The position numbers and the translations under genes were made by a program. From positions 124,001 through 188,000 of the forward strand of contig JAFIGV010000027.1 of assembly GCA_017849575.1 (NCBI GenBank): a stretch of DNA of 64,000 nucleotides. Reading direction: 5' to 3'. Of this stretch, positions 1 through 64,000 are shown in pieces; position 1 is the stretch's first letter, and every line of letters begins with the position of its first letter. This stretch comes from Flavipsychrobacter sp. Its GTDB lineage: Bacteria; Bacteroidota; Bacteroidia; Chitinophagales; Chitinophagaceae. The notes below the pieces were generated by a model. That model saw nothing but the letters and a program-made list of their open reading frames with translations. It was not told the origin of the DNA and did not search any database.

Positions 1-1210
1 ATTTCTTTCCGTTATAAGGATGGTTTGCCGATAGCGACTTCCATTTTTTCGGGTTTACTTCCGTTTCCGTCGCCGTGCTAAAGATCGTAAAACTACCGGC
101 ACCTTTAGCTACCGGCGTTGTTTGAAGGCCAAATATTTTTCGGGCGTTCAGTGAAAAAGCATCAACCAGCCTTTCCGTGCTCACTTTGCCGGCCAGTGCA
201 TCATACACCACGCTAAAAGCTATTTCCTGCAGGTTCATACCATCAGCAGCATACTCAAACTCTTTTGTTTTAGCGTCCCAGTCCTGTGGGCGATGGTGCG
301 TGGCAATACAATCTATGGTGCCGTCCTGAAGCCCTTCTATCAGTGCGCGTCGGTCGGTCTCGGTTCTCAGCACAGGCATCACTTTATAGGCACTGTCGTA
401 GCCGGTCAGCGCCTCGTCGGTAAGGACAAGGTGATAAGGCGTAACGGAACAGCTTATATCTAGTCCGGATTTTTTTGCATCTCGTACCAGACCCACGCCT
501 GCAGCGGTAGAGAGGCCGGTGATATGCAGTCGGGAATCCGTATAACGCAGCAGCTCGATATCGCGGTGTAAGAGCGTGGTTTCTGCCAGCTCTGGTATGC
601 CGGCCATTCCGAGTCTTGTAGAGATGCTTCCTTCGTGCATGAGCCCTCCCGCCGACAAAGAAAGGTCGAGCGGTATTTGCAGCAATATTCCCTCAAATGA
701 CTTTACATACTCGAGGGCTTTCAAAAAAAGACCGGCATGTTGCACAGGTTTCCATCCGTCGGTAAAGGCGAGTGCCCCGTGGTGATGCATGTCCAGCATT
801 TCCGCCAGGGCTTTTCCTTCCAGAGATTGGGTAATGCTGCCCAGCGGATGTAGCCGCACGGCGTTTCCTCTGGCTTTTTGCAAAACAAACTGTACGGCTG
901 ATTTTCCCGACACGGGTGGGTGCGTATTGGGCGCAAGCATGACATCGGTGTATCCCCCCGCTGCTGCGGCATTCAGCCCGCTGGCTATGGTTTCTTTATG
1001 TTCAAAACCTGGCTCGCAATAGTCTGCAAAAACATCTACAAACCCCTGGCTGATGCAGAGCCCGTCTCCGGATATCACCGAAGCGCCCTCTTGCTCAATA
1101 CCATCTCCAATGGCTTCAATAACACCGTCTTGAATAAGGATGTCCACGACTTTGTTGTGAAAATCAGATTGAGGATCTACAATCTTTGCCTGGCGAATAA
1201 GCACGGACAT
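1..1210 (-). CDS. Dihydroorotase-family protein lacking metal ligands (3' end outside window)
   Basis: About 403 residues are readable before the frame leaves the window. The fold is that of type I dihydroorotases (amidohydrolase superfamily), which close N-carbamoyl-aspartate to dihydroorotate in pyrimidine synthesis. The N-terminus gives an amidohydrolase beta-sandwich, then GFVDVFADYCEPGFEHKE at about residues 57-74. In active enzymes this reads DVHVHLREPG, so both His metal ligands (here F61 and D63) and the substrate Arg (C65) are gone. Near residue 302 the usual ATDHAPH is ATHHRPQ, so the catalytic Asp is also lost. It is probably a non-catalytic homologue, comparable in principle to the PyrC' proteins that scaffold aspartate transcarbamoylase; that role is inferred. 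Its ATG shares one base with the stop of the BatA gene upstream, implying coupled translation. Confidence 0.85.
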   Translation of the reverse strand, partial: MSVLIRQAKIVDPQSDFHNKVVDILIQDGVIEAIGDGIEQEGASVISGDGLCISQGFVDVFADYCEPGFEHKETIASGLNAAAAGGYTDVMLAPNTHPPVSGKSAVQFVLQKARGNAVRLHPLGSITQSLEGKALAEMLDMHHHGALAFTDGWKPVQHAGLFLKALEYVKSFEGILLQIPLDLSLSAGGLMHEGSISTRLGMAGIPELAETTLLHRDIELLRYTDSRLHITGLSTAAGVGLVRDAKKSGLDISCSVTPYHLVLTDEALTGYDSAYKVMPVLRTETDRRALIEGLQDGTIDCIATHHRPQDWDAKTKEFEYAADGMNLQEIAFSVVYDALAGKVSTERLVDAFSLNARKIFGLQTTPVAKGAGSFTIFSTATETEVNPKKWKSLSANHPYNGKK

Positions 1211-3237
1211 CAACGGGGAGCGACTGTTTTTTTGCCAAAATTACCGGCCAGCAGAAATGTTTCTGCCGCCAGCATAAACAGGGCTAAAATAGCACAAACT
1301 TTCCAAAGCGGGAAGGAGCTTACTGCCTGTTCTCCTGCAGCATCGTCGCCGGGTTTTTGCCAGTAGATATAGGGTGCTTTCCAATTTTGTTTCAGCGTCT
1401 CCAGGTCCCAAAGTGCAAGGTAGGATTCCGCCCGGTTTGGGTTGAGCGCAACAGCTACTGTATCACGGCCGGTCGAAACAAGATTGTAAAACCCGGGTTC
1501 GCTTATCATTCCGGCAAGATACACGTTGAGCCCGGCACCGCTGGGACGTTGCGGAGGTATCATATCCATAGGCCCTTTTGTTATATGCACCATATTGCGC
1601 TCTCCGTCGTTACTGACCGGCAAAAATACCGGACGAAGATTTCCTGCAGTGAGTGCAAACACATCACTACTCCGCGACTGTGTGGTCATCCCATAAATAA
1701 AAGGCACAAAGAAATAACTGCCGGCAAAATTACCGCTCATCAGGTCGGTAGTGAGCAGGTACAGTTTTCCCCTCGAAGGAGTAAACTGTGCAAACAAAGC
1801 TTCTCCGTTTCTGAAACTGAGCACAGATTGCTGGTTGGCCGCCAGTGCTGCACTTGTGCTGTAGTGCCAGCTTGCCGTGGGCAGTTGCACATTATCAGGT
1901 ATGCGTTCAAATATTTCGCGCACCAGTTCGCTGCCTTGCTGTAGGTTCGTAGCGGTCTGCACGGATGTATCTCTTTTTTCAAACCGTATCCCGGCTATGG
2001 TACCCAGGCCTTCATTCAACGCTCCTATATTGTCTGTCTTCCCCGGAAAAATGCAGACGCTCTGACCCTGATCGAGTGCTTGCAGTATCTGCTCAGAGAG
2101 CTTTGCCGTTAGTCGGGTGATTCCGTTGATGATGACCAGGTTGTAGGGCTTCCAGTCCACTACAGGGCCAAGGGGCAACTGGGTGGAAAGAAAACCGTTG
2201 TATGAACGAAGAGCGGCCTGCAGATAGGGGTTTACGCTTCCCTCATTTAAGACCAGCACCGAAAGATTGGTTGCGCTTCGGGCCGTGATGCGGAAACTAT
2301 CGTCAAAACGGACGGCGGCATCATTGATGGTCAGCAATATTTTTTGCCATCCTGTTTCATTCACCCGAAAGGAAAGCGTATCAACCTGTTCCTGTGCATC
2401 GTCAAAGGCCACCGAGGTTGCGCTTTTTGTTTGGCCGTTTACAGAGAGCTGCAATACGGGAGATTCTTTGGGCGCTGCTCCTACCAACTTTGTCTTCACA
2501 ATAATCCGGTTGTCCTGACCAGGTTGTAATACCGGCGTAGCGAGAAAGGCCGTGTCGATGAAGATATTAGCTGGCGAGGCTGGCCTTACCGGCATGCCAT
2601 GAAACCGAATACTTCCCGTGGTCGGAAGATCGGGGCGCGATGGGAAACTGTTTTTCTGAAAGTCAGAATAATAATAAATATCGGCCGACTCACCGCCCTG
2701 GGCTTCCAGTAGGGACGATATTTCGGCAAATATCTGTTCTCCGCTTTTCGACACCGCGCTCGGGTTGACCGCCTCTACGGCCTCCAGCATTTTTTCCCGG
2801 CTCATGGGCTGATAAGATACCGGCTTGTCGTTGGTGGCCAGCAGAAAACGCGTATCCGGCGCTGCCGCCTTCAGTTGCTGCCGTAGTGCATCGCGGGCAA
2901 TATCCAGCAAAGTACGTGTGCCTTTTTTCAACGACATGGAGCCCGAATTGTCGAGGTACATGAGCTGGAGCTTTCCGGGCGCTGCCGCTGGTATGCTGCT
3001 ACGCAAAAAGGGTTGTGCGAAGGCCAGGATCAGTAAGGTCAGGAATAACAAACGCAGAGCCAGCAGCCATTTATAGCGGATTTGCGATTGCTTGCGGGAG
3101 TGGAGTTGTATGTCTTTTAAAAATCGGGTATGCGGGAAGAAGATCGTCTTATACCGGCGAAGGTTAAAAAGATGAATCAATATGGGAATGCTGAGGGAAA
3201 CACCCGCCAGCAAAAAAAGCGGATAGACAAAGCTCAC
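1210..3237 (-). CDS. BatA-domain/von Willebrand A membrane protein
   Basis: 675 residues. The N-terminus has the Bacteroidota BatA layout: a membrane helix at about 5-23, the IHLFNLRRYK region, and a second helix at about 58-77. A vWA domain follows with an intact MIDAS motif DNSGSM at 96-101. A long periplasmic region and a final membrane helix near 645-667 complete it. BatA-type proteins are linked to aerotolerance and envelope functions, but the exact role is not known. The start is GTG: an in-frame TAG lies directly before it and no internal ATG precedes the vWA domain, so GTG (MSFVYPLF) is the only start that fits the family. It is translationally coupled to the dihydroorotase-like gene. 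Confidence 0.88.
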   Translation of the reverse strand: MSFVYPLFLLAGVSLSIPILIHLFNLRRYKTIFFPHTRFLKDIQLHSRKQSQIRYKWLLALRLLFLTLLILAFAQPFLRSSIPAAAPGKLQLMYLDNSGSMSLKKGTRTLLDIARDALRQQLKAAAPDTRFLLATNDKPVSYQPMSREKMLEAVEAVNPSAVSKSGEQIFAEISSLLEAQGGESADIYYYSDFQKNSFPSRPDLPTTGSIRFHGMPVRPASPANIFIDTAFLATPVLQPGQDNRIIVKTKLVGAAPKESPVLQLSVNGQTKSATSVAFDDAQEQVDTLSFRVNETGWQKILLTINDAAVRFDDSFRITARSATNLSVLVLNEGSVNPYLQAALRSYNGFLSTQLPLGPVVDWKPYNLVIINGITRLTAKLSEQILQALDQGQSVCIFPGKTDNIGALNEGLGTIAGIRFEKRDTSVQTATNLQQGSELVREIFERIPDNVQLPTASWHYSTSAALAANQQSVLSFRNGEALFAQFTPSRGKLYLLTTDLMSGNFAGSYFFVPFIYGMTTQSRSSDVFALTAGNLRPVFLPVSNDGERNMVHITKGPMDMIPPQRPSGAGLNVYLAGMISEPGFYNLVSTGRDTVAVALNPNRAESYLALWDLETLKQNWKAPYIYWQKPGDDAAGEQAVSSFPLWKVCAILALFMLAAETFLLAGNFGKKTVAPR

Positions 3238-3241
3238 CTAA

Positions 3242-3249
3242 CAAATATA
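3242..3249 (-). promoter_or_regulatory. Possible -7 element for the BatA gene
   Basis: On the minus strand the sequence TATATTTG matches the Bacteroidota -7 consensus TAnnTTTG exactly. It ends only five bases before the GTG start, so transcription from it would give a leaderless or nearly leaderless message. No TTG-type -33 element is seen at the expected 19-21 base spacing, so this is a weak call. Confidence 0.3.
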
Positions 3250-3300
3250 AACGACTTCCGGCTTAACGGTTTTCTAAATTCTGGACCTGAAAATACTTCG

Positions 3301-4077
3301 TTACCGCCCTTTAAATTCAGGTTTTCTTTTTTCCAGAAATGCAGCTACCCCTTCTTTGAAATCATGGCTCATGCCCGCTTGTACCTGTACCTGTTTTTCG
3401 CTTTCCAGTTGTTGCTCCAGCGTATGGACGTAGCTGGCATTGAGCAGGCGCTTGGTAAGCCCTAAGCCCTTCGTAGGCATCTGGGCCAGGTGCGCAGCCA
3501 TTTTCTTGCTTTCCATTTCAAAAACATCATCGGCAAAGGCTTTGTAGATCATGCCCATGGCTTCCGCCTCACGGGCCGTCACCTTGTCTGCCGTCATCAT
3601 CAGCGCTGCCGCACGCTGCATCCCCACCAGTCGTGGCAGAAAGTAGGTTCCGCCACTATCGGGTATCAATCCTATTTTGCTGAATGCCTGTATGAACGAA
3701 GCGCTTTCGCTGGCAAGGACAATATCGCAGGCTAACGCTATATTGGCCCCTGCACCGGCGGCCACACCGTTTACTGCTGCTATGATGGGCTTTTCAATTT
3801 TTCTAAGGCGGTGAACGACCGGATTGTAATGCTCCGCCACTACACGCGCAAAATCAATCGTTTCAGGATCGGAAGCCTCTGCAAGATCCTGTCCGGCACA
3901 GAAGCCTTTGCCGCTGCCGGTGAGGTAAATACAGCGCACGGAGTCGTCGCCGGCAGCCTTATCGAGCAAATCCTGCAGACTGAGCGCCATTTCGCGGTTA
4001 AAGCTGTTGAACTTCTCCGGACGGTTGAGCGTAAGATAAGCTACCTGATTTTCTACCTGATAATGAACGGTACTCAT
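3301..4077 (-). CDS. Enoyl-CoA hydratase/isomerase (PaaG-like crotonase)
   Basis: 258 residues from the ATG at 4077. The longer frame to 4101 would need a TTG and adds an unconserved leader. This is a crotonase-fold protein: CoA-binding and oxyanion-hole segments GFCAGQDL and GVAAGAGANIALACD are intact. The segment GLIPDSGGTYFLPRLVG has Asp where classical enoyl-CoA hydratases have Glu, as in PaaG-type isomerases. PaaG isomerises ring-epoxyphenylacetyl-CoA, but no other paa genes are nearby, so the substrate is unknown; a fatty-acid or aromatic acyl-CoA isomerase is equally possible. It stands alone on the minus strand, diverging from the ComM gene. Confidence 0.85.
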   Translation of the reverse strand: MSTVHYQVENQVAYLTLNRPEKFNSFNREMALSLQDLLDKAAGDDSVRCIYLTGSGKGFCAGQDLAEASDPETIDFARVVAEHYNPVVHRLRKIEKPIIAAVNGVAAGAGANIALACDIVLASESASFIQAFSKIGLIPDSGGTYFLPRLVGMQRAAALMMTADKVTAREAEAMGMIYKAFADDVFEMESKKMAAHLAQMPTKGLGLTKRLLNASYVHTLEQQLESEKQVQVQAGMSHDFKEGVAAFLEKRKPEFKGR

Positions 4078-4140
4078 GAGTGAAACAATGTTACGGCTCA
4101 AAAGTAAACACTCACCGCCATTAGCCGTTAGTGCATTTTT

Positions 4141-4170
4141 AAAAAGCCGGCGGCGCGTCAGGCGGCTTTC
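4141..4170. other. GC-rich hairpin in the divergent crotonase/comM spacer
   Basis: AAAGCCG at 4143-4149 and CGGCTTT at 4163-4169 form a perfect 7-bp inverted repeat around a 13-base GC-rich loop, next to TTTTTAAAAA. It resembles a terminator pointing to the minus side, yet it lies between two divergent starts, where no terminator is expected. It may be an operator or the remains of one; function unknown. Confidence 0.35.
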
Positions 4171-4219
4171 CCGACTAAGTCTTTTTGAATTTTGACTTTA
4201 CGCTCTTTACTTTTATAAC

Positions 4220-5761
4220 ATGCTTGTGAAAGTATATGGCAGCGCCGTGCAGGGCGTAGACGCCATTACCATAACTATCGAAGTGGATACACCCGGCGGC
4301 ATGCCACCGAATGTGATCGTGGGTTTGCCAGACAGCGCCGTGAAAGAGAGCCTGGAACGCATCACCTCCGCCATAAAAAACAGTGGTTTCGAACGTCCGC
4401 GGATGCGCATGGTCGTGAATATGGCGCCTGCCGACATCCGCAAGGCAGGTGCTGCCTACGATCTGCCTATCGCCATCGGGATGCTTGCTGCATCAGAGCA
4501 GCTCCCACATGAGGATCTGAGCAAATTCGTCATCATGGGTGAGCTCTCGCTCGATGGATCCCTCCAACCCATAAAGGGTGCCTTGCCCATAGCTATTCAG
4601 GCACGTGCCGAGCATTTTGAAGGACTGATACTGCCTCGTCAAAATGCCAGAGAAGCAGCCATGGTCAACAACCTTAGGGTATATGGTGTTACCCACATTC
4701 GCGAGGTCATCGCTTTTTTTGAAGGAAGGCAAGACCTTGAGCCGCTGAATGTGAACACCCGCGAAGAGTTTTTTCAGTCGCAATATGATTTTGAATTTGA
4801 CTTCAGCGATGTAAAGGGGCAGGAAAATGTGAAACGTGCGCTTGAGATCGCCGCTGCCGGGGGGCACAATGCCATTCTTATCGGACCCCCAGGCGCCGGC
4901 AAAACTATGCTGGCTAAAAGAATTCCTACCATCCTGCCGCCTTTGAGCCTGCACGAAGCGCTGGAGACAACCAAGATCCATTCTGTAGCAGGAAAGCTCG
5001 GAACCAACACTTCGCTTATTTCCAAAAGACCTTTTCGTTCGCCACACCACACTATTAGCGATGTAGCCCTTGTGGGCGGCGGCGGCATACCTCAGCCCGG
5101 AGAAATATCGCTGGCGCACAATGGTGTGCTTTTTCTCGATGAGCTGCCGGAGTTTAAAAGAACGGTGCTTGAAGTGATGCGCCAACCCATGGAAGAACGC
5201 AGGGTCTCCATATCGCGGGCCAAGGTCACCATAGATTTCCCGGCGAGCTTCATGCTCATAGCTTCTATGAACCCCTGCCCCTGCGGTTATTTCAATCATC
5301 CGGAAAAGGAATGTTCCTGCTCACCGGTAATGGTGCAGCGCTACCTGAACAAAATTTCAGGACCACTGCTTGACCGTATAGACCTTCATGTGGAAGTGAC
5401 TCCTGTAGCATTTAGTGAGCTGTCTTCACAGCGTTTGAGTGAGGGCAGCCATGAGATACGCGACCGGGTGATCAAAGCAAGAGAACGGCAGGTGGCGCGT
5501 TTCGGAGAAAGCTCCGGCATATATGCCAATGCACAGATGAGCAGCAAAATGCTTAAAGAGATATGTCAGATCAGCGCGGTGGGGCAAAACCTGCTAAAGG
5601 CCGCTATGGACCGGCTCAATTTGTCTGCACGTGCTTACGACCGAATTCTGAAGGTGTCGCGCACCATAGCGGACTTGTCGGATAGCGAAGACATACGCCC
5701 GGAACATCTGGCAGAAGCCATTCAATACCGAAGCCTGGATCGGGAAGGCTGGGGCGGCTAA
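4220..5761 (+). CDS. comM: YifB/ComM family Mg-chelatase-like AAA+ ATPase
   Basis: 513 residues, the usual family length. An N-terminal LonC-like domain (about 1-170) is followed by an AAA+ module with Walker A GPPGAGKT near residue 222 and Walker [10 protein letters not shown] near 303. A cysteine cluster NPCPCGY...CSC near 350 is typical of the family. ComM is a hexameric helicase that promotes branch migration during integration of incoming DNA in natural transformation. YifB-type members are widespread, so a general recombination role is also possible. It is a single gene, convergent with the photolyase gene five bases downstream. Confidence 0.9.
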
Positions 5762-5766
5762 AAAAA

Positions 5767-7071
5767 TCAGGTCGACACGGCGGCTTTGTAAGCCTGCAGG
5801 CAACGTTCGCGCGCTTCTGCATGATCTACCATGGGCTTAGGATACGTAGCGGTGCCATACTCCGGCACCCAGTTTTTTACATACTCCAAATCAGGATCAA
5901 ATTTCTCCTGTTGTGTGACAGGATTGAAAATTCGGAAATAAGGAGCGGCATCAACACCACTGCCTGCTACCCACTGCCAGTTGCCGATGTTTTGCGACAT
6001 ATCATAGTCCAGGAGTTTTTTAGCAAAGTAAGCTTCGCCCCAGCGCCAGTCTATGAGCAGATGTTTGCACAAAAAGCTGGCAGTAACCATTCTTACACGG
6101 TTGTGCATCCACCCTGTTTCGTTGAGCTGCCGCATGCCCGCGTCCACAATTGGGTAGCCGGTTTTTCCCGCACACCAGCGTTCGAATTCTTTTTCTGCGT
6201 AGCGCCACCGAATATTGTCGTAAGCCGGCTTGAAGGAGGCAGAGACCGTATGCGGAAAATGATATAGAATGCCGGAAAAGAAATCTCTCCAGATCAGCTC
6301 GCCCAGCAAAGTTTCATTGAGCAGCCTTGCGCGGGCAGCAATTTTCCTGATGCTCACGGTGCCAAAGCGAAGATGGACGCTGAGTTCTGTGGTTCCTTTT
6401 TGGGCAGGGGTATTGCGGGTTTTGTGATAGTCTTTCGCAATTTCCTCGTTGAGCTCCGGCGCCACTGCTACGTAGGGGGCTTCTTCAAAACCGATACTTT
6501 GCAGACCGGGAAACCTTTTGGCGGGCTGCTTGAAAAAGCGATCGCAATACTTACCGGTAGGATAGGGTTTTAGAAAAAAATCATCAAGCGACTGTTTCCA
6601 TTTCTTACTGTAGGGCGTGTACACCGTGTAGGGTGTGCCGTCGTCCTTCAGAATTTCGTTTTTTGCAAAGATCACCTGGTCTTTGAACGCCTGGAAGCCT
6701 ATACCTTGTTGCAAAAGCATCTCAGCGATTTCGCGGTCGCGTTGCAGGGCATAAGGTTCATAATCCTCGTTAGTAAACACGTGCACTACGGTATAATCTT
6801 CGAGTATTTTTTTGAAACAATCGCGGGGGGTACCTTGTAGAATATGCAGAGTACTGCCTTGTTTTTCGAGTTGTTGCTGAACGGCATAAAGGGCGTCGCG
6901 GATAAAGCTCAGGCGTTTGTCGTTCTTGTCTTCAAGGTCTTCCAGTATCTGTGAATCATAGATAAAAACGGGCACCACCGGATAGCCTGTGCGTAGTGCG
7001 TAGTACAAACCGGCGTTGTCATCAATACGAAGATCCCTGCGAAACCAGAAAACTGTTACTGCCTGCGACAT
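5767..7071 (-). CDS. phrB: Deoxyribodipyrimidine photolyase (cryptochrome/photolyase family)
   Basis: 434 residues. The N-terminal antenna domain begins VFWFRRDLRIDDNAGL. The C-terminal FAD-binding domain carries WRDFFSG, DAGMRQLNETGWMHNR and DMSQNIGNWQWVAGSG, including the Asn/Trp pattern of class I CPD photolyases. The enzyme uses blue light and reduced FAD to split cyclobutane pyrimidine dimers. The C-terminal sequence and the bacterial length favour repair rather than a signalling cryptochrome. ATG at 7071 directly opens the family N-terminus. It is a single gene. Confidence 0.92.
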   Translation of the reverse strand: MSQAVTVFWFRRDLRIDDNAGLYYALRTGYPVVPVFIYDSQILEDLEDKNDKRLSFIRDALYAVQQQLEKQGSTLHILQGTPRDCFKKILEDYTVVHVFTNEDYEPYALQRDREIAEMLLQQGIGFQAFKDQVIFAKNEILKDDGTPYTVYTPYSKKWKQSLDDFFLKPYPTGKYCDRFFKQPAKRFPGLQSIGFEEAPYVAVAPELNEEIAKDYHKTRNTPAQKGTTELSVHLRFGTVSIRKIAARARLLNETLLGELIWRDFFSGILYHFPHTVSASFKPAYDNIRWRYAEKEFERWCAGKTGYPIVDAGMRQLNETGWMHNRVRMVTASFLCKHLLIDWRWGEAYFAKKLLDYDMSQNIGNWQWVAGSGVDAAPYFRIFNPVTQQEKFDPDLEYVKNWVPEYGTATYPKPMVDHAEARERCLQAYKAAVST

Positions 7072-7116
7072 AGAAGCTTTGTAAACAAAGGAGGCATAAA
7101 AATGTTGCCTTAAAAA

Positions 7117-7148
7117 GCAAAAAGAGCAACCGCGTCAACGATTGCTCT
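7117..7148 (-). terminator. Rho-independent terminator of the Nfu gene
   Basis: On the minus strand AGAGCAA (7148-7142) pairs with TTGCTCT (7129-7123) and is followed by a T-rich run (TTTTTGC). It lies 24 bases downstream of the Nfu stop codon. Confidence 0.75.
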
Positions 7149-7171
7149 CCGGGATATATTTTGGGAAGTAA

Positions 7172-7765
7172 CTATTCCGCTTCAGCCACTACCTCTTTCA
7201 CTTCAGGTATCATGCGTTTCATCATGCCTTCGATGCCTGCTTTCAAAGTAATCATAGAAGAGGGGCAACCCGAACAGGAGCCTTGCATCATCAGCTTTAC
7301 GGTGCCATCTTCATAGCCGCGGAAACTAATGGCTCCACCGTCCATTTCCACTGCCGGTTTCACATAGTTTTCCAGCAGTTCTTTGATGCGTTTCACTACA
7401 TCACTATCGTCCGCATGCACATCGTTGGATGCTACGGGCTTCGCCACAATCTCATCTTCGTTGATCACCACTTTACCATCCTGCAGGTAGGTTTTTAAAA
7501 ATTCGCGGATGGTCGGAATCACTTCGTCCCATTGTGTTTCCTGCGTTTTGGTAAGGGTTACAAAATTGCTTGCAATGAATACGCTGCGTATAAACGGAAA
7601 TGCAAAAAGTTCTTTAGCGAGCGGAGAAGGCGTAGCGCTGGCCTCATCCTGAAAATCAATGCTCTTGCCGGGATACAATAATTTGTTAGCAACAAATTTC
7701 ATGGTCTCCGGATTGGGAGTCATCTCGGTATATATGCTCACGATGGTGTTACCGGTCTTCAACAT
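7172..7765 (-). CDS. NifU/Nfu iron-sulfur cluster carrier protein
   Basis: 197 residues from the ATG at 7765. The frame extends to 7822, but that leader is not family-like. The N-terminal Nfu_N domain (YTEMTPNPETMKFVAN) spans about 1-90. The C-terminal NifU domain contains GSCSGCPSS, whose two Cys residues near 163 and 166 bind a [4Fe-4S] cluster in a homodimer. Nfu proteins pass clusters to apo-enzymes. The Nfu_N plus NifU two-domain form is common in Bacteroidota and in mitochondria. It stands alone, with a clear terminator behind it. Confidence 0.92.
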   Translation of the reverse strand: MLKTGNTIVSIYTEMTPNPETMKFVANKLLYPGKSIDFQDEASATPSPLAKELFAFPFIRSVFIASNFVTLTKTQETQWDEVIPTIREFLKTYLQDGKVVINEDEIVAKPVASNDVHADDSDVVKRIKELLENYVKPAVEMDGGAISFRGYEDGTVKLMMQGSCSGCPSSMITLKAGIEGMMKRMIPEVKEVVAEAE

Positions 7766-7944
7766 AATTTCAAAAATTTCTGAAGAGCAAAAATACTTAA
7801 TTAATGCAGGCTTTTGGCGCATGCCCCCCTTGAGAAATTCGATAGCCTTATAGGGGTAAGGTATTTTTTAACATTCATCGGCCTGAGACCTCGTGCTGAC
7901 GGTACAGTTTTTCAACTTATTGAAACAGAAAAAAAATTGGAACT

Positions 7945-8352
7945 ATGAAACAGATGATTTTAATGCTCGCTGTGTTCGGGTCCTTATCGATAAATGCAGC
8001 GGCGCAAACGAACAGAACTTATTATTCGAACATGCAGACCCGGCAGATGTATGAGAACGAACAGCGTGGAGCAACCCCCGCGCAGAGAAATGTGGAATTA
8101 AATACGGGTACGCAGACCCTTCAGCAGGAAGAGAACGACAACCTGAATATGAACCGTGTGCAGCCTTATCAGGGTTATCGGCAAATGAACAATCAGACCG
8201 AACAGCAACTCCACGACAACAATCGTAAATGGGATGAAATATCCCGCGATGATCTGCCCTATCGATCCATACCTTATGATACGTCAAAGAATAACGGTAA
8301 TTGTATAGGATGTGGTTCGGGAACCATGACCGATCCTCACCTCTGGAAATAA
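7945..8352 (+). CDS. Small secreted protein of unknown function (1 of 3)
   Basis: 135 residues. A signal peptide (MKQMILMLAVFGSLSINAAA, cleavage before or after Gln) is followed by a hydrophilic, Gln/Asn-rich, low-complexity chain. Near the C-terminus it has NCIGCGSGT, a CxxC pair. No family is recognised. The next two genes also encode short exported proteins of 121 and 134 residues with similar signal peptides but little clear sequence similarity. They could be small surface or matrix proteins, or substrates of a lineage-specific system. The gene is followed by a terminator, so it appears to be its own transcription unit. Confidence 0.75.
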   Translation: MKQMILMLAVFGSLSINAAAQTNRTYYSNMQTRQMYENEQRGATPAQRNVELNTGTQTLQQEENDNLNMNRVQPYQGYRQMNNQTEQQLHDNNRKWDEISRDDLPYRSIPYDTSKNNGNCIGCGSGTMTDPHLWK

Positions 8353-8378
8353 CCCATACCAAGGGTTAAAGATTATAG

Positions 8379-8406
8379 AAAAGCTGCGGGAAACTGCGGC
8401 TTTTTC
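8379..8406 (+). terminator. Rho-independent terminator after small secreted protein 1
   Basis: AGCTGCGG at 8382-8389 and CTGCGGCT at 8394-8401 pair with two G-U wobbles around a GAAA (GNRA-type) loop. Flanking A/T pairs and a T run (8401-8405) complete a normal intrinsic terminator 30 bases past the stop. Confidence 0.7.
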
Positions 8407-8460
8407 TTTGCGGCGGTATGATCTTGATTGCTATGAAGTAAGAACAAAAACACTCAGCAT

Positions 8461-8826
8461 ATGAAACAGATGTTCAGTATACTCATTGCAATTGTTGCGT
8501 GCGCGGCTACCGCTCAGGCACAGGCGAACCGCGAACCTGTGGTTGTGCCCGATGCACCCAACACTTTCGACATACGGGCCGACCTCAACTACAGTTATGC
8601 CGATCAGGGTAGGGTGATGTTTATAAACAACAGTGCATTCTACAATAAGGACAACATGATTCGTCAACCTATACCGGTTAGTAATGGTCGCTACACGAAG
8701 CCAGGCAACAGCAACCCTATTAATCGGCAAATGAATCAGCAACCCCCTCTGCCTAATCCCACCCTCTACAATGGAGGTATTCCTGTGTGGCACGCTGCGG
8801 ACCCTGCGGAGAGCCGGCAGCGGTAG
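8461..8826 (+). CDS. Small secreted protein of unknown function (2 of 3)
   Basis: 121 residues. The signal peptide MKQMFSILIAIVACAATAQA begins like that of the previous small protein (MKQM). The mature part is rich in Asn, Gln, Pro and Tyr and has no recognisable domain or Cys pair. Its composition suggests an extended or disordered exported protein. A short antisense frame of 141 codons covers the same bases but has no family features and was dismissed. Signal peptide and ATG position support this start. Function unknown. Confidence 0.7.
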   Translation: MKQMFSILIAIVACAATAQAQANREPVVVPDAPNTFDIRADLNYSYADQGRVMFINNSAFYNKDNMIRQPIPVSNGRYTKPGNSNPINRQMNQQPPLPNPTLYNGGIPVWHAADPAESRQR

Positions 8827-8928
8827 CGTGGGTTTAACGTATTGTTGGGACAACATCGAAGCTAACGGTATGGTGTTTTATTTAGGGTAAAGGAGAACAT
8901 GATTAACGGAGATAAAAACTAAAGGACT

Positions 8929-9333
8929 ATGAAAAAGATTGGGATAGCACTGATCGTGCTGGGGCTATATGCCACGGAAGCCGATGCCCAAAGCTCGGCG
9001 CACAGCAAGTTTGCTAAAAATTATCCGGTGTGCCTGGTGGGCAATCATTATGAGGTATGCAGCGCCGCCGCCGCAGAAGGTCAGCAGCCCGGCCGAAGTG
9101 AAGAGATTGCCGGCTTTGGCATGCAGAATACCTATGTGCACATGGGGTACAGCAACCGGGGAAACGCCCGTTATCGCAGCAGAATTCGTGTAACTTATGA
9201 CGAACCCGGCGCAGTATATGAGGGCAAGAATACCATGACGAACGGTGGGGTACGAAAAAACAAATTGAGAAATCTAAACACTAACAACGGCGCTTACGAT
9301 CTGCCGCCGAGTGATGGCCGTATTGGATTTTAG
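8929..9333 (+). CDS. Small secreted protein of unknown function (3 of 3)
   Basis: 134 residues, with signal peptide MKKIGIALIVLGLYATEADA. The mature chain holds two Cys separated by about 13 residues (PVCLVGNHYEVCSAAA), which could form a disulfide, then a basic region rich in Arg, Asn and Gly. No family is recognised. A strong terminator follows. The three small secreted genes are spaced about 100 bases apart on the same strand and look like a local cluster of exported accessory proteins rather than one operon. Confidence 0.7.
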   Translation: MKKIGIALIVLGLYATEADAQSSAHSKFAKNYPVCLVGNHYEVCSAAAAEGQQPGRSEEIAGFGMQNTYVHMGYSNRGNARYRSRIRVTYDEPGAVYEGKNTMTNGGVRKNKLRNLNTNNGAYDLPPSDGRIGF

Positions 9334-9366
9334 CATTGAACGGCAGCAGTGTTTCACTGATACTGG

Positions 9367-9401
9367 AAGCGCCGGGACATATGGGTCCCGGCGCTTTTTT
9401 T
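9367..9401 (+). terminator. Strong Rho-independent terminator after small secreted protein 3
   Basis: GCGCCGGGAC (9369-9378) and GTCCCGGCGC (9385-9394) form a perfect 10-bp stem, extended by AA/TT, with loop ATATGG and a run of seven T. Confidence 0.9.
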
Positions 9402-9474
9402 ATGAGGCGGCGCCGGTGAGCCTGTAATGGCAGGGAATTTTTGAGGCTTATGGGTAAAAAAATCGAAGTAGTCC

Positions 9475-10458
9475 ATGACCACAGCAGAGCAATACAAAGC
9501 GGCAGGCGAGCGTGCAGCGCAGCGGCAAGCAGCCCTTCAGGATGTTATCGAAAATCTGGAAAGCGGCCTATCTTCGGAAGGCGCTATGCAAGCGGGCGCG
9601 AGGCCTTACCCCGAGCCCCCTGTTGCCCGGCAGCACCTTGAGAAACCGGGCAATGAACACAACCTCGACGTTGAGCCAATGTATGATGCTCCTTTCTATA
9701 AGGGATCAGAAAAGTTAGCAGGCAAAGTTGCATTGATCACCGGTGGTGATTCCGGTATCGGACGTTCGGTAGCACTACTGTTTGCCCGCGAAGGGGCGGA
9801 TGTGGCGATTGTGTATCTCAATGAACACGAAGACGCTCGCAAGACCGGCACTCTGGTGGAAAAAGAGGGTAGAAAATGCCTGCTCATCCCGGGCGATGTA
9901 ACCGATCCGGATTGCTGTCGCTACGTTGTGAGCGAAACCATACGTATCCTGGGTGGGCTGGATGTATTGGTTAACAATGCTGCCTTTCAACTCCATGTAC
10001 CTGATCTGCCCGCACTGAGTGAAGATCATTTCGACTGTACGGTCAAGACAAATCTGTACGGATATTTTCACATGGTACAGGCGGCAGTAGAACACATGAA
10101 GCCGGGTAGTGCTATTATCAATACCGGCTCTGTAACCGGCTTGACGGGACATAAAGATCTTCCCGACTACTCCCTGACCAAAGGCGGCATTCATGCCTTT
10201 ACTCGCGCGCTGGGAACACTGCTTATACCCAAAGACATTCGGGTAAACGCAGTAGCGCCGGGGCCGGTGTGGACACCCTTAAACCCTTCAGATAGCAGTG
10301 CTGAGGAAATAGCCGACTTTGGTAAAACGTCGCCCATGGGCCGGCCGGCACAGCCCGAAGAAATAGCGCCAGCTTATGTGTTTCTGGCATCGTCGCATTG
10401 TTCCAGCTACATCACCGGAGAAGTGTTGCCTGTCATTGGCGGTTACATTAGTCGCTAA
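9475..10458 (+). CDS. SDR family oxidoreductase (general stress protein 39/YhxC-like)
   Basis: 327 residues. An N-terminal extension of about 80 residues rich in Ala, Gln and Pro precedes the Rossmann domain. The NAD(P) motif TGGDSGIGRS, NNAA, and the catalytic Ser with YSLTKGG (Tyr-x-x-x-Lys) are all present. The C-terminus SSYITGEVLPVIGGYI is typical of classical SDRs. The extension and the 'PMYDAPFYKGSEKLAGKVALITGGDSGIGR' style region (only partly quoted here) match the GSP39/YhxC group, which is often induced by stress; substrates are not established. The gene lies between a strong terminator and a CPBP protease gene, probably as its own unit. Confidence 0.85.
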   Translation: MTTAEQYKAAGERAAQRQAALQDVIENLESGLSSEGAMQAGARPYPEPPVARQHLEKPGNEHNLDVEPMYDAPFYKGSEKLAGKVALITGGDSGIGRSVALLFAREGADVAIVYLNEHEDARKTGTLVEKEGRKCLLIPGDVTDPDCCRYVVSETIRILGGLDVLVNNAAFQLHVPDLPALSEDHFDCTVKTNLYGYFHMVQAAVEHMKPGSAIINTGSVTGLTGHKDLPDYSLTKGGIHAFTRALGTLLIPKDIRVNAVAPGPVWTPLNPSDSSAEEIADFGKTSPMGRPAQPEEIAPAYVFLASSHCSSYITGEVLPVIGGYISR

Positions 10459-10578
10459 GGCCCTTGTAGCGTTGCCGGGTCGAATGTGGCCCCTTCCGGC
10501 AGGGTACTTTGTTAAGTTTATATTTCCTTTTTGGCAATTGTAAACCAGCACATTAGCTTGCCGCTGTAATCTTCGGAG

Positions 10579-11391
10579 ATGAGACAGTTGTTTACGTTTT
10601 TCCTGCTTGCCTATCTGATAAGCTGGATAATCTGGTTGCCACTTTACGGACCGGCATTGGGTTTGCCGCACTTACCCACACTGCCTTTTCATCATGCCCT
10701 GGGCGGGCTCGGGCCCTTGCTGGCATCGTTCATCTGCACCGGATGGTATCAGGGCCCGGCGGGTGTTCGAAGCCTGGCTGCGCGTTGTGTGCAGGTCCGT
10801 CCGTTGCTCTATTTTCTGATTGCATTGTTTGCACCTTTTCTGCTGGCCTTAGCCGCAATGTTCATGAGTCGCTATTTTGACGGAGCGGCAATGGATTACC
10901 GGCTTATGTTTTCAGGAAAAGAATTTCCCGGCTTCAGCATTGCAGAGCTGTTTCTTTACAATATGCTCTTTTTCGGGTGGGGAGAAGAAGCCGGTTGGCG
11001 TGGTTTTGCCTTGCCCCGTTTGCAACGGCGTTTCAGTGCTTTGCTGGCAAGTGTAATGCTCACCTTATTTTGGGCGCTCTGGCACTGGCCTCTTTTTTTC
11101 TATCGTCCGGGCTACATGGCTATGGGCTGGGGTGGCACTTCCGGCTGGCTGTTTAGTTTGCTGACGGGAAGCATTTTGCTCACCTGGCTGTTCAATGCAT
11201 CGCGTGGCAGCATACTGATCTGCGCTATATTTCATGCAACGATAGACATTGCGTTTACCGGAAATTATCCGGATCAAAAAATGGCAGGCTATATGGGAAT
11301 GCTCATAACCCTTTGGGGAATAGCAACCCTAATCATCTTTCGGCCGGGCACGCTGGCACCGAGACCAGGAGACAAAGTGTGCGCTCTTTAG
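10579..11391 (+). CDS. CPBP family intramembrane metalloprotease
   Basis: 270 residues with about seven or eight hydrophobic segments. The CPBP (CAAX protease/bacteriocin-processing, ABI) signature is complete: GEEAGWRGFALPRLQ supplies the EExxxR motif, followed by FWALWHWPLFF and HATIDIAF, each with a conserved His. These residues form the glutamyl-type active site inside the membrane. Known relatives process prenylated proteins, bacteriocins or regulators. No bacteriocin gene is seen here, so the substrate is unknown. The ATG is preceded by a CGGAG sequence. Confidence 0.88.
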   Translation: MRQLFTFFLLAYLISWIIWLPLYGPALGLPHLPTLPFHHALGGLGPLLASFICTGWYQGPAGVRSLAARCVQVRPLLYFLIALFAPFLLALAAMFMSRYFDGAAMDYRLMFSGKEFPGFSIAELFLYNMLFFGWGEEAGWRGFALPRLQRRFSALLASVMLTLFWALWHWPLFFYRPGYMAMGWGGTSGWLFSLLTGSILLTWLFNASRGSILICAIFHATIDIAFTGNYPDQKMAGYMGMLITLWGIATLIIFRPGTLAPRPGDKVCAL

Positions 11392-11410
11392 CAGGCCCGC
11401 CATCGATAAT

Positions 11411-11440
11411 GAAAAGCCCCGGATGCGTTCCGGAGCTTTG
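11411..11440 (-). terminator. Terminator of the OmpA-family gene (minus strand)
   Basis: On the minus strand CAAAGCTCCGGA and TCCGGGGCTTTT form a stem with one U-G wobble around ACGCA, ending in a short T run. On the plus strand the same position is a C-A mismatch, so the structure favours the minus direction. It lies about 65 bases downstream of the OmpA gene. Confidence 0.5.
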
Positions 11441-11505
11441 CAGGAAACCAGGGAGCCGGGTACAGGCCTTGCCCGCGATGCTATGCTTGGGCAGTAAAAA
11501 AGGGC

Positions 11506-12111
11506 TTACTGTCGCACTACGATCTCTACACGCCGGTTTTTTTGCCTGCCTCGTGCGGTAGCATTTGTTGCTACGGGGTCAGTCTGTCCTTCGGCAAATA
11601 TTTCTATTCTGTCTCCGTCGATACCCTGTGAACTGAGGTAATCCTTTACCGTAGCTGCACGCTCACGGCTCAATTCTTTATTGTAAGCACGGGTATAAAT
11701 GGAATCGGTAAATCCATAAAGAAGGATTCGGCCATACGGATAACGCTGCTTGATTGACGTCGCAATTTTCTGAAGCTTGTCCTTTCCGCTACTGTTGAGG
11801 TCTGATTTATCGAGATCGAAAAGGATGTCCTGATCGAATTCATAGATGGTGTACCCCGACCGTGCACGATCATCTTTTTCGGTGTCCTTTGCTCTCACCA
11901 CAATGTCGGGATCCTTCACTTCTTCGTAGGAGACAATTGGCGAGGTAAAATCAACATCGTTCCAGTTGGTTCTGTCTATTTTACTGTCGGAGAGATTGTC
12001 TTTTTGCTGAAGTACCATCGTATCCTCATCTCCTGTTACGTTGCGGTCTTTATTTGTATTGGCGCAGGAGGCTGTTAGCATGAGCGTCCCTGCCAGAAGT
12101 ATATATTTCAT
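11506..12111 (-). CDS. OmpA family lipoprotein
   Basis: 201 residues. The signal sequence ends in a lipobox (MLTASC, Cys16), so the protein should be lipid-anchored. After a charged linker, residues about 90-200 form an OmpA C-terminal domain that binds peptidoglycan. The segments LLYGFTDSIYTRAYN, LSRERAATVKDYL and RGRQKNRRVEIVV hold the usual Asp and Arg that contact diaminopimelate. Such proteins tether the outer membrane to the cell wall. The next gene upstream, encoding a stress-type protein, ends 24 bases away, so the two may be co-transcribed. Confidence 0.9.
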   Translation of the reverse strand: MKYILLAGTLMLTASCANTNKDRNVTGDEDTMVLQQKDNLSDSKIDRTNWNDVDFTSPIVSYEEVKDPDIVVRAKDTEKDDRARSGYTIYEFDQDILFDLDKSDLNSSGKDKLQKIATSIKQRYPYGRILLYGFTDSIYTRAYNKELSRERAATVKDYLSSQGIDGDRIEIFAEGQTDPVATNATARGRQKNRRVEIVVRQ

Positions 12112-12135
12112 AAGTCCGGGTTTTGAAAGTGAATA

Positions 12136-12672
12136 TCAGGCAGACACATCCTCAGCCTTGAGCTTTTTCCAGTTTTCAGCTATCTCGCGGCCTTCCTCAA
12201 CAGAGTGTGGTGCTACGGAGAGCAGTATTCGTCCGTTCTTCAAAGCTTCGTTGTAGATCTTTGCCTTTTCTTCGGGAATGCCCGCGCCAACCAGCGCCCC
12301 AACGATGCCGCCGGTGAGGCCACCAGCGCCGGCTCCGGCAAATGCCGCGGCAAACGGACCTGCCACTACAAGCCCCAGACCGGGAAGCAAAAGATTGGTG
12401 CCAATGGCGGCTACTGCACCCACGATAGCGCCCAGGGTACCCCCGATAGCAGAGCCAATGCCTGCCCCTTCTGCAGCCTTATTGCCCATCTCACTATCCG
12501 CATGTCCGTCAGTTTTTTTGAAATGTCGTTCTCGTGTTTCGCTCGACATCAGGACGTTGATCTCTTGTTCTTCATAGCCTTTTTCACGGAGCTGATCGTA
12601 GGCTTTTTCAGCGTTGTCGCGATCGTGAAAGACTCCCACGAGCAGACCGGTTTTCGATTGCATTTTTTCCAT
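12136..12672 (-). CDS. YflT-domain (general stress protein 17M-like) glycine-rich protein
   Basis: 178 residues from the ATG at 12672; another ATG is three codons further in. The N-terminal VGVFHDRDNAEKAYDQLREKGY matches the 'heat-induced stress protein YflT' domain (quoted in part). The centre (about 65-130) is a Gly/Ala-rich hydrophobic stretch with glycine-zipper spacing that could insert in a membrane. The C-terminus repeats a ferredoxin-like element (LLSVAPHSVEEGREIAENWKKL). This arrangement is common in Bacteroidota stress proteins of unknown mechanism. It sits upstream of the OmpA lipoprotein gene, 24 bases apart, suggesting a two-gene envelope-stress unit. Confidence 0.75.
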   Translation of the reverse strand: MEKMQSKTGLLVGVFHDRDNAEKAYDQLREKGYEEQEINVLMSSETRERHFKKTDGHADSEMGNKAAEGAGIGSAIGGTLGAIVGAVAAIGTNLLLPGLGLVVAGPFAAAFAGAGAGGLTGGIVGALVGAGIPEEKAKIYNEALKNGRILLSVAPHSVEEGREIAENWKKLKAEDVSA

Positions 12673-12945
12673 AACTTTTTCGTTTTTCTGTTTCGCGTAT
12701 TCCTGGCGAAACAACTATACCATGATGAATTGATCCATGCATAAACGATTGTATGGGGCGGATATGGCGTATGGAGGAATTTTGGAGGGCGCGCCGCTCA
12801 ATAGTTTACACAGATGAGCACGGCCGTGGCGATAGAGAAGTCGATTTTTCTTGTGCCGTTATCCTTTAAGTGGCCGCACCGGATTGAGGTAAGCATAAGT
12901 TGCAGGCGCTGCTATTGGAGCAAAAGGCCGGGTAGCGGTAGACTG
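12673..12945. other. Non-coding spacer between stress gene and ribosomal operon
   Basis: No gene is supported here. On the minus strand TATAGTTG near 12713-12720 is a one-mismatch -7 element that could drive the stress gene, but a -33 partner is not clear. The rest shows nothing beyond the rpsB terminator at its edge. Confidence 0.4.
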
Positions 12946-12982
12946 CTGAAAACAACAAAGCCCCGTGGGAAACGGAGCTTTG
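12946..12982 (-). terminator. Terminator of the rplM-rpsI-rpsB operon
   Basis: On the minus strand CAAAGCTCCGT and ACGGGGCTTTG form an 11-bp stem with one U-G wobble, followed by TTGTTTTC. It begins 24 bases after the rpsB stop and closes the ribosomal operon before any tsf gene. Confidence 0.8.
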
Positions 12983-13006
12983 GGAAAATATATATGGTCT
13001 GTGAAA

Positions 13007-13900
13007 TTAGCGTTTTGCTGCGCCTGCACCCTGGCGGCCACGTCCTGCACCGGCACCGCCGCTGCGTCCGCGTCCTCCGCCAGCGCCGCCGCGACCACGT
13101 CCGCCGCCGGCACTACGCTCACCTTTGTCTTTAGCATCGTCCTCGTCAGTAATGTCGAGTCCACGCATTCTTTCGCTTCCTTCTTCAGCTTCCTCTTCTT
13201 TCACTTCGCTACGCTCCTGCAGGCCTTCCATAATGGCGGCAGTAAGGTAGTTGGTGATGATGGCGATTGATTTTGTTGCATCGTCGTTTGAAGGCACTGC
13301 AAAATCTACCTTGCTGGGGTCGCTGTTCGTATCTACCATGGCCAGGGTAGTGATGCCGAGGCGTTTGGCTTCTGCCAGTGCAATATGCTCGTGGCTGATA
13401 TCAACGATAAACAAAGCTGCAGGAGTGCGGCTCATGTTGGCAATACCTCCGAGCACCTTCTCCATTTTCTCTTTGCTACGGCTAAGGGTAAGACGCTCTT
13501 TTTTGGTTACGCTATCCAGCGTACCGTCGCCAAGCATTTTCTCAATGCTCTGCATTTTCTTCACGCTCTTGCGGATGGTCTGGAAGTTGGTGAGCATACC
13601 ACCCAGCCAGCGCTCAGTAACGAAAGGCATATTTACTTTGGCCGCTGCTTCTGCTACGATTTCCTTAGCCTGCTTTTTGGTGGCAACGAACATGATCTTT
13701 TTACCGCTTTTGGCGATAGACTTCAGTGCTGCAGCCGCTTCGTCGAGTCCTTCTATCGTTTTATTCAGATCAATGATGTGGATGCCATTTTTTTCGGCAA
13801 AGATGTACGGAAGCATCTTTGGGTTCCACTTTTTCTTCAGGTGACCGAAATGCACACCAGCTTCGAGTAATTGCTGGTGCAAGCTTTTATTTTCTTCCAT
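13007..13900 (-). CDS. rpsB: 30S ribosomal protein S2 with Arg-Gly-rich tail
   Basis: 297 residues from the ATG at 13900 (MEENKSLHQQLLEAGVHFGH). The frame extends to 13990, but that part translates the intergenic repeat. The S2 core spans about 1-235, with LLEAGVHFGHLKKKWNPKM, GGMLTNF and VDTNSDP segments intact. S2 binds the 30S head-body junction and is needed for S1 and translation initiation. Beyond the core, an acidic linker (EEEAEEGSE) leads to a roughly 40-residue tail made of Gly, Arg, Ala and Ser with repeated RG/GRG units. E. coli S2 is about 241 residues, so the tail is a real extension. It is the third gene of rplM-rpsI-rpsB. Confidence 0.96.
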   Translation of the reverse strand: MEENKSLHQQLLEAGVHFGHLKKKWNPKMLPYIFAEKNGIHIIDLNKTIEGLDEAAAALKSIAKSGKKIMFVATKKQAKEIVAEAAAKVNMPFVTERWLGGMLTNFQTIRKSVKKMQSIEKMLGDGTLDSVTKKERLTLSRSKEKMEKVLGGIANMSRTPAALFIVDISHEHIALAEAKRLGITTLAMVDTNSDPSKVDFAVPSNDDATKSIAIITNYLTAAIMEGLQERSEVKEEEAEEGSERMRGLDITDEDDAKDKGERSAGGGRGRGGAGGGRGRSGGAGAGRGRQGAGAAKR

Positions 13901-13918
13901 TGTAATTTTTTCTTTGAG

Positions 13919-14034
13919 CCTCCCCCAACCCCTCCGTGGGAGGGGAGGTGGTTTGGCAGTGTTGTTAATAATCGAATAATTATCGAGCACTTCTCCAACT
14001 CCTCCCCTTGCGGGGGAGGCGGGAGGGGGCTTTT
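13919..14034. repeat. Inverted pair of GC-rich palindromic repeats between rpsI and rpsB
   Basis: Two related elements lie in opposite orientation. One is CCTCCCCC...CCCCTCCGTGGGAGGGG (13919-13953). The reverse complement of the second (13990-14034) reads CCCCCTCCC.CCTCCCCCGCAAGGGGAGG. Each has its own palindromic core (CCCCTCC/GGGAGGGG and CTCCCC/GGGGGAG). Together they can form either two short hairpins or one long stem. The spacer between them is AT-rich. Elements of this kind are scattered through many Bacteroidota genomes. Here it fills the spacer between two co-transcribed ribosomal genes. Confidence 0.7.
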
Positions 14035-14422
14035 AACGTTTAGAGAACTGGAAGCTACGACGCGCTTTACGCTTACCGAATTTCTTACGTTCTACAGAAC
14101 GCGGGTCGCGTGTCATCAGGCCTTCTTTTTTCAGTGCCGGGCGAAACTCGGGGTTTACTTCACACAGCACACGGGCGAGGCCCATTTTAATTGCTTCTGC
14201 CTGTCCTTTGGGTCCACCGCCGGTTACGTTCACCACTATATCGTAGGTGGTAAGACCGTCAATAGTCTTGAGCGGAAGCTCTACCTGGTTTTGCAGGTAC
14301 ATCAGCGGAAAGTAGTTTTTATACTCTTTACCATTTACCGTGATGTTGCCGGTGCCTTTGCTCAGATAAATACGAGCTACAGCTTCCTTACGGCGACCAA
14401 CGGCATTTTTTTGCTTTTCCAT
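14033..14422 (-). CDS. rpsI: 30S ribosomal protein S9
   Basis: 129 residues, the usual S9 length. The N-terminal GRRKEAVARIYL, the central VTGGGPKGQAEAIKMGLAR, and the C-terminus ending KRKARRSFQFSKR are all conserved. The last residues reach the ribosomal P site and contact the anticodon stem of tRNA; the terminal Lys-Arg is intact. It follows rplM by 41 bases on the same strand and is followed by the GC-rich inverted repeat and rpsB. Confidence 0.98.
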   Translation of the reverse strand: MEKQKNAVGRRKEAVARIYLSKGTGNITVNGKEYKNYFPLMYLQNQVELPLKTIDGLTTYDIVVNVTGGGPKGQAEAIKMGLARVLCEVNPEFRPALKKEGLMTRDPRSVERKKFGKRKARRSFQFSKR

Positions 14423-14463
14423 TTATTGTAGAATGCTTTTTCTTTAAAAATTTGTTGATTGTC

Positions 14464-14907
14464 TTAGAACTTGAGTTCTTTAGGTTGTTGTGCCTTATGG
14501 GGATGTTCTGCAGTTTCGTACACGAACAGTTTCTTGGCCATAGCACGTCCCAGGCGATTTTTTGGAAGCATACCTTTTACAGCGCGCTCAATCACCACGT
14601 TGGGGCGATGGTTGATCATAATCTTTGCTGTAGCAGATTTCTGACCACCGGGGTAGCCGGAATAAGTCAGGTATTCTTTGTCTTCCAGCTTATTGCCGGT
14701 TAGCACCACCTTACCTGAATTTACAACGATCACATAGTCGCCGCAGTCGAAGTGGGGGGTGTAATAAGTCTTGTTTTTGCCACGCAGAATGCTTGCAATT
14801 TTTGAGGTCATCCGACCTAGTGTTTGATTGGTAGCGTCTGCCACGTACCAGTCGCGCTTCACGATTTTTTCGTTGGCAGACTGTGTTTTAAAACTAAGGT
14901 GTCTCAT
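14464..14907 (-). CDS. rplM: 50S ribosomal protein L13
   Basis: 147 residues. Conserved features are [21 protein letters not shown], the GDYVIVVN strand, [25 protein letters not shown]-type region (shown in part) and a short C-terminal tail. L13 is an early-assembling 23S rRNA-binding protein. It is the first gene of the rplM-rpsI-rpsB operon, with a recognised promoter about 85 bases upstream. Confidence 0.97.
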
Positions 14908-14991
14908 TTCCTTTATTGATGTTTTTACACTTAAATGTGGAAGCCACAGTATAGTTGCGTGAGGGGCAACAGGATGCAGCTCGATTTTTTA

Positions 14992-15030
14992 AGGACTGCA
15001 AAGGTATTTCTGCCCAATCAACCCGCCAAA
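14992..15030 (-). promoter_or_regulatory. Bacteroidota-type promoter of rplM-rpsI-rpsB
   Basis: On the minus strand TTTG (15030-15027) is followed by exactly 20 bases and then TACCTTTG (15006-14999), an exact match to the TTTG / TAnnTTTG consensus of the primary sigma factor in this phylum. Transcription would begin near 14993, giving a leader of about 85 bases. Confidence 0.8.
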
Positions 15031-15273
15031 AAAATCATTAAGAATTTTTTACTCGCTTCTATAACTAATTGGTAAACAATACAAATACTGTCAAAAATTC
15101 TTACAGCAGAGGCCGGAAGGGGGCGAATATCTGTACTTTTTGCCGGTGCCATGGGCATGGTTTTTAACAATTCATTTATCACCCGGACCCAGTTGTGGAA
15201 ACTTTTGGTTTCGAAAACCGCTTTCGGACAAACAAATGAGGCCTTTGGGCGCTAAAATCACCCAAATGAGTGA
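15031..15273. other. Divergent intergenic region upstream of the SusC gene
   Basis: No gene is visible. The stretch separates the rplM promoter from the SusC promoter. It contains a short perfect palindrome GGTTTCGAAAACC (15207-15219) and a near -7 sequence TACTTTTTG (about 15133), neither with a clear role. It could hold an operator for the SusC operon. Confidence 0.35.
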
Positions 15274-15304
15274 TTGACAATAGGTTATGAGTTATATAAG
15301 TTTG
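15274..15304 (+). promoter_or_regulatory. Bacteroidota-type promoter of the SusC-SusD operon
   Basis: TTG at 15274-15276, a 20-base spacer, then TAAGTTTG at 15297-15304 match the phylum's housekeeping consensus. The expected start near 15311 leaves a leader of about 70 bases before the SusC ATG. Confidence 0.75.
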
Positions 15305-15382
15305 AGGGACAGAGTACATTTTTGTTTGATAAAAAATCATTGTTAAACAGCTTTTAAGAAAGGCTAAAAACAGAAGGCGGAT

Positions 15383-18300
15383 ATGAAAAACTTTATCTTT
15401 TTATTTTTTTCACTGTTGCTTTTCAGCCAGGTGCCGGCTTTAGCGCAATCTCGTGAGGTGAAGGGAAAGGTACTCGACGAAAACGGACAAGGGCTACCGG
15501 GTGCTGGTATTACGATTCAAGGCACGAAGTCGGGTACGGTAAGTGATGTGGACGGAAACTTTACGCTGCAGCTACCCGAAGGCCGGACGACGCTGCTCGT
15601 ACAATCCATTGGATACACTACCAAAACCGTGACGGTGACGGCGGATAATATTACCATCCGGATGTCTCCCTCGGCACAGGAACTGCAGGGAGCCGTAGTA
15701 ACAGCGCTTGGAGTGCGAAGGGAAAAGCGAGAGATTGGTTACTCGGCTACTACGCTGAACTCTGACGAGCTGAACAACGGAAATAATGTAAGTGCCATTT
15801 CCGCTATTCAGGGTAAAACTGCCGGGGTGAATATAACCAGCTCGACGGGTGGGCCTGGCGGATCATCGCGGATTGTAATACGGGGTGAAAAATCTTTTCA
15901 AACCAACAATAATGCTTTGCTGGTGGTGGACGGCGTGATCATGAATAACTCGAGCCGCTTGCTGGATCCTCTAAGCAGTCTGGAGCAGGTTGATTTTGGA
16001 AACCGGGGCAACGACATTAACCCTGAAGACATTGAGTCCATCACCGTTTTAAAAGGTCCGGCAGCGGCAGCGCTATATGGTTCACAAGGTGCAGCCGGTG
16101 CTGTGATGATTACTACCAAATCGGGTAGAGCAAAAGGAAAAGGTCCCAATAAAACGCAGATCACTTACAACACCAGCTACACCTGGCACAGTGTACTTAA
16201 ACTGCCCGAATTTCAAAATACCTATGGTCAGGGCAATGTTTTTGACATTACACACGACCGCCGCGAGAATTTTAGCTGGGGAGAAGCTTTTGACGGAAAG
16301 ACACGCCCCTGGGGTCAGGAAATCAACGGACAGCAAAGGGTGAAGCCTTACAGCGCACTGTCAGACAATGTCCGCAATTTTTTCAAGACCGGGCATACCT
16401 GGGAAAACAACGTGTCGCTGGGAAACAGCAACGAAAATTCTTCGTTCTATCTTTCCCTAAATACGCTCAATAACAAAGGTGTAATCCCCAATACCTACTA
16501 CGACAAATATAGTATCCGCTTCAATGGTTCCACTCAGTTTAATAATAAGTTTTACGCTTCGGTGAATCTTAATTATCTCAACATTGCCTCAAGAGTGGAA
16601 GCCCAGGGGCAGGCAGACGGATCTGTATATGACAATGTGTTACAAACGCCCAGAGATATCCCCATTACAGAATTGAAGGATCTGAGCAATGTGTTCAACA
16701 GCATGAGCTATACCGATGCTACCGGCGTGAAGCGCTATGGTTATTACGGCGCTTATACCCTCAACCCCTACTGGGTGGCAGACAACTTTGACAACCGCAA
16801 CTATACCGATCGCGTGCTGGGGCAGTTTACTATCGGTTTCAAACCAAATGATAACTGGAATATCTATAACCGGTTTGGCGGCGATGTCATAGCAGACCGG
16901 ACATTCATCAAACAACCTTATCTCAACTCTCAGCCGTTCGATGGTTTCTATGACGGCTTGCCTCATAGCCTCAACGGGGGTTATTATGAAGGCACATCCA
17001 ACAGTGTGAACTTTTATGACGATCTTATAGCGCAATACAATAAGAAACTGAGCGACAAGTTCTCGGTGAACATCCTGGCCGGGGGCAATCTTCAATCGAA
17101 CACCAACCGTTCCAACAGCGTGGAAATTGACCCCAAGACCAATGGACTGGTAATACCGGAATACTATAATCTGGGGAATGCCACAGGACCTCTTACTGCT
17201 GCAAACACCACTCAACAGACGCGTATAGTGGCCTTATACGGAAGTGCTTCGCTGAACTATAATCGAACCCTCAACCTTGAATTGACCGGACGTAACGACT
17301 GGAATTCAACCCTAAAGCCTGGTAACTGGTCTTTCTTCTACCCGAGTGCCAACCTTTCCTATATTTTTACGGAGTCTCTGCGCGGCAGCAAGATTACCGA
17401 TCAGATTCTTAACTACGGAAAGATATACGTGAGCGCGGCCTCGGTAGGTAATGGAGCGAACGCTTATCAGAACAATCAGCCCGGATATACAGCCAATGTT
17501 ATCGAGTCCGGCTTTGGTACTGTTCGTTTTCCCTTCAACAGTGTGCCGGGCTACACACTCGGTAATGCATTGGGCAATGAAGACCTGAGACTCGAGAGAA
17601 CGAATAATTATGAAGCGGGTGTAAATCTGGGTTTGCTTCGCGACCGCATTACGCTGAATATGGCCTATTATACCAGCCGATCAATAGATGCGATCGTGCA
17701 GGTGCCCATCGCGCCCAGTTCGGGCTACACTTCGCGAGTGATCAATGTGGGTGAAGTACAAAACAAAGGTTTTGAGATAGAGCTGCGCGCCACACCGGTG
17801 AATAGTGCAAGCGGTTTCCGTTGGGAACTTTTCGGCACCTACACGCGCAATCGCAATGAGGTAGTCAGTCTTAGTGAAGGACAGTCGCAATTGTTGCTTG
17901 GCGGATTTAGTGGCATGGGCATCTACGCTGCTGTGGGCAAGCCCTTTGGCGCATTCTATGCGCAGGATATACAAACCACTTCCGACGGACGTGTGATTGT
18001 GGACAGTGCAACCGGCCTGCCTCAGCTCACTACCGGCACAGTTTATAAAGGCACTTACCAACCCAGGTTTATAGCATCCTGGGGCACCTCGCTTTCTTAC
18101 AAAGGATTTCGTCTCAATGTACTGTTTAACACCAAGCAAGGAGGAGTGTTTTATTCCCGCACCAAAGACATCCTCGACTTTGTAGGTGCAGCACAAGAGA
18201 CTGAAAACAGGGCAGCACAGGTATTTCCCAATTCGGTGTACGTAGGCTACGATGGCAACTATGTAACCAACACTACAGAATATGAGCCCTATGATTACTA

Positions 18301-18586
18301 CACCGCCGTGATACCAGCCGGACAGCACGTGATAGATGCCAGCTACGTGAAGCTGCAGGAGGCAAGCCTTGACTATACCGTACCTCAGAACATGTTGCGG
18401 CGCCTGCCCTTTGGTAGTGTGTCTGTTGGTTTATACGGCACTAATCTGGCCATTTGGACCGCTGCAGACAATAAATATGTAGATCCGGAAGTAAACTCCG
18501 GTGGCGCGAGCAACGAACAAGGTTTTGACTTTACCTCAAGGCCTTCGCTCAGGAATTTTGGTGTACGCCTCAGAGTATCATTCTAA
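15383..18586 (+). CDS. SusC/RagA family TonB-linked outer membrane transporter
   Basis: 1067 residues. Signal peptide MKNFIFLFFSLLLFSQVPALA is followed by a carboxypeptidase-like regulatory (CarboxypepD_reg) domain at about 25-110, a TonB plug at about 120-240 (GVNITSSTGGPGGSSRIVIRG, DGVIMNN, ITVLKGPAAAALYGS; quoted in pieces), and a long beta-barrel ending in an aromatic residue (GVRLRVSF). SusC proteins import oligosaccharides or peptides across the outer membrane with a SusD lipoprotein as lid. The SusD gene follows 11 bases later. No glycoside hydrolase or peptidase gene lies alongside, so the cargo cannot be named. The ATG is preceded by AAGGCGG. Confidence 0.95.
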   Translation: MKNFIFLFFSLLLFSQVPALAQSREVKGKVLDENGQGLPGAGITIQGTKSGTVSDVDGNFTLQLPEGRTTLLVQSIGYTTKTVTVTADNITIRMSPSAQELQGAVVTALGVRREKREIGYSATTLNSDELNNGNNVSAISAIQGKTAGVNITSSTGGPGGSSRIVIRGEKSFQTNNNALLVVDGVIMNNSSRLLDPLSSLEQVDFGNRGNDINPEDIESITVLKGPAAAALYGSQGAAGAVMITTKSGRAKGKGPNKTQITYNTSYTWHSVLKLPEFQNTYGQGNVFDITHDRRENFSWGEAFDGKTRPWGQEINGQQRVKPYSALSDNVRNFFKTGHTWENNVSLGNSNENSSFYLSLNTLNNKGVIPNTYYDKYSIRFNGSTQFNNKFYASVNLNYLNIASRVEAQGQADGSVYDNVLQTPRDIPITELKDLSNVFNSMSYTDATGVKRYGYYGAYTLNPYWVADNFDNRNYTDRVLGQFTIGFKPNDNWNIYNRFGGDVIADRTFIKQPYLNSQPFDGFYDGLPHSLNGGYYEGTSNSVNFYDDLIAQYNKKLSDKFSVNILAGGNLQSNTNRSNSVEIDPKTNGLVIPEYYNLGNATGPLTAANTTQQTRIVALYGSASLNYNRTLNLELTGRNDWNSTLKPGNWSFFYPSANLSYIFTESLRGSKITDQILNYGKIYVSAASVGNGANAYQNNQPGYTANVIESGFGTVRFPFNSVPGYTLGNALGNEDLRLERTNNYEAGVNLGLLRDRITLNMAYYTSRSIDAIVQVPIAPSSGYTSRVINVGEVQNKGFEIELRATPVNSASGFRWELFGTYTRNRNEVVSLSEGQSQLLLGGFSGMGIYAAVGKPFGAFYAQDIQTTSDGRVIVDSATGLPQLTTGTVYKGTYQPRFIASWGTSLSYKGFRLNVLFNTKQGGVFYSRTKDILDFVGAAQETENRAAQVFPNSVYVGYDGNYVTNTTEYEPYDYYTAVIPAGQHVIDASYVKLQEASLDYTVPQNMLRRLPFGSVSVGLYGTNLAIWTAADNKYVDPEVNSGGASNEQGFDFTSRPSLRNFGVRLRVSF

Positions 18587-18597
18587 GTAAAAAAACA

Positions 18598-20091
18598 ATG
18601 ACGATGAAGATCAAACATTCAATGATAGCGGCAGCAACCCTGGGTTTGCTGTTTGCCGGCACCGGTTGCCGGAAATACCTTGATGTGAACGATAATCCCA
18701 ATGTTGCCCGTACGGTCACTCCGCAGTTGCTGTTACCTTCTGCCGAGGCTACGATCGGGTCGGCCATGGGAGTGGATTTTCAGATCAACGGCGGCATTTG
18801 GGCACAGTTCTGGACACAGGCCACCACATCCAGCCAATACAAAACACTGGAGCAATACCAACCCGGTGCTAACAGTTATGATCGGGTATGGGGCCTGTTT
18901 TATAATCAGGCACTTACTGATCTAAAAAGCCTGGACAGTATTGCCCTGGCTACCAACAACAAGCAGTATGCTGCCATTTCGCGCCTGTTGCAGGCCTATA
19001 GTTTCCAGATGATCACCGATGCCTGGGGCGATGTACCCTTCACGGAAGCCATCAAAGGAAGCCAGGACAACGGAGGAATTACTGATCCACATTTCGATCC
19101 GCAGGAAGTGGTGTATAATGGTATCATCGGTCTTATCGAGCAAGGTACCGCACTTATTGATCCCACCGACCCATCTCAGCCCGGCGCCGACGATCTGATA
19201 TTTGGCGGCGATATGGATTTGTGGAAAAAGTTTGCCAATACCCTTAAACTTCGTGTTTACCTGCGGCTTGCTTATAAAAATCCGGCGCAGGCACAGGCGG
19301 GCATTGCAGCTCTTTATGCCTCGGGCGAAGGCTTTTTGGAAGAAGGGGAAGACGCACAGATCAATTACACTTCCACACCCGGAAATCAAAACCCTCTTTA
19401 CTCGGAAGAAGTGGGCCTGAGCAGAACACAAAATCTGGTGGCTAGTGCAACGGTGGTAGATTCTATGAATGCAAACAACGATCCGCGGGCCCTGGTCTTT
19501 TTTCTAAAGTCGGGCAGCTCGGTAGTAGGTCTGGCTCAGGGAAATTATAATGCACCCACCAACACGCCGGTTTCGTACCCCTCGCCGGTAACAGGTGCAA
19601 GAGCTACGAGCGCAGCCTCAGCAGAGGCCCCTGTAAAATTGCTCACGGGTTATGAGAGCCTGTTTTTACAATCCGAAGCCGCGGCTCGCGGATGGGGCGA
19701 TGCCGGCATGGATGAAGAACTCTTCTACCGTGGCATTTTTGCCAACTTCCTGTCCTACGGACTGGTTGACAATACGGATTCCTCAGCCTATAGCGATTAT
19801 GTCTCCGGCGCCTACTGGGGCATGTATCCCACTGGCGGCGGAACGGAAGAAAAGGTGCAGCATATCATTACCCAAAAATGGTTTTCCATGACGGGTAATC
19901 AGGGCTTCGAAGCCTGGACAGAATGGCGACGCACGGGCTATCCTACGTTCTTTACCGTATCAAAAACGTCTATCATCGGAAACATTTTCCCGCAACGATT
20001 CCTTTATCCGAATACTGAACTTACCAGAAACGCAAACTTTCCGGGCCAGAAGACAGTGAAGGACAAAGTGTGGTGGGACGCAAAAGATTAG
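18598..20091 (+). CDS. SusD/RagB family nutrient-binding lipoprotein (SusD-like_2 type)
   Basis: 497 residues. The start is ATG at 18598 or the ATG two codons later. The lipoprotein signal ends AGTGC, with Cys near 24, followed by RKYLDVNDNPN, the usual SusD opening. Tetratricopeptide-like helices run through the middle, and the C-terminal part has the WFSMTGNQGFEAWTEWRRTGYP segment typical of this branch (quoted in part). SusD covers the SusC channel on the cell surface and captures the ligand. It is co-transcribed with the SusC gene, with a further Ig-like lipoprotein gene 30 bases downstream. Confidence 0.93.
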   Translation: MTMKIKHSMIAAATLGLLFAGTGCRKYLDVNDNPNVARTVTPQLLLPSAEATIGSAMGVDFQINGGIWAQFWTQATTSSQYKTLEQYQPGANSYDRVWGLFYNQALTDLKSLDSIALATNNKQYAAISRLLQAYSFQMITDAWGDVPFTEAIKGSQDNGGITDPHFDPQEVVYNGIIGLIEQGTALIDPTDPSQPGADDLIFGGDMDLWKKFANTLKLRVYLRLAYKNPAQAQAGIAALYASGEGFLEEGEDAQINYTSTPGNQNPLYSEEVGLSRTQNLVASATVVDSMNANNDPRALVFFLKSGSSVVGLAQGNYNAPTNTPVSYPSPVTGARATSAASAEAPVKLLTGYESLFLQSEAAARGWGDAGMDEELFYRGIFANFLSYGLVDNTDSSAYSDYVSGAYWGMYPTGGGTEEKVQHIITQKWFSMTGNQGFEAWTEWRRTGYPTFFTVSKTSIIGNIFPQRFLYPNTELTRNANFPGQKTVKDKVWWDAKD

Positions 20092-20121
20092 AATTAAACC
20101 AAAACGAAAAAAAGCTAAAAA

Positions 20122-20760
20122 ATGAGAACGATATTATTTGCGGCCCTGCTGACCACGGGAATGGCATTGGGGTGTAAAAAAGAGAATGATGTATCGAAAG
20201 TCGTGGATATCGCTTACCCGGCTATTGAACTGAAGGGCGATAAATATGTGAGCCTTCATACCGGCGAGAGCTACAGCGACCCGGGGGCTCATGTCTCCGA
20301 CCCAACCAACGGTTCGTCTGCGGATATCATGGCCGACTACAGTTCGCTGGATGTAAATACGCCCGGGCTCTACTATATGCAGTATAGCTATACCAATTCT
20401 TACGGCTACACCAGCAATGCGGGTCGCTACATAGCGGTGACTGATTATGCGGATGCTGTGGACCTAAGCGGCAGTTATGAGCGCACGGCCAATGGCGTAG
20501 TGGTGAATCTTGAGCGCGTGGCACGTGGGCTCTATATGACCGACGACATGGGCGGCGCAGGACTGAATGATGCAGGATATTTTGCGGTGCTTGATGATTC
20601 TACCATAGACTTCGGACCCCAGCTCTCTGAGTCGCTCGGCACAGAGATCTATGGTGTAAACGGAGCCTTGCAGATAGGACCCGATGATACAAGCTATACC
20701 TACGCACTAAGAGCGCCGGGCTACGGTACGGCACAAAGGGTGTTTGTGAAGGTGCAGTGA
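20122..20760 (+). CDS. Ig-like (DUF5011/BT_2262-type) lipoprotein
   Basis: 212 residues. The lipobox MALGC places Cys near 18, followed by KKE. Residues about 30-115 look like a DUF5011-type immunoglobulin fold (YVSLHTGESYSDPGAHVSD, then GLYYMQYSYTNSYGY). The C-terminal half is a beta-rich domain seen in third genes of some SusC/SusD operons, as with BT_2262 relatives. These surface lipoproteins are thought to help bind the substrate. It is the third gene of the operon and ends 19 bases before a convergent glycosyltransferase gene, with no obvious terminator between them. Confidence 0.8.
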   Translation: MRTILFAALLTTGMALGCKKENDVSKVVDIAYPAIELKGDKYVSLHTGESYSDPGAHVSDPTNGSSADIMADYSSLDVNTPGLYYMQYSYTNSYGYTSNAGRYIAVTDYADAVDLSGSYERTANGVVVNLERVARGLYMTDDMGGAGLNDAGYFAVLDDSTIDFGPQLSESLGTEIYGVNGALQIGPDDTSYTYALRAPGYGTAQRVFVKVQ

Positions 20761-20779
20761 GGGAAAGATTTACGTGGGG

Positions 20780-21907
20780 CTATTTTGAGCTGTTCAATAA
20801 GCGACGGTATAAGTCAATAAACGCATTCACCATGTGCGCACGGGTAAAGTTCTGCTCAAATCGTTTTCGGGCATTTTCTCCCAATCGTTTTGCGAGCTCC
20901 GGGTTATCCACCACACTGGTTAATGCTGATGCGAGCGCCGCCGGGTTTTGTGTGGGTACGTTATAACCGGTGATGCCATGCAGATTTACCCAGCTCACTC
21001 CTGAGCCACTTATTTCCGTTGCAACGATGGGTTTGCCGAAATACATGGCTTCGAGCTGAACTACCCCAAATGCCTCAGATCTTTTTACAGAGGGTAGGCA
21101 AAAGACATCGCAGGCTTCATAATAAGAGCCTAATACTTCGTCAGAAATTCTGCCCAGTAATATTACCTTGTCCTGTAGCTGCCGTTCTTGTATTTCCTTC
21201 TCTAACTTTTCTTTTAGTTCACCGGCGCCGGCGATCAAAACGACAGTATCGTCGGAAATATGTTCGCTTGCCGCAATAAGGTGTTCAAACCCTTTGTAAT
21301 ACACTAGTCTGCCCAGGCTGAAGACGATCTTTTTGTTCGCCCATTTCCTGCGTATCTCCGTCACGGTCAGCGGGTTGGATACGAGCCTTTCGGTAGATAT
21401 TCCTAAGGGAATGCTTATTGTTTTTTCGCGAAAACTCTTTAATGGTAAAGAGCCGCTAATATAATTTTCAGAAGTGGCCACGATAGCATCTGCGCGCTTG
21501 AGTACCCAGCGCTCCAACGGACGGAAAAGTGGATAGATAAAACGTTGGCGGATGATATCGCTGTGCCAATGCACCACAACCTTCATTTTTGGCGAAACAA
21601 ACAGCAGGGCAAGCGCTACCATTGGATTGGGAAAGTGTAACTGAACTATATCATAGTCAGATTGAATAATGCGTAGTTTGCTGATAATAGCCGGAGAGAT
21701 GGAAGTAGCTGCAATATTGCGGAGCGTAGCCATCCGGAATATGGTGTAGGAACCTTTCTTTTCGATACTGGTTCTGGCAGACACGCTTGAGCACATAACG
21801 TCGCAAGGTATTCCGGCGTCGTTAAGTCCTTCGGTCATGTCGAATGTCACAGATTCAATCCCGCCAAACTGAGGAGGGTAGTTTTTTGTAAGTTGAAGAA
21901 CCTTCAT
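20780..21907 (-). CDS. GT4 family glycosyltransferase
   Basis: 375 residues, GT-B fold. The N-terminal domain begins MKVLQLTKNYPPQFGGIESV, a typical opening, with VVHWHSD in the acceptor domain. The C-terminal domain has IAGAGELKEKLEKEI and the EX7E signature SEAFGVVQLEAMYFGKPIVA that binds the nucleotide-sugar donor. It should add one hexose or related sugar to a lipid-linked glycan on the cytoplasmic side. It is the last gene of the polysaccharide locus, separated from the flippase gene by 165 bases, and the only canonical glycosyltransferase in it. Confidence 0.92.
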   Translation of the reverse strand: MKVLQLTKNYPPQFGGIESVTFDMTEGLNDAGIPCDVMCSSVSARTSIEKKGSYTIFRMATLRNIAATSISPAIISKLRIIQSDYDIVQLHFPNPMVALALLFVSPKMKVVVHWHSDIIRQRFIYPLFRPLERWVLKRADAIVATSENYISGSLPLKSFREKTISIPLGISTERLVSNPLTVTEIRRKWANKKIVFSLGRLVYYKGFEHLIAASEHISDDTVVLIAGAGELKEKLEKEIQERQLQDKVILLGRISDEVLGSYYEACDVFCLPSVKRSEAFGVVQLEAMYFGKPIVATEISGSGVSWVNLHGITGYNVPTQNPAALASALTSVVDNPELAKRLGENARKRFEQNFTRAHMVNAFIDLYRRLLNSSK

Positions 21908-22072
21908 TATTGGTTGCTATCGAATCGGGGCGTACAACTTTTTTTGTCGAAAACTAACAACAAAAAAAATGACGCTTTTGCAAAGCACGTAAAGATAGAA
22001 TAAGAATTTGTAGCGAATGCAATTCCTGACCCCAGGATGTTGGATAAAACGACGATCGTGTGGGTATAATCA

Positions 22073-23347
22073 CTATTTATTTATCAGCGTGATACAAAAT
22101 ACAGCCAATCCAGATGCGTAGAAAATTATGTTGAGCAATCGAAACTTTCGCAACTGCCATTGTCGTGTATGGAGCAGATGCACCTGAAGCAAGTAGCCGA
22201 TAAAAAGCACCGTGAGATGAAAGAAGGTAACCGTGAGCAGATCGAAATTGACAAAATATTTAAGCACCACTATTGCTGTAATAAAGGATGCTAACAGGAT
22301 AAATAGCTGCCTGGTAAAATATAAAGACAAATTTTCACGAACGATAAAGCCTTCGTTAAAGGAAACTGCCATCCACATTACGATCTGCACCGTAAGCAGC
22401 CAGTGCAGATTTCGATAATGCTCGTAATCTGAAAATAATTTTAGATAGGGCTTAAGAAGTACAGGCAGCGCGAAATAACAGATCGTATTGATGACCACGA
22501 GCAGCAGGAAAAAAGCCGACAGGTAGCGATCAATTTTTCCTTTATCGGCCACGAACAGCTTCTTGTAGAAGAGGATATTGACAAACTGTTGCAGAATGAC
22601 AATGCTGCCGGAGATACGGAAATAGAATGAGTAAATGCCCACGGCCTCTTCCGAAAGAAAGCCTTTCACCAGAAGTCTGCCCGCGGTGGTCAGCAATACC
22701 ACCATCAGAGAATTGACAATGAGCGGAATGCCATACTTCAGAATGTTTTTATACTGCCCTATCAAAGCATAAGAGAGGCGAAAATGCGATCGGAATGAAA
22801 CATAGACATGGACGAAGATCAGGGCCAGCAGCAAATCAAGAAATAAAATCAACGATGGCCGCAAATGCGGAAAAAAATAAAAGACAAGACAGAGCAGGAG
22901 CAGATAAATATACAATACACTATCGGTGACTACGGCAATTGTGGGTCGCTCGTGTGTTTTGTAAACCGTAGAGATGATGTATATGTTGGAGATAATGAGG
23001 GAAAGGCACAAACTCCATATCATACCCTGACTTAGCAGATGGAAACGACTGAGCAAAAAGTAGGCAACTGAGAAGAACGAAAGCACCAGAAAATGAATGA
23101 GAAAGGCCGCAAAATTGTACTTCCGGCGTTCTTTTAACTGAAAATAGGGGTACGACGCAGGAAACCCGCCACTGACAATCATTGCCACAATGCCTGCTAC
23201 ACCCAGTCCATACTCCAGCCAGCCATAGGTAGGGAGATCCAAAACATTGGATAGTATAATCGGAGCAATAAAAACACAGGATTTGCTCAGCGTAAAAACA
23301 ATCAGGTTCTTGAAAATAAATTTCTTATCAAATGCCTTCCAGACCAT
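22073..23347 (-). CDS. Wzx-like polysaccharide flippase (MATE/PST family)
   Basis: 424 residues with 10-12 hydrophobic segments and few charged stretches. The opening SKSCVFIAPIILSNVLDLPTYG resembles oligosaccharide flippases (PST/Wzx), which move undecaprenyl-linked repeat units across the inner membrane (quoted in part). Sequence conservation in this family is poor, so the call rests on topology and context. The gene overlaps the Wzy-like gene upstream by 20 bases, a normal pairing for Wzx/Wzy pathways. Confidence 0.8.
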   Translation of the reverse strand: MVWKAFDKKFIFKNLIVFTLSKSCVFIAPIILSNVLDLPTYGWLEYGLGVAGIVAMIVSGGFPASYPYFQLKERRKYNFAAFLIHFLVLSFFSVAYFLLSRFHLLSQGMIWSLCLSLIISNIYIISTVYKTHERPTIAVVTDSVLYIYLLLLCLVFYFFPHLRPSLILFLDLLLALIFVHVYVSFRSHFRLSYALIGQYKNILKYGIPLIVNSLMVVLLTTAGRLLVKGFLSEEAVGIYSFYFRISGSIVILQQFVNILFYKKLFVADKGKIDRYLSAFFLLLVVINTICYFALPVLLKPYLKLFSDYEHYRNLHWLLTVQIVMWMAVSFNEGFIVRENLSLYFTRQLFILLASFITAIVVLKYFVNFDLLTVTFFHLTVLFIGYLLQVHLLHTRQWQLRKFRLLNIIFYASGLAVFCITLINK

Positions 23348-24689
23348 TATCTGAAACAGATGGTTTTATAACTGTCCAAATGATTTTTTTAAAATGATGG
23401 AAAATAAGCGGTACAGACAGCGAGGTCAGAAAGATAATGCCCATTCCGCTCACAATAAGATTTACTGTAGGCATAAAAAAGACAATAAATACTACGAACA
23501 GATACATGGGCACCCACAAAACTTTTCCATGAGCAACCTTTGTCCACAAGTACTTATTCAGCACTCCCCAGCCAAACATAAATAGCAGCCCCAACCATCC
23601 AAAATCAACGAAAACATCGCCAAAAAAACTTACGTAAACTCCAGGTCGCGGAAACAAAATCTGTTCATTTACGGCATCGAGATTGACCAGTGGTAACACT
23701 CTTAAAAAATTATAGAAATGCTGTCCCCCCCAATAGTGTTCACCTTGTAGGTTGTAGTGCTGCCAGAGATAGTTGAACTCGAAAATGCCATGACTGATGT
23801 ATTGCCCAATGTGCAGATACAAAAACTTTATGGTTCTCCAGGTATTCGGACCGGAATTGATGAATTCTTCATACCACCGATCTACCGAGAAAGTAAAGTT
23901 ATAGTCCGAAATATGCAATACATAGGTAAAGTCAAAATCAAAATCGCCATTGCCAAAAGCCAGGCGCTCTTCAATAAGCCTTGCCAGCAGGAAAACCAGC
24001 AATACGGCACTGATTCCCAGGGTGATCACCTGCCTTGCTGTTAGCTTTTTTTTATTGTTGATTCTCCGTATTAGAAAATACATAATGATGTTGTGAAAGA
24101 TCGGGAAACGCGAACCGATAAGCAGCGCATCCAAAATAGGATAAAAGAACATAAGCGTGCACGCCCCGCGGAGAAATCTGGACTTCTGCCCGGAAAATTG
24201 CATCCAGAAATAATTGAAGTAAACCAGTGGAAAGAGCACGGAAGCTAAGGCCGAAAGCGAGCCGGACGATTGCTCGTCGAGCGCTGAACGGTTTTCATAC
24301 ATATTCATTGCAAAACTTGCCCCGCGTGTGTGGATTCTGTCATAAAGGCGAAGGGCGATGCCTGCAACTGCCAGAATAAGGCTGAGGTAAAAGGCTGCAT
24401 TGTATTGTTCCGGAAAAAGATTCGGCCGGGTATCTTTCTTTTTAAAACGAATGACTACCGTACCGGCAATAAAAGAAACATAGCAAAGCAGGATGTAGAT
24501 GAAAGGGAAAACGCTTAGATGAATACTCACGTGCGCGGGCGTGAGCAAAAAAACAGCAAGATAGAAGCATAGGCCTCCAATCGCCACCTTTGCTGGCTGT
24601 ATCCGGTCAATAAATTTATAGTTATACAATGCCGCAAATTTATCGATCTTAAGACGCCATTTTTCTACAGCAGCCGTAACAAAAATCAA
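23328..24689 (-). CDS. Wzy-like oligosaccharide repeat-unit polymerase
   Basis: 453 residues with about ten membrane segments and a large periplasmic loop near the middle (roughly residues 230-330, with FNYLWQHYNLQGEHYWGG). The pattern matches O-antigen/repeat-unit polymerases, which join flipped repeat units into a chain. These proteins share almost no sequence motifs, so the evidence is topology plus position between the flippase and the sugar genes. The start is TTG at 24689, overlapping the stop of the gene upstream as TTGA; no in-frame ATG is available nearby. Confidence 0.72.
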   Translation of the reverse strand: MIFVTAAVEKWRLKIDKFAALYNYKFIDRIQPAKVAIGGLCFYLAVFLLTPAHVSIHLSVFPFIYILLCYVSFIAGTVVIRFKKKDTRPNLFPEQYNAAFYLSLILAVAGIALRLYDRIHTRGASFAMNMYENRSALDEQSSGSLSALASVLFPLVYFNYFWMQFSGQKSRFLRGACTLMFFYPILDALLIGSRFPIFHNIIMYFLIRRINNKKKLTARQVITLGISAVLLVFLLARLIEERLAFGNGDFDFDFTYVLHISDYNFTFSVDRWYEEFINSGPNTWRTIKFLYLHIGQYISHGIFEFNYLWQHYNLQGEHYWGGQHFYNFLRVLPLVNLDAVNEQILFPRPGVYVSFFGDVFVDFGWLGLLFMFGWGVLNKYLWTKVAHGKVLWVPMYLFVVFIVFFMPTVNLIVSGMGIIFLTSLSVPLIFHHFKKIIWTVIKPSVSDNGLEGI

Positions 24690-26050
24690 TTCACTTTTTC
24701 CGGAGACGTACTTTTTATCTCCCCACTACGAATTGTGTTAATTACGGACGTGAAAGCGTTCGTCAGATTTCTAAGGTTTTTGGGATGAGTAACATCACTT
24801 TGCCAGTAGGTGCAGGAAATGCTGCCCGAATAGCTGATCTTGTTTAAATAGATATAGAATTCTGCTTTTTCTGTTTCGGTGAGGGTAGGAAAACTGCCAT
24901 TCCTCACACTTTGAATAATGGATCCCAGTTTTTCGTACTTGTCAAGAAAAAGACAGTTCCTCGGGTGGTTCAGAAAGCTATGAATAAGCGTTATGACGGG
25001 CTTGTTGGCAAATGCACATTCCAGTCCTATGGTACCGGTAATGGTAACAACCAGGTCAGTGGCATCCAAAAGCTCCTCCATCTTTACCGAATGATGCAAC
25101 GGAATGATCCGATCATTGTTTTCCGCAATATTGATTAGGTCTTCACTTATTTCGAGATTGGATGTGGGATTGGGCTTTATCGCAATTTTTACATAATTGC
25201 CGGAGTGCGCTAATAGCTGTTGTATCACCTGATGCTGACGCGAAAATTCAGTTGCCCAGACGTCCACCGAAGTTTCCGGCTGCATATGCATAGGATAGAG
25301 CAAAATAAATGATCCATCTTCAGGCAGGGTATAGGAGGCGATGCTGTCCCACTTTTTTGTGTTGCGTTTAACCGTATGCTTCATGCGGAACTTCTGAATC
25401 GGGCTTGGCGTATTGTATCGCTCGCCATTTATATATCCCCGCAATATCTTGACCTTATCTGTCAACTGCCTTGCAACGCCAGGCTTGTTGTCGAAAAATA
25501 AGTTCATATACGCCGGTTTCATTCGTCTTTCTGCAATGGCATGGGCCGCATCAAGCGCCTCCTGATACGGAACAGTTTCCTGGGAGCCGGCAAAAGGCAT
25601 CAGCCTGTCATAGAGATAAAAGCTAAAACGGTGGAGCGGATACCTGCAGGAAGTAGGAAAAAGATAAGGAACGCCTATTCTGCGCAGGGTTTGCATTGCA
25701 ATCATTTCGTGATGCAGTGTACACTCTCCGAAACCTACCTGTGGCTGAATGCTGTTTACAATATCTGCGATTTGGCGCTTTATCGAAAACAAGTGATCGT
25801 GTGATTTAACCCCGAAGTAGTTCAGTCCCCGATCTGCACGTATTACCTTATCAATTTCGGCATCGTACACCCTTTCCTCGCCTCCTGCGCCATTGTCGGT
25901 GATGTCTAACTGGAAGATTTTGCCGGTTTTGGGTGTAAACTCCCTGTTTTGAACGATCCAGTATATCTCATGTCCGTTGTTTTCCAGCTCATGAGCAATG
26001 GCATCCCATAGATATGTACTGTACCGATTTTCAAGAAATAGTATTCTCAT
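24686..26050 (-). CDS. KpsS/KpsC-like capsular polysaccharide (Kdo-type) transferase family protein
   Basis: 454 residues, soluble. The N-terminal half has RILFLENRYSTYLWDAIAHEL and a Rossmann-like pattern. The C-terminal half has LLYPMHMQPETSVDVW, KIAIKPNPTS and TGTIGLECAFANKPVI, the pattern of capsule polysaccharide biosynthesis proteins of the KpsS/KpsC/LipB group, which include Kdo transferases building glycolipid linkers. In this locus, which makes a nonulosonic acid rather than Kdo, it is a candidate for the transferase of the CMP-activated sugar. That role is inferred. Its stop overlaps the Wzy-like start. Confidence 0.7.
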   Translation of the reverse strand: MRILFLENRYSTYLWDAIAHELENNGHEIYWIVQNREFTPKTGKIFQLDITDNGAGGEERVYDAEIDKVIRADRGLNYFGVKSHDHLFSIKRQIADIVNSIQPQVGFGECTLHHEMIAMQTLRRIGVPYLFPTSCRYPLHRFSFYLYDRLMPFAGSQETVPYQEALDAAHAIAERRMKPAYMNLFFDNKPGVARQLTDKVKILRGYINGERYNTPSPIQKFRMKHTVKRNTKKWDSIASYTLPEDGSFILLYPMHMQPETSVDVWATEFSRQHQVIQQLLAHSGNYVKIAIKPNPTSNLEISEDLINIAENNDRIIPLHHSVKMEELLDATDLVVTITGTIGLECAFANKPVITLIHSFLNHPRNCLFLDKYEKLGSIIQSVRNGSFPTLTETEKAEFYIYLNKISYSGSISCTYWQSDVTHPKNLRNLTNAFTSVINTIRSGEIKSTSPEKVN

Positions 26051-26102
26051 TGCTTCACTTTTCAGTCGTCGCTTTTCTCAAGGCTGCTATAAATGTAGGT
26101 AA

Positions 26103-26813
26103 TTAATTGATCGTCCTCACAATACAGAAGGCTTCGGCAAGCTCCGTGCCTACGATAATTCCGCAGCGCTGGGCAGCAATTTTTAACGCTTCGGCAGAGC
26201 GTGGATGAGGGTATTTTCGCTTTTCGAATTCGTAGCATTCCATACCCTTGATTTTTGCCTGCACATCTTCCTCCGTTACGGAAATATAGCAGTTCGGAAT
26301 AAAATGTCGTGGATCGGTTGAGGCTCGCCATTCTGTACCGGAATGTGTTTCAAAGGTTACGATTGTCTTTACCTTTTCGGTTTCGAGTGGTCTGCATGCC
26401 GTCATCACTGCCTCGAAAGTTCGCTGATGATCGATATTTACGTCGCCGCCGTGGTGCGTAAAAATTACATCTGGCTGAAAGTTATTTTTTTCCTTTTCGA
26501 TCACTTTAATAATGTCGAGCAGGGCAACAGTGTCAAATCTGTTATCCGGAAAATCATAAACACTAACGGAGTGATAACCAATTGCATTTTTTGCGTCGTC
26601 AATATTTTTACGGTGAATGGCAAGTTCGCTTTGCCATTGGGTTACATCGCGATGGTCCGAACGCGAAGTGATGCCTTCACCCAGAATGACCAGATGTGTG
26701 GCAACATGATGCCGGGAAATCAGTCTGTGCATAGATGCGCCGGGTCCCAGCAGCTCATCGTCCGGGTGGGCTACCACCACCATGATCCTTTTATTGCTTA
26801 ATGACTCTATCAT
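26103..26813 (-). CDS. PIG-L/LmbE family deacetylase
   Basis: 236 residues. AHPDDELLG at about 15-23 and HHGGDVNIDHQRTF near 118 supply the His/Asp/Asp and His zinc ligands of the LmbE/PIG-L fold. Members remove acetyl groups from N-acetylglucosamine-type sugars. In this locus it could deacetylate an amino sugar before another acyl group is added. It overlaps the WbqC-like gene by 23 bases and is 52 bases from the KpsS-like gene. Confidence 0.88.
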   Translation of the reverse strand: MIESLSNKRIMVVVAHPDDELLGPGASMHRLISRHHVATHLVILGEGITSRSDHRDVTQWQSELAIHRKNIDDAKNAIGYHSVSVYDFPDNRFDTVALLDIIKVIEKEKNNFQPDVIFTHHGGDVNIDHQRTFEAVMTACRPLETEKVKTIVTFETHSGTEWRASTDPRHFIPNCYISVTEEDVQAKIKGMECYEFEKRKYPHPRSAEALKIAAQRCGIIVGTELAEAFCIVRTIN

Positions 26814-27504
26814 GTAAAGGGATGCTTTTCAAAATGTCCCCGCTCGCAGGTCCTTCGTTAAACATAAGGTCTAAGGTAGAAAGATAAGGTATAAATGGCT
26901 CATGCATTTGCCGATAGACCGGATGGTTGAAGTCGTGATAGATAACCTTAATGCCGAGATCTTCGAATTTCTGCTCCTCAAGATAATTGCGGCCCAGAGG
27001 ACCAGACACATAGGTCGTGCAGCCCGTCTGTTGGCATAAGTTCACCACCAGATCTGCCTTCGCACCGGTGCACTGCATCTTACTGCTGTATTGCAGTGGT
27101 GTATCAATATGCAGATGGTCTAAAAAATACTGATTCGTAGCCTGGAGCGGTTCGCACATCAGATCATAAGGCTGATGCAAAATGTGTTCAAATTCGGAAA
27201 AGTACAGATTAAAGTAGGGCGACTTTTTATAAAACTGTTTGACGGATTCGGTTATTTTTTTTTGCCATTTTCCGTCGTTGAAAATTTCAACTTTATTGAT
27301 CGCAAGATCGCCAAACTTGCCGGATGTTTTTAGGGGTACGGTCAGCCACAGGCTACCATCCGGTGTCCTGATCCTATTTCTATTGGTAAAGCTATTTTTT
27401 TCAAACTGTACATGGTCGAGCACAATATGAAGATCAGACTTCATGATTCTATGAAAGTACCCCAGCCAGGGAACAAACGCAGGTTGGTTGATGGAAACGA
27501 TCAA
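26791..27504 (-). CDS. WbqC family protein
   Basis: 237 residues. NQPAFVPWLGYFHRI at the N-terminus is the WbqC hallmark (usually HQPxYxPWxGYF). The segments FEKNSFTNRNRI and PL..NYLEEQKFEDLGI also fit. WbqC proteins occur in O-antigen loci and are proposed to act in modification or acylation of sugars; their exact reaction is not settled. The start is a TTG at 27504, overlapping the methyltransferase stop (TTGA), and the conserved motif begins six codons in, so no other start fits. Together with the methyltransferase and PIG-L genes it forms a tail-modification group. Confidence 0.85.
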   Translation of the reverse strand: MIVSINQPAFVPWLGYFHRIMKSDLHIVLDHVQFEKNSFTNRNRIRTPDGSLWLTVPLKTSGKFGDLAINKVEIFNDGKWQKKITESVKQFYKKSPYFNLYFSEFEHILHQPYDLMCEPLQATNQYFLDHLHIDTPLQYSSKMQCTGAKADLVVNLCQQTGCTTYVSGPLGRNYLEEQKFEDLGIKVIYHDFNHPVYRQMHEPFIPYLSTLDLMFNEGPASGDILKSIPLHDRVIKQ

Positions 27505-28112
27505 TTTTGATTTTGATTTTTGTACAGGAAAATGGAAAAATCGCGTGAGTGATAATCATGTCGAAGCTGCACCCAGGGCGAAAGTGTCCGGCAATAAGCG
27601 AGTGTGGCTGCAGGATCGGCGTAAAACTCGTGTGGTTCTTTGTCGGTAGCCCAGCTACTTAGAGAATTGAAGGCTACGACTACATTTGCCATTTCAAACA
27701 TTCTGTTGATAAACTGCTTCATCAGCTCCCATGCGTCTGCACCCAAAAGGTAGAAAATTCCATTGGCGGTTACAATATCGTAGGTTTCTGAGGGCTTGGA
27801 TTCGAAGACATTTTTTACCTCGAGGCTTAGTTCGGGATGAAGTTTCCTGGCTTCACCGATCATAGCGGTTGAAATATCGACGCCATGGTAGGCGACACTA
27901 TCAAATTTTTGGCTTAGAAAATCGTAATAGTCAGCAAAACCGCAACCAATATCTAAGACGGACTTGTCCTTAAAATCGGTGCAGGAAGACAGCACGCGAA
28001 ATTTTATTTGCTGCGATTGGGTGTGCCCATAGTCGCAGGCTTTGGGGTCGTGCCCATAGGTCTTAACCAGCTTATCGTAATACTCGTCTATTGTTTTGAA
28101 AATTGTATCCAT
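27501..28112 (-). CDS. Class I SAM-dependent methyltransferase
   Basis: 203 residues. Motif I VLDIGCGFADYYDFL binds S-adenosylmethionine, GVDIS marks motif II, and IVTANGIFY marks motif IV. The acceptor is unknown. In nonulosonic acid loci methyltransferases often act on O- or N-linked acyl substituents, which is a fair guess here. It shares one base with the stop of the fusion gene upstream, so translation is likely coupled. Confidence 0.85.
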   Translation of the reverse strand: MDTIFKTIDEYYDKLVKTYGHDPKACDYGHTQSQQIKFRVLSSCTDFKDKSVLDIGCGFADYYDFLSQKFDSVAYHGVDISTAMIGEARKLHPELSLEVKNVFESKPSETYDIVTANGIFYLLGADAWELMKQFINRMFEMANVVVAFNSLSSWATDKEPHEFYADPAATLAYCRTLSPWVQLRHDYHSRDFSIFLYKNQNQN

Positions 28113-29623
28113 CAGTTTGTTGTTGAAATGATTTTTTGCACCGTCTTAATGATGTGGTTCTGCTGGTTTTCTGTAAGACAAGGATAGATGGGCAAAGATA
28201 GGTTGCACTGAAATGCAGTGAATGATCGGGGAAAGCAATTGCGGGTTTCTTCTCCGGTCCATAGTTCTACCGGTCTTCTCGCTGCAATGCCATGGTCTTC
28301 CAAAACTGACAGCAAATCTTCTACGTCCCGCTCAAATCGCAGCACAAACCGGTAATACAGTTCATTGTTTTGCTGCAGCGATATACTCCGGTACTTGCTA
28401 AACGCAGCATGGTAGTGCTCGGCAATACCCTTTCTTTTTTTAATGAAAAAAGGCAGTTTTTGCAGTTGCACCTGCGAAACCGCGGCGTGAATATCGCTCA
28501 TCTTCTCATTTAGATGTATGGCTGAAGCCGCTTTATCGGTATAATCCCGGAGGTCCAAAGCCGCTGCTGCAATATTTTGGCTATTCGTTAAAACAGCGCC
28601 CCCCTCGCCGCCGCCCACAAGTTTGGTGGCATAAAAGGAGCATATGGCTACATCGCCTAAACTCCCCGCTGCACCCTGCTCTGTGGATATGCCAAGCGCA
28701 TGCGCACAGTCTTCGATCACCGGCAGCCCAAGTGTTTTCAAGGATGCAATCGGAGCTAATGCGCCGAAGGTATGCACCGCTATTATTGCCCGCGTTTTGT
28801 CGCTGATGTGTTTCTCCGCTTCTTCTTTAGTGATGTTGAATCCGGAAAGTGAAATGTCTGCAGCAACCGGTATTGCATGGACGGCAAGCACCGCATTTGC
28901 CAGGGCAACGCATGAATAAGCGGGTACGATCACTTCGTCGCCTGGCTGTACACCCACCGCCAGCAGCGCGATTCTTAGCGCCGATAATCCGGAACTTACG
29001 GCTACAGCATGGGCGGCACCGGTGATGTTTGTCAGAGTATCTTCCAACAGCTTTACCCGCGACCCCTGTGCCCAGTAGCCGGATTTTATTGTCGTCGTTA
29101 CGGCTTCAATTTCGTCGCCGTCAAAGCATATTTTACTATGGCTGATCGCCTCGCCCGGACGCAGACTGAAAATCTCATGTTTTTCATCTCCGGCAATTTC
29201 GGTATCGTAACGGAAGCCTGCTTTGAGAAATGCCTTCTGACTTATCTTGTTAGACTTGAGTATGTAGGCTACGATCTTATCCAGCTCCTGCCATATCGTC
29301 TTTATCAGCGCACACCCTTGCTCCAGCGCCTGCACACCAATCCCTCGTCCGGACACCTGCTGCAGGATGTAGATAGATACGACACAGTGGGCGGGGTTTT
29401 CGTTCCGATCAAAACGCAACTGACCGACTGCAACGCCATCTGATTGAATGATGAAAATTTTTCGGTCCGGGTTGTCTATCGCATTAGTTATCCAGGCTAC
29501 ATGTTCCTCCCGTTCCACCGGTCGATTGCTTGAACCAAGAGCTATGAGGTACGGATCGTTTCGCCATTGGAAAATGAGATCCGTGTGTGCCTGCGCCAGC
29601 GGTATCAGTGTCAGTTCAGTCAT
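28112..29623 (-). CDS. Fusion of GNAT acetyltransferase and DegT/DnrJ/EryC1/StrS aminotransferase
   Basis: 503 residues from the ATG at 29623; the codon before it is TTG. Residues about 1-155 form a GNAT domain of the RimJ/PseH type (LIPLAQAHTDLIFQWRNDP, GVAVGQLRFDR, GRGIGVQALEQG, NKISQKAFLKAGFRYD). Residues about 165-503 are a full PLP sugar aminotransferase (GYWAQGSRVKLLE, VSSGLSALRIAL, VIEDCAHALG) with the PLP lysine in SFYATKLVGGGEGG. The pair suits a route in which a keto sugar is aminated and then N-acetylated by one polypeptide. The locus already has separate PseC and PseH-like proteins, so this may serve a second amino sugar. It overlaps PseI by eight bases. Confidence 0.9.
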   Translation of the reverse strand: MTELTLIPLAQAHTDLIFQWRNDPYLIALGSSNRPVEREEHVAWITNAIDNPDRKIFIIQSDGVAVGQLRFDRNENPAHCVVSIYILQQVSGRGIGVQALEQGCALIKTIWQELDKIVAYILKSNKISQKAFLKAGFRYDTEIAGDEKHEIFSLRPGEAISHSKICFDGDEIEAVTTTIKSGYWAQGSRVKLLEDTLTNITGAAHAVAVSSGLSALRIALLAVGVQPGDEVIVPAYSCVALANAVLAVHAIPVAADISLSGFNITKEEAEKHISDKTRAIIAVHTFGALAPIASLKTLGLPVIEDCAHALGISTEQGAAGSLGDVAICSFYATKLVGGGEGGAVLTNSQNIAAAALDLRDYTDKAASAIHLNEKMSDIHAAVSQVQLQKLPFFIKKRKGIAEHYHAAFSKYRSISLQQNNELYYRFVLRFERDVEDLLSVLEDHGIAARRPVELWTGEETRNCFPRSFTAFQCNLSLPIYPCLTENQQNHIIKTVQKIISTTN

Positions 29624-30668
29624 CAAAGTTCATTGAGCCCAGTTGAATAAAATCTCCTTTGCTAAGTGCCACCCTTGTTTTGTTACCGATGATGTGATTG
29701 GCAAACGAGGGATGAATACCTGTGGCGGGTCTCAAAAATATGAGGTCGTCTTCGCGGATGGTATGCCCGGCCTCCAGATCTTTGTTTACCGCGCAGGAAA
29801 GCCTGAAATCCTTAAGCGTTAGTTTTTCTGAGGCTGTTGGTCCCAGCTTGGCTGAACCCAGCGCTCTTTCTATTTTTCTTACGGCAGCAACCAAATTGCC
29901 AAACTCTTTCGGATCGGACGAGAACCGGTGATCCGGACCGGGCAGACTATTGTCGAGGGTAAAGTGCTTTTCGATAAACACTGCACCAAGCACAACAGAG
30001 CCTATGGCAGCTTCCGCGCCCCAGGTATGATCACTAAAACCAACGGGATACCCAAAAGCCGACCTTAGCGATGTTATTTTGTTGAGATGAATATCGTCAT
30101 CGGGTGTAGGATACGAAGAGGTGCAATGCAACAACAGCAAGTCTTTACCACCGGCTTCTTCAAAAGCACGCACCGCTTCATCGATTTCGGCAACATGAGC
30201 CATGCCCGTAGAGATGATTGTAGGAATTCCGGTGTACGCCATCTTTTTTATGAACGAGGTATTGACCAAAAAGTCGGAGCCATTTTTTAGCAGCGAAACT
30301 CCAATCTTTTTGAGGTCGTCGAGACCTCGCTCACTTGTGGGGGTACTAAAGAACACCACACCTTTTTTATCACAATGGCGCTTAAGCATTTCCAGTTGCT
30401 CAAGGTTCAGTTCATAGCGCTTGAACATATCATATTGCGACTCTGTGACGGATGTGCCTTGTGAAATGTAGGTATAGCTAAGTGTTTTGTCCAGAACAAA
30501 GTCTTCAGTATAATAGTTTTGAAACTTCACCGCGTCAGCGCCACTGGCAATGGCAGCGTCAATGGTTCTTATTGCCAGATCCATGTCTCCGTTGTGATTT
30601 ATTCCTACTTCTGCAGCAATAAAGCAAGGGTTGCCTTCACCGATAACCTTATTTTCAATTTTTATCAT
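29616..30668 (-). CDS. pseI: Pseudaminic acid synthase (NeuB/PseI family)
   Basis: 350 residues. An N-terminal TIM barrel (ENKVIGEGNPCFIAAEVGINHNGDMDLA, given in part) condenses phosphoenolpyruvate with a six-carbon sugar. A C-terminal SAF antifreeze-like domain ends ALSKGDFIQLGSMNFDD. The family makes sialic, legionaminic or pseudaminic acid. With PseB and PseC in the same operon, pseudaminic acid is the best reading. The start ATG abuts the PseG stop by a 4-base overlap. Confidence 0.9.
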   Translation of the reverse strand: MIKIENKVIGEGNPCFIAAEVGINHNGDMDLAIRTIDAAIASGADAVKFQNYYTEDFVLDKTLSYTYISQGTSVTESQYDMFKRYELNLEQLEMLKRHCDKKGVVFFSTPTSERGLDDLKKIGVSLLKNGSDFLVNTSFIKKMAYTGIPTIISTGMAHVAEIDEAVRAFEEAGGKDLLLLHCTSSYPTPDDDIHLNKITSLRSAFGYPVGFSDHTWGAEAAIGSVVLGAVFIEKHFTLDNSLPGPDHRFSSDPKEFGNLVAAVRKIERALGSAKLGPTASEKLTLKDFRLSCAVNKDLEAGHTIREDDLIFLRPATGIHPSFANHIIGNKTRVALSKGDFIQLGSMNFDD

Positions 30669-31624
30669 GGGGTGATTTTCTTAAAAATTTCGTTGATCTT
30701 TTTTGTGGAAAGCCCGGGGGTGCTAACGATGGCAGACTTGAGGTCCCTTATGCCTGTGTGTACTCTTTCCGGTATCTGTATAAAATCGTCTGTGGTGCCC
30801 ATGCCGCAAACCTGTGGATATTGACCCAGCCCCTCATAAATATACTTTTGATTTGCCGCAGTCTGAACTAAAAGAAGCTTCATGTGCATAAAAAAGCACT
30901 CGACAGCTATTGTGCTTGCAGACACCAAAGCATAGCTGCAGCGCTTCATTACAGCTATCAGTTCATTTACATTTAACTGGGGCATGATCCTCAGATTACG
31001 GGTTTCGTTTCTTTTGTCAACCGTCGGATCAATCCAGAAAACCTCATCAAAACCATCGAATGAGGGTAACATTTTACGAATACCCTCTCTGACCGCAGTA
31101 TTGTTTGATCCGCCGAAGCAGATGAACAAGGATTGATTTGAGTGGGAAGATTCCGTATTCAGGTGTTCATAAAATTCTTTTCGAAGCAGAGCGTATTCAA
31201 GCCCAAGGTAAAGTTGGGTAGGCCGCTCGGCTGGGAGCACATAGTGCGCTCGGCTGACGCCCGGCGCGTGGTTGATGATCGCATCTACGTCAAGATCGCT
31301 ACGCATCAGGTCGTCGATATAAACAGAATGGACGCCATGTGCGCGCAGTTTAAGAAAAAAATCGTTGGAAACCTTGTAATCATCCACAACTACCACATCG
31401 CCGCTGCCTGCAAGCGAGAGACAAAAGGCATCGTCGCCGGTATATACTTTTTCAAAGCCGGAAAGCTCGGGCGAAGAAGCGCTGAATGGCAGCGCACCGG
31501 CAACTAATATTTTTGAATAATCGTTATCTATAAGCTGGCTTAGGGCTATAATTCGAAATAAGTGTCCCCAGCCGACAATACTATCGGCAGAAGCCCTGAA
31601 GAAAATTTTTGTTTTTTGCTGCAT
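30665..31624 (-). CDS. pseG: PseG-like UDP-sugar hydrolase
   Basis: 319 residues. The N-terminus FFRASADSIVGWGHLFRIIAL carries the Gly-x-Gly-His segment whose His is the PseG general base (quoted in part). The C-terminal half has LFICFGGSNNTAV and STIAVECFFMHMKLLLVQTAANQ in GT-B-like (MurG-like) order. PseG removes UDP from UDP-2,4-diacetamido-2,4,6-trideoxy-altrose before PseI acts. It sits directly upstream of pseI with a 4-base overlap and shares one base with the class III aminotransferase stop. Confidence 0.88.
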   Translation of the reverse strand: MQQKTKIFFRASADSIVGWGHLFRIIALSQLIDNDYSKILVAGALPFSASSPELSGFEKVYTGDDAFCLSLAGSGDVVVVDDYKVSNDFFLKLRAHGVHSVYIDDLMRSDLDVDAIINHAPGVSRAHYVLPAERPTQLYLGLEYALLRKEFYEHLNTESSHSNQSLFICFGGSNNTAVREGIRKMLPSFDGFDEVFWIDPTVDKRNETRNLRIMPQLNVNELIAVMKRCSYALVSASTIAVECFFMHMKLLLVQTAANQKYIYEGLGQYPQVCGMGTTDDFIQIPERVHTGIRDLKSAIVSTPGLSTKKINEIFKKITP

Positions 31625-32952
31625 TATAGAAACCGCCGGAAGACCGGTTTTACGATTTCGCCCGACAAATAACCTGCTACACCTTGCTGAAGCGCAGCTT
31701 TATATACTTCCAGGCTCTCCGAAAATGCTGTTATGAATTGATGGATATCTTCCGCACTATGACTGAAGCAGGGCACAAAGACGCCTTGAAATAAAATTCC
31801 CCGCCGGATCATTTCCTGCATGGCAAGTGTACGGTATGCTGCGGAAACATTTTTCTCTGCATCGCGAAACATAAAAACCGGCATCCAGTTACCCGCCAAT
31901 ACCTGCACATATTCGTTTAGTGCGTGGCTGGCTATCGTTTCATTCGCTGCAGCAATCAAGTCTTCCCCTATCTTCTGGTTGTGACTTATTACGTTTTTCG
32001 TCAGAAACTCATCAATTGTGGCTATTCCCGCTGCAAGCGAATGGGTTTCTGCGCCGTGAGTGGTTGAGATGAGAAATACTTTTTCCGCACCGACATTCCG
32101 AATGCCCCCCAGCTCCATAATTTCCCTTTTACCGGTAAGAGCGCAAAATGAAAATCCGTTTGCTATTCCTTTTCCCCAGGTGGCGAGGTCGGGTTCTATT
32201 CCGAATTTCTTCATAGAACCTGGCAGGTCTGTCTTAAAACCCGTTACCATTTCATCTAAAATGAAGACTGCACCCTGTTCGTGCGAAAGGCTGATTGCTT
32301 GTTTAAGAAATTCACCCGGCTTTCCATGGCACGCGCAAGTTTCATCGCAGGTTATTTTTTCCGGTTCTGTTATAACGCAGGCTATCTGCCCCGGATACTT
32401 TTCAAAAAGCGCTCGAAGCGAATCAATATTGCATGCGTTGAAGGTTACCGTAAGTGCAGATATTTCATCGGGAACGCCTTTGTTGCAGGCGGTCTTGCCA
32501 ATAAACCAGTCGTCATAAGAATAAAACGGATGTTCCGCAGGGAAAGCAACCAGCTTTCTTCCGGTGTATGCGCGCGCCAGTTTTACTGCTGCGGTGGTAA
32601 CAGTAGATCCGTTTTTTGCAAATTTGATCATTTGATGCTGCGGCACAAGCGAGAGGAACTTCTCCGCCATTTCCATTTCAATCGTAGCGGGGCGCTGGAA
32701 GTTTATTCCTTTGTAGAGCTGATCAATGACTTTCTGAAGTACAGGTTCGTAGGCATGCCCCAGACTTACGGAGGTAAGCCCCATTCCACAATCGAGGTAT
32801 TTGTTTCCTTCTACGTCCCACACATGGGCCCCTTTACCATAAGCTATAGCTGCGGGGGCATTAGATGGAAACTGGTCATCTCCTTTGGAGTATGTATGCG
32901 CACCGCCTGGTATCAGATCATGGATCTTTCTTCTGAAGCTTTGGTTATTCAT
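31624..32952 (-). CDS. Class III PLP aminotransferase (glutamate-1-semialdehyde aminomutase-like)
   Basis: 442 residues from the ATG at 32952. The longer frame to 33021 would overlap the neighbouring gene by 77 bases. RRKIHDLIPGGAHTYSKGDDQ is the family opening, and the PLP lysine lies in WGKGIANGFS. Similar enzymes occur next to SpsF, SpsG and NeuB homologues in surface-glycan loci, where their substrate is unknown; true glutamate-1-semialdehyde mutase (HemL) is unlikely here. It may add an amino group to the nonulosonic acid precursor or to a side-chain acid. The start overlaps the cytidylyltransferase stop by eight bases. Confidence 0.85.
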   Translation of the reverse strand: MNNQSFRRKIHDLIPGGAHTYSKGDDQFPSNAPAAIAYGKGAHVWDVEGNKYLDCGMGLTSVSLGHAYEPVLQKVIDQLYKGINFQRPATIEMEMAEKFLSLVPQHQMIKFAKNGSTVTTAAVKLARAYTGRKLVAFPAEHPFYSYDDWFIGKTACNKGVPDEISALTVTFNACNIDSLRALFEKYPGQIACVITEPEKITCDETCACHGKPGEFLKQAISLSHEQGAVFILDEMVTGFKTDLPGSMKKFGIEPDLATWGKGIANGFSFCALTGKREIMELGGIRNVGAEKVFLISTTHGAETHSLAAGIATIDEFLTKNVISHNQKIGEDLIAAANETIASHALNEYVQVLAGNWMPVFMFRDAEKNVSAAYRTLAMQEMIRRGILFQGVFVPCFSHSAEDIHQFITAFSESLEVYKAALQQGVAGYLSGEIVKPVFRRFL

Positions 32953-33688
32953 TGTGGAGATTTTGATTTCTGAAATTATTGATTTGAAAAAGTGCCGGGT
33001 CATTGAGTACTTGTTGTGCATACTCCTTCCAGCCAGCCAGCCATCCCATTTCCTGCAGCAATCGTTTCAGGAGTGCAGCGTCTTCAGGGTAGTCGAGGGT
33101 AAGCCGTACATTCGAATAGTCACTTTCAGATGTAAGCATGGAAGTGGCAAAACGACGGTGATTATCGCCCCCCAGGTTTTCTGCAATGTAAGGTGTAACA
33201 TGTTCCCGACAATAGGCGTCTTTCGCATGTTCGAAAGCATTTTTCAAGGCTTCAAAGGTCATCACTTCTACATCCATCCCATCCGGAAAATGAGCGCTGG
33301 GTCCGGAATTGGTTACATAGTCAAGGCTTTGATCCAGTAGTTTTTCAATGCATTTGTCTATCAGTGTTGCATCAATCAGCGGACAGTCGGATGTGATGCG
33401 GACTACCAGATCAGGTTTGTGTGGGGCGGCTGCGAGATAATACCTTTCCAGCACATCTGTAGTTGAGCCCCTAAAAACATCGCAACCATGTGTTGCAGAA
33501 ACAGCAGCAATCTGGTCGGCTTCCGGCTCATGCGTAGTGGCTACGATCAGTTTGTCTATTCTTTCAGATTTTTTTACCCTCTCCAGATGGATGTCCAGAA
33601 AAGTAAGCTCATTTACTGCTTGCAACAGTATTTTACCAGGTAGCCGGCTGGATCCATACCTTGCTTGTGTTACTGCTAAGATTTTCAT
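32945..33688 (-). CDS. pseF: SpsF-type cytidylyltransferase, probable CMP-nonulosonate synthetase
   Basis: 247 residues. ILAVTQARYGSSRLPGK is the nucleotide-binding loop of the CTP transferase family, followed by TSDCPLID and the VTPYI...NHRRF-type segment. This is the SpsF subtype rather than the classic PseF subtype, which opens IPARGGSKRIPRKN. Its place between PseB/C and PseG/I makes CMP activation of pseudaminic acid the likely job, but the subtype difference leaves room for a different sugar. It overlaps the aldo/keto reductase stop by four bases. Confidence 0.78.
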   Translation of the reverse strand: MKILAVTQARYGSSRLPGKILLQAVNELTFLDIHLERVKKSERIDKLIVATTHEPEADQIAAVSATHGCDVFRGSTTDVLERYYLAAAPHKPDLVVRITSDCPLIDATLIDKCIEKLLDQSLDYVTNSGPSAHFPDGMDVEVMTFEALKNAFEHAKDAYCREHVTPYIAENLGGDNHRRFATSMLTSESDYSNVRLTLDYPEDAALLKRLLQEMGWLAGWKEYAQQVLNDPALFQINNFRNQNLHNE

Positions 33689-34551
33689 GTCCAGTTGTAG
33701 GGATAAAGAAGCGCCTCGTCTTCAACGTTAATTTGATGGATAAAATTGATGACCGACTCCTCCAGAATAGTGTTGGCCGCCTCTATGTTTTGTTTCAATT
33801 GTTCCATTGTTTCCACGCCGATAAGCACCTTGTCCACCAGTGGCATTTGCAGGGCATAAACCAAAGCCATGGTCATTACCGGAATGTTGGAATTTTTGCA
33901 ATGCTCGTAAACCTGGTCAATGTAGGGGGCAAGGGGTGCCAGTTTATCCGGCAAAGTGGCTGCCTGCTTCGCAAAAAGCCCCTGCAAAAAAACGGACCGC
34001 ACCTGCAGTTCCTTGTAGCGATCCTTCACCCGTTTAAAACTTTCCTGCCGCTTGTTTGCATTGTCGAGCAGATTGAACGGCGCCTGAATTACATCGATCG
34101 CTTCTATATCGGCGCAGTAGCTAATCTCTTCATTGCTATACACCGAAACTCCGATTTTGACGATCAGGCCGGCGTCTTTAAGGGCAAGGAGTGACCGGAG
34201 CGTTTTTTCCTTGTCGCTATACAAATCCTGAACGTCATGAAAAAAATAAGTGTTTATCTGCTTTGTCTGAAGGTCCTTTAAAGTCTGCTTCGCTTGTTCG
34301 GAAATTGATTCTCCCTGCGTATGAAATTTACTATTCAGAAGAAAATGTACGTTGCTCTGCTGTAAGAAATCGCCTATGATCGTTTGCGCATCACCATAGG
34401 CACGGGCACAATCCAGTTCATTAATACCGTGTTCGCTTGCATAGTTCAGGATGTCAAATATTTCGGCTTTGGCAGGTTTTCCGGTGCTGTTATTGATGCC
34501 ATAGTTGAGGCCGAACTGTACAGTGCCTAAGATGAGTTTTTCAGCTACCAT
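33685..34551 (-). CDS. Aldo/keto reductase
   Basis: 288 residues from the ATG at 34551 (MVAEKLILGTVQFGLNYG). The longer frame to 34608 reads into the acetyltransferase gene. TIM-barrel reductase signatures are visible: NELDCARAYGDAQ with the catalytic Asp and Tyr, LNSKFH with the Lys, and YFFHDVQDLY with the His. NADPH-dependent reductases of this group accompany SpsF/class III aminotransferase genes in glycan loci. The substrate is unknown. Start and stop overlap both neighbours by a few bases. Confidence 0.85.
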   Translation of the reverse strand: MVAEKLILGTVQFGLNYGINNSTGKPAKAEIFDILNYASEHGINELDCARAYGDAQTIIGDFLQQSNVHFLLNSKFHTQGESISEQAKQTLKDLQTKQINTYFFHDVQDLYSDKEKTLRSLLALKDAGLIVKIGVSVYSNEEISYCADIEAIDVIQAPFNLLDNANKRQESFKRVKDRYKELQVRSVFLQGLFAKQAATLPDKLAPLAPYIDQVYEHCKNSNIPVMTMALVYALQMPLVDKVLIGVETMEQLKQNIEAANTILEESVINFIHQINVEDEALLYPYNWT

Positions 34552-35089
34552 GATTTTCTTCGGGGGAAAAGATTGCCATTCGGATGACCGAGCAAAATTC
34601 GTTTTCAAAAATTACATGTTCTTTATAGACGCCTTCTTTTTCAAAGCCCACTTTTTCGTACAACTTTATTGCCTGCACGTTATCTGCTAACACACCCAGC
34701 GTTATTTTGTGCAAGTGTTCCTGCTCAAAGCAATACCGAACAATTTTTTTGGTTGCCTCGGTTGCGTACCCTTTTCCCCATTCCTGCCTGTCGCCAATCA
34801 TGAGCCCGAGTTCGGCATGACGGTGTCTGCGATTGACCGGGTCGATTTTTATATTGCCTATATGCTTGCCACTGTCTTTGATGTGAATCGCCCAGAAAAG
34901 AAGGTCTTCATTGCTTTCGGCTTTATTGAGAAAATCCATGAGCTGATCCTTCGTATAGGGTTCAAATATTTCCATATACCGGGTCACTTCGGCATCGTTG
35001 AGCCAGTTTAGATAAGTATCTGTGCAGTAGGTGGAATCGACAGGCCGAAAGTACAGCCTTGGCGAATCCAAAATAATCCGTTTAGACAT
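34541..35089 (-). CDS. pseH: GNAT acetyltransferase, probable PseH
   Basis: 182 residues from the ATG at 35089, which overlaps the PseC stop by eight bases; the frame to 35116 runs into pseC. SPRLYFRPVD, the acetyl-CoA loop RQEWGKGYATEATKKI, and NVQAIKLYEKVGFEKEG are typical of RimJ/PseH-like GNATs. Directly after PseC it should acetylate the 4-amino group of the aminated sugar, the PseH step. A second GNAT domain lies in the fusion protein of the same operon. Confidence 0.8.
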   Translation of the reverse strand: MSKRIILDSPRLYFRPVDSTYCTDTYLNWLNDAEVTRYMEIFEPYTKDQLMDFLNKAESNEDLLFWAIHIKDSGKHIGNIKIDPVNRRHRHAELGLMIGDRQEWGKGYATEATKKIVRYCFEQEHLHKITLGVLADNVQAIKLYEKVGFEKEGVYKEHVIFENEFCSVIRMAIFSPEENHGS

Positions 35090-36260
35090 GGGTAATAAAG
35101 TCTTGTACTTTTTCAATCACCGTATCGACTTCCTCAGCGCTCAGGGATGGGTACATGGGCAGGCTGATGCAACGCTCATAGTACCTTTCTGCAACCGGCA
35201 TACTTCCCTTTGCATAGCCAAGGTTTTGATAGTAGGGCAATGTGTGCACAGGTATATAGTGGATCTGGGCGAAAATATCCTGCCCCTTTAAGTAATCATA
35301 AAGTTGTTTTCTGTGCTCCACCAGAACTACGTATAGGTGATGTGCATGCTTTACGCCGTTTTCAAGAAGGGAGGCTGTTCCCACAGGTGTCAGCGGCCTG
35401 ACGGGACCTGATGCAAAAGCCGCATCATATTTCCGGGCTATCTCCAGACGGCGTGCCAAACCTTCGTCTGCACGCTGTAGCTGTGAAATACCTAAAGCGC
35501 AGAGTATGTCCGAGATTCTGTAGTTATATCCGAGCGCCTGCATTTCGTAGTACCAGCCACCGTGGTTTTCCTGCAGCAGTGCCGGATCTTTCGTAATGCC
35601 ATGGGTGCGCAGCATTAACAGCTTGCGATATAGTGTTTCATCGTTGGTGGTAATCATTCCACCTTCTCCGGTTGCAATATGCTTTACCGGATGAAATGAG
35701 AAAATTGCGAGTTCGGCAAAGTTGCCATTGCCACAGTTTTGTTTCACCTGATTGCTGTCGGTGAAATAGCCACCGGGTGCATGGCAGGCATCTTCTATGA
35801 TCCACAGACCATGTTTATCCGCCAAAGATCTGACCCGCTCAAGGTTTACAGGATAGCCGGCAAAATCGACGGGAATAACACCTGAATAATAGCCCCTTGG
35901 TTGGGCATCCAGCATTTTTTCGAGCTTGTCAAGATCAATGAGTCCGGTTTGTGCATCCACATCACAAAACTCGACCGTGCCTCCGCAGTAGAGGATACAA
36001 TTGGCAGAAGCGGCAAAGGTGATGGGTGTAGTAATAACCCGCGTACCTTTTTGCACATTGAGCGCCATTGCAGACAAATGCAAAGCCGCTGTACCATTCG
36101 TAACTGCAACCGCGTATTTAGCCCCGATATAGGCAGCAAATTTTTCTTCGAACTCAGCTACTTTCGGACCCTGCGTTAAAAAGGCGGAGGTAAGCGTTTG
36201 AACTACCGCTTCAATATCTTCCTGGGTGATGTTTTGTCTGCCATATGGTATGCCCATCAT
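35082..36260 (-). CDS. pseC: UDP-4-amino-4,6-dideoxy-N-acetyl-altrosamine transaminase
   Basis: 392 residues (ATG at 36260 or 36257). DegT/DnrJ/EryC1/StrS aminotransferase fold: YGRQNITQEDIEAVVQTL opening, GTAALHLSAMAL, IEDACHAPGG, and PLP lysine in SFHPVKHIATGEGG. PseC aminates C4 of the keto sugar made by PseB. It overlaps pseB by four bases and follows it directly, which supports the assignment over other members of the family. Confidence 0.93.
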   Translation of the reverse strand: MMGIPYGRQNITQEDIEAVVQTLTSAFLTQGPKVAEFEEKFAAYIGAKYAVAVTNGTAALHLSAMALNVQKGTRVITTPITFAASANCILYCGGTVEFCDVDAQTGLIDLDKLEKMLDAQPRGYYSGVIPVDFAGYPVNLERVRSLADKHGLWIIEDACHAPGGYFTDSNQVKQNCGNGNFAELAIFSFHPVKHIATGEGGMITTNDETLYRKLLMLRTHGITKDPALLQENHGGWYYEMQALGYNYRISDILCALGISQLQRADEGLARRLEIARKYDAAFASGPVRPLTPVGTASLLENGVKHAHHLYVVLVEHRKQLYDYLKGQDIFAQIHYIPVHTLPYYQNLGYAKGSMPVAERYYERCISLPMYPSLSAEEVDTVIEKVQDFITHV

Positions 36261-37285
36261 GCAACTTCATTTATTTTAAATTCAGCATCAACATGTTTTA
36301 CAATCAGGGCTCTGATATCTTCTACAGAGAGCCACTCCGTATTCTCGCCCGAATTGTTGTTAAAGCCCTGCGGCACCCGCTCTGCGCCAAAGCGGGCCAG
36401 GTAGGAAGTAAGGTCCCAAAGCGGCTGCTGCGGTAATATTGCATAGTATTGACCCAGATCAAAAGTGGAAAACGAATCGGCTACCGTGATCATCTCCTCG
36501 TGTATTTTTTCTCCGGGGCGAATGCCTACCACTTCTTTTTTGCAGTCAGGGCAAATTGCCTCTGCCACATCGGTAATGCGGTATGAAGGTATTTTGGGAA
36601 CAAATATTTCGCCGCCCCAATGATTTTGGAGCGCCCACAAGACCATGTTTACGCCATCTTCCAGCGAGATGTTAAACCGTGTCATGCGCTCATCCGTAAT
36701 GGGTAATACACCGGTATGCCTTCTGCTTAGAAAGAAGGGAATCACCGAACCGCGGGATCCCATCACGTTACCGTAGCGTACTACAGAAAATTTTAGTGAA
36801 CGTTTTCCCCGGACATTATTGGCTGCTACAAACAGTTTGTCGGAACAGAGTTTGGTGGCACCGTACAAATTTATTGGCGCCGCTGCCTTGTCGGTTGATA
36901 AAGCTATGACGTCGTTAATGCCACAGCTTATCGCCGCATTGATCACATTTTCCGCACCCATAATGTTGGTCATGATACACTCCATGGGATTGTACTCCGC
37001 AATAGGCACATGTTTGAGTGCTGCTGCGTGGATAATGATGTTTACGTCCTCGCAAGCACGTTTCAGTCTTTCTCCATTCCGTACATCACCTATGAAGTAG
37101 CGCATAAACGGGTACTTACTATCCGGAAACTCCTGAGCCATTTCATATTGTTTCAACTCATCTCTCGAGTACACGATGAGCTTATTTACATCAGGATAGT
37201 CTTCGATGATTTTCTTAACAAATGCTTTTCCGAATGATCCGGTGCCGCCGGTAATAAGAATATTTTTCGCTGCAAGTATCGACAT
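36257..37285 (-). CDS. pseB: UDP-N-acetylglucosamine 4,6-dehydratase (inverting)
   Basis: 342 residues. The extended SDR fold has NAD motif ITGGTGSFGKAFVKKI, ALSTDKAA with the catalytic Asp-Lys pair, and INLYGATKLCSDKL with the Tyr-x-x-x-Lys pair. FVPKIPSYRITDVAEAI is a PseB signature. The enzyme removes water and inverts C5 to give the 4-keto altrose derivative, first step of pseudaminic acid synthesis. It is nine bases downstream of the Wzz-type gene and leads the sugar part of the operon. Confidence 0.94.
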   Translation of the reverse strand: MSILAAKNILITGGTGSFGKAFVKKIIEDYPDVNKLIVYSRDELKQYEMAQEFPDSKYPFMRYFIGDVRNGERLKRACEDVNIIIHAAALKHVPIAEYNPMECIMTNIMGAENVINAAISCGINDVIALSTDKAAAPINLYGATKLCSDKLFVAANNVRGKRSLKFSVVRYGNVMGSRGSVIPFFLSRRHTGVLPITDERMTRFNISLEDGVNMVLWALQNHWGGEIFVPKIPSYRITDVAEAICPDCKKEVVGIRPGEKIHEEMITVADSFSTFDLGQYYAILPQQPLWDLTSYLARFGAERVPQGFNNNSGENTEWLSVEDIRALIVKHVDAEFKINEVA

Positions 37286-37294
37286 GAAAGAGAG

Positions 37295-38377
37295 TTATTT
37301 TATTGCTTTATCACTCATTATTGCTTTAAACAGTCGCGCCAGGGTCAGGTAGATCACAATGAATAGTCCACTCAACACTGCCCCGATTAAAATGCCTTTG
37401 GCTTTTCCAAGTTTTTGAGGCTTTATCGGAATGGTGGGCGTATCGATCACCTGTACAAGTGGCGTTTCTTTTCGCAGCGTTATCTCTGCAAGCCCAAGTT
37501 GCTTAACCAGTTCTTCGAGAATCGCTTTGTTCATTTCCACGTCCACGAGTTTCTTTTGCGAGGCCACTTTTAGTCGCTGGAAAGCCGGATTTAGATTTGG
37601 ATTTTCGTCGCCATACACGGCCGCGCCGGATAGTGCATTGTTTAAAAGTGTCCGGATGGAATCGACCTGATGCCTCAAGATATCAACATTTTCTTTGGAC
37701 CTTTTTGTCTGGCTTTCGATGTAAAATCGGGTTACATTTTCCAGCAGTTTCTCCGGAAATGCTTTAGAAAAATAAGGATCGGGGCTAACGGCAGTTATCT
37801 CAATAATGTCGTTTTTCTTATTGGGTTGATCTACCTGCAAATTGCGTTTCAATATCCAATCGTGAAATACAGTCAGCAGGCTATCCTCTACCCGGCTGTG
37901 GTTTTCAGCATCGGCATGAAAATTCAGTCCTTTGAGTTTTGCATTATCGCTCCAGCTATCTTTCAGGTCATTTAACGCAATGAAGCGATCTACCAAAAGG
38001 CTGCCCGGAGCATAAGGATCTTCAGACAGCAGGGCACGTGTTACCATTAATTTGGATTGTACGAGCGCCATCATATTCTCATCTCCCTGAAATACGCCGC
38101 CACTGGCACCGCCAAGGCTAAGACCGAACTGCGCGGCGATACTTGTTACACCATTTTTCGATTTACCGTCATTCTCCAGTACAAAGGTGAGCTGACCTTT
38201 ATACTCCGCCTGCGAAAGCAATGAGGCCAGCAAGCCCAATGCAGCACCGATCAATGTAACAAGAATGATGATTTTTCGCCTTTCGTTCAAAAATCTTATC
38301 CAGGCTTTCAGCTTCAGGACAACTTCCCGAAGGCTGATCTCATCTTTTAATACATTTTCATTTTCCGTTATCTTCAC
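37295..38377 (-). CDS. Wzz-type chain-length determinant protein without kinase domain
   Basis: 360 residues. Two membrane helices (about 37-55 and 328-348) enclose a periplasmic coiled-coil domain, and PTIPIKPQKLGKAKG near the second helix is the Pro-rich Wzz motif. There is no Walker or tyrosine-rich kinase part as in Wzc/BY-kinases. The start is GTG, five bases after the stop of the export-protein gene; no ATG is in frame nearby. It likely sets chain length and bridges to the outer-membrane exporter. Confidence 0.88.
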   Translation of the reverse strand: MKITENENVLKDEISLREVVLKLKAWIRFLNERRKIIILVTLIGAALGLLASLLSQAEYKGQLTFVLENDGKSKNGVTSIAAQFGLSLGGASGGVFQGDENMMALVQSKLMVTRALLSEDPYAPGSLLVDRFIALNDLKDSWSDNAKLKGLNFHADAENHSRVEDSLLTVFHDWILKRNLQVDQPNKKNDIIEITAVSPDPYFSKAFPEKLLENVTRFYIESQTKRSKENVDILRHQVDSIRTLLNNALSGAAVYGDENPNLNPAFQRLKVASQKKLVDVEMNKAILEELVKQLGLAEITLRKETPLVQVIDTPTIPIKPQKLGKAKGILIGAVLSGLFIVIYLTLARLFKAIMSDKAIK

Positions 38378-38381
38378 AATG

Positions 38382-40850
38382 CTATCTTAGAACAGTGAAT
38401 ATTAATGTGGCAATGGTTGCCAGGCCGGTAGTGATCGCCACGATCTCACTTGTACTCAACCTGTTCTTTCGCTCCTCTTTCACAGGTACAAATATCTCCG
38501 CACCGGGTTGCACTTTTGGATAGTTGCTGAAAAATAAAAACCGCTTAGTGCTTGCTACTGAACCATTTGCATACACAATGTACGAATGCCTTTTCATAGC
38601 TTTCGGCGAAAAGCCTCCGCTGGCCCGGATACACTTTCTAAAACTTTTGTTTGCCGAAAACAAGATGGATGTGGGCGACAATACCTCGCCACTCACCCGT
38701 ACGGTTTGAAGTTCTTTAGGAATACTTACGATGTCGCCATCTTCGAGTATCAAATCCGATGTCTTATGCGGTCGCTTCAATATTTGAGGCAGGTCTATAC
38801 CGACAAAATCGTTTCGGGTGCCTATATCACTGAGATTTACTTCGGCAGAATCGTTGGTGGCTTTCTGGAGTGATTCGAATTGCTGTAGTTTGTTTTGTTC
38901 TCTTTCAATATCCGATTGAAAGACCTTTCGACCGGGTCTTTTGAGCGATGCACCCTCCTCGTAGGCAAAAGAAGTAAGCCCGCCGGCTCTTTTTATCAGG
39001 TCAGAAATGCGCTCGTTCTTATTAGTTATCGTGTACAGGCCCGGATACAATACCTCGCCTTCTATACGCACCACTTTCTGTATCTGATAGCCGGGCGCGG
39101 GACGTACGGACACAATGTCAAAAGGTTTGAGAATGAATTCGCTTGCTTGTTTCAGGCTGCGGTCGATCTCAACATAGAATACCTGTGCCGTTGCGGTGCT
39201 GTCAGAAAGCGGATTGGCATGGGTCACTCTACGCGAAATTTCAACTCTTCTGGCGGTAGCGCCTTCTCTCAATCCACCGGCTTTTATGATCAGTTCTTCA
39301 AGGTTCGTGTTTTCCGAATAGGGAAATGTACCCGGCTTCCGCACTTCACCGTCTATCGTCAATACATATTCTTCCTTCAGGTCGAAGATTGAAGGTATAG
39401 ATATTACATCTTCGCGCCGCAATGGTATATCAGCTTCCTTTCCTGAAATGATATCCACCGGGCTGAAGGAGATGAGTTCGGTAGTCAGGTTGTTTTTTAT
39501 TCGGGTAATATATCCTCTGTTGGGAAATGCATCTTCTTTCAGCCCTTCTGCTTTTTTTATTAATTGACTTAGCGTCATCCCTTCCGTCAGTTCAAAGGCC
39601 CCCGGCCGAAACACAGCACCATTAATCTGCACCCGATTTTCGAACCGATCTAAAATTGGCTCCACAAAATATTGATCACCGGTAGCAGGTTTGTAATCAT
39701 CATAATTTCCGGCGGTAATATCTTCAATCTTACGCTCTGTTTCTGTGTTTTTCAGCACTTTTATCCTTGCACGGTAGGCACGTTCATTGAAATCGCCTGC
39801 AAAGCTGATCAGGTCTTTGAGGCTTTCTCCGTTCACCATTTCATACACGCCCGGTCGTTTTACTTCGCCCGATATTTCCACCCTTGTTCTATAGGTGGGC
39901 ACTCGTATCACATCCTGATCCTGCAGCCGGATATTGTTCTTCAAACTGCCATACAGCAGAAAATCATATACATCGAGCGCGGCGACCACCGTACCCCCTC
40001 TCACAATCTGAATTACGCGGAAAGAGCCGTTGAGGGACGGGCCGCCAGAGGCATACAGTGCATTAAAGACCGTAGCAACAGAAGGCAAGGTATAGGTGCC
40101 CGGCTTCATAAGTTCGCCGGTAAGTACTACCCTGATGCTTCTGATGTTTCCTAAAGAAATGCTTACAGAGGTGGTACCATTGCCAATGCCATTGTATATT
40201 TTAGAAAGCCTCGAGCGGATGCGGGCACTTGCCTGCTCCATCGTAGCTCCGCTAACGGGCACTACGCCAACCATGGGTATATTGATCGTTCCCTCCGGAG
40301 ATACCGTCAGTTGATAGCTCGCTTCGGAATAACCGTAAATGTCAATGAGTATCTGATCGTCGGGACCAAGTTCATAGTCGGGTGGTGTGGCCAGCCGGAG
40401 GTTGGGCTCAAAGGTTAGATTCGTATTCGCAAAAAGGGAGGCGCCAAAAATCTTATTACGTAGTTCTTCCTCGCGCGGCGTGATCCCCGATTTTGTTGTG
40501 TTCTGTTCAGAAATGGGATTTTCTTCTTCGCCGGGAACCTTATTTACTTTCCGGCCTGGCTGTTGTTTAACTGAGCTTGGTGTACTTTGTTTTTTTAGCT
40601 TCTCAACTCTTAGCCTCAGCTTTTCAATTTCACGGGCATCCATTCCGCGTGCTATCGCTACCTGCTCCAACTGGCCTTCCCCAAGCCCCGACGATTCTAC
40701 CTGCTTCATAAATGCCCTGACCTGTGCATCGGTCATGTCATCTACATGCATCGAGCTTAGGTCCTGCAGTTTCTGGGTTTGCGCGTAAGCAGGGCAAACC
40801 AATACAAGCATTGCTCCGAAAACGAAACATCTAAAAAAATAATTCAACAT
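38382..40850 (-). CDS. Polysaccharide export outer membrane protein with six SLBB repeats (Wza-like)
   Basis: 822 residues from the ATG at 40850, which opens directly onto a signal peptide (FFRCFVFGAMLVLVCPAYAQ); the frame to 40904 is a leader. After a helical, Lys/Glu-rich segment comes the export domain (DYELGPDDQILIDIYGYSE). Six SLBB-type units then follow, visible by VVLTGELMKPGTY, VEISGEVKRPGVY, VQINGAVFRPGAF, LTIDGEVRKPGTF, VRIEGEVLYPGLY and VRVSGEVLSPTSI. A C-terminal membrane helix ends the protein. Wza-like proteins form the outer-membrane exit pore for capsule or exopolysaccharide. It is the first gene of the 20-kb glycan operon. Confidence 0.92.
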   Translation of the reverse strand: MLNYFFRCFVFGAMLVLVCPAYAQTQKLQDLSSMHVDDMTDAQVRAFMKQVESSGLGEGQLEQVAIARGMDAREIEKLRLRVEKLKKQSTPSSVKQQPGRKVNKVPGEEENPISEQNTTKSGITPREEELRNKIFGASLFANTNLTFEPNLRLATPPDYELGPDDQILIDIYGYSEASYQLTVSPEGTINIPMVGVVPVSGATMEQASARIRSRLSKIYNGIGNGTTSVSISLGNIRSIRVVLTGELMKPGTYTLPSVATVFNALYASGGPSLNGSFRVIQIVRGGTVVAALDVYDFLLYGSLKNNIRLQDQDVIRVPTYRTRVEISGEVKRPGVYEMVNGESLKDLISFAGDFNERAYRARIKVLKNTETERKIEDITAGNYDDYKPATGDQYFVEPILDRFENRVQINGAVFRPGAFELTEGMTLSQLIKKAEGLKEDAFPNRGYITRIKNNLTTELISFSPVDIISGKEADIPLRREDVISIPSIFDLKEEYVLTIDGEVRKPGTFPYSENTNLEELIIKAGGLREGATARRVEISRRVTHANPLSDSTATAQVFYVEIDRSLKQASEFILKPFDIVSVRPAPGYQIQKVVRIEGEVLYPGLYTITNKNERISDLIKRAGGLTSFAYEEGASLKRPGRKVFQSDIEREQNKLQQFESLQKATNDSAEVNLSDIGTRNDFVGIDLPQILKRPHKTSDLILEDGDIVSIPKELQTVRVSGEVLSPTSILFSANKSFRKCIRASGGFSPKAMKRHSYIVYANGSVASTKRFLFFSNYPKVQPGAEIFVPVKEERKNRLSTSEIVAITTGLATIATLIFTVLR

Positions 40851-40943
40851 CACGCTGTTCCTTTTGATAAACTGTGTCGCAACAGCAATTTGCTGTAACA
40901 ACAAACAACATTCACATTCATGCTTTAAAAGATAGTGTTAAAG

Positions 40944-40951
40944 CAAAAATA
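40944..40951 (-). promoter_or_regulatory. Possible -7 element for the polysaccharide operon
   Basis: TATTTTTG on the minus strand matches TAnnTTTG exactly and would give a leader of about 87 bases before the SLBB gene. At the right spacing only GGTTA is present where TTG is expected, so the -33 side is weak. Confidence 0.4.
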
Positions 40952-41035
40952 TCATTCGCCACGGAAATTAACCTGGTAAAAGTATCTGCAAATAGTACCT
41001 GTTTTGAAGCCTTCAAATGTAATTAAGAATCGAAA

Positions 41036-41073
41036 TAAAGCAAAAAGGCATACTGATTCACTCGGTATGCCTT
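41036..41073 (-). terminator. Terminator of the M2 peptidase gene
   Basis: On the minus strand AAGGCATAC and GTATGCCTT form a perfect 9-bp stem around an 11-base loop, followed by TTTGCTTT. It begins 22 bases past the stop. Confidence 0.8.
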
Positions 41074-41094
41074 AATCATCAGAAATTCAAAATC

Positions 41095-42897
41095 CTACAT
41101 CCGCTCCGGCAGTGTGTATTTTCTACCGTTGTTTTGTTGTTTCAACCAATCCACCAAAGGTTGAAAATACTCGAGCATCGCATTGGCATTGAGCTCGTCG
41201 CCGGTTGATTCTTTCAGCACTACACGCCAGTCTTTCGAGGCACCGGGATACATGATCTTGCGCAGGAAGTCGCCAATTCCTTTTTGTCCGTAATAATTTG
41301 TAGCGCGCGGATCCTGATGCAGAATGTTCTTGGCAATATGGTTGTGCAACTGATAAAGAATCACATAAGACAGTGCATAGTCATAGTACTGTGCAGGATC
41401 ATCATTGATATGTGTTTTTGTAGCCGCATCGCAGTAGTCTTCTCCACGGTCTGATGGCGGCACAATGCCCTGATACTTTTTAGCAAGCTCCCACCATTTG
41501 GCATTGAATTGATCGGCGGGTAGATTGTCCACATAGAGCGCTTTTTCAAAGTTGCTCATGGTGCCGCAGGAAAAGAACATGAACACTACCGAATTGAGTG
41601 CTTCTTTCATCAATGATTGGATGCTGTCGGTCTGCACCTGGGCGTCTATCAACCCGCGACCTACCAGGTAGGGCTTCTGCATGGCAGCAAGTCCCATCAT
41701 GGTGCCAATGGCTTCATGATAAGCACGGTTAGCACCTCCGCGCAGCAGGGGTGGCACATCGGGGTTGGTATATGTGAGGTAGTAAAAAATGTGTCCTAAC
41801 TCATGGTTAGCAGTTTCCCACCACTCGGCATTGGGCTCTATGCTCATCAGGCTACGAACATCGTGGTTAAGGTCCATATGCCAGGCAGAGGCGTGGTTGT
41901 TTTTCTTCACATTGCTGTCGGCAGGATAAGGATAAAGGCTGGAGCGCTCCCAGAAAGTTTGCGGCAGCGAAGGGAATCCAATGCTTGTGTACAGTTTTTC
42001 GCCTTCGTGCACAATCCATTCTTTCGATTTTGTGCTGAGCACTTTATCAAGGTCTATGCCTTGCACATTTACCGCACTGCTCCAGTCTTGTCCCCAGCGG
42101 TTGGGCAGCCAATGTGCGGGAAGGTAGTCGGGCACATCTTTAGCGCCATATTTTTTTGCCAGTTCATAACGCATCCATGTATGCAACTCGCGATAGAGCG
42201 GATACAGTTCGCTCATCAGCTTGTCCATGGTCTGCATCATCTCGTCGGTCTTCATGTTGTAGTCCGACACCTGATAGGAGAAGTAGTCGTTGTACCCTAA
42301 TTCCTGCACCGTTTTATTGCGCAAATCGCGGAGTTGCACCAGCCCGGGTTTCAGAGTCTTGCCCACTTCTTTGCTTGCATTCCACGCTGCGAGGCGCTTG
42401 TCCACGTTCGACTCGCGTTTTAAGATGTCGTCAATATCGTTAGTGCTCACCTTGCTGCCATTAAGGCTGTATTGATACCCATAAAGTTTTTGGGTTTGCT
42501 CGGTCTCAGCTTTGATGCGCTGTTTCACCACGTCGGCAATAGTTTGTGGATTGTTGGCTGCGGCATAAAGAATTAGGTCGAGTTGCTTTTTCTGCAGGTC
42601 GGTGAGCTGATCTTTTTGCTCCAGAAATTTTTTGGCTTGCTCTATATTTTCTTTGCTGCCTGTAAAAGCTGCCATGGCTTCATCCGCTTTCTGCGCATTG
42701 ATCGAGTTGGTGCTGTCGCCTTCTTTTATTTCGATGTTTGCCTTCCACTGTGCTTCGCTCGAATTGGTATAGAGCTTCACATACTGTGTGGTATAGTCGT
42801 CAATAAATTTCTGCGCGTCCTGCTGCGTTTTCTCGTGGTTGCTGCACGATGAAAATGCAAGAGCCACTGCAAGGGCAATGCCGCTGATTTTTTTCAT
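41095..42897 (-). CDS. M2 family peptidyl-dipeptidase (ACE-like) lipoprotein
   Basis: 600 residues from the ATG at 42897; the frame to 42990 overlaps the next gene and has no signal peptide. A lipoprotein signal ends AFSSC (Cys about 17). The zinc site is NHELGHIFYY (HExxH) with the third ligand in AYHEAIGTMMGL. The M2 family includes angiotensin-converting enzyme and bacterial dipeptidyl carboxypeptidases, which remove C-terminal dipeptides. The lipid anchor suggests action in the periplasm or at the cell surface. The M28 peptidase gene ends 76 bases upstream. Confidence 0.93.
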   Translation of the reverse strand: MKKISGIALAVALAFSSCSNHEKTQQDAQKFIDDYTTQYVKLYTNSSEAQWKANIEIKEGDSTNSINAQKADEAMAAFTGSKENIEQAKKFLEQKDQLTDLQKKQLDLILYAAANNPQTIADVVKQRIKAETEQTQKLYGYQYSLNGSKVSTNDIDDILKRESNVDKRLAAWNASKEVGKTLKPGLVQLRDLRNKTVQELGYNDYFSYQVSDYNMKTDEMMQTMDKLMSELYPLYRELHTWMRYELAKKYGAKDVPDYLPAHWLPNRWGQDWSSAVNVQGIDLDKVLSTKSKEWIVHEGEKLYTSIGFPSLPQTFWERSSLYPYPADSNVKKNNHASAWHMDLNHDVRSLMSIEPNAEWWETANHELGHIFYYLTYTNPDVPPLLRGGANRAYHEAIGTMMGLAAMQKPYLVGRGLIDAQVQTDSIQSLMKEALNSVVFMFFSCGTMSNFEKALYVDNLPADQFNAKWWELAKKYQGIVPPSDRGEDYCDAATKTHINDDPAQYYDYALSYVILYQLHNHIAKNILHQDPRATNYYGQKGIGDFLRKIMYPGASKDWRVVLKESTGDELNANAMLEYFQPLVDWLKQQNNGRKYTLPERM

Positions 42898-42973
42898 TTC
42901 CAAGGAATTTGCATTAAAAGTAAAAAACCTACGGCTTTCGCGGCAGGTGAGGCTTTGGGTGAAATTTGCTGAG

Positions 42974-44248
42974 CTATATCGCCAATACAAATTCTATGAG
43001 CAGCCTCGCAAGATCATCAATATGCTCAAGCGATATTTCCTGTGCTTTATCAAACACATCGTGGTAATAGGGTTTGGTGCCATTGCCGTATATAAATATC
43101 GCCGGCACTCCTTTTTCGCTGAAATGATAGTGGTCGCTATTACGGCTTTGACTTCTTTCTTTTATCTCCGGAAGGTATGCGCCTTTCTCATTGAGTTCTT
43201 TCAACAATGAAAATGCTTTTTTCTGTTCCACAGCATTCACTACTGTAATGCCATTGGTAGCGTCGCCTGTCATGTCAAGGTTGATGACAAGCCGAATAGT
43301 ATTGAGGGGAAAAACGGGATGGCGGGTGTAATAGTCGGAACCAATCAGCCCTGCCTCCTCACCGCTAAACGCCATGAAAGCGATGCTGTAAGGTTGTGGA
43401 TGCGCTGCAAAATAATGGCCGAGATAAAGCATTAGCGCAGTGCCACTCGCATTGTCGTGCGCGCCGGGGAAAACAATATTTTTTCCCATTTCGCCGAGAT
43501 GGTCAAAGTGTGCACTGAATACTAAAAAGCTGTCGGGGTGTTCGGTTCCGGGTATAAATCCCAGCACATTGTGGCAGGTATGGGAGGCTACAAAACGATG
43601 TTGCACCTGTGCTGCCAGCTTTCTTATTCTACGTGGCATCACCGTGTCTTCAACATAAAAGATGGTTGCCGCTGTAGTATCTGTAGCTACCGTCCAGGTA
43701 ATTTTTCCATGTCGTGGAATGATAAACAATCCCATGGGAAGGCTTTGGGCAAAGCTTCGTGAATTGAAGTGGAGATAATTTGCAAGAGTGTCATAGTGCT
43801 CGAGCAGATAAGCCCGGCTATAGCGAAAGTCTTTTTTGATGTTGTTCCAACCAAGGCTGTCTTTTACCTCCGAAAGGTCAATTTTTTGCACCCGGATTTT
43901 ATCGGTGAAATAGCTTGCGCTGGCTGCATTGACAATAAAGTCTTCGCCGGGCTTCATTGCTTTGCGCTGTAACTTCAGCGACATAGCTCCGGGGAAGGTA
44001 TTGACCGGAAAACTAAAATCCTGAAAGTATGTGCTGTCTGCGGTAAAGGGGAGCAGTCCGAATTCGCGGTATTTGCGACCGATGTACCTTGCTGCTTTTT
44101 CTACACCTTTATCTACATATCCTCGTCCGTGCATGGTGGTGCCGGCAAGAGTGGCTATCTGATGTTTGATCCATCGTTTTTCGGTTTGTGCCGCCACCGT
44201 AGCCCGCAGGGCACACAGCAAAAAGAATAAGAGAATAGTTTTCTTCAA
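42974..44248 (-). CDS. Secreted M28 family metallopeptidase
   Basis: 424 residues. The signal peptide is KKTILLFFLLCALRATVAAQ. M28 zinc ligands are visible: VFSAHFDHLG (His), GAHDNASGTA (Asp), SGEEAGLIGSDYY (Glu), VINLDMTGDA (Asp) and a final His near SDHYHFSEKG. M28 enzymes are aminopeptidases or carboxypeptidases; which one is not clear. A TTG start at 44248 is used because no ATG lies between it and the terminator upstream and the signal peptide begins right there. It probably shares peptide breakdown with the M2 peptidase downstream. Confidence 0.9.
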   Translation of the reverse strand: MKKTILLFFLLCALRATVAAQTEKRWIKHQIATLAGTTMHGRGYVDKGVEKAARYIGRKYREFGLLPFTADSTYFQDFSFPVNTFPGAMSLKLQRKAMKPGEDFIVNAASASYFTDKIRVQKIDLSEVKDSLGWNNIKKDFRYSRAYLLEHYDTLANYLHFNSRSFAQSLPMGLFIIPRHGKITWTVATDTTAATIFYVEDTVMPRRIRKLAAQVQHRFVASHTCHNVLGFIPGTEHPDSFLVFSAHFDHLGEMGKNIVFPGAHDNASGTALMLYLGHYFAAHPQPYSIAFMAFSGEEAGLIGSDYYTRHPVFPLNTIRLVINLDMTGDATNGITVVNAVEQKKAFSLLKELNEKGAYLPEIKERSQSRNSDHYHFSEKGVPAIFIYGNGTKPYYHDVFDKAQEISLEHIDDLARLLIEFVLAI

Positions 44249-44270
44249 GGCTGAGCAATTTCTCTCCGAT

Positions 44271-44306
44271 AATAAAAAAATGCTCTGGTACTACCAAAGC
44301 ATTTTT
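44271..44306 (-). terminator. Terminator of the paralogous lipoprotein pair
   Basis: On the minus strand AAAAATGCT and AGCATTTTT form a 9-bp stem around TTGGTAGTACCAG, itself partly paired, ending in a T run. It is 29 bases downstream of the lipoprotein stop. Confidence 0.8.
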
Positions 44307-44334
44307 GATCTCGACTTACTACTTATCTCGCTGC

Positions 44335-44811
44335 TCACGGCACGCTCGTATAGGTTGTAGTCGTTTCAGAAGTTGGTCCGTTGATCGTTGTAACGTATTT
44401 TATCTTCAACGTGTTGTTGTCCAACTGAAGTATGTCGGCGGTAAGCGATTGAATGGAAGGATTGTTGGTAAAATCGCTTTTCAGTTGGGTTTCATTATTG
44501 ATGAGTTGCCAGCTACCGCCGGCTGTTTGTTGCGGGTCTGCCGGGCTGCATTTTGTGGCGCCTTCGTCCGAGAGTGTAGTATGATCGGAGAGGAAACTGT
44601 AAATGTTGTCTTGCTGGCAAGCGGGCATAACCGCATATAGGTCGTAGGGAATCACAAGTCCATTACCATAATCAATACTTGTTGTTGAGGCTGTAATTTC
44701 CCATTTTTTGGAAGTTAGAATGGATTCCTTTGATCCGGCCGGCGTAGAACTGTCTTTTTTACAGGATGCGAACAGTGCGATGGCGATTGACAGTGTTAAT
44801 AGTTTTTTCAT
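44335..44811 (-). CDS. Lipocalin-like lipoprotein, paralogue A
   Basis: 158 residues from the ATG at 44811; an ATG two codons earlier gives MFMKK. The lipobox LFASC is followed by KKDSS. The mature protein is predicted to be mostly beta, with a pattern (LTSKKWEITAS, C..DNIYSFLSDHT, GGSWQLINNETQL, ILQLDNNTLKIKY) seen in Bacteroidota lipocalin-like lipoproteins. Two internal Cys (about 66 and 88) may form a disulfide. The gene upstream encodes a related protein in the same order, so the two probably arose by duplication. Ligand unknown. Confidence 0.8.
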   Translation of the reverse strand: MKKLLTLSIAIALFASCKKDSSTPAGSKESILTSKKWEITASTTSIDYGNGLVIPYDLYAVMPACQQDNIYSFLSDHTTLSDEGATKCSPADPQQTAGGSWQLINNETQLKSDFTNNPSIQSLTADILQLDNNTLKIKYVTTINGPTSETTTTYTSVP

Positions 44812-44852
44812 GAACATTTTTTTTTGAAAAGGTTATTGGTGGAAAGTAAATT

Positions 44853-45344
44853 CTATTGCTTGTATCTGGAAACGCCTACGTTTTGGTACATCTTCGTAGT
44901 GATAAACGAGAACGTGTCCACGTCCCACTTGTATTGAAGTGTCAGTGTTTGCTCATCAAGTTTCAGGATGTCTGCCGTTACGGTTGGAATAAAAGGACTT
45001 AACGTGAACTTGTAGGTGAGTTGGCTTTCACCTCCGGCAAACTGCCAGGTGCCGCCCAGCCAAACCAATCCGGTATCATCCCAACATCTTTTTATGTTCG
45101 GGTCTTCCACCGTGCCATGATCGGATTTGAAATAAAAAAGATTGTCTTGTTCGCAGGAGTCCATTCCAGCGATGTCATCCCGGGAAATGATGAAACTATC
45201 CCGAAGGTAAACTTGGGTGTAACCGTTAAGTAGTTTCCAGGTGCCGGATGTAAGAGCCCGTTCTTTGAGCCCATCTGATGAACTGTCTTTTTTGCATGCA
45301 GCGAGCATGACCAATCCTACAGATAGAATGAATAGTTTGCGCAT
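44853..45344 (-). CDS. Lipocalin-like lipoprotein, paralogue B
   Basis: 163 residues. The lipobox MLAAC is followed by KKDSS. It matches its neighbour in order: LTSGTWKLLNG, SCEQDNLFYFKSDHG, GGTWQFAGGESQLTY and ILKLDEQTLTLQY correspond to segments of paralogue A, including the two internal Cys. Both genes are on one strand 41 bases apart and share the terminator downstream. Function unknown; likely a small surface or periplasmic binding protein. Confidence 0.8.
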   Translation of the reverse strand: MRKLFILSVGLVMLAACKKDSSSDGLKERALTSGTWKLLNGYTQVYLRDSFIISRDDIAGMDSCEQDNLFYFKSDHGTVEDPNIKRCWDDTGLVWLGGTWQFAGGESQLTYKFTLSPFIPTVTADILKLDEQTLTLQYKWDVDTFSFITTKMYQNVGVSRYKQ

Positions 45345-45375
45345 AAGGCTTTTGTATTTAAAGCCTAATATTATA

Positions 45376-46596
45376 TCATTCTTTCCATTTTTTCACCACC
45401 AGGCTCGAATTTGTACCTCCAAAACCGAAGGAATTGGACAGAAAAATGTCAAACTCCTTTTGCAAAGTTTCGGGGACAATATTGATCTTGGCTGAATGTT
45501 CGTCGGGATGCTCAAAGTTGATATTCGGAGCCACAAAGTTGTTTTGCATCATCAGCATAGAGTAAACTATTTCGCTGGCGCCAGCCATCCAGCATTCATG
45601 TCCGGTCATAGATTTTGTTGAGCTCACCGGCACTTGTCCGCCAAACACTTTGTAGATAGCGTCTGCTTCACTACCATCTCCGGCAGGCGTCGAAGTAGCA
45701 TGTGCATTGATGTATTGAATCAGGTTGGGATCCACAGCGGCATCCTTCAGCGCCCGGGATATAGATACTACTTGTCCGTCGCTGCTGGGGTTGGAAATAT
45801 GCTGCCCGTTGGATGAAAAGCCATATCCCAGCACTTCAGCCAAAATAGTGGCTCCGCGCGCCTGTGCACTTTCCAGACTTTCCAGGATCACAGTAGCCGC
45901 ACCACCACCGGGTACCAGTCCGTCGCGGTCGCGGTCGAAAGGGCGGGATGCCTTTGTGGGTTCATCCTCGCGGGTAGAAAATGTACCCAGCGCATCGAAG
46001 TTGGGCATAGAATAGATATTCACTTCCTGCGCACCGCCACAGAGAACACGTTCCTGCAAGCCCTGCTTGATAAACATGTAGCCGAGCCCGATGGAATGTG
46101 AGCCGCTGGCACATGCTGCACTTATGGTAAAGTTTACACCCCGCAGTTTGAAAATAGTGGCAAGGTTCATCGTCACCGTTGAGTTGAGCACCTGAAATAC
46201 AGAGCCCGAGCCCACCATCATGGTATCTTTCTTTTCGCGTATCAGGTCTATGGCTTCTATTACCGGCTGCGCGCAACTATCATTGCCGTAGATAATGCCG
46301 GTTTCATTGTGCTCAAAAAATTCGGTGGTCATACCCGCCTGCGCCATCGCTTCTATGGTAGCCATATAGGCAAACTCTGCATGCTCCGGCATCATGATTC
46401 TTGCGCGCCTGTCGAGCAACCCCTTGAGCTGCGGGCGCTCTACAAAGCCGGTAAGCCCTGATCGGTAGCCCATTTCTTTGCGCTTCGGGTCGAGAATAAT
46501 GCCCGATTTCCCTTCAAACAAAGACTTCGTTACTTCTTCTTTGTTCTTTCCCAGTGAAGAATAAATTCCGAGTCCGGTAATGACTACTCTGCTCAT
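45376..46596 (-). CDS. Beta-ketoacyl-ACP synthase (KAS II-like, flexirubin/aryl-polyene type)
   Basis: 406 residues, thiolase fold. The catalytic triad is complete: Cys162 in SAACASGSHS, His299 in NAHATSTPAGDG and His333 in SMTGHECW. SNSFGFGGTNSSLV closes the fold. KAS enzymes condense malonyl-ACP with an acyl starter. The gene is close to a ketoreductase gene and a tyrosine ammonia-lyase gene on the same strand, the combination used to build aryl-polyene chains of flexirubin pigments. On sequence alone a fatty-acid role cannot be excluded. The VapC stop lies four bases upstream of its start codon. Confidence 0.88.
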   Translation of the reverse strand: MSRVVITGLGIYSSLGKNKEEVTKSLFEGKSGIILDPKRKEMGYRSGLTGFVERPQLKGLLDRRARIMMPEHAEFAYMATIEAMAQAGMTTEFFEHNETGIIYGNDSCAQPVIEAIDLIREKKDTMMVGSGSVFQVLNSTVTMNLATIFKLRGVNFTISAACASGSHSIGLGYMFIKQGLQERVLCGGAQEVNIYSMPNFDALGTFSTREDEPTKASRPFDRDRDGLVPGGGAATVILESLESAQARGATILAEVLGYGFSSNGQHISNPSSDGQVVSISRALKDAAVDPNLIQYINAHATSTPAGDGSEADAIYKVFGGQVPVSSTKSMTGHECWMAGASEIVYSMLMMQNNFVAPNINFEHPDEHSAKINIVPETLQKEFDIFLSNSFGFGGTNSSLVVKKWKE

Positions 46597-46599
46597 GTA

Positions 46600-46995
46600 T
46601 TAGACTATTTCAACAAGATGTCGGTAAAGATGAAATTTCTGATCAACAGTAAGTAGGGGCATGTTTTCCGCCTTTGCTGTTGCGATTAAAAAACGGTCAA
46701 ACGGGTCGCGATGATCTGTAAACAAGGGTAATTGGCAATACTGTTCGATGTGACTGGTCTGTATTACTAGTGCACTAAAGCCAGCCCGGGTAACACTTTC
46801 CGTAAATTCTGTGAATGTAAGATCGAACTGCGGTAGCTTTTTCAAATTGATCTTAATGGCAATTTCGAGGTAGGAAAACTGGCTGATCCATAACTCATTT
46901 TCGCGATTTTTTAAAATATCCTCATGCTTTCCGGAAAGCTTTTCAGGAGCGCTTAATGCCCAGAGTAGAATATGGGTGTCCAAAAGGTACTTCAT
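46600..46995 (-). CDS. vapC: PIN-domain ribonuclease toxin VapC
   Basis: 131 residues. PIN-fold acidic residues are Asp6 (LLDTHILLW), Glu44 (SYLEIAIK), and Asp97/Asp100 (HRDPFDRFLIATA), which bind magnesium and cut RNA. The THILLWAL opening and FDRFLIATA motif are typical of VapC toxins. It shares one base with the antitoxin stop upstream, the usual VapBC order. It lies between the ketoreductase and ketosynthase genes of a presumed pigment pathway. Confidence 0.92.
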   Translation of the reverse strand: MKYLLDTHILLWALSAPEKLSGKHEDILKNRENELWISQFSYLEIAIKINLKKLPQFDLTFTEFTESVTRAGFSALVIQTSHIEQYCQLPLFTDHRDPFDRFLIATAKAENMPLLTVDQKFHLYRHLVEIV

Positions 46996-47204
46996 CAGGA
47001 CATATATTCGTTTAAATCGTCCAATGGCTCATCAAAGTCATCCGGAACCAAAATTTTTCCTTTCAAAATTCCTAGTTTGCGAACTTGACTATCGGGAGTA
47101 CGCTCCAAAAAAGTTACAATAACCTCTGTCTTTTCATGTACTTGTGGCTCTTCTGAGAGTATAATTTTACCGTGGTCATACACGCCTTTTATAGTAGTTA
47201 GCAT
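46995..47204 (-). CDS. vapB: VapB-type antitoxin (DUF2281-like)
   Basis: 69 residues. The N-terminal strand MLTTIKGVYDHGKIIL is a short beta-hairpin DNA-binding type element. The C-terminus LGILKGKILVPDDFDEPLDDL resembles the toxin-binding tail of DUF2281 antitoxins, usually ending LDDFKEYM and here LDDLNEYMS (quoted in part). It should neutralise VapC and repress its own promoter. TAATTTAG about 28 bases upstream is a one-mismatch -7 element. Confidence 0.85.
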   Translation of the reverse strand: MLTTIKGVYDHGKIILSEEPQVHEKTEVIVTFLERTPDSQVRKLGILKGKILVPDDFDEPLDDLNEYMS

Positions 47205-47274
47205 ATTAAATTGTTTTTCTAAATTACTGCATTCGACGCCACGTATCGCTGGAGTTAATTTTACACTGAGTTTC

Positions 47275-48003
47275 CTAAGTATATAACCCCCCGTTTATCG
47301 AGATCACCTGACCTGTAATATACGACGATTGCTTCGACGCCAGAAAGCCCACCAGGTCTGCCACTTCCTGCGCTTCGCCAAAGCGTTGCATGGGTATCAT
47401 TTTCGCGAGTTCTTTTTCATTCAGTTCTTCTGTCATGTCGGTCTTTACAAAGCCCGGTGCAATAGCGTTTACGGTTATGTTTCGTTTGGCTATTTCCTGC
47501 GCCAGCGCCTTTGTAGCGCCTATCATTCCCGCCTTTGCTGCCGAATAGTTTACCTGCCCCGGCATTCCCTTCAGTCCGCTTAGCGATACCATGTTGATGA
47601 TGCGCCCATAGCGGTTCATCAGCATCGGGTTCAGCACTGCCTTGGTTACATGATACATTCCCTGCAAACTGGTGTCCAGCACACTGCCCCACTGTTCATC
47701 GGTCATAGACATCATCAGTGTATCCTGCCGGATGCCTGCATTATTGACCAACACCTCAATCAGATCTTCTTTGTGCGCTTCCATCCATCCTCCCAATACT
47801 TTTTGCACATCATCTTTGTCCGCCACATTAAAGTTCAGCAAACTGGCTTCCACAGCTTTTTCGCGTACCAGTCTTGCTGTTTCTTCAGCAGCTTCAACAT
47901 TGCCTTTGTAATTAATCAAAACGGAATAGCCAAGCTCAGCCAGCTTCACACATACTGCGCGACCTATTCCTCTTGATCCTCCTGTTACGAGTGCGTATTT
48001 CAT
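47275..48003 (-). CDS. fabG: 3-oxoacyl-ACP reductase (FabG family)
   Basis: 242 residues. The NADPH motif TGGSRGIGRA, NNAGIRQD, and catalytic Ser with VNYSAAKAG (Tyr-x-x-x-Lys) are complete; the end GQVISINGGLYT is standard FabG. It reduces beta-ketoacyl-ACP to the hydroxyacyl form. Together with the ketosynthase downstream and the tyrosine ammonia-lyase upstream it fits an aryl-polyene/flexirubin assembly module. Its neighbours on both sides are toxin-antitoxin genes, one pair intact and one decayed. Confidence 0.92.
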   Translation of the reverse strand: MKYALVTGGSRGIGRAVCVKLAELGYSVLINYKGNVEAAEETARLVREKAVEASLLNFNVADKDDVQKVLGGWMEAHKEDLIEVLVNNAGIRQDTLMMSMTDEQWGSVLDTSLQGMYHVTKAVLNPMLMNRYGRIINMVSLSGLKGMPGQVNYSAAKAGMIGATKALAQEIAKRNITVNAIAPGFVKTDMTEELNEKELAKMIPMQRFGEAQEVADLVGFLASKQSSYITGQVISINGGLYT

Positions 48004-48158
48004 GTTTTTTTGTTCGTATTTTTTTTGTTGTCCCGGCGCAGTTGCTGCTATAAAGCGGGAGTGGCGATGGCACCGTTCATCTTTGTTTTTCTATTGGGCA
48101 TCCCCACCTCAATGCCATTCGGAGCAGCTATACGGGGTTTTTACAACTCCCAAAGAAG
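48004..48158. other. Spacer with no supported gene beyond the truncated toxin
   Basis: Read on the minus strand, this stretch should contain the second half of the RelE/ParE toxin but shows only short interrupted frames in all three phases. It looks like non-coding or decayed sequence between the toxin remnant and fabG. Confidence 0.5.
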
Positions 48159-48320
48159 CTACAATTCAATATTGCTGAGGAGCTCGATGGGTTCTTTGTC
48201 GGGTCCGTCCTTCAACTCATTAAGTAAGCCAGCAAGTTCTTCTTTTAACGACGGATACTTTTTGGTCAACGCTTTGGCTTCCCGTTCAAATCGTCTGGAG
48301 AGAAGTATTTTAAAGTTCAT
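48159..48320 (-). pseudogene. Truncated RelE/ParE family toxin
   Basis: 53 codons, starting MNFKILLSRRFEREAKALTK and reaching KYPSLKEELAGLLNELKDGP, which is the N-terminal half of RelE/ParE-type toxins (normally about 90-110 residues). The next residues no longer fit: the usual region with G..LG...YKIR and the C-terminal SGGARVI strand is missing. The start overlaps the antitoxin end by 11 bases, as in an intact operon. The toxin is therefore probably inactive. Confidence 0.7.
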
Positions 48321-48533
48321 TCAAAAACGTGTCCAATGACTTGAGTTTGATTTTTCCTTGCTTTGATAACTTAACCTTTTTTATCGCTTCCAGAACGTCC
48401 TGTTCTATCCGTTCCTTGCTTTTTTTTCGCTGCCTTCTGTTACCGTTACTTTACTTTCCAGTCCAAGATTTCTAAGAAGCTCCATAAAAAACGGAAGCTT
48501 TTTATCGGGCACTTCCAATGTCACTTGCTTCAT
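48310..48533 (-). pseudogene. Frameshifted antitoxin of a decayed toxin-antitoxin pair
   Basis: From ATG at 48533 the frame reads MKQVTLEVPDKKLPFFMELL and continues to about GSEKK, then hits a TAG at 48405. One base of shift at the run of eight A (48427-48420) restores a frame ending KSKERIEQDVLEAIKKVKLS and closing FLNEL with TAA at 48310. The reconstructed product of about 74 residues has the usual layout of small antitoxins cognate to RelE/ParE toxins. A homopolymer of this kind could be a true mutation or a sequencing error. The shortened toxin behind it favours real decay. Confidence 0.72.
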
Positions 48534-48550
48534 TTCGTTTTTCTTTTAGT

Positions 48551-48558
48551 CAAAGTTA
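48551..48558 (-). promoter_or_regulatory. -7 element of the decayed toxin-antitoxin pair
   Basis: TAACTTTG on the minus strand matches the TAnnTTTG consensus exactly, 17 bases before the antitoxin ATG. No TTG is found at the -33 position. Confidence 0.4.
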
Positions 48559-48712
48559 AAAGTTCCGGCTTGTAATTTTTTTAACCGTATTCGTCCAACC
48601 GACTCCTTTTTTCCGCATGCTATAAGGATTCAAAACCGCCTTTGCAGCCTTTTAAAATCTACCTTTTTAAAACCTCGTCAATTCCTTTTGTAAGCAAAGA
48701 CTTGTAATAAAT

Positions 48713-50296
48713 CTAACTCTGTATCAACTGCCAGCTATCAAATCCCAGCAGGTTTTTCATGTTGGCACCTACTTCTGTTTCCATGAGCCACTGTTTTACT
48801 TTATAAAGCCTTTCTGACGAGGGTTCATCTTCTGTAAACGCTGGAGAAAGTGCGCTGATATGGTCAAACATCCACTTCGTAGCCGGCGACAACCGATCCT
48901 GATATCCTTTCAGCGTGATCGCCTGAATGATAGCCGTTGCATGAACCGATAAAACTTCAAACGAATTTTCAATCACGCGGGCACACATCTGCGCAGCATT
49001 GCAACCCATACTTACGATGTCCTGATTGTCGTTGTTGTTGCTGATGCTGTGGATGTACATGGGGTTGCTCAATGTCTGGTTTTCTGCTACGTTGGATACT
49101 GCCGGATATTGCATGCCCTGAATTCCGAAGTTGAGTCCCAGCCTACCCATGTTAATAAATGGTGGCAGTTTTTTATTGAGATGATGATTGAGCAAAAAGT
49201 TGAGCTGCCGTTCAGCCAGCATGGAAAGTTTGGTCACTGCAATCTTCAGCTTGTCCATTTCCAGGGCTACATAGTCGCCGTGGAAGTTTCCTCCGTGAAA
49301 AATGTTTTGGTGTTTTCGGTCTATGATCGGATTGTCATTAACCGAATTCAGTTCGTCAGTGATCACCCTCGCGGTATGCTCGATGGTATCATACACTGGT
49401 CCTAATATCTGCGGCACGCAGCGCAGCGAGTAGTATTCCTGCACTTTATCCTCCAGCACTTCCTCTGTTACTTTTTTGTCGTAGAGGTGTTCGTGACGCT
49501 TGCGGAGCAACCCGCTCTTTTTCGATATAGCGCGCATCGCCATGGCTACCATCTGCTGACCCGGATGGCGTTTCACCGAATTGAGCTCTTCTGAAAAATG
49601 ATCGTCATAGGCTTCCATAATCTCATTGACCATCAGCGAAAAAAGAATCTGTCCGGTCATGAGTTTGCGGGCATGCAGCACATTGATGGCACCAATACCC
49701 GTCATGGCAGAGGTTCCATTGAGCAGACCCAGTCCTTCCCGTATGTGGATGTCGAGCGGTTTTAAGTTCAGACTTTCAAATACTTTTTTTGCCGGAACCA
49801 CCGCACCCTGATACCAGAAATTTCCTTCACCGATCAACCCTAACGCAAGGTGAGCGAGCTGTACCAGATCGCCGCTGGCACCTACGCCGCCGTGAGTGTA
49901 GATGGCAGGATATGCGCCGGCATTGAGCAAGGCAGTCATGAGGTTGATGAGGTTGATGTGAATGCCCGAGTAGCCCAGCAACATGGTATTAAGCCTTGCA
50001 AGCAGGGTTGCCCGGCATTGCTGCTCGGTAAGCAGGGCGCCCATACCGCTACTGTGCGACCGGATCAGGTTGTACTGCAGGGCAACACGATCTTCATCGT
50101 TAATACGGTATTGTGCCATAGGGCCAAAGCCGGTATTGATGCCATAGATCAGTTTATCGCCCGAGAATTTTTTAAGAAAATCGAAGCAGTCTTCCACGTC
50201 CGCAAGCGTTTCCGGCGTTATGTCCATGCGTTCGTGCTGCAGCACAATCTGCTCAAACGCAGCGAGATCGAGCGTTTTTCCACCCAATGAGATCAT
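48713..50296 (-). CDS. Tyrosine ammonia-lyase (aromatic amino acid lyase family)
   Basis: 527 residues from the ATG at 50296; the frame to 50335 adds only a leader. The MIO cofactor is formed from Ala140-Ser141-Gly142 in GGVGASGDLVQLAHLAL. The substrate loop reads QYNLIRSHSSG, identical in type to the Flavobacterium johnsoniae tyrosine ammonia-lyase, as are YGINTGFGPMAQYRI and KVQEYYSLRCVPQILGPV. The enzyme converts tyrosine to 4-coumarate and ammonia. In Bacteroidota this starts the aryl-polyene part of flexirubin pigments. Histidine ammonia-lyase is the alternative, but hut genes are absent. Confidence 0.88.
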   Translation of the reverse strand: MISLGGKTLDLAAFEQIVLQHERMDITPETLADVEDCFDFLKKFSGDKLIYGINTGFGPMAQYRINDEDRVALQYNLIRSHSSGMGALLTEQQCRATLLARLNTMLLGYSGIHINLINLMTALLNAGAYPAIYTHGGVGASGDLVQLAHLALGLIGEGNFWYQGAVVPAKKVFESLNLKPLDIHIREGLGLLNGTSAMTGIGAINVLHARKLMTGQILFSLMVNEIMEAYDDHFSEELNSVKRHPGQQMVAMAMRAISKKSGLLRKRHEHLYDKKVTEEVLEDKVQEYYSLRCVPQILGPVYDTIEHTARVITDELNSVNDNPIIDRKHQNIFHGGNFHGDYVALEMDKLKIAVTKLSMLAERQLNFLLNHHLNKKLPPFINMGRLGLNFGIQGMQYPAVSNVAENQTLSNPMYIHSISNNNDNQDIVSMGCNAAQMCARVIENSFEVLSVHATAIIQAITLKGYQDRLSPATKWMFDHISALSPAFTEDEPSSERLYKVKQWLMETEVGANMKNLLGFDSWQLIQS

Positions 50297-50377
50297 ATTC
50301 GTTACAACAGGTTTTGAAGTGTGTAAAATTAGCAAAAGAATATCGCGAATGCAGATACCTCCTTGCCACAGATGGGC

Positions 50378-50406
50378 TAAAAAAATGCCCCCTGTTTTCA
50401 GGAGGC
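50378..50406 (-). terminator. Terminator of the lipoprotein gene upstream of the ammonia-lyase
   Basis: On the minus strand GCCTCCTG and CAGGGGGC pair with one U-G wobble around AAAA and are followed by ATTTTTTT. It lies 22 bases past the lipoprotein stop. Confidence 0.75.
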
Positions 50407-50427
50407 GTTCTTTAACTGGGTAATTCC

Positions 50428-51423
50428 TTACAGAGCACCCAGTGCCGTAATGACTTCCGGCAGTGTTTTAGATACCGGGCGCAGGGTGTCCATCATATTG
50501 AAAGTGGCCGTAAGATTCTTAAGCTCGGCATAATAATATATACCATTGCGTAGCGACAGCGATACGGCATGGAAGTTAGCATTGACGGGAATTTGATAGT
50601 TATTGGTCAGACTCCATTTTCTGGAGCTGTCCGTGAACATTTGCATATAACTCACAGCGTTCATGCTTGGAAAAACAAGAAATACCATGGTGTTGGTCTT
50701 GTTGAGTCCCAAAGTGTCTTTGCTTACCAGATTGATGTTGGTGAGCAACTGCCCGCTGTTGTTCATAAAGTAATCGCAGTTGATCCAATTAAAGCTGGTA
50801 CAGGAATCAAACATGTAATAGGCCACACCATTGGTGGTATCTACAAATTGATTGTACACAAGGGTGCCCGCATTCGGTGCCGATTGCGCCCAGGTCACTA
50901 CAGAGTCGCCGTTGTTATTGTTGCCGTAAAATAGCGCCATAGGTGGAAATGCCGGCGTGCTGCTGGCTACGAAGCCTATGCCGTAGGTGGTAGGAAATAC
51001 TTCCTGTCCGCTGCGGTAGGCTTTAAGATGCACCTGTCCGCCACTCATCAGCAATCTGCCCAATGCTACAGTGCTGGAGCGGTTGCCGATCACTTCTCCC
51101 GGGGTGTACATCTCTGTGAGTTTAAGTTGGATTTGTCCAGAGGTCACCGGCATGCCGTTCTTGTCTCTGAATGAGTTAGGGTAAAAAATAAGCCGGGTGT
51201 TCTTACTGCCATAAACCACCTGAAGCGCACCTGCGTTCACCTGCAGATCTTGCCGGGCGGTGATGGTACGAGTGCCTGCAAAAAGATTACCGAGTATCTG
51301 TTTGGTGCCCGAGCTATCGGTTGGTGGCAAAACGCCAGAACTGTTACTCTCTTTGTTGCAGGAAGCAAACCATACTGATGCTGCCATTAGAAAAAGGGTT
51401 AGCGAGCGCGTATATTTTCTCAT
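50428..51423 (-). CDS. Lipoprotein of unknown function
   Basis: 331 residues from the ATG at 51423 (MRKYTRSLTLFLMAASVWFA); an ATG six codons earlier would add a charged leader. The lipobox WFASC is followed by NKES. The mature part opens GTKQILGNLFAG.RTITARQDLQV and contains beta-rich, Asn-containing segments with a pair of Cys (near 207-213) in FDSCTSFNWINCDYF. No family is recognised with confidence. It could be an adhesin-type or carbohydrate-binding surface protein. It has its own terminator. Confidence 0.7.
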   Translation of the reverse strand: MRKYTRSLTLFLMAASVWFASCNKESNSSGVLPPTDSSGTKQILGNLFAGTRTITARQDLQVNAGALQVVYGSKNTRLIFYPNSFRDKNGMPVTSGQIQLKLTEMYTPGEVIGNRSSTVALGRLLMSGGQVHLKAYRSGQEVFPTTYGIGFVASSTPAFPPMALFYGNNNNGDSVVTWAQSAPNAGTLVYNQFVDTTNGVAYYMFDSCTSFNWINCDYFMNNSGQLLTNINLVSKDTLGLNKTNTMVFLVFPSMNAVSYMQMFTDSSRKWSLTNNYQIPVNANFHAVSLSLRNGIYYYAELKNLTATFNMMDTLRPVSKTLPEVITALGAL

Positions 51424-51563
51424 GTCAATGCTGTTTTTCAAATTGTACAGACGATGTTAGTTATAAAGATGTTAGCAGACGGGCAAATCATCAGCCTGCC
51501 CGCTCTGAAAAATACTGCTAAAGATATTTATTGTTTGGTTTAGTTGTTAACCCTTCCGCTATT

Positions 51564-52439
51564 TTATGGCACCAGCACCTGTAAACTGCCGGGTTTTAAG
51601 TAGAAGCGCACGGATTCTTTGCAGGGATGCGCATCTCCGTCCGTCTGCATGAGGGTAAGCCCCGGATGCCTTACGGTTACTTCCCGCGCCAGAATATGCT
51701 TTACAAAGGCACTGCTGAGAATGGTGCCGCGCCATAGCCGCAGAGCCATGAGCCCACCCAATATCTTCGGGAATTTCCTGATGATGACCACATCGAGCAA
51801 ACCGTCACTGTAGCTGGCCCCCGGTGCTATTTTAAAGTCGTAACCAAACTGTGTACCGTTGGCAACGTTGATGATAAAGGCGCGCTCACGGCTTTGCACT
51901 CCGTCAATAACAATATCCCAGTCCCATTCCTTGTATGTCCACATGTGCTTGGTTACCAGCCAGCTATACACGGTTATCCCCCTCCGCAGACTCCGGGCAA
52001 ACTTTTTTGAAATGAGTGCATCGAAGGCTACACCGGCATTGCTGACAAAAGCGTGTTCATTGGCAAAGCCTACATCTATAGGAATGCTGCGGTCCTGGTT
52101 GATGACCTGAATCGCCCTTTCGGGTGTCAGTGGTATTTTCAGGGTTCTGGCCATACCATTGCCTGAACCCTTGGGTACAATGGCCAGGCGGGTGTCTGTT
52201 CCCATCAGGCCCTTTACAATGTCGTTTACAGATCCGTCACCGCCTACGGCCACCACGGCATAGGCGCCTTTGTCTGCGGCTGTTTTCGCCAGCTCAGTGC
52301 CATGCCGTGCATATTGGGTGTGTACTATTTCATAGGAAAAAGTATCGTGATGGAGTTCTTTGTCGATAGCGTGCTGTATGGCCTTTTCCCGGTCCACACC
52401 CGACCTTGGGTTGATGATGAATACAAGGTGCTTCATCAT
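51564..52439 (-). CDS. Diacylglycerol/lipid kinase (YegS/BmrU family)
   Basis: 291 residues. FIINPRSGVDREKA opens the kinase domain, and VVAVGGDGSVNDIVKGLM holds the GGDG nucleotide motif, followed by LAIVPKGSGNGMARTL. The family phosphorylates diacylglycerol or related lipids, recycling lipid or forming glycolipid precursors. The start overlaps the nadC stop by one base (two adjacent ATG codons at 52439 and 52436), so the pair is probably co-translated. Confidence 0.9.
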   Translation of the reverse strand: MMKHLVFIINPRSGVDREKAIQHAIDKELHHDTFSYEIVHTQYARHGTELAKTAADKGAYAVVAVGGDGSVNDIVKGLMGTDTRLAIVPKGSGNGMARTLKIPLTPERAIQVINQDRSIPIDVGFANEHAFVSNAGVAFDALISKKFARSLRRGITVYSWLVTKHMWTYKEWDWDIVIDGVQSRERAFIINVANGTQFGYDFKIAPGASYSDGLLDVVIIRKFPKILGGLMALRLWRGTILSSAFVKHILAREVTVRHPGLTLMQTDGDAHPCKESVRFYLKPGSLQVLVP

Positions 52440-53278
52440 TAAGCGAGCTGCGCTTTTAGGCTCAGGTCCATGCTTACTGCGTGGTGGATAATCGCTCCCA
52501 CAGAAATAAAATCAACACCGGTCGCTGCGTAAGAAACAATGTTGTCGAGATGGATGCCCCCACTTGCTTCGGTCTCAGCCTGACCTGCAATCATGCTTAC
52601 GGCCTCTGCAAGCATTTCGGGTGTGTAGTTGTCCAGCATGATCCTGTCTGCACCACCTGCGTTGAGCACGCGCTGCACATCATTCAGGCTTCGGGTTTCA
52701 ACTTCTATTTTGAGATCAAGGTTGTGTTGCCGCAGGTATTGCCGTGTCTTTTCAATAGCTTTTTCTATTCCGCCGCAGAAGTCGATGTGATTATCCTTCA
52801 GCATCACCATATCATAAAGCCCCATCCGGTGGTTCATACCGCCGCCTATGGTTACCGCTTCTTTTTCGAAGGCGCGAAAAAGTGGTGTGGTCTTTCTGGT
52901 GTCCAGAATTTTTGTAGGATAAGCGGCAATCTTTTGCACATAGCGGTGGGTGAGCGTGGCAATGCCGCTCATGCGTTGCATGCAGTTGAGGGTTAGCCGT
53001 TCCGCCTGCAAGATGGTATGTACCCGGGCGCTTACCTCGAAGGCAGTTTCACCTGCGGTCACAGCATCGCCGTCTTTTTTATGTATCACAAAGCTGGCAT
53101 CGGGCTCCAGGTATTTAAAGATATCCTGCGCCAGTGCTACACCAGCCAGAATGCCCGTTTCCTTTATTTTCAATACCGCCCTTCCTGCAGCAGACGGGTC
53201 AATGCTGGCCAGCGTTGATACATCGCCGGTGCCCATATCTTCTTTAAGTGCTGCTGCAATAAATTCGTTCGTAGTCAT
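52439..53278 (-). CDS. nadC: Nicotinate-nucleotide pyrophosphorylase (carboxylating)
   Basis: 279 residues. Conserved segments are EDMGTGDVS, LNCMQRMSGIAT, ILDTRKTTPLFR, GGGMNHRMGLYDMVMLKDNHI and the ASGGIHLDN phosphate-binding turn. NadC transfers the phosphoribosyl group of PRPP to quinolinate and releases CO2, giving nicotinate mononucleotide for NAD synthesis. It shares a base with the lipid-kinase gene downstream and follows queA by 55 bases. Confidence 0.95.
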   Translation of the reverse strand: MTTNEFIAAALKEDMGTGDVSTLASIDPSAAGRAVLKIKETGILAGVALAQDIFKYLEPDASFVIHKKDGDAVTAGETAFEVSARVHTILQAERLTLNCMQRMSGIATLTHRYVQKIAAYPTKILDTRKTTPLFRAFEKEAVTIGGGMNHRMGLYDMVMLKDNHIDFCGGIEKAIEKTRQYLRQHNLDLKIEVETRSLNDVQRVLNAGGADRIMLDNYTPEMLAEAVSMIAGQAETEASGGIHLDNIVSYAATGVDFISVGAIIHHAVSMDLSLKAQLA

Positions 53279-53333
53279 GATCTGAGGATTGCAAAGCTAA
53301 GGAATCGCAAAAAGCTTAACCTGAAAGTAAGGA

Positions 53334-54560
53334 TTAATTAACCCGTCGCCAGAGCAGGCTTCCATCGCCGTAGCTTAAAAAGCGGAACTGATGACTCAAG
53401 GCGTAATCATAAATTTTTCTCCAGTCGTCGCCTGTCCACGCGGCAATGAGCAGCAACAGCGTTGATCTGGGCTGATGAAAGTTGGTCACCAGACCGGTGG
53501 CAACCTTAAACTCATAACCCGGAGCGATGAGTATCTGGGTTCTGGTGATCAGTCTTGTCCTGTGGTTGTGCAGCATCCAGTCGGCCAGTGCCTGCAAGGC
53601 ATGGGTCAGAGCCGGCGCCCGGTCCTGCAGCTCATACGGTTCCCATTGCGAAACCGCTATGTTTTGAAAATCGGGAACGACATGATTCAGCAGTTTTACT
53701 CCCATCCAGTACAACGACTCAAGGGTTCTGAGCGAAGTAGTGCCCACGGCAATGATCCTTTTGCCTTCTCGGGCTATGAGTTTCTCTATCAGAGTGAGCG
53801 ATACGTCTATCCATTCTGCATGCATCTCATGCTCCGCCATGGTTTCGGTCTTTACCGGCTTAAAGGTTCCCGCGCCCACATGCAGGGTTACAAAACCTTT
53901 GGTCACACCGCGCACGCTCAGACGTTCCATCACTTCCTGCGTAAAATGAAGGCCCGCTGTAGGTGCTGCCACGCTGCCTTCTTCTTTCGCATATATGGTC
54001 TGGTAGCGTTCTTCGTCGGCTTGCCCGGCTTCGCGGTGCAGGTAGGGAGGAAGGGGCACCCGTCCTGCTTCGTGCAATACTTCTGCAAAAGTTAAGGTGG
54101 GGTCATCCCAACTCAATGCAACGGTAAACGACCCGGCATGCCTTTCCACAATAGTGGCCGACAGACAAAAATGATCATAAGTATGGCTGAGTGTCGCCCC
54201 ATGTTTCCACTTACTGGCGCCGCCAATCATACATGTCCACCACACCTCCCCCTTTTGCTGCATGGCCGTTTGTATATCTGCATATTGGCGGTGCGGCTCC
54301 AGGCAAAAGACCTCTATAGTGCCGCCGGTGGATTTTACAAACAAAAGCCGCGCATGTATGACCCGCGTTTCATTGAATAGGATAAGATCGCCCGGATCAA
54401 GTAGCTGGTCGATCTGATCGTACCGATGTTCCGTCAGGTGGCCGTCTTTGTATTGCAACAGCCGGGAAGCGTCGCGTTGATCCAGCGGAAAACGGGCAAT
54501 ACTTTCGTCGGGCAGGGGGTAGTCATAATCTTCAATGCGCAGGTGCCTGGGGTGTGTCAT
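53334..54560 (-). CDS. queA: S-adenosylmethionine:tRNA ribosyltransferase-isomerase
   Basis: 408 residues. Conserved QueA segments are YPLPDESIARFPLDQRDASRLL, LILFNETRVIHARL, AAPTAGLHFTQEVMERL, LHVGAGTFKPV, TTSLRTLESL and NFHQPRSTLLLL (each shown in part). It transfers and rearranges the ribosyl unit of SAM to queuosine precursor at tRNA position 34. The Bacteroidota form is longer than the roughly 350-residue E. coli protein, mainly in the middle. It is 22 bases downstream of the dGTPase gene. Confidence 0.95.
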   Translation of the reverse strand: MTHPRHLRIEDYDYPLPDESIARFPLDQRDASRLLQYKDGHLTEHRYDQIDQLLDPGDLILFNETRVIHARLLFVKSTGGTIEVFCLEPHRQYADIQTAMQQKGEVWWTCMIGGASKWKHGATLSHTYDHFCLSATIVERHAGSFTVALSWDDPTLTFAEVLHEAGRVPLPPYLHREAGQADEERYQTIYAKEEGSVAAPTAGLHFTQEVMERLSVRGVTKGFVTLHVGAGTFKPVKTETMAEHEMHAEWIDVSLTLIEKLIAREGKRIIAVGTTSLRTLESLYWMGVKLLNHVVPDFQNIAVSQWEPYELQDRAPALTHALQALADWMLHNHRTRLITRTQILIAPGYEFKVATGLVTNFHQPRSTLLLLIAAWTGDDWRKIYDYALSHQFRFLSYGDGSLLWRRVN

Positions 54561-54582
54561 GTGTGGGTATTTCTTATGATTA

Positions 54583-55974
54583 TTATCGTAACTCCGGTAT
54601 GTTGATGCCCGTTATCTTCCGATAAAGGTCGATAGCATACAAGTCTGTCATGCCGGAAATAAAATCCACCACCGATTGTATATCGCTATAGAGATGCTTT
54701 TCTTTACGGCTGAGTACAAATTGTGCGGGAATGAGTTGCAGCAATTTTTCGGTTCGTGCATTTAATGGAGAACAAACGGCTTGTACAAACTCCTGCAGCA
54801 GACCACCGATAACGGTAAAACCTGCCAGTTCTATTTCCAGCACCGAACGGTAATTATAAATATGCTTCACTGAAAAATCATTTATAAGGCCAATTAGCCG
54901 CTGATCATTCGCCGAAAGGCACTTCAACAGGTCGGTCTCCAGGCTTCCTTCAAGCAAGGACTGTTCCATCTTCATAAACACTGCTGAAAGCTTTTCTACC
55001 ATCAGCCCGATCCATTTTGCCCTTAGGAACTGCACCTTCTGATTGTCGTCATTGATCTGGCTCAGCGTCTGCTCTACACGGCTCAGCGCATTATACCCCT
55101 GTTCTTGTTCAAAAAAAGGAAGGAATAACTCCAGCAACTGTTTTAGCGTTACAATATGCAGCCGGTGGGCGTCTTCCAGATCGATGATGCGGTAGCAGAT
55201 ATCGTCGGCAGCTTCGGTAAGGTAAACGAAAGGGTGGCGGGCATATACTTGTTTAGCGCTTTCTTTTTTCGGCATCCCAAAGCATGCAGCAATGTCTTCA
55301 AAAACCGGTATCTCGCTATCGAAGAAGCCGGATTTTTTGGTTGCGATCCAGCCGCTCTTTTTATCAAATCCTTCTAAAGAACTGCAGGGATATTTTACAA
55401 TGGCTGCGAGTGTGGCATAAGTAAGTTTGTACCCACCCTGCTGCGGTTCATTAAAGCTGTGGGTTAGCACGCGAAAGGCGTTGGAATTTCCTTCAAAAAG
55501 TTCAAAATCTCTGCGTTGATTTTCCGTAAGCCCTGCATGTATGGCCTGTCTCGCAACCCCATCGGCGCCGGTAAAAAAATGCCGGATCGCATCTTCGCCC
55601 GAGTGGCCAAAGGGTGGGTTGCCGATGTCGTGAGCCAGGCAGGCGGCAGCAATCACCGACTGTAGTTCGTGCCGGTAAAAATCTCTGAAAAGCTCGCCTT
55701 CGTGCGGGTATTTTTCAGCAATCTGTTCTCCGACGGCCTTGCCCAGCGAGCGGCCAACAGACGCTACCTCAAGGCTGTGGGTAAGCCGGTTGTGGACAAA
55801 AACCGCACCCGGTAATGGGAAAACCTGGGTCTTGTTTTGCAACCGCCGGAAAGCGGAAGAAAAAATGATCCGGTCGTAGTCGCGCAAAAATGAGGTACGT
55901 ACCCTGTCCGGGTTAGCATCTTTGCGCAGGCTGTCTCCCGTCCGCCTGGAGCTGAAAAGCGAAGACCAGTTCAT
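54583..55974 (-). CDS. dgt: Deoxyguanosinetriphosphate triphosphohydrolase (dGTPase)
   Basis: 463 residues from the ATG at 55974 (MNWSSLFSSRRTGD); the longer frame to 56043 is not family-like. HD-domain motifs are RLTHSLEVASV, ACLAHDIGNPPFGHSGEDAI and EAADDICYRIIDLEDAH, supplying the metal-binding His/Asp residues. It splits dGTP into deoxyguanosine and triphosphate, controlling dNTP pools. It leads a unit with queA, nadC and the lipid-kinase gene and diverges from scoA. Confidence 0.92.
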   Translation of the reverse strand: MNWSSLFSSRRTGDSLRKDANPDRVRTSFLRDYDRIIFSSAFRRLQNKTQVFPLPGAVFVHNRLTHSLEVASVGRSLGKAVGEQIAEKYPHEGELFRDFYRHELQSVIAAACLAHDIGNPPFGHSGEDAIRHFFTGADGVARQAIHAGLTENQRRDFELFEGNSNAFRVLTHSFNEPQQGGYKLTYATLAAIVKYPCSSLEGFDKKSGWIATKKSGFFDSEIPVFEDIAACFGMPKKESAKQVYARHPFVYLTEAADDICYRIIDLEDAHRLHIVTLKQLLELFLPFFEQEQGYNALSRVEQTLSQINDDNQKVQFLRAKWIGLMVEKLSAVFMKMEQSLLEGSLETDLLKCLSANDQRLIGLINDFSVKHIYNYRSVLEIELAGFTVIGGLLQEFVQAVCSPLNARTEKLLQLIPAQFVLSRKEKHLYSDIQSVVDFISGMTDLYAIDLYRKITGINIPELR

Positions 55975-56128
55975 ACCGTAAAAATGCAATAAAAATCGCA
56001 CAGCCTGCCACCGCACGCATGGGAATGCTACCGCTCCAACCATAGGGCCGGCCGAAAGCCCGGTTTCTCATAAGGAAGATTAAACTGTTGTTTTTTACAG
56101 AACTATTATTTTCGCTCAAACTTTTCAA

Positions 56129-56827
56129 ATGAATAAAGTAGTTGCCAACGCAGACGAAGCCATAAAAGATATTGAATCGGGCGCTACGCTCATGCTCGGA
56201 GGTTTTGGTTTGTGCGGCATTCCGGAGAACTGTATTACCGCTATTGTAAAAAAAGGCATTCAAAACCTTACCTGTATTTCCAACAATGCCGGTGTCGACG
56301 ATTTCGGTATCGGGCTGATGTTGCAGAGCCGGCAGGTCAAAAAAATGATCTCTTCCTATGTGGGCGAAAATGCTGAATTCGAGCGTCAGTTGTTGAGTGG
56401 TGAGCTGGAGGTGGAACTGCTCCCACAGGGAACACTGGCTACTCGTTGCATGGCTTCGGGCTATGGCATGCCTGCCGTGTATCTGCTGGCAGGGGTAGGT
56501 ACCGAAGTGGCAGAAGGTAAGGAGACCCGAAACTTTAAGGGAAAAGATTATCTGCTGGAATATGCTTTCGATTCCGACTTTGCCATAGTAAAAGCCTGGA
56601 AGGGCGATACCATGGGCAACCTGATCTTTAAAGACACGGCAAGGAATTTCAATCCGCTGATGGCTATGGCCGGAAAGATAACCATTGCAGAAGTAGAAGA
56701 ACTGGTGCAGCCCGGCGAGCTCGATCCTAATTTTATCCATGTGCCCGGCATTTATGTGCATCGCATCTTTCAGGGCTCGAACTACGAAAAAAGAATTGAA
56801 CAACGCACAACGAGAAAAAGAAACTAA
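56129..56827 (+). CDS. scoA: Succinyl-CoA:3-ketoacid CoA-transferase subunit A
   Basis: 232 residues. [19 protein letters not shown] and [14 protein letters not shown] are typical of the alpha subunit of family I CoA transferases. With ScoB it moves CoA from succinyl-CoA to acetoacetate in ketone-body and short-chain acid use. A long frame on the opposite strand (about 55913-56803) is a shadow. The scoB gene follows two bases later. TATTTTCG about 20 bases upstream is a one-mismatch -7 element. Confidence 0.95.
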
Positions 56828-56829
56828 TC

Positions 56830-57486
56830 ATGCCTCTTAATAAAGAACAAATTGCGCAACGTATTGCCCGAGAGCTGCAGGACGGCTATTATGTAAACCT
56901 CGGCATCGGAATACCCACGCTGGTGGCCAACTACATACCCGATGGGGTGAGTGTGGTGTTGCAAAGCGAAAACGGCTTGCTCGGTATGGGGCCTTTCCCT
57001 TTCGAAGGTGAAGAGGATGCCGACCTGATCAATGCAGGTAAACAAACGATTACCACACTACCGGGTTCCGCCATTTTCGACAGTGCGATGAGCTTTGGCA
57101 TGATTCGCGCTGGCAAGGTTGACCTTACTGTGTTGGGAGCTATGGAAGTAGCCGACAATGGAGATATTGCCAACTGGAAAATTCCGGGTAAAATGGTAAA
57201 GGGTATGGGCGGTGCCATGGATCTTGTAGCGGCAGCAAAAAACATTATCGTAGCGATGCAGCACACGGATAAAGCGGGCAATTCTAAATTGCTGCCCAGG
57301 TGTTCACTACCCATCACCGGCCTTCGTTGCGTAAAAAAAGTGGTTTCCGATCTGGGGGTTTTTGATGTTACAGAAAATGGTTTTGTCTGCCTCGAATATG
57401 CGCCGGGCGTAAGCATCGACGAAATCAAGGCCAAAACAGCGGGCCGCCTCACCATAGCCTCCGATGTCAAAGAAATGAGTTCCTGA
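56830..57486 (+). CDS. scoB: Succinyl-CoA:3-ketoacid CoA-transferase subunit B
   Basis: 218 residues. YVNLGIGIPTLVANYIP opens the beta subunit, and the catalytic Glu lies in QSENGLLGMGPFP, which forms the glutamyl-CoA intermediate. GGAMDLVAAAKNIIVAMQHT follows as expected. It is the partner of ScoA in a two-gene unit, with csaA two bases downstream. Confidence 0.96.
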   Translation: MPLNKEQIAQRIARELQDGYYVNLGIGIPTLVANYIPDGVSVVLQSENGLLGMGPFPFEGEEDADLINAGKQTITTLPGSAIFDSAMSFGMIRAGKVDLTVLGAMEVADNGDIANWKIPGKMVKGMGGAMDLVAAAKNIIVAMQHTDKAGNSKLLPRCSLPITGLRCVKKVVSDLGVFDVTENGFVCLEYAPGVSIDEIKAKTAGRLTIASDVKEMSS

Positions 57487-57488
57487 TC

Positions 57489-57818
57489 ATGCTAAGCTGG
57501 GAAGATTTTGAGAAAGTGGATATGCGCACGGGCACCATTATCAAAGCCGAAGTTTTCCCCAAGGCTAAAAAAGCCGCTTTTAAACTCGAGATAGATTTTG
57601 GTCGGTTAGGCATTAAACGATCCTCGGCCCAGATCACGGAGCTGTACAGCACGCAGGAGCTTGTCGGGCAACAGGTGATTGCCGTAGTCAATTTTCCTCC
57701 CAAAAGAATCGGCCCCTTCATTTCCGAATGCCTGGTGCTGGGCATCATTGGGGCCAGGGAGGGCGTAGTACTTCTGCACCCCGGCCGGAAAGTAGCCAAC
57801 GGTCTCAAGATCGGCTGA
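57489..57818 (+). CDS. csaA: CsaA-type tRNA-binding protein/secretion chaperone
   Basis: 109 residues, the usual CsaA length. It is a single tRNA-binding (EMAP/OB-fold) domain: DFEKVDMRTGTIIKAEVFPKA, SSAQITELYSTQELVGQQV and ECLVLGIIGAREGVVLLHPG (each in part). Bacillus CsaA binds unfolded preproteins and tRNA. The gene is two bases past scoB, so it is likely co-transcribed although the functions are unrelated. Confidence 0.93.
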   Translation: MLSWEDFEKVDMRTGTIIKAEVFPKAKKAAFKLEIDFGRLGIKRSSAQITELYSTQELVGQQVIAVVNFPPKRIGPFISECLVLGIIGAREGVVLLHPGRKVANGLKIG

Positions 57819-57863
57819 GCAAATTCCTTTGCCGGAATACTGTGATTTGCGTATTTTCAGCTT

Positions 57864-58907
57864 GTGCGCAATCTTCTCATTGTCCTCTTGCTGTTTTTTT
57901 CTACCCAGGGCCGTCTTTTGGCGCAGGTAAAATCGGAGGGAGAACTCATTGAGAGCCTGATGCGTAGCCTACAGACTAAAGACAGCCGCTCGTATATAGA
58001 TCTGTTTCCGCAAACCGACACCATAGAAAGCTGGGTATTGCAATATGCCGACCGGAATTCGGACGACTACCGGCGGATGGTGCACCTTAAGGACGATTAC
58101 AACGCGCATCTCTTGTTTGATTCCTCTATCAGAGCTGAGGCAGAAAAAGGCTTTGAAGACTTTCTGCGCCGGGGCAATGCGTTGGGCGTGCATTGGGATC
58201 AGCTTGTGTTTATTCGCTATGAATTGGAAAAGCTTCGCCGGGGTAGAGACCTGATCACCGAGAAGATTTCACAGCTTCGGTTTTTGGGATACGTGTTCGT
58301 GAAAGATATGCTCAGCCGCAAAACTTATGCCTTTACCATATTCGATATTATGGAAGTAAATGGCCTCTGGTATGGCGGAGAACTCTCGCGGATCTTCAGA
58401 GCTTCCAACAAAGAAGAATACCAGCAGGCGCTCGCAATGGAGCGTAAAAAGGAACGTCTCAAAGAACTGGGCCTTGCGGATACCTCAAAACAAGCTGCTC
58501 CTGCCTTCGACGAAGATGCCGATAACAAAATGCCAAGGCTTAAGGAAATAGTGGATAGAAAATTCTATGTAGGCAAGTTTGATAACGAGATCACCGTGCA
58601 GCTCTATGTGCGCTATGTGAAAGGCAATTGTCCGGAAATAGCCTGCTCATGGGAGGCCCTGTTCAAATTTGGTGATCAGGATGAGTATGTATTGATGGAG
58701 GTGTCGCGCACCCATGATGGCAACTGGCTTTTTTCGGAAGATCTCGGAGGTATGGAACTGAAGCTGGACGGTAAGCATTACACGGGCTCCTATGCCTCTG
58801 CCAGCGATAAAACCGAGTACGAAGTAAAGTTTGTCGAAACGGATGTGCCCACAAAAAAGATACAGATGCTCGACGAAATTCTTGATTCCGGCGCTGAGGA
58901 TGAATGA
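57864..58907 (+). CDS. Secreted or lipid-free periplasmic protein of unknown function
   Basis: 347 residues with a GTG start at 57864, which begins a signal peptide (MRNLLIVLLLFFSTQGRLLA). The mature region is mainly helical and charged at first, then beta-rich after about residue 230, with two Cys (near 253 and 257) in GNCPEIACSW. An acidic end (GAEDE) closes it. No known family is recognised. It sits 45 bases after csaA and converges on the RNase Z gene three bases away. Confidence 0.75.
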   Translation: MRNLLIVLLLFFSTQGRLLAQVKSEGELIESLMRSLQTKDSRSYIDLFPQTDTIESWVLQYADRNSDDYRRMVHLKDDYNAHLLFDSSIRAEAEKGFEDFLRRGNALGVHWDQLVFIRYELEKLRRGRDLITEKISQLRFLGYVFVKDMLSRKTYAFTIFDIMEVNGLWYGGELSRIFRASNKEEYQQALAMERKKERLKELGLADTSKQAAPAFDEDADNKMPRLKEIVDRKFYVGKFDNEITVQLYVRYVKGNCPEIACSWEALFKFGDQDEYVLMEVSRTHDGNWLFSEDLGGMELKLDGKHYTGSYASASDKTEYEVKFVETDVPTKKIQMLDEILDSGAEDE

Positions 58908-58910
58908 CCC

Positions 58911-59816
58911 TTATATTTCGTAAGCTGTTCCCTCAAGCGTGGTGAAGACATTCGGAAAAATTTCTGCGGCCTCATCTCTAAAAGCTTCCAGTTCCTTATA
59001 TTTTGATGAGAAATGACCCAGCAACAACTGCCGGGCGCCTGCCAGTTTTGCTATAGTGGCAGCCTGGCGGGCAGTGCTGTGAAACCGGGTAGCAGCCTTT
59101 ATGGCATCGGCTTCAAGGTAGGTACATTCGTGATATATCGTATCCGCGCCTTGTATATGCTGCAAAAAAGTTTCCGTGAATAAGGTATCCGCACAGTAGG
59201 CATAGCGTTTGCTTTGAGGACCGTCTTCAGTCACCCATTCATTTTTTATAATCCTGCCGTCGGCGGTTTCGTAATCCTCTCCATGCTTGAGCCGGTCATA
59301 AAAATAGGCGGGGATTTCATGCGCCCTGCATTGCTCGGGCAGCAGTTTGCGCCCTTTTGTCTTCCGCTCTATCAAAAAGCCATGGCAGGCAATGCGGTGC
59401 ATAACGGGGAAACTCCGCACCGAAAAAGAATCATTGTCCACCAGCAGTTCGCTCTCATTTTCGCGCAGCGGATGGAAAGTGTAGGGGTAACACAATACCG
59501 TGTCGGCCACCTCAAGTATTTGCTGCAGTATGCTCTCCAGTGCCGGCGGGCCATATACATGCAGCGGCAGCGTACGTCCGAGCAGGCTCATGCTGTTGAT
59601 CAGTCCGGGAAGCCCGAAATAATGATCTCCGTGCAAATGGCTGATGAAAATATGCTGCATCTTGCGCCATCTTAATCCGTAGCGCTGCATTTGTATCTGT
59701 GTGCCTTCGCCGCAATCAATAAGGATGTCGCTGCCGTATACGGACACTACCTGCGCCGTGGGGTGCCTCCCGAAGGCGGGCAATGCTGAGTTGTTTCCAA
59801 GTATAGTTACTTTCAT
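58911..59816 (-). CDS. rnz: Ribonuclease Z
   Basis: 301 residues from the ATG at 59816 (MKVTILGNNSALPAFGRHPTAQ, in part); the frame to 59870 is a leader. The metallo-beta-lactamase motif HLHGDHYFGLPG carries the zinc ligands, and CADTLF, YHECTYLE and LLGHFSSKY provide further ligands. Short-form RNase Z cuts the 3' trailer of tRNA precursors. It follows a STAS-like gene by 28 bases on the same strand. Confidence 0.95.
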   Translation of the reverse strand: MKVTILGNNSALPAFGRHPTAQVVSVYGSDILIDCGEGTQIQMQRYGLRWRKMQHIFISHLHGDHYFGLPGLINSMSLLGRTLPLHVYGPPALESILQQILEVADTVLCYPYTFHPLRENESELLVDNDSFSVRSFPVMHRIACHGFLIERKTKGRKLLPEQCRAHEIPAYFYDRLKHGEDYETADGRIIKNEWVTEDGPQSKRYAYCADTLFTETFLQHIQGADTIYHECTYLEADAIKAATRFHSTARQAATIAKLAGARQLLLGHFSSKYKELEAFRDEAAEIFPNVFTTLEGTAYEI

Positions 59817-59844
59817 CGTGTTAGCATATAGTAGCTCCGCGCCT

Positions 59845-60222
59845 TTAAGACTCTTCGCTAAACAAGTCACGCTCCAAAATTTCCATGCTCACAATATCAA
59901 TCGCCTCATTGAGCGTCGGCGCAAGGTTCAGGCTCAGGTCTGCCTCTTGCTGCTTTAGTGCTTCCTGCACTGCGGTTTGCAGATGGGTAAATACCAGAGA
60001 TTCGTTTGCGGCATAAACCTCGTCATGCAGCGCTATCAGCGCATCTGGCCCGTCTGTGTTTGCGTCCATGCAATTGTGCAGGTCCACAATAAGGTTCCGA
60101 CTGCCTGTTTCGGCGAGTTCTTTCCATTTTTGGCGAAGGGCTGCTGTCAAATTAGCATCTACAAGATTGGTAACCGGCGTAACGATGCTGTAAGTTGGTT
60201 TGGTATCAATTTTGAATTCCAT
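59845..60222 (-). CDS. STAS-domain anti-sigma-antagonist-like protein
   Basis: 125 residues from the ATG at 60222 (MEFKIDTKPTYSIVTPV). The longer frame to 60375 contains no recognisable extra domain. The STAS fold is suggested by the beta-alpha order, the opening strand, LIVDLHNCMDANTDGPDALIAL (in part) and an alpha-helix near the end. In classical SpoIIAA the phosphorylated Ser sits in the DLS/T motif; here the equivalent reads DLHNCMD, so phosphorylation is doubtful. It may act as a binding protein rather than a phospho-switch. It is probably co-transcribed with rnz. Confidence 0.7.
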   Translation of the reverse strand: MEFKIDTKPTYSIVTPVTNLVDANLTAALRQKWKELAETGSRNLIVDLHNCMDANTDGPDALIALHDEVYAANESLVFTHLQTAVQEALKQQEADLSLNLAPTLNEAIDIVSMEILERDLFSEES

Positions 60223-60426
60223 AAAAGCGAGATGGTGCGTGAGTGTTTCGCCAATTGGCAAATTCAGCGTCAAAATACCACTTCTCTGCAATTCTTTCTT
60301 TTGTATTTTTAATGGAAAGCAGGCACGGAAACAGTATAGAGCTCTAATGCTTACATAACCAAACACAATACGCACCGACCCTCGAAATGGTTAACTTTAT
60401 TTGCACTAAAAACAAGGAACGGAATA

Positions 60427-62961
60427 ATGGATTCTAATTTCTCACCAAAGGTTAAAGAAATCATTTCCTACAGCCGCGAGGAAGCTTTGCGCCTCGGTAA
60501 TGATTTCATAGGAACGGAACACCTGCTGCTCGGCATGATCCGGGAAGGCGAAGGACTGGCAGTACGTGTACTCCAAAACATGAATGTGGACCTTTTCGAT
60601 TTGCGGAAGGAGCTGGAGCTGGCCATCAAAGACAAGAATAATAAGCCGCTTGCCAATATCAACAGTCTGCCACTGACCAAACAGGCCGAAAAGGTGATAC
60701 GCATCACCGTGCTTGAGGCCAAGGCGTTAAAAAGCCAGACCGTTGAGACAGAGCATTTGATGCTGTCCATTCTCAAAAACAAAGAAAACGTAGCTACGCA
60801 GATTCTGCATCAGTTTGAAGTGGATTATGAGCGTTTTAAGAATGAGCTGGCCATCATGCAGGGCGAAAGCCCCTCGGCAGACTATGGCGGCGATCCGGGC
60901 GAAGAGTTCGAAGATGACGACGAAAGCAGAAAATTTCAACAACGCCGTCCCGTTGGTAACACTAAATCTAAAACTCCTGTACTCGATAACTTTGGGCGCG
61001 ATATCACCAAGCTTGCGGAAATGGGGAATTTAGACCCCATCGTTGGCCGCGAAGAAGAGATAGAAAGGGTGTCTCAGATTCTTTCCAGAAGAAAGAAAAA
61101 TAACCCCATTCTTATCGGCGAGCCAGGCGTGGGTAAAACGGCTATCGTAGAGGGACTGGCGCTGAGAATCGTACAACGCAAAGTGTCGCGTGTGCTTTTT
61201 GATAAACGTGTGATCAGCCTCGACCTCGCTGCACTGGTAGCCGGTACCAAATATCGCGGACAGTTTGAAGAGCGTATGAAAGCGATCATGAATGAGCTCG
61301 AAAAAAACCGCGATGTCATCTTATTCATCGACGAGATACATACAATCGTCGGTGCGGGCGGTGCCTCGGGTTCGCTCGATGCTTCCAACATCTTTAAGCC
61401 CGCATTGGCCCGCGGCGATCTGCAATGCATTGGCGCTTCAACCCTCGATGAATATCGTATGTACATCGAAAAGGATGGCGCTCTGGACCGCAGGTTTCAA
61501 AAAGTAATGGTGGATCCGCCGAGTGTGGATGAAACCATCACAATACTCACAAACATCCAGTCGAAATACGAAGAGTTTCATAATGTGGCCTATAGCGAAG
61601 ATGCCATAGAGGCCTGCGTAAAGCTCAGCGACCGGTACATGACCGACCGTCTGCTGCCGGATAAGGCTATAGATGTAATGGACGAAGTAGGTGCAAGAGT
61701 ACACCTCAAGAACATCAACGTGCCGCAGAATATACTCGACCTCGAAAAGAAAATTGAGGACATAAAACAAGAGAAGAATAAGGTAGTAAAAAGCCAGCGC
61801 TTCGAAGAGGCAGCCGCCCTTCGGGATAAGGAAAAAAGACTGGGTGAAGAACTGGAGCGTGCTAAGGCAGAATGGGAAGAAGAAGCAAAAAATAAGCGAT
61901 ACCCTATACACGAAGAAGATATTGCCGAAGTGGTAAGCATGATGACGGGCATACCGGTCATGAGAATGGTAGAAGCTGAAAGCGAAAAGCTGAGAAGAAT
62001 GGGCGACGACCTGAAAGGTGCCGTCGTAGGGCAGGACGAAGCGATAACCAAAGTGGTCAAAGCCATTCAGCGCAATCGTGTAGGGCTGAAGGACCCTAAA
62101 AAGCCAATTGGTTCCTTCATCTTCCTCGGACCTACGGGCGTCGGCAAAACAGAACTTGCGCGTGCGCTAGCCCGCTACATGTTCGATAGTGATGATGCAC
62201 TGATACGGGTGGATATGAGTGAGTACATGGAGAAATTTTCGCTCTCCCGCCTCATTGGCGCACCTCCGGGTTATGTGGGTTACGAAGAAGGCGGACAGCT
62301 TACCGAAAAAGTACGCCGTAAGCCCTACTCTGTAGTGCTGCTCGACGAAATCGAAAAAGCGCATCCCGATATTTTCAATATTTTGCTGCAGGTCCTTGAT
62401 GATGGACAGCTTACCGATGGGCTGGGCCGGAAAGTGGATTTTAAGAATACCCTGATCATCATGACCTCCAACATTGGCGTTCGCCAGTTGAAGGATTTCG
62501 GTACCGGAGTGGGATTTGCCACATCTGCTACGCAAAATGCATCTGAAGATGTGTCGCGCGGCATTATCGAAAAAGCGCTCAAACGCACTTTCTCGCCGGA
62601 GTTTCTGAATCGTATTGACGATGTAGTGATCTTCAATGCCTTGGGTCAGGAGCATATCAACCTCATCATAGATATCATTATGAAAGATGTGATGAAGCGT
62701 TTGAACACCCTGGGTTTCACTTTGGAGCTTACCGACAGCGCAAAAAAATTCATCTCCGAAAAAGGTTACGATCAACAGTTTGGTGCACGGCCCTTGCACC
62801 GCGCCATACAGAAATATCTCGAAGACCCGCTGGCAGAAGAAATTTTGGGTCAAAATATAAAACAGGGAGACAAAGTAACCGCAGACTATAGCGAAGAAGA
62901 CAAAAAGATTTTCTTCACGATAGACAAACAACGTAAGAAAGAGTCGGCGGCAACAGAATAG
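60427..62961 (+). CDS. clpC: ATP-dependent Clp protease ATP-binding subunit ClpC
   Basis: 844 residues. The N-domain (about 1-145) contains the two Clp-N repeats ([20 protein letters not shown] and [20 protein letters not shown]). AAA+ domain 1 has Walker [19 protein letters not shown] and Walker [16 protein letters not shown], a UVR-like middle piece with [14 protein letters not shown] near 458, and AAA+ domain 2 has [18 protein letters not shown] and [17 protein letters not shown] near residue 698 is the ClpP-docking tripeptide. ClpC unfolds proteins for ClpP. A terminator follows, so it is a one-gene unit. Confidence 0.97.
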
Positions 62962-62982
62962 CTTTTTGAATGGTTATGGTAG

Positions 62983-63013
62983 AAAGGCGGCAGAAAATTT
63001 CTGTCGCTTTTTT
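62983..63013 (+). terminator. Terminator of clpC
   Basis: GCGGCAG (62987-62993) and CTGTCGC (63001-63007) pair with one G-U wobble around AAAATTT, extended by AAAG/TTTT and ending in a T run. It begins about 22 bases past the clpC stop. Confidence 0.75.
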
Positions 63014-63040
63014 ACATTTATTGAAAATATCAGCCCTGCA

Positions 63041-63577
63041 ATGCAAAGGCTATTTCCGCTAAGCGCGGAGGAACGAGACCATCTGCGCCATATGTTCCGC
63101 ATCAGGTTGCGCGTTTTTTCCGGGGGCTATGCTTTCTTTTTTCTCTTTCTCGGCCGGCTGCTTGTGCCGTACGCGCAAATGGATGCAAGCCAGTTGAATA
63201 CCAAAGCGGGAAAATCCTACAACTTCGAGATGTTCGGCCATGTTTTTACTCACAGAGACATGTTTTATACGCTCCTCTGCTTTTTTCTGCTTATCATTTT
63301 GGGCACGGCCATTCCTTTGTTTTATTTTCGGCTTTATCTCCTTCTAAAAGATCTGCGCTCCAACCAAAAAGAAGGCGTTGCCATGGTAGTGCGGAACAAA
63401 TGGCAGATGGACCACACCAAAAACTATTTCCTTTGCTTTGACGATCCCAGACTCATGCATTATGAAGTGGCTCCTGAAACCTACTACAGCACGAAAATTG
63501 GAAGCGAGTTTCTGATATTTAGGGGCAGGTATTCGCGGTATGTATTTCAAAAAGACTTTAGGTTTACAGCCTTTTAG
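63041..63577 (+). CDS. Small membrane protein of unknown function
   Basis: 178 residues from the ATG at 63041 (MQRLFPLSAEERDHLRHMF). The longer frame to 62966 would start at TTG inside the clpC terminator. Two membrane helices (about 27-43 and 76-104) enclose a short loop with DASQLNTKAGKSYNFEMFGH, and a soluble C-terminal part holds DHTKNYFLCFDDPRLMHYEV. No family is recognised. It lies directly after clpC but behind its terminator, so independent expression is likely. Confidence 0.65.
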   Translation: MQRLFPLSAEERDHLRHMFRIRLRVFSGGYAFFFLFLGRLLVPYAQMDASQLNTKAGKSYNFEMFGHVFTHRDMFYTLLCFFLLIILGTAIPLFYFRLYLLLKDLRSNQKEGVAMVVRNKWQMDHTKNYFLCFDDPRLMHYEVAPETYYSTKIGSEFLIFRGRYSRYVFQKDFRFTAF

Positions 63578-63639
63578 CCCCAACCGCTGTACCTATGAAA
63601 GGGTCTTATACTAGTACCTTTCAAAACAACCGCCACTTT

Positions 63640-64000
63640 ATGAAGCTGGCCGCTTTTTGCTCTTTTTGCCTTACCCTTCTTTCGGGATTTTCACCCCGGG
63701 CACAAAACCTTGTGCCTAATCCGGACTTTGAGCTTTACAATAACTGCCCTGTCAATCTTGCGGCAATGCCCTTTAGCAACGATCTGACCTACTTTCCCAC
63801 CGTGCTCTCCTGGAGCAATCCGGTACTGCTCTCTTCTCCCGATTATCTGGCTGGCTGTGCTACCCCGGCCAGCCAGCTTCAGGTGCCCAATACACTGTTT
63901 GGGTATCAGCAGGCAACGTCGGGCAGCGCTTATGCGGGCATTATCGCTTTTCAGGGACAATGGCAGGGCGGGTCACTGATTTACGATTATCGTGAATATC
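63640..64000 (+). CDS. Secreted protein with 'NLVPNPDFE' N-terminus (3' end outside window)
   Basis: About 120 residues are readable. The signal peptide MKLAAFCSFCLTLLSGFSPR-AQ is followed by NLVPNPDFELYNNCP and a W near LSWSNPVLLSSPDYLAGC. This opening is common in large Bacteroidota surface proteins, among them OmpA-type and type IX-secreted proteins. The ATG at 63640 starts the signal peptide directly; an in-frame ATG at 63595 would add 15 residues with no function. The C-terminus, which would show a sorting domain, is beyond the window. Confidence 0.7.
   Translation, partial: MKLAAFCSFCLTLLSGFSPRAQNLVPNPDFELYNNCPVNLAAMPFSNDLTYFPTVLSWSNPVLLSSPDYLAGCATPASQLQVPNTLFGYQQATSGSAYAGIIAFQGQWQGGSLIYDYREY

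Follow-up and report, generated by a model that had tools for sequence, protein, structure and literature searches.

Small exported proteins that are specific to one lineage are common, and they are difficult to study singly. For the locus described here, the closest described systems include two bacterial promoter classes. The consensus of sigma-54 (-24/-12) promoters is given as TGGCAC-N5-7-TTGCT (PMC12316311). A study of F. psychrophilum connects sigma-54 promoters with gliding, the response to envelope stress, and exported proteins whose function is unknown; it connects ECF-type SM6 promoters with secretion and envelope genes (PMC9723704).

The window, which is the whole stretch of DNA analysed, comprised 64,000 nucleotides of Flavipsychrobacter sp. 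(contig JAFIGV010000027.1). Three frames, ORF1, ORF2, and ORF3, followed one another on the forward strand beside a divergent nfu gene. ORF2-type proteins are called family B and ORF3-type proteins family C below, and G546 denotes a second genome of the same genus. The features of the locus were as follows.

7175..7765, minus strand: nfu (Nfu/NifU-like Fe-S carrier, named from sequence; ORF 7172-7822), divergent neighbour and synteny anchor
7900..7913, plus strand: promoter-like box CGGTACAGTTTTTC, 45 nt before ORF1, motif score 13.4
7945-8352, plus strand: ORF1, 135 aa, predicted exported, Gln/Asn/Thr-rich, CIGC close to the C-terminal end
8302..8313, plus strand: CIGC of ORF1, inside YDTSKNNG-x-CIGCGSG, identical in G546 save x
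8378-8405, plus strand: intrinsic terminator separating ORF1 from ORF2, -17 kcal/mol, z -3.0
8461-8826, plus strand: ORF2, 121 aa, predicted exported, Asn-rich family B
8866..8879, plus strand: promoter-like box CGGTATGGTGTTTT, 63 nt before ORF3, motif score 12.0
8929-9333, plus strand: ORF3, 134 aa, predicted exported, family C
9019..9060, plus strand: Cys-hairpin module NYPVCLVGNHYEVC of ORF3, holding C35/C44
9184..9330, plus strand: conserved C-terminal tail of ORF3, 41 of 49 residues as in G546
9365-9398, plus strand: strong intrinsic terminator after ORF3, -27.4 kcal/mol, z -6.6

The original prediction of three exported proteins in a row agreed with the frames found, which encode 135, 121, and 134 residues. 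By inspection, each carried a signal sequence of the Sec type, in which a basic n-region led into a hydrophobic stretch and the end before Gln resembled A-x-A (AAAQ in ORF1, AQAQ in ORF2, and ADAQ in ORF3). The predicted CxxC and spaced Cys pair were located as CIGC in ORF1 and C35/C44 in ORF3, respectively. The MKQM start ascribed to two of the proteins was present in the window, but the same-genus orthologues began with MKQV and MKKM.

All three genes were kept in G546, in unchanged order and adjoining nfu, with 45–62% identity between the encoded proteins. When the orthologous genes were compared, the differences at the three codon positions were 51/41/80 for ORF1, 44/42/81 for ORF2, and 44/30/89 for ORF3; the third position thus held the most differences in each gene, and the synonymous sites were saturated. 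The dN/dS values were therefore taken from a closer pair of genomes (G117/G510) and were 0.08 for ORF2 and 0.05 for ORF3, with no close pair existing for ORF1. In the window, ORF1 and ORF2 were overlapped by long open antisense frames; in G546, every antisense frame contained stops. ORF1, ORF2, and ORF3 are real coding genes under constraint, and homologues were found, contrary to the possibility raised with the original prediction that the frames have no relatives or are not translated.

The absence of known domains was also borne out. ORF1, ORF2, and ORF3 had no match above the cut-off in Pfam or NCBIfam, the window proteins had no convincing match in PHROGs or PADLOC, and the profiles had none among PDB sequences. 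Nothing but single weak matches was obtained for 20 ORF3 relatives (Pfam and NCBIfam) and 6 ORF2 relatives (Pfam). The best weak matches overall were COX16 for ORF1 (E 6.5e-4) and HK97 portal for one ORF3 relative (E 0.002). The COX16 match (PF14138) spanned the signal peptide and a Gln-rich stretch and was taken as chance, at 20.4 bits against a cut-off of 27 bits. The c-type cytochrome motif CxxCH was absent from ORF1, which reads CIGCG with no His after it. Rfam gave no match within 7000-9600 at gathering scores. The families of ORF1, ORF2, and ORF3 had no apparent account in the literature searched, and the ORF2-type and ORF3-type families are undescribed according to the literature, Pfam, and NCBIfam searches.

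The window proteins resemble cargo of Type IX secretion in being exported from a member of the Bacteroidota. However, no NCBIfam match to a Type IX C-terminal sorting domain was obtained for the window proteins (E ≤ 1) or for 20 ORF3-family members (E ≤ 0.1). The ORF3 tail was likewise rejected as a general sorting signal, because just one or two proteins per genome carry it, mostly one.

ORF3 had the layout of family C, which consists of a signal peptide, a Cys-hairpin (NYxVC-x4-6-YxxC), a variable linker, and a conserved C-terminal tail of about 45 residues (YEGK.s..NDGV.KN..RNLN......LPP.DG). When ORF3 was compared with its G546 orthologue, identical residues numbered 41/49 in the tail, 15/23 in the hairpin stretch, 21/38 in the linker, and 5/21 in the signal peptide. 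The strict hairpin pattern occurred once in 51, twice in 7, and not at all in 13 of 71 family C frames, which come from two collections and include some frames counted twice. The hairpin profile matched 30 of 37 chosen genomes.

The reach of family C depended on the query. A single-sequence search with ORF3 gave relatives in 10 of 147 genomes of the same taxonomic family, its own included. The full-length profile matched 9 of 396 genomes of the order (E ≤ 0.001), three of these matches (E 6e-4 to 7e-4) being partial and in longer frames. The tail profile (C-terminal 47 positions) matched 35 of 344 same-family genomes in 15 of 101 genera (E ≤ 0.05), including two genomes in two genera, G622 (E 0.009) and G561 (E 0.03), that were not counted as convincing. 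After these two were dropped, 39 tail places in 33 genomes were counted; G011 was a distant match (E 1.5e-4). The family profiles were built partly from sequences that the same profiles later found. In its own genome, ORF3 was the sole clear tail member; the other two matches were weak, with E 0.004 and 0.03, and were judged by eye to be a short exported protein of dissimilar sequence and a protein resembling peptidyl-prolyl isomerases. Judged by its Cys-hairpin, C-terminal tail, and signal peptide, ORF3 is a member of a clade-wide undescribed family.

Several variants of this architecture were observed. The Cys-hairpin was present twice in the ORF3-type proteins of L122, L123, L125, L129, and L130. 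A second gene, 3' of the ORF3-type gene, encoded a Cys-hairpin but another conserved ending, PGPETQSG...GI.SWNG.W (L165:4636-5016, L172:4309-4686, and L177:4331-4708 on the minus strand). Short His/Lys-rich exported proteins with the tail alone adjoined iscA at L013:1489-1791 and L017:1498-1791 (minus strand).

Since the single-protein searches with ORF1 and ORF2 were poor in matches (1 of 147 same-family genomes for ORF1, its own; 3 of 147 for ORF2, own included), profiles were built for both. The family B profile matched 20 of 344 same-family genomes (E ≤ 0.001). Twelve matches were strong (E < 1e-10). The other eight were weak, with E from 8e-6 to 1e-3, and six of them lay in open frames of 340–675 residues. 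Asn made up 20% of the mature chain in 13 family B members, which share the motifs NNS.FYNKDN and NG.Y..PG.SNP.N. All 12 strong family B genes lay directly upstream of a family C gene on the same strand. The converse failed, in that many family C genes had no family B gene; among the best 80 named nfu loci, 6 of the 23 with family C had one. ORF2 was Asn-rich, contained both motifs, and lay directly upstream of an ORF3-type gene, and it is the local form of the recurring Asn-rich upstream partner of family C.

Residues 11–14 of ORF2 (IVAC; 8491-8502 of the window) fit the letters of a lipobox, but very near the N-terminal end; in the G546 orthologue (L113), a lipobox-like ITGC was similarly placed at residues 8–11. 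In most other family B members no lipobox-like Cys was seen by inspection, and an A-x-A-like end followed. By inspection, the signal peptide ended in a lipobox Cys in neither ORF1 (first Cys at 120) nor ORF3 (first Cys at 35). ORF2 could conceivably be a lipoprotein.

The ORF1 profile gave clear matches in two of the 37 chosen genomes, its own (G000) and G546. Four weak matches (E 0.016–0.074), two of them inside ORF3-family genes, all began at profile position 1 and therefore reflect largely the signal peptide. Comparison of ORF1 with family B by hhalign gave a probability of 91%, but over 39 columns that were mostly signal peptide. The ORF1 orthologues had 50% of residues in common overall, and the conservation of YDTSKNNG-x-CIGCGSG between such diverged proteins suggests a functional CxxC. 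As read from sequence, the set is not one of three equal orphans: ORF3 belongs to a clade-wide family, ORF2 is the Asn-rich partner of that family, and ORF1 is a gene found in two genomes only. Its proposed lineage-specific character was upheld, as relatives of ORF3 and ORF2 recur in one Chitinophagaceae branch and ORF1 in two genomes.

A de novo search of 63 thinned family upstream stretches gave the motif TGG[CA]ACGGTTTTTA, located about 60 nt before the start codon of many family genes. Its EM log-likelihood was 171, compared with 43–54 in five block shuffles, for which fewer starts were used. At a score of at least 12, the box preceded 27 of the 63 family genes (36 lacked it at score 12) and 4 of 238 other genes, two of these four being small exported genes of such clusters. 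The counts were 36 and 19 at score 10, and 24 and 2 at score 14, respectively. The background genes came from the same stretches, and each was preceded by 100 nt or more of free DNA. These statistics are inflated by kinship, the 63 stretches being thinned but not independent and the background being thinned by the first 30 residues only. Because the matrix was trained on family genes, a hold-out test was run, in which training used 15 family C genes from stretches that contained no nfu and testing used 32 genes beside nfu. At a score of at least 12, the held-out box was found before 11 of these 32 genes and 6 of 238 others (Fisher p 9e-8), and across six thresholds (8–13) p was between 9e-8 and 4e-5. 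Among the hold-out matches scoring at least 11, 9 of 11 were located at -58 to -63.

Of 28 box-bearing stretches, 14 had a TTAAC that began 11–12 nt ahead of the box, compared with a background of 9% for TTAAC anywhere within 20 nt. The boxes of ORF1 and ORF3 were weaker forms of the motif, and the DNA upstream of ORF2 (score 7.2) had no box. In the window, TTAACA was present at 7868-7873 before the ORF1 box, off the usual spacing of 11–12 nt, and none stood at that spacing before the box of either ORF1 or ORF3. Seven family genes in stretches without nfu or iscU scored at least 14 (L122-L126, and L136 twice). A distinct box thus stands upstream of many family genes, including some at sites without nfu, and few other genes have it.

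The box was compared with the described promoter classes. Its TGG[CA]AC matched the -24 half of sigma-54 promoters, TGGCA[CG], and was followed by a T-run. However, the -12 GC, about 10 bp after the -24 GG, was found at four offsets in 0 of the 28 box-bearing stretches, which had been selected from the 63 by a score of at least 12; TA, AA, or AC was commonest at that position. A canonical sigma-54 promoter was rejected on this -12 half. The Bacteroidota sigma-A box, TAnnTTTG (near -7), occurred exactly in 3 of 24 upstream stretches and in none of those in the window. ECF-type SM6 promoters resemble the box in differing from this sigma-A sequence, but no CGT column was conserved at a set distance downstream of the box, and no second element at a fixed distance was seen in the 28 box-bearing stretches. 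The F. psychrophilum data (PMC9723704) support an envelope link for the promoter-like box by analogy only, and they favour none of the surface, adhesion, or signalling roles that had been proposed.

The pattern TTAACA-N3-9-GGNAY-NN-TTTT had 37 matches in 16 chosen genomes and 23 for a reversed control, so that more than half of the matches would be expected by chance. Of 30 matches examined, four preceded ORF3-family genes, and others preceded genes for an M43 peptidase, a Zn-dependent phospholipase C, an outer-membrane (OMP) barrel, and a catalase. In five genomes from three genera (L266, L268, L274, L279, and L280), TTAACA...GGNAY..TTTT was also observed 46–157 nt upstream of genes for a single kind of exported protein, probably of the outer membrane (kinship by eye); of three such proteins scanned in NCBIfam, one was weakly BamG-like (44.6 bits; cut-off 250). 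Such envelope-type genes are a lead to possible further targets.

The two strong terminators, 8378-8405 and 9365-9398, were confirmed by folding energy and z score, and neither was among the matches of a simple terminator scan. By eye, G546 had a similar hairpin with a T-run at the place of the ORF1–ORF2 terminator. Nothing comparable was found between ORF2 and ORF3 (z -0.2). Individual expression, as first proposed for all three genes, fits clearly for ORF1 only, which has a terminator behind it. ORF2 and ORF3 have none between them, and their B–C pair recurs in relatives, although a separate promoter-like box precedes many ORF3-type genes.

The reading that we favour, tentatively and at somewhat below an even chance, is that the set consists of small exported envelope or surface proteins under a special promoter. 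The genomic place of the genes bears on two rival explanations. Orthologues of nfu were found in 144 of 147 same-family genomes (E ≤ 1e-40). Named nfu loci were gathered with nfu as the query, and the best 80, anchored on nfu by design, were used. A family C gene was present in 23 of them, on the opposite strand and on the upstream side of nfu in 23/23; one of these loci (L149) was truncated at the end of its contig and gave a weak match (E 3e-4). Within these best 80, the family C-bearing loci included those of Flavipsychrobacter MAGs, Taibaiella soli, and Chitinophagaceae bacterium LGM1; no Chitinophaga locus among the 80 had family C. From the tail side, 22 of the 39 places adjoined nfu divergently, and at 7 of the 22 iscU lay on the opposite flank; 3 adjoined iscU only; G543, at a contig edge, adjoined iscU and probably nfu. 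Neither nfu nor iscU was found at 13 of the 39 in the stretches read. In the window, nfu was adjacent and isc/suf genes were not; a short-chain-dehydrogenase-like gene lay 3' of ORF3.

The locus may be a passenger, that is, a benign insertion of three unrelated genes that share a site beside nfu and keep their place by inertia. The site content ranged from none to three genes. In G020, a genome of the same genus without the genes (L064), iscS-iscU-iscA-nfu were all oriented alike and iscA and nfu were about 40 nt apart; in G546 and G094 the small-gene cluster occupied the iscA–nfu gap on the other strand. Either insertion or loss could account for this difference. The restriction of ORF1 to two genomes, and its likeness to family B in the signal peptide and a short stretch only, would also suit a passenger. 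However, family B lies beside family C in 12/12 strong matches, the promoter box common to the family is found at other sites too, and the frames are under coding constraint; this explanation is rather unlikely. As a separate observation, opposite-strand small exported genes split the iscS-iscU-iscA-nfu unit at L066, L113, and L143 when these loci were compared with L064.

Alternatively, the proteins may be Fe-S or metal/redox accessory proteins that work with Nfu/SUF in iron or oxidative stress. The proximity to nfu in all 23 family-bearing loci of the anchored set (23/23 by a design that used nfu as the query), the 22 of 39 unanchored tail places beside nfu (7 also beside iscU) with 3 more beside iscU only, the short His/Lys-rich members next to iscA, and one catalase gene with a similar DNA pattern 175 nt upstream of it are consistent with this. 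Nfu and SUF act in the cytoplasm, whereas these proteins carry signal peptides, and the family genes run opposite to nfu. Further, the 13 tail places with neither nfu nor iscU include the stretches in which seven family genes score at least 14 for the box, and no metal-binding pattern is conserved in the family beyond the Cys pair, which the short His/Lys-rich members lack. We consider a role with Nfu/SUF unlikely.

Secreted antagonistic peptides or toxins (bacteriocin-like), changing fast through conflict, would be small, exported, Cys-bearing, and fast-diverging as these are (45–62% identity to G546), but the dN/dS of 0.05–0.08 in G117/G510 denotes constraint, the C-terminal tail is conserved and not variable, no immunity-like partner was seen by eye, and PHROGs and PADLOC had no convincing match, which makes antagonism very improbable.

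For small exported envelope or surface proteins under a special promoter, the following mechanism is proposed, in which we infer the promoter function, Sec export, disulfide, and envelope role of the set. The box would be part of a promoter read by an alternative sigma factor, either of the ECF type or a divergent sigma-54, that is linked to envelope or surface conditions, and Sec would export the proteins. Once outside the cytoplasm, the hairpin cysteines of the ORF3 type would pair in a disulfide, and the chain, flexible elsewhere, would thereby gain one small rigid knob. The AlphaFold model of ORF3 (20 sequences; mean pLDDT 52) was poor, and its best-scored blocks formed a two-stranded hairpin at residues 34–43 (strands 34–37 and 40–43; block means 73 and 69). 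The ORF2 model was also poor (mean pLDDT 44), and since both models are poor, a flexible chain may mean only a chain that was not predicted. The ORF3-type tail would provide a conserved binding face, and the accompanying Asn-rich protein may be a flexible co-factor or a matrix-like envelope component. A wider version of the mechanism, which we regard as a long shot, is an envelope-response circuit peculiar to this Chitinophagaceae branch, in which a dedicated sigma factor would read TTTAACA-N5-6-TGG[CA]ACGGTTTTTA and turn on repeat-built disulfide-hairpin proteins, with the tail docking on a surface partner or released as a peptide, the Asn-rich protein as mate, and outer-membrane protein genes as further targets.

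The relatives recur in one branch, usually by nfu and often behind the box, and these are therefore real lineage-specific proteins. The set is real, undescribed, and more structured than the original prediction had it, and it belongs to no named family. The family definition, the partner, the synteny anchor, and the box together make three orphans testable; the box predicts genes that would be co-regulated, and the tail predicts a surface that may bind a partner.
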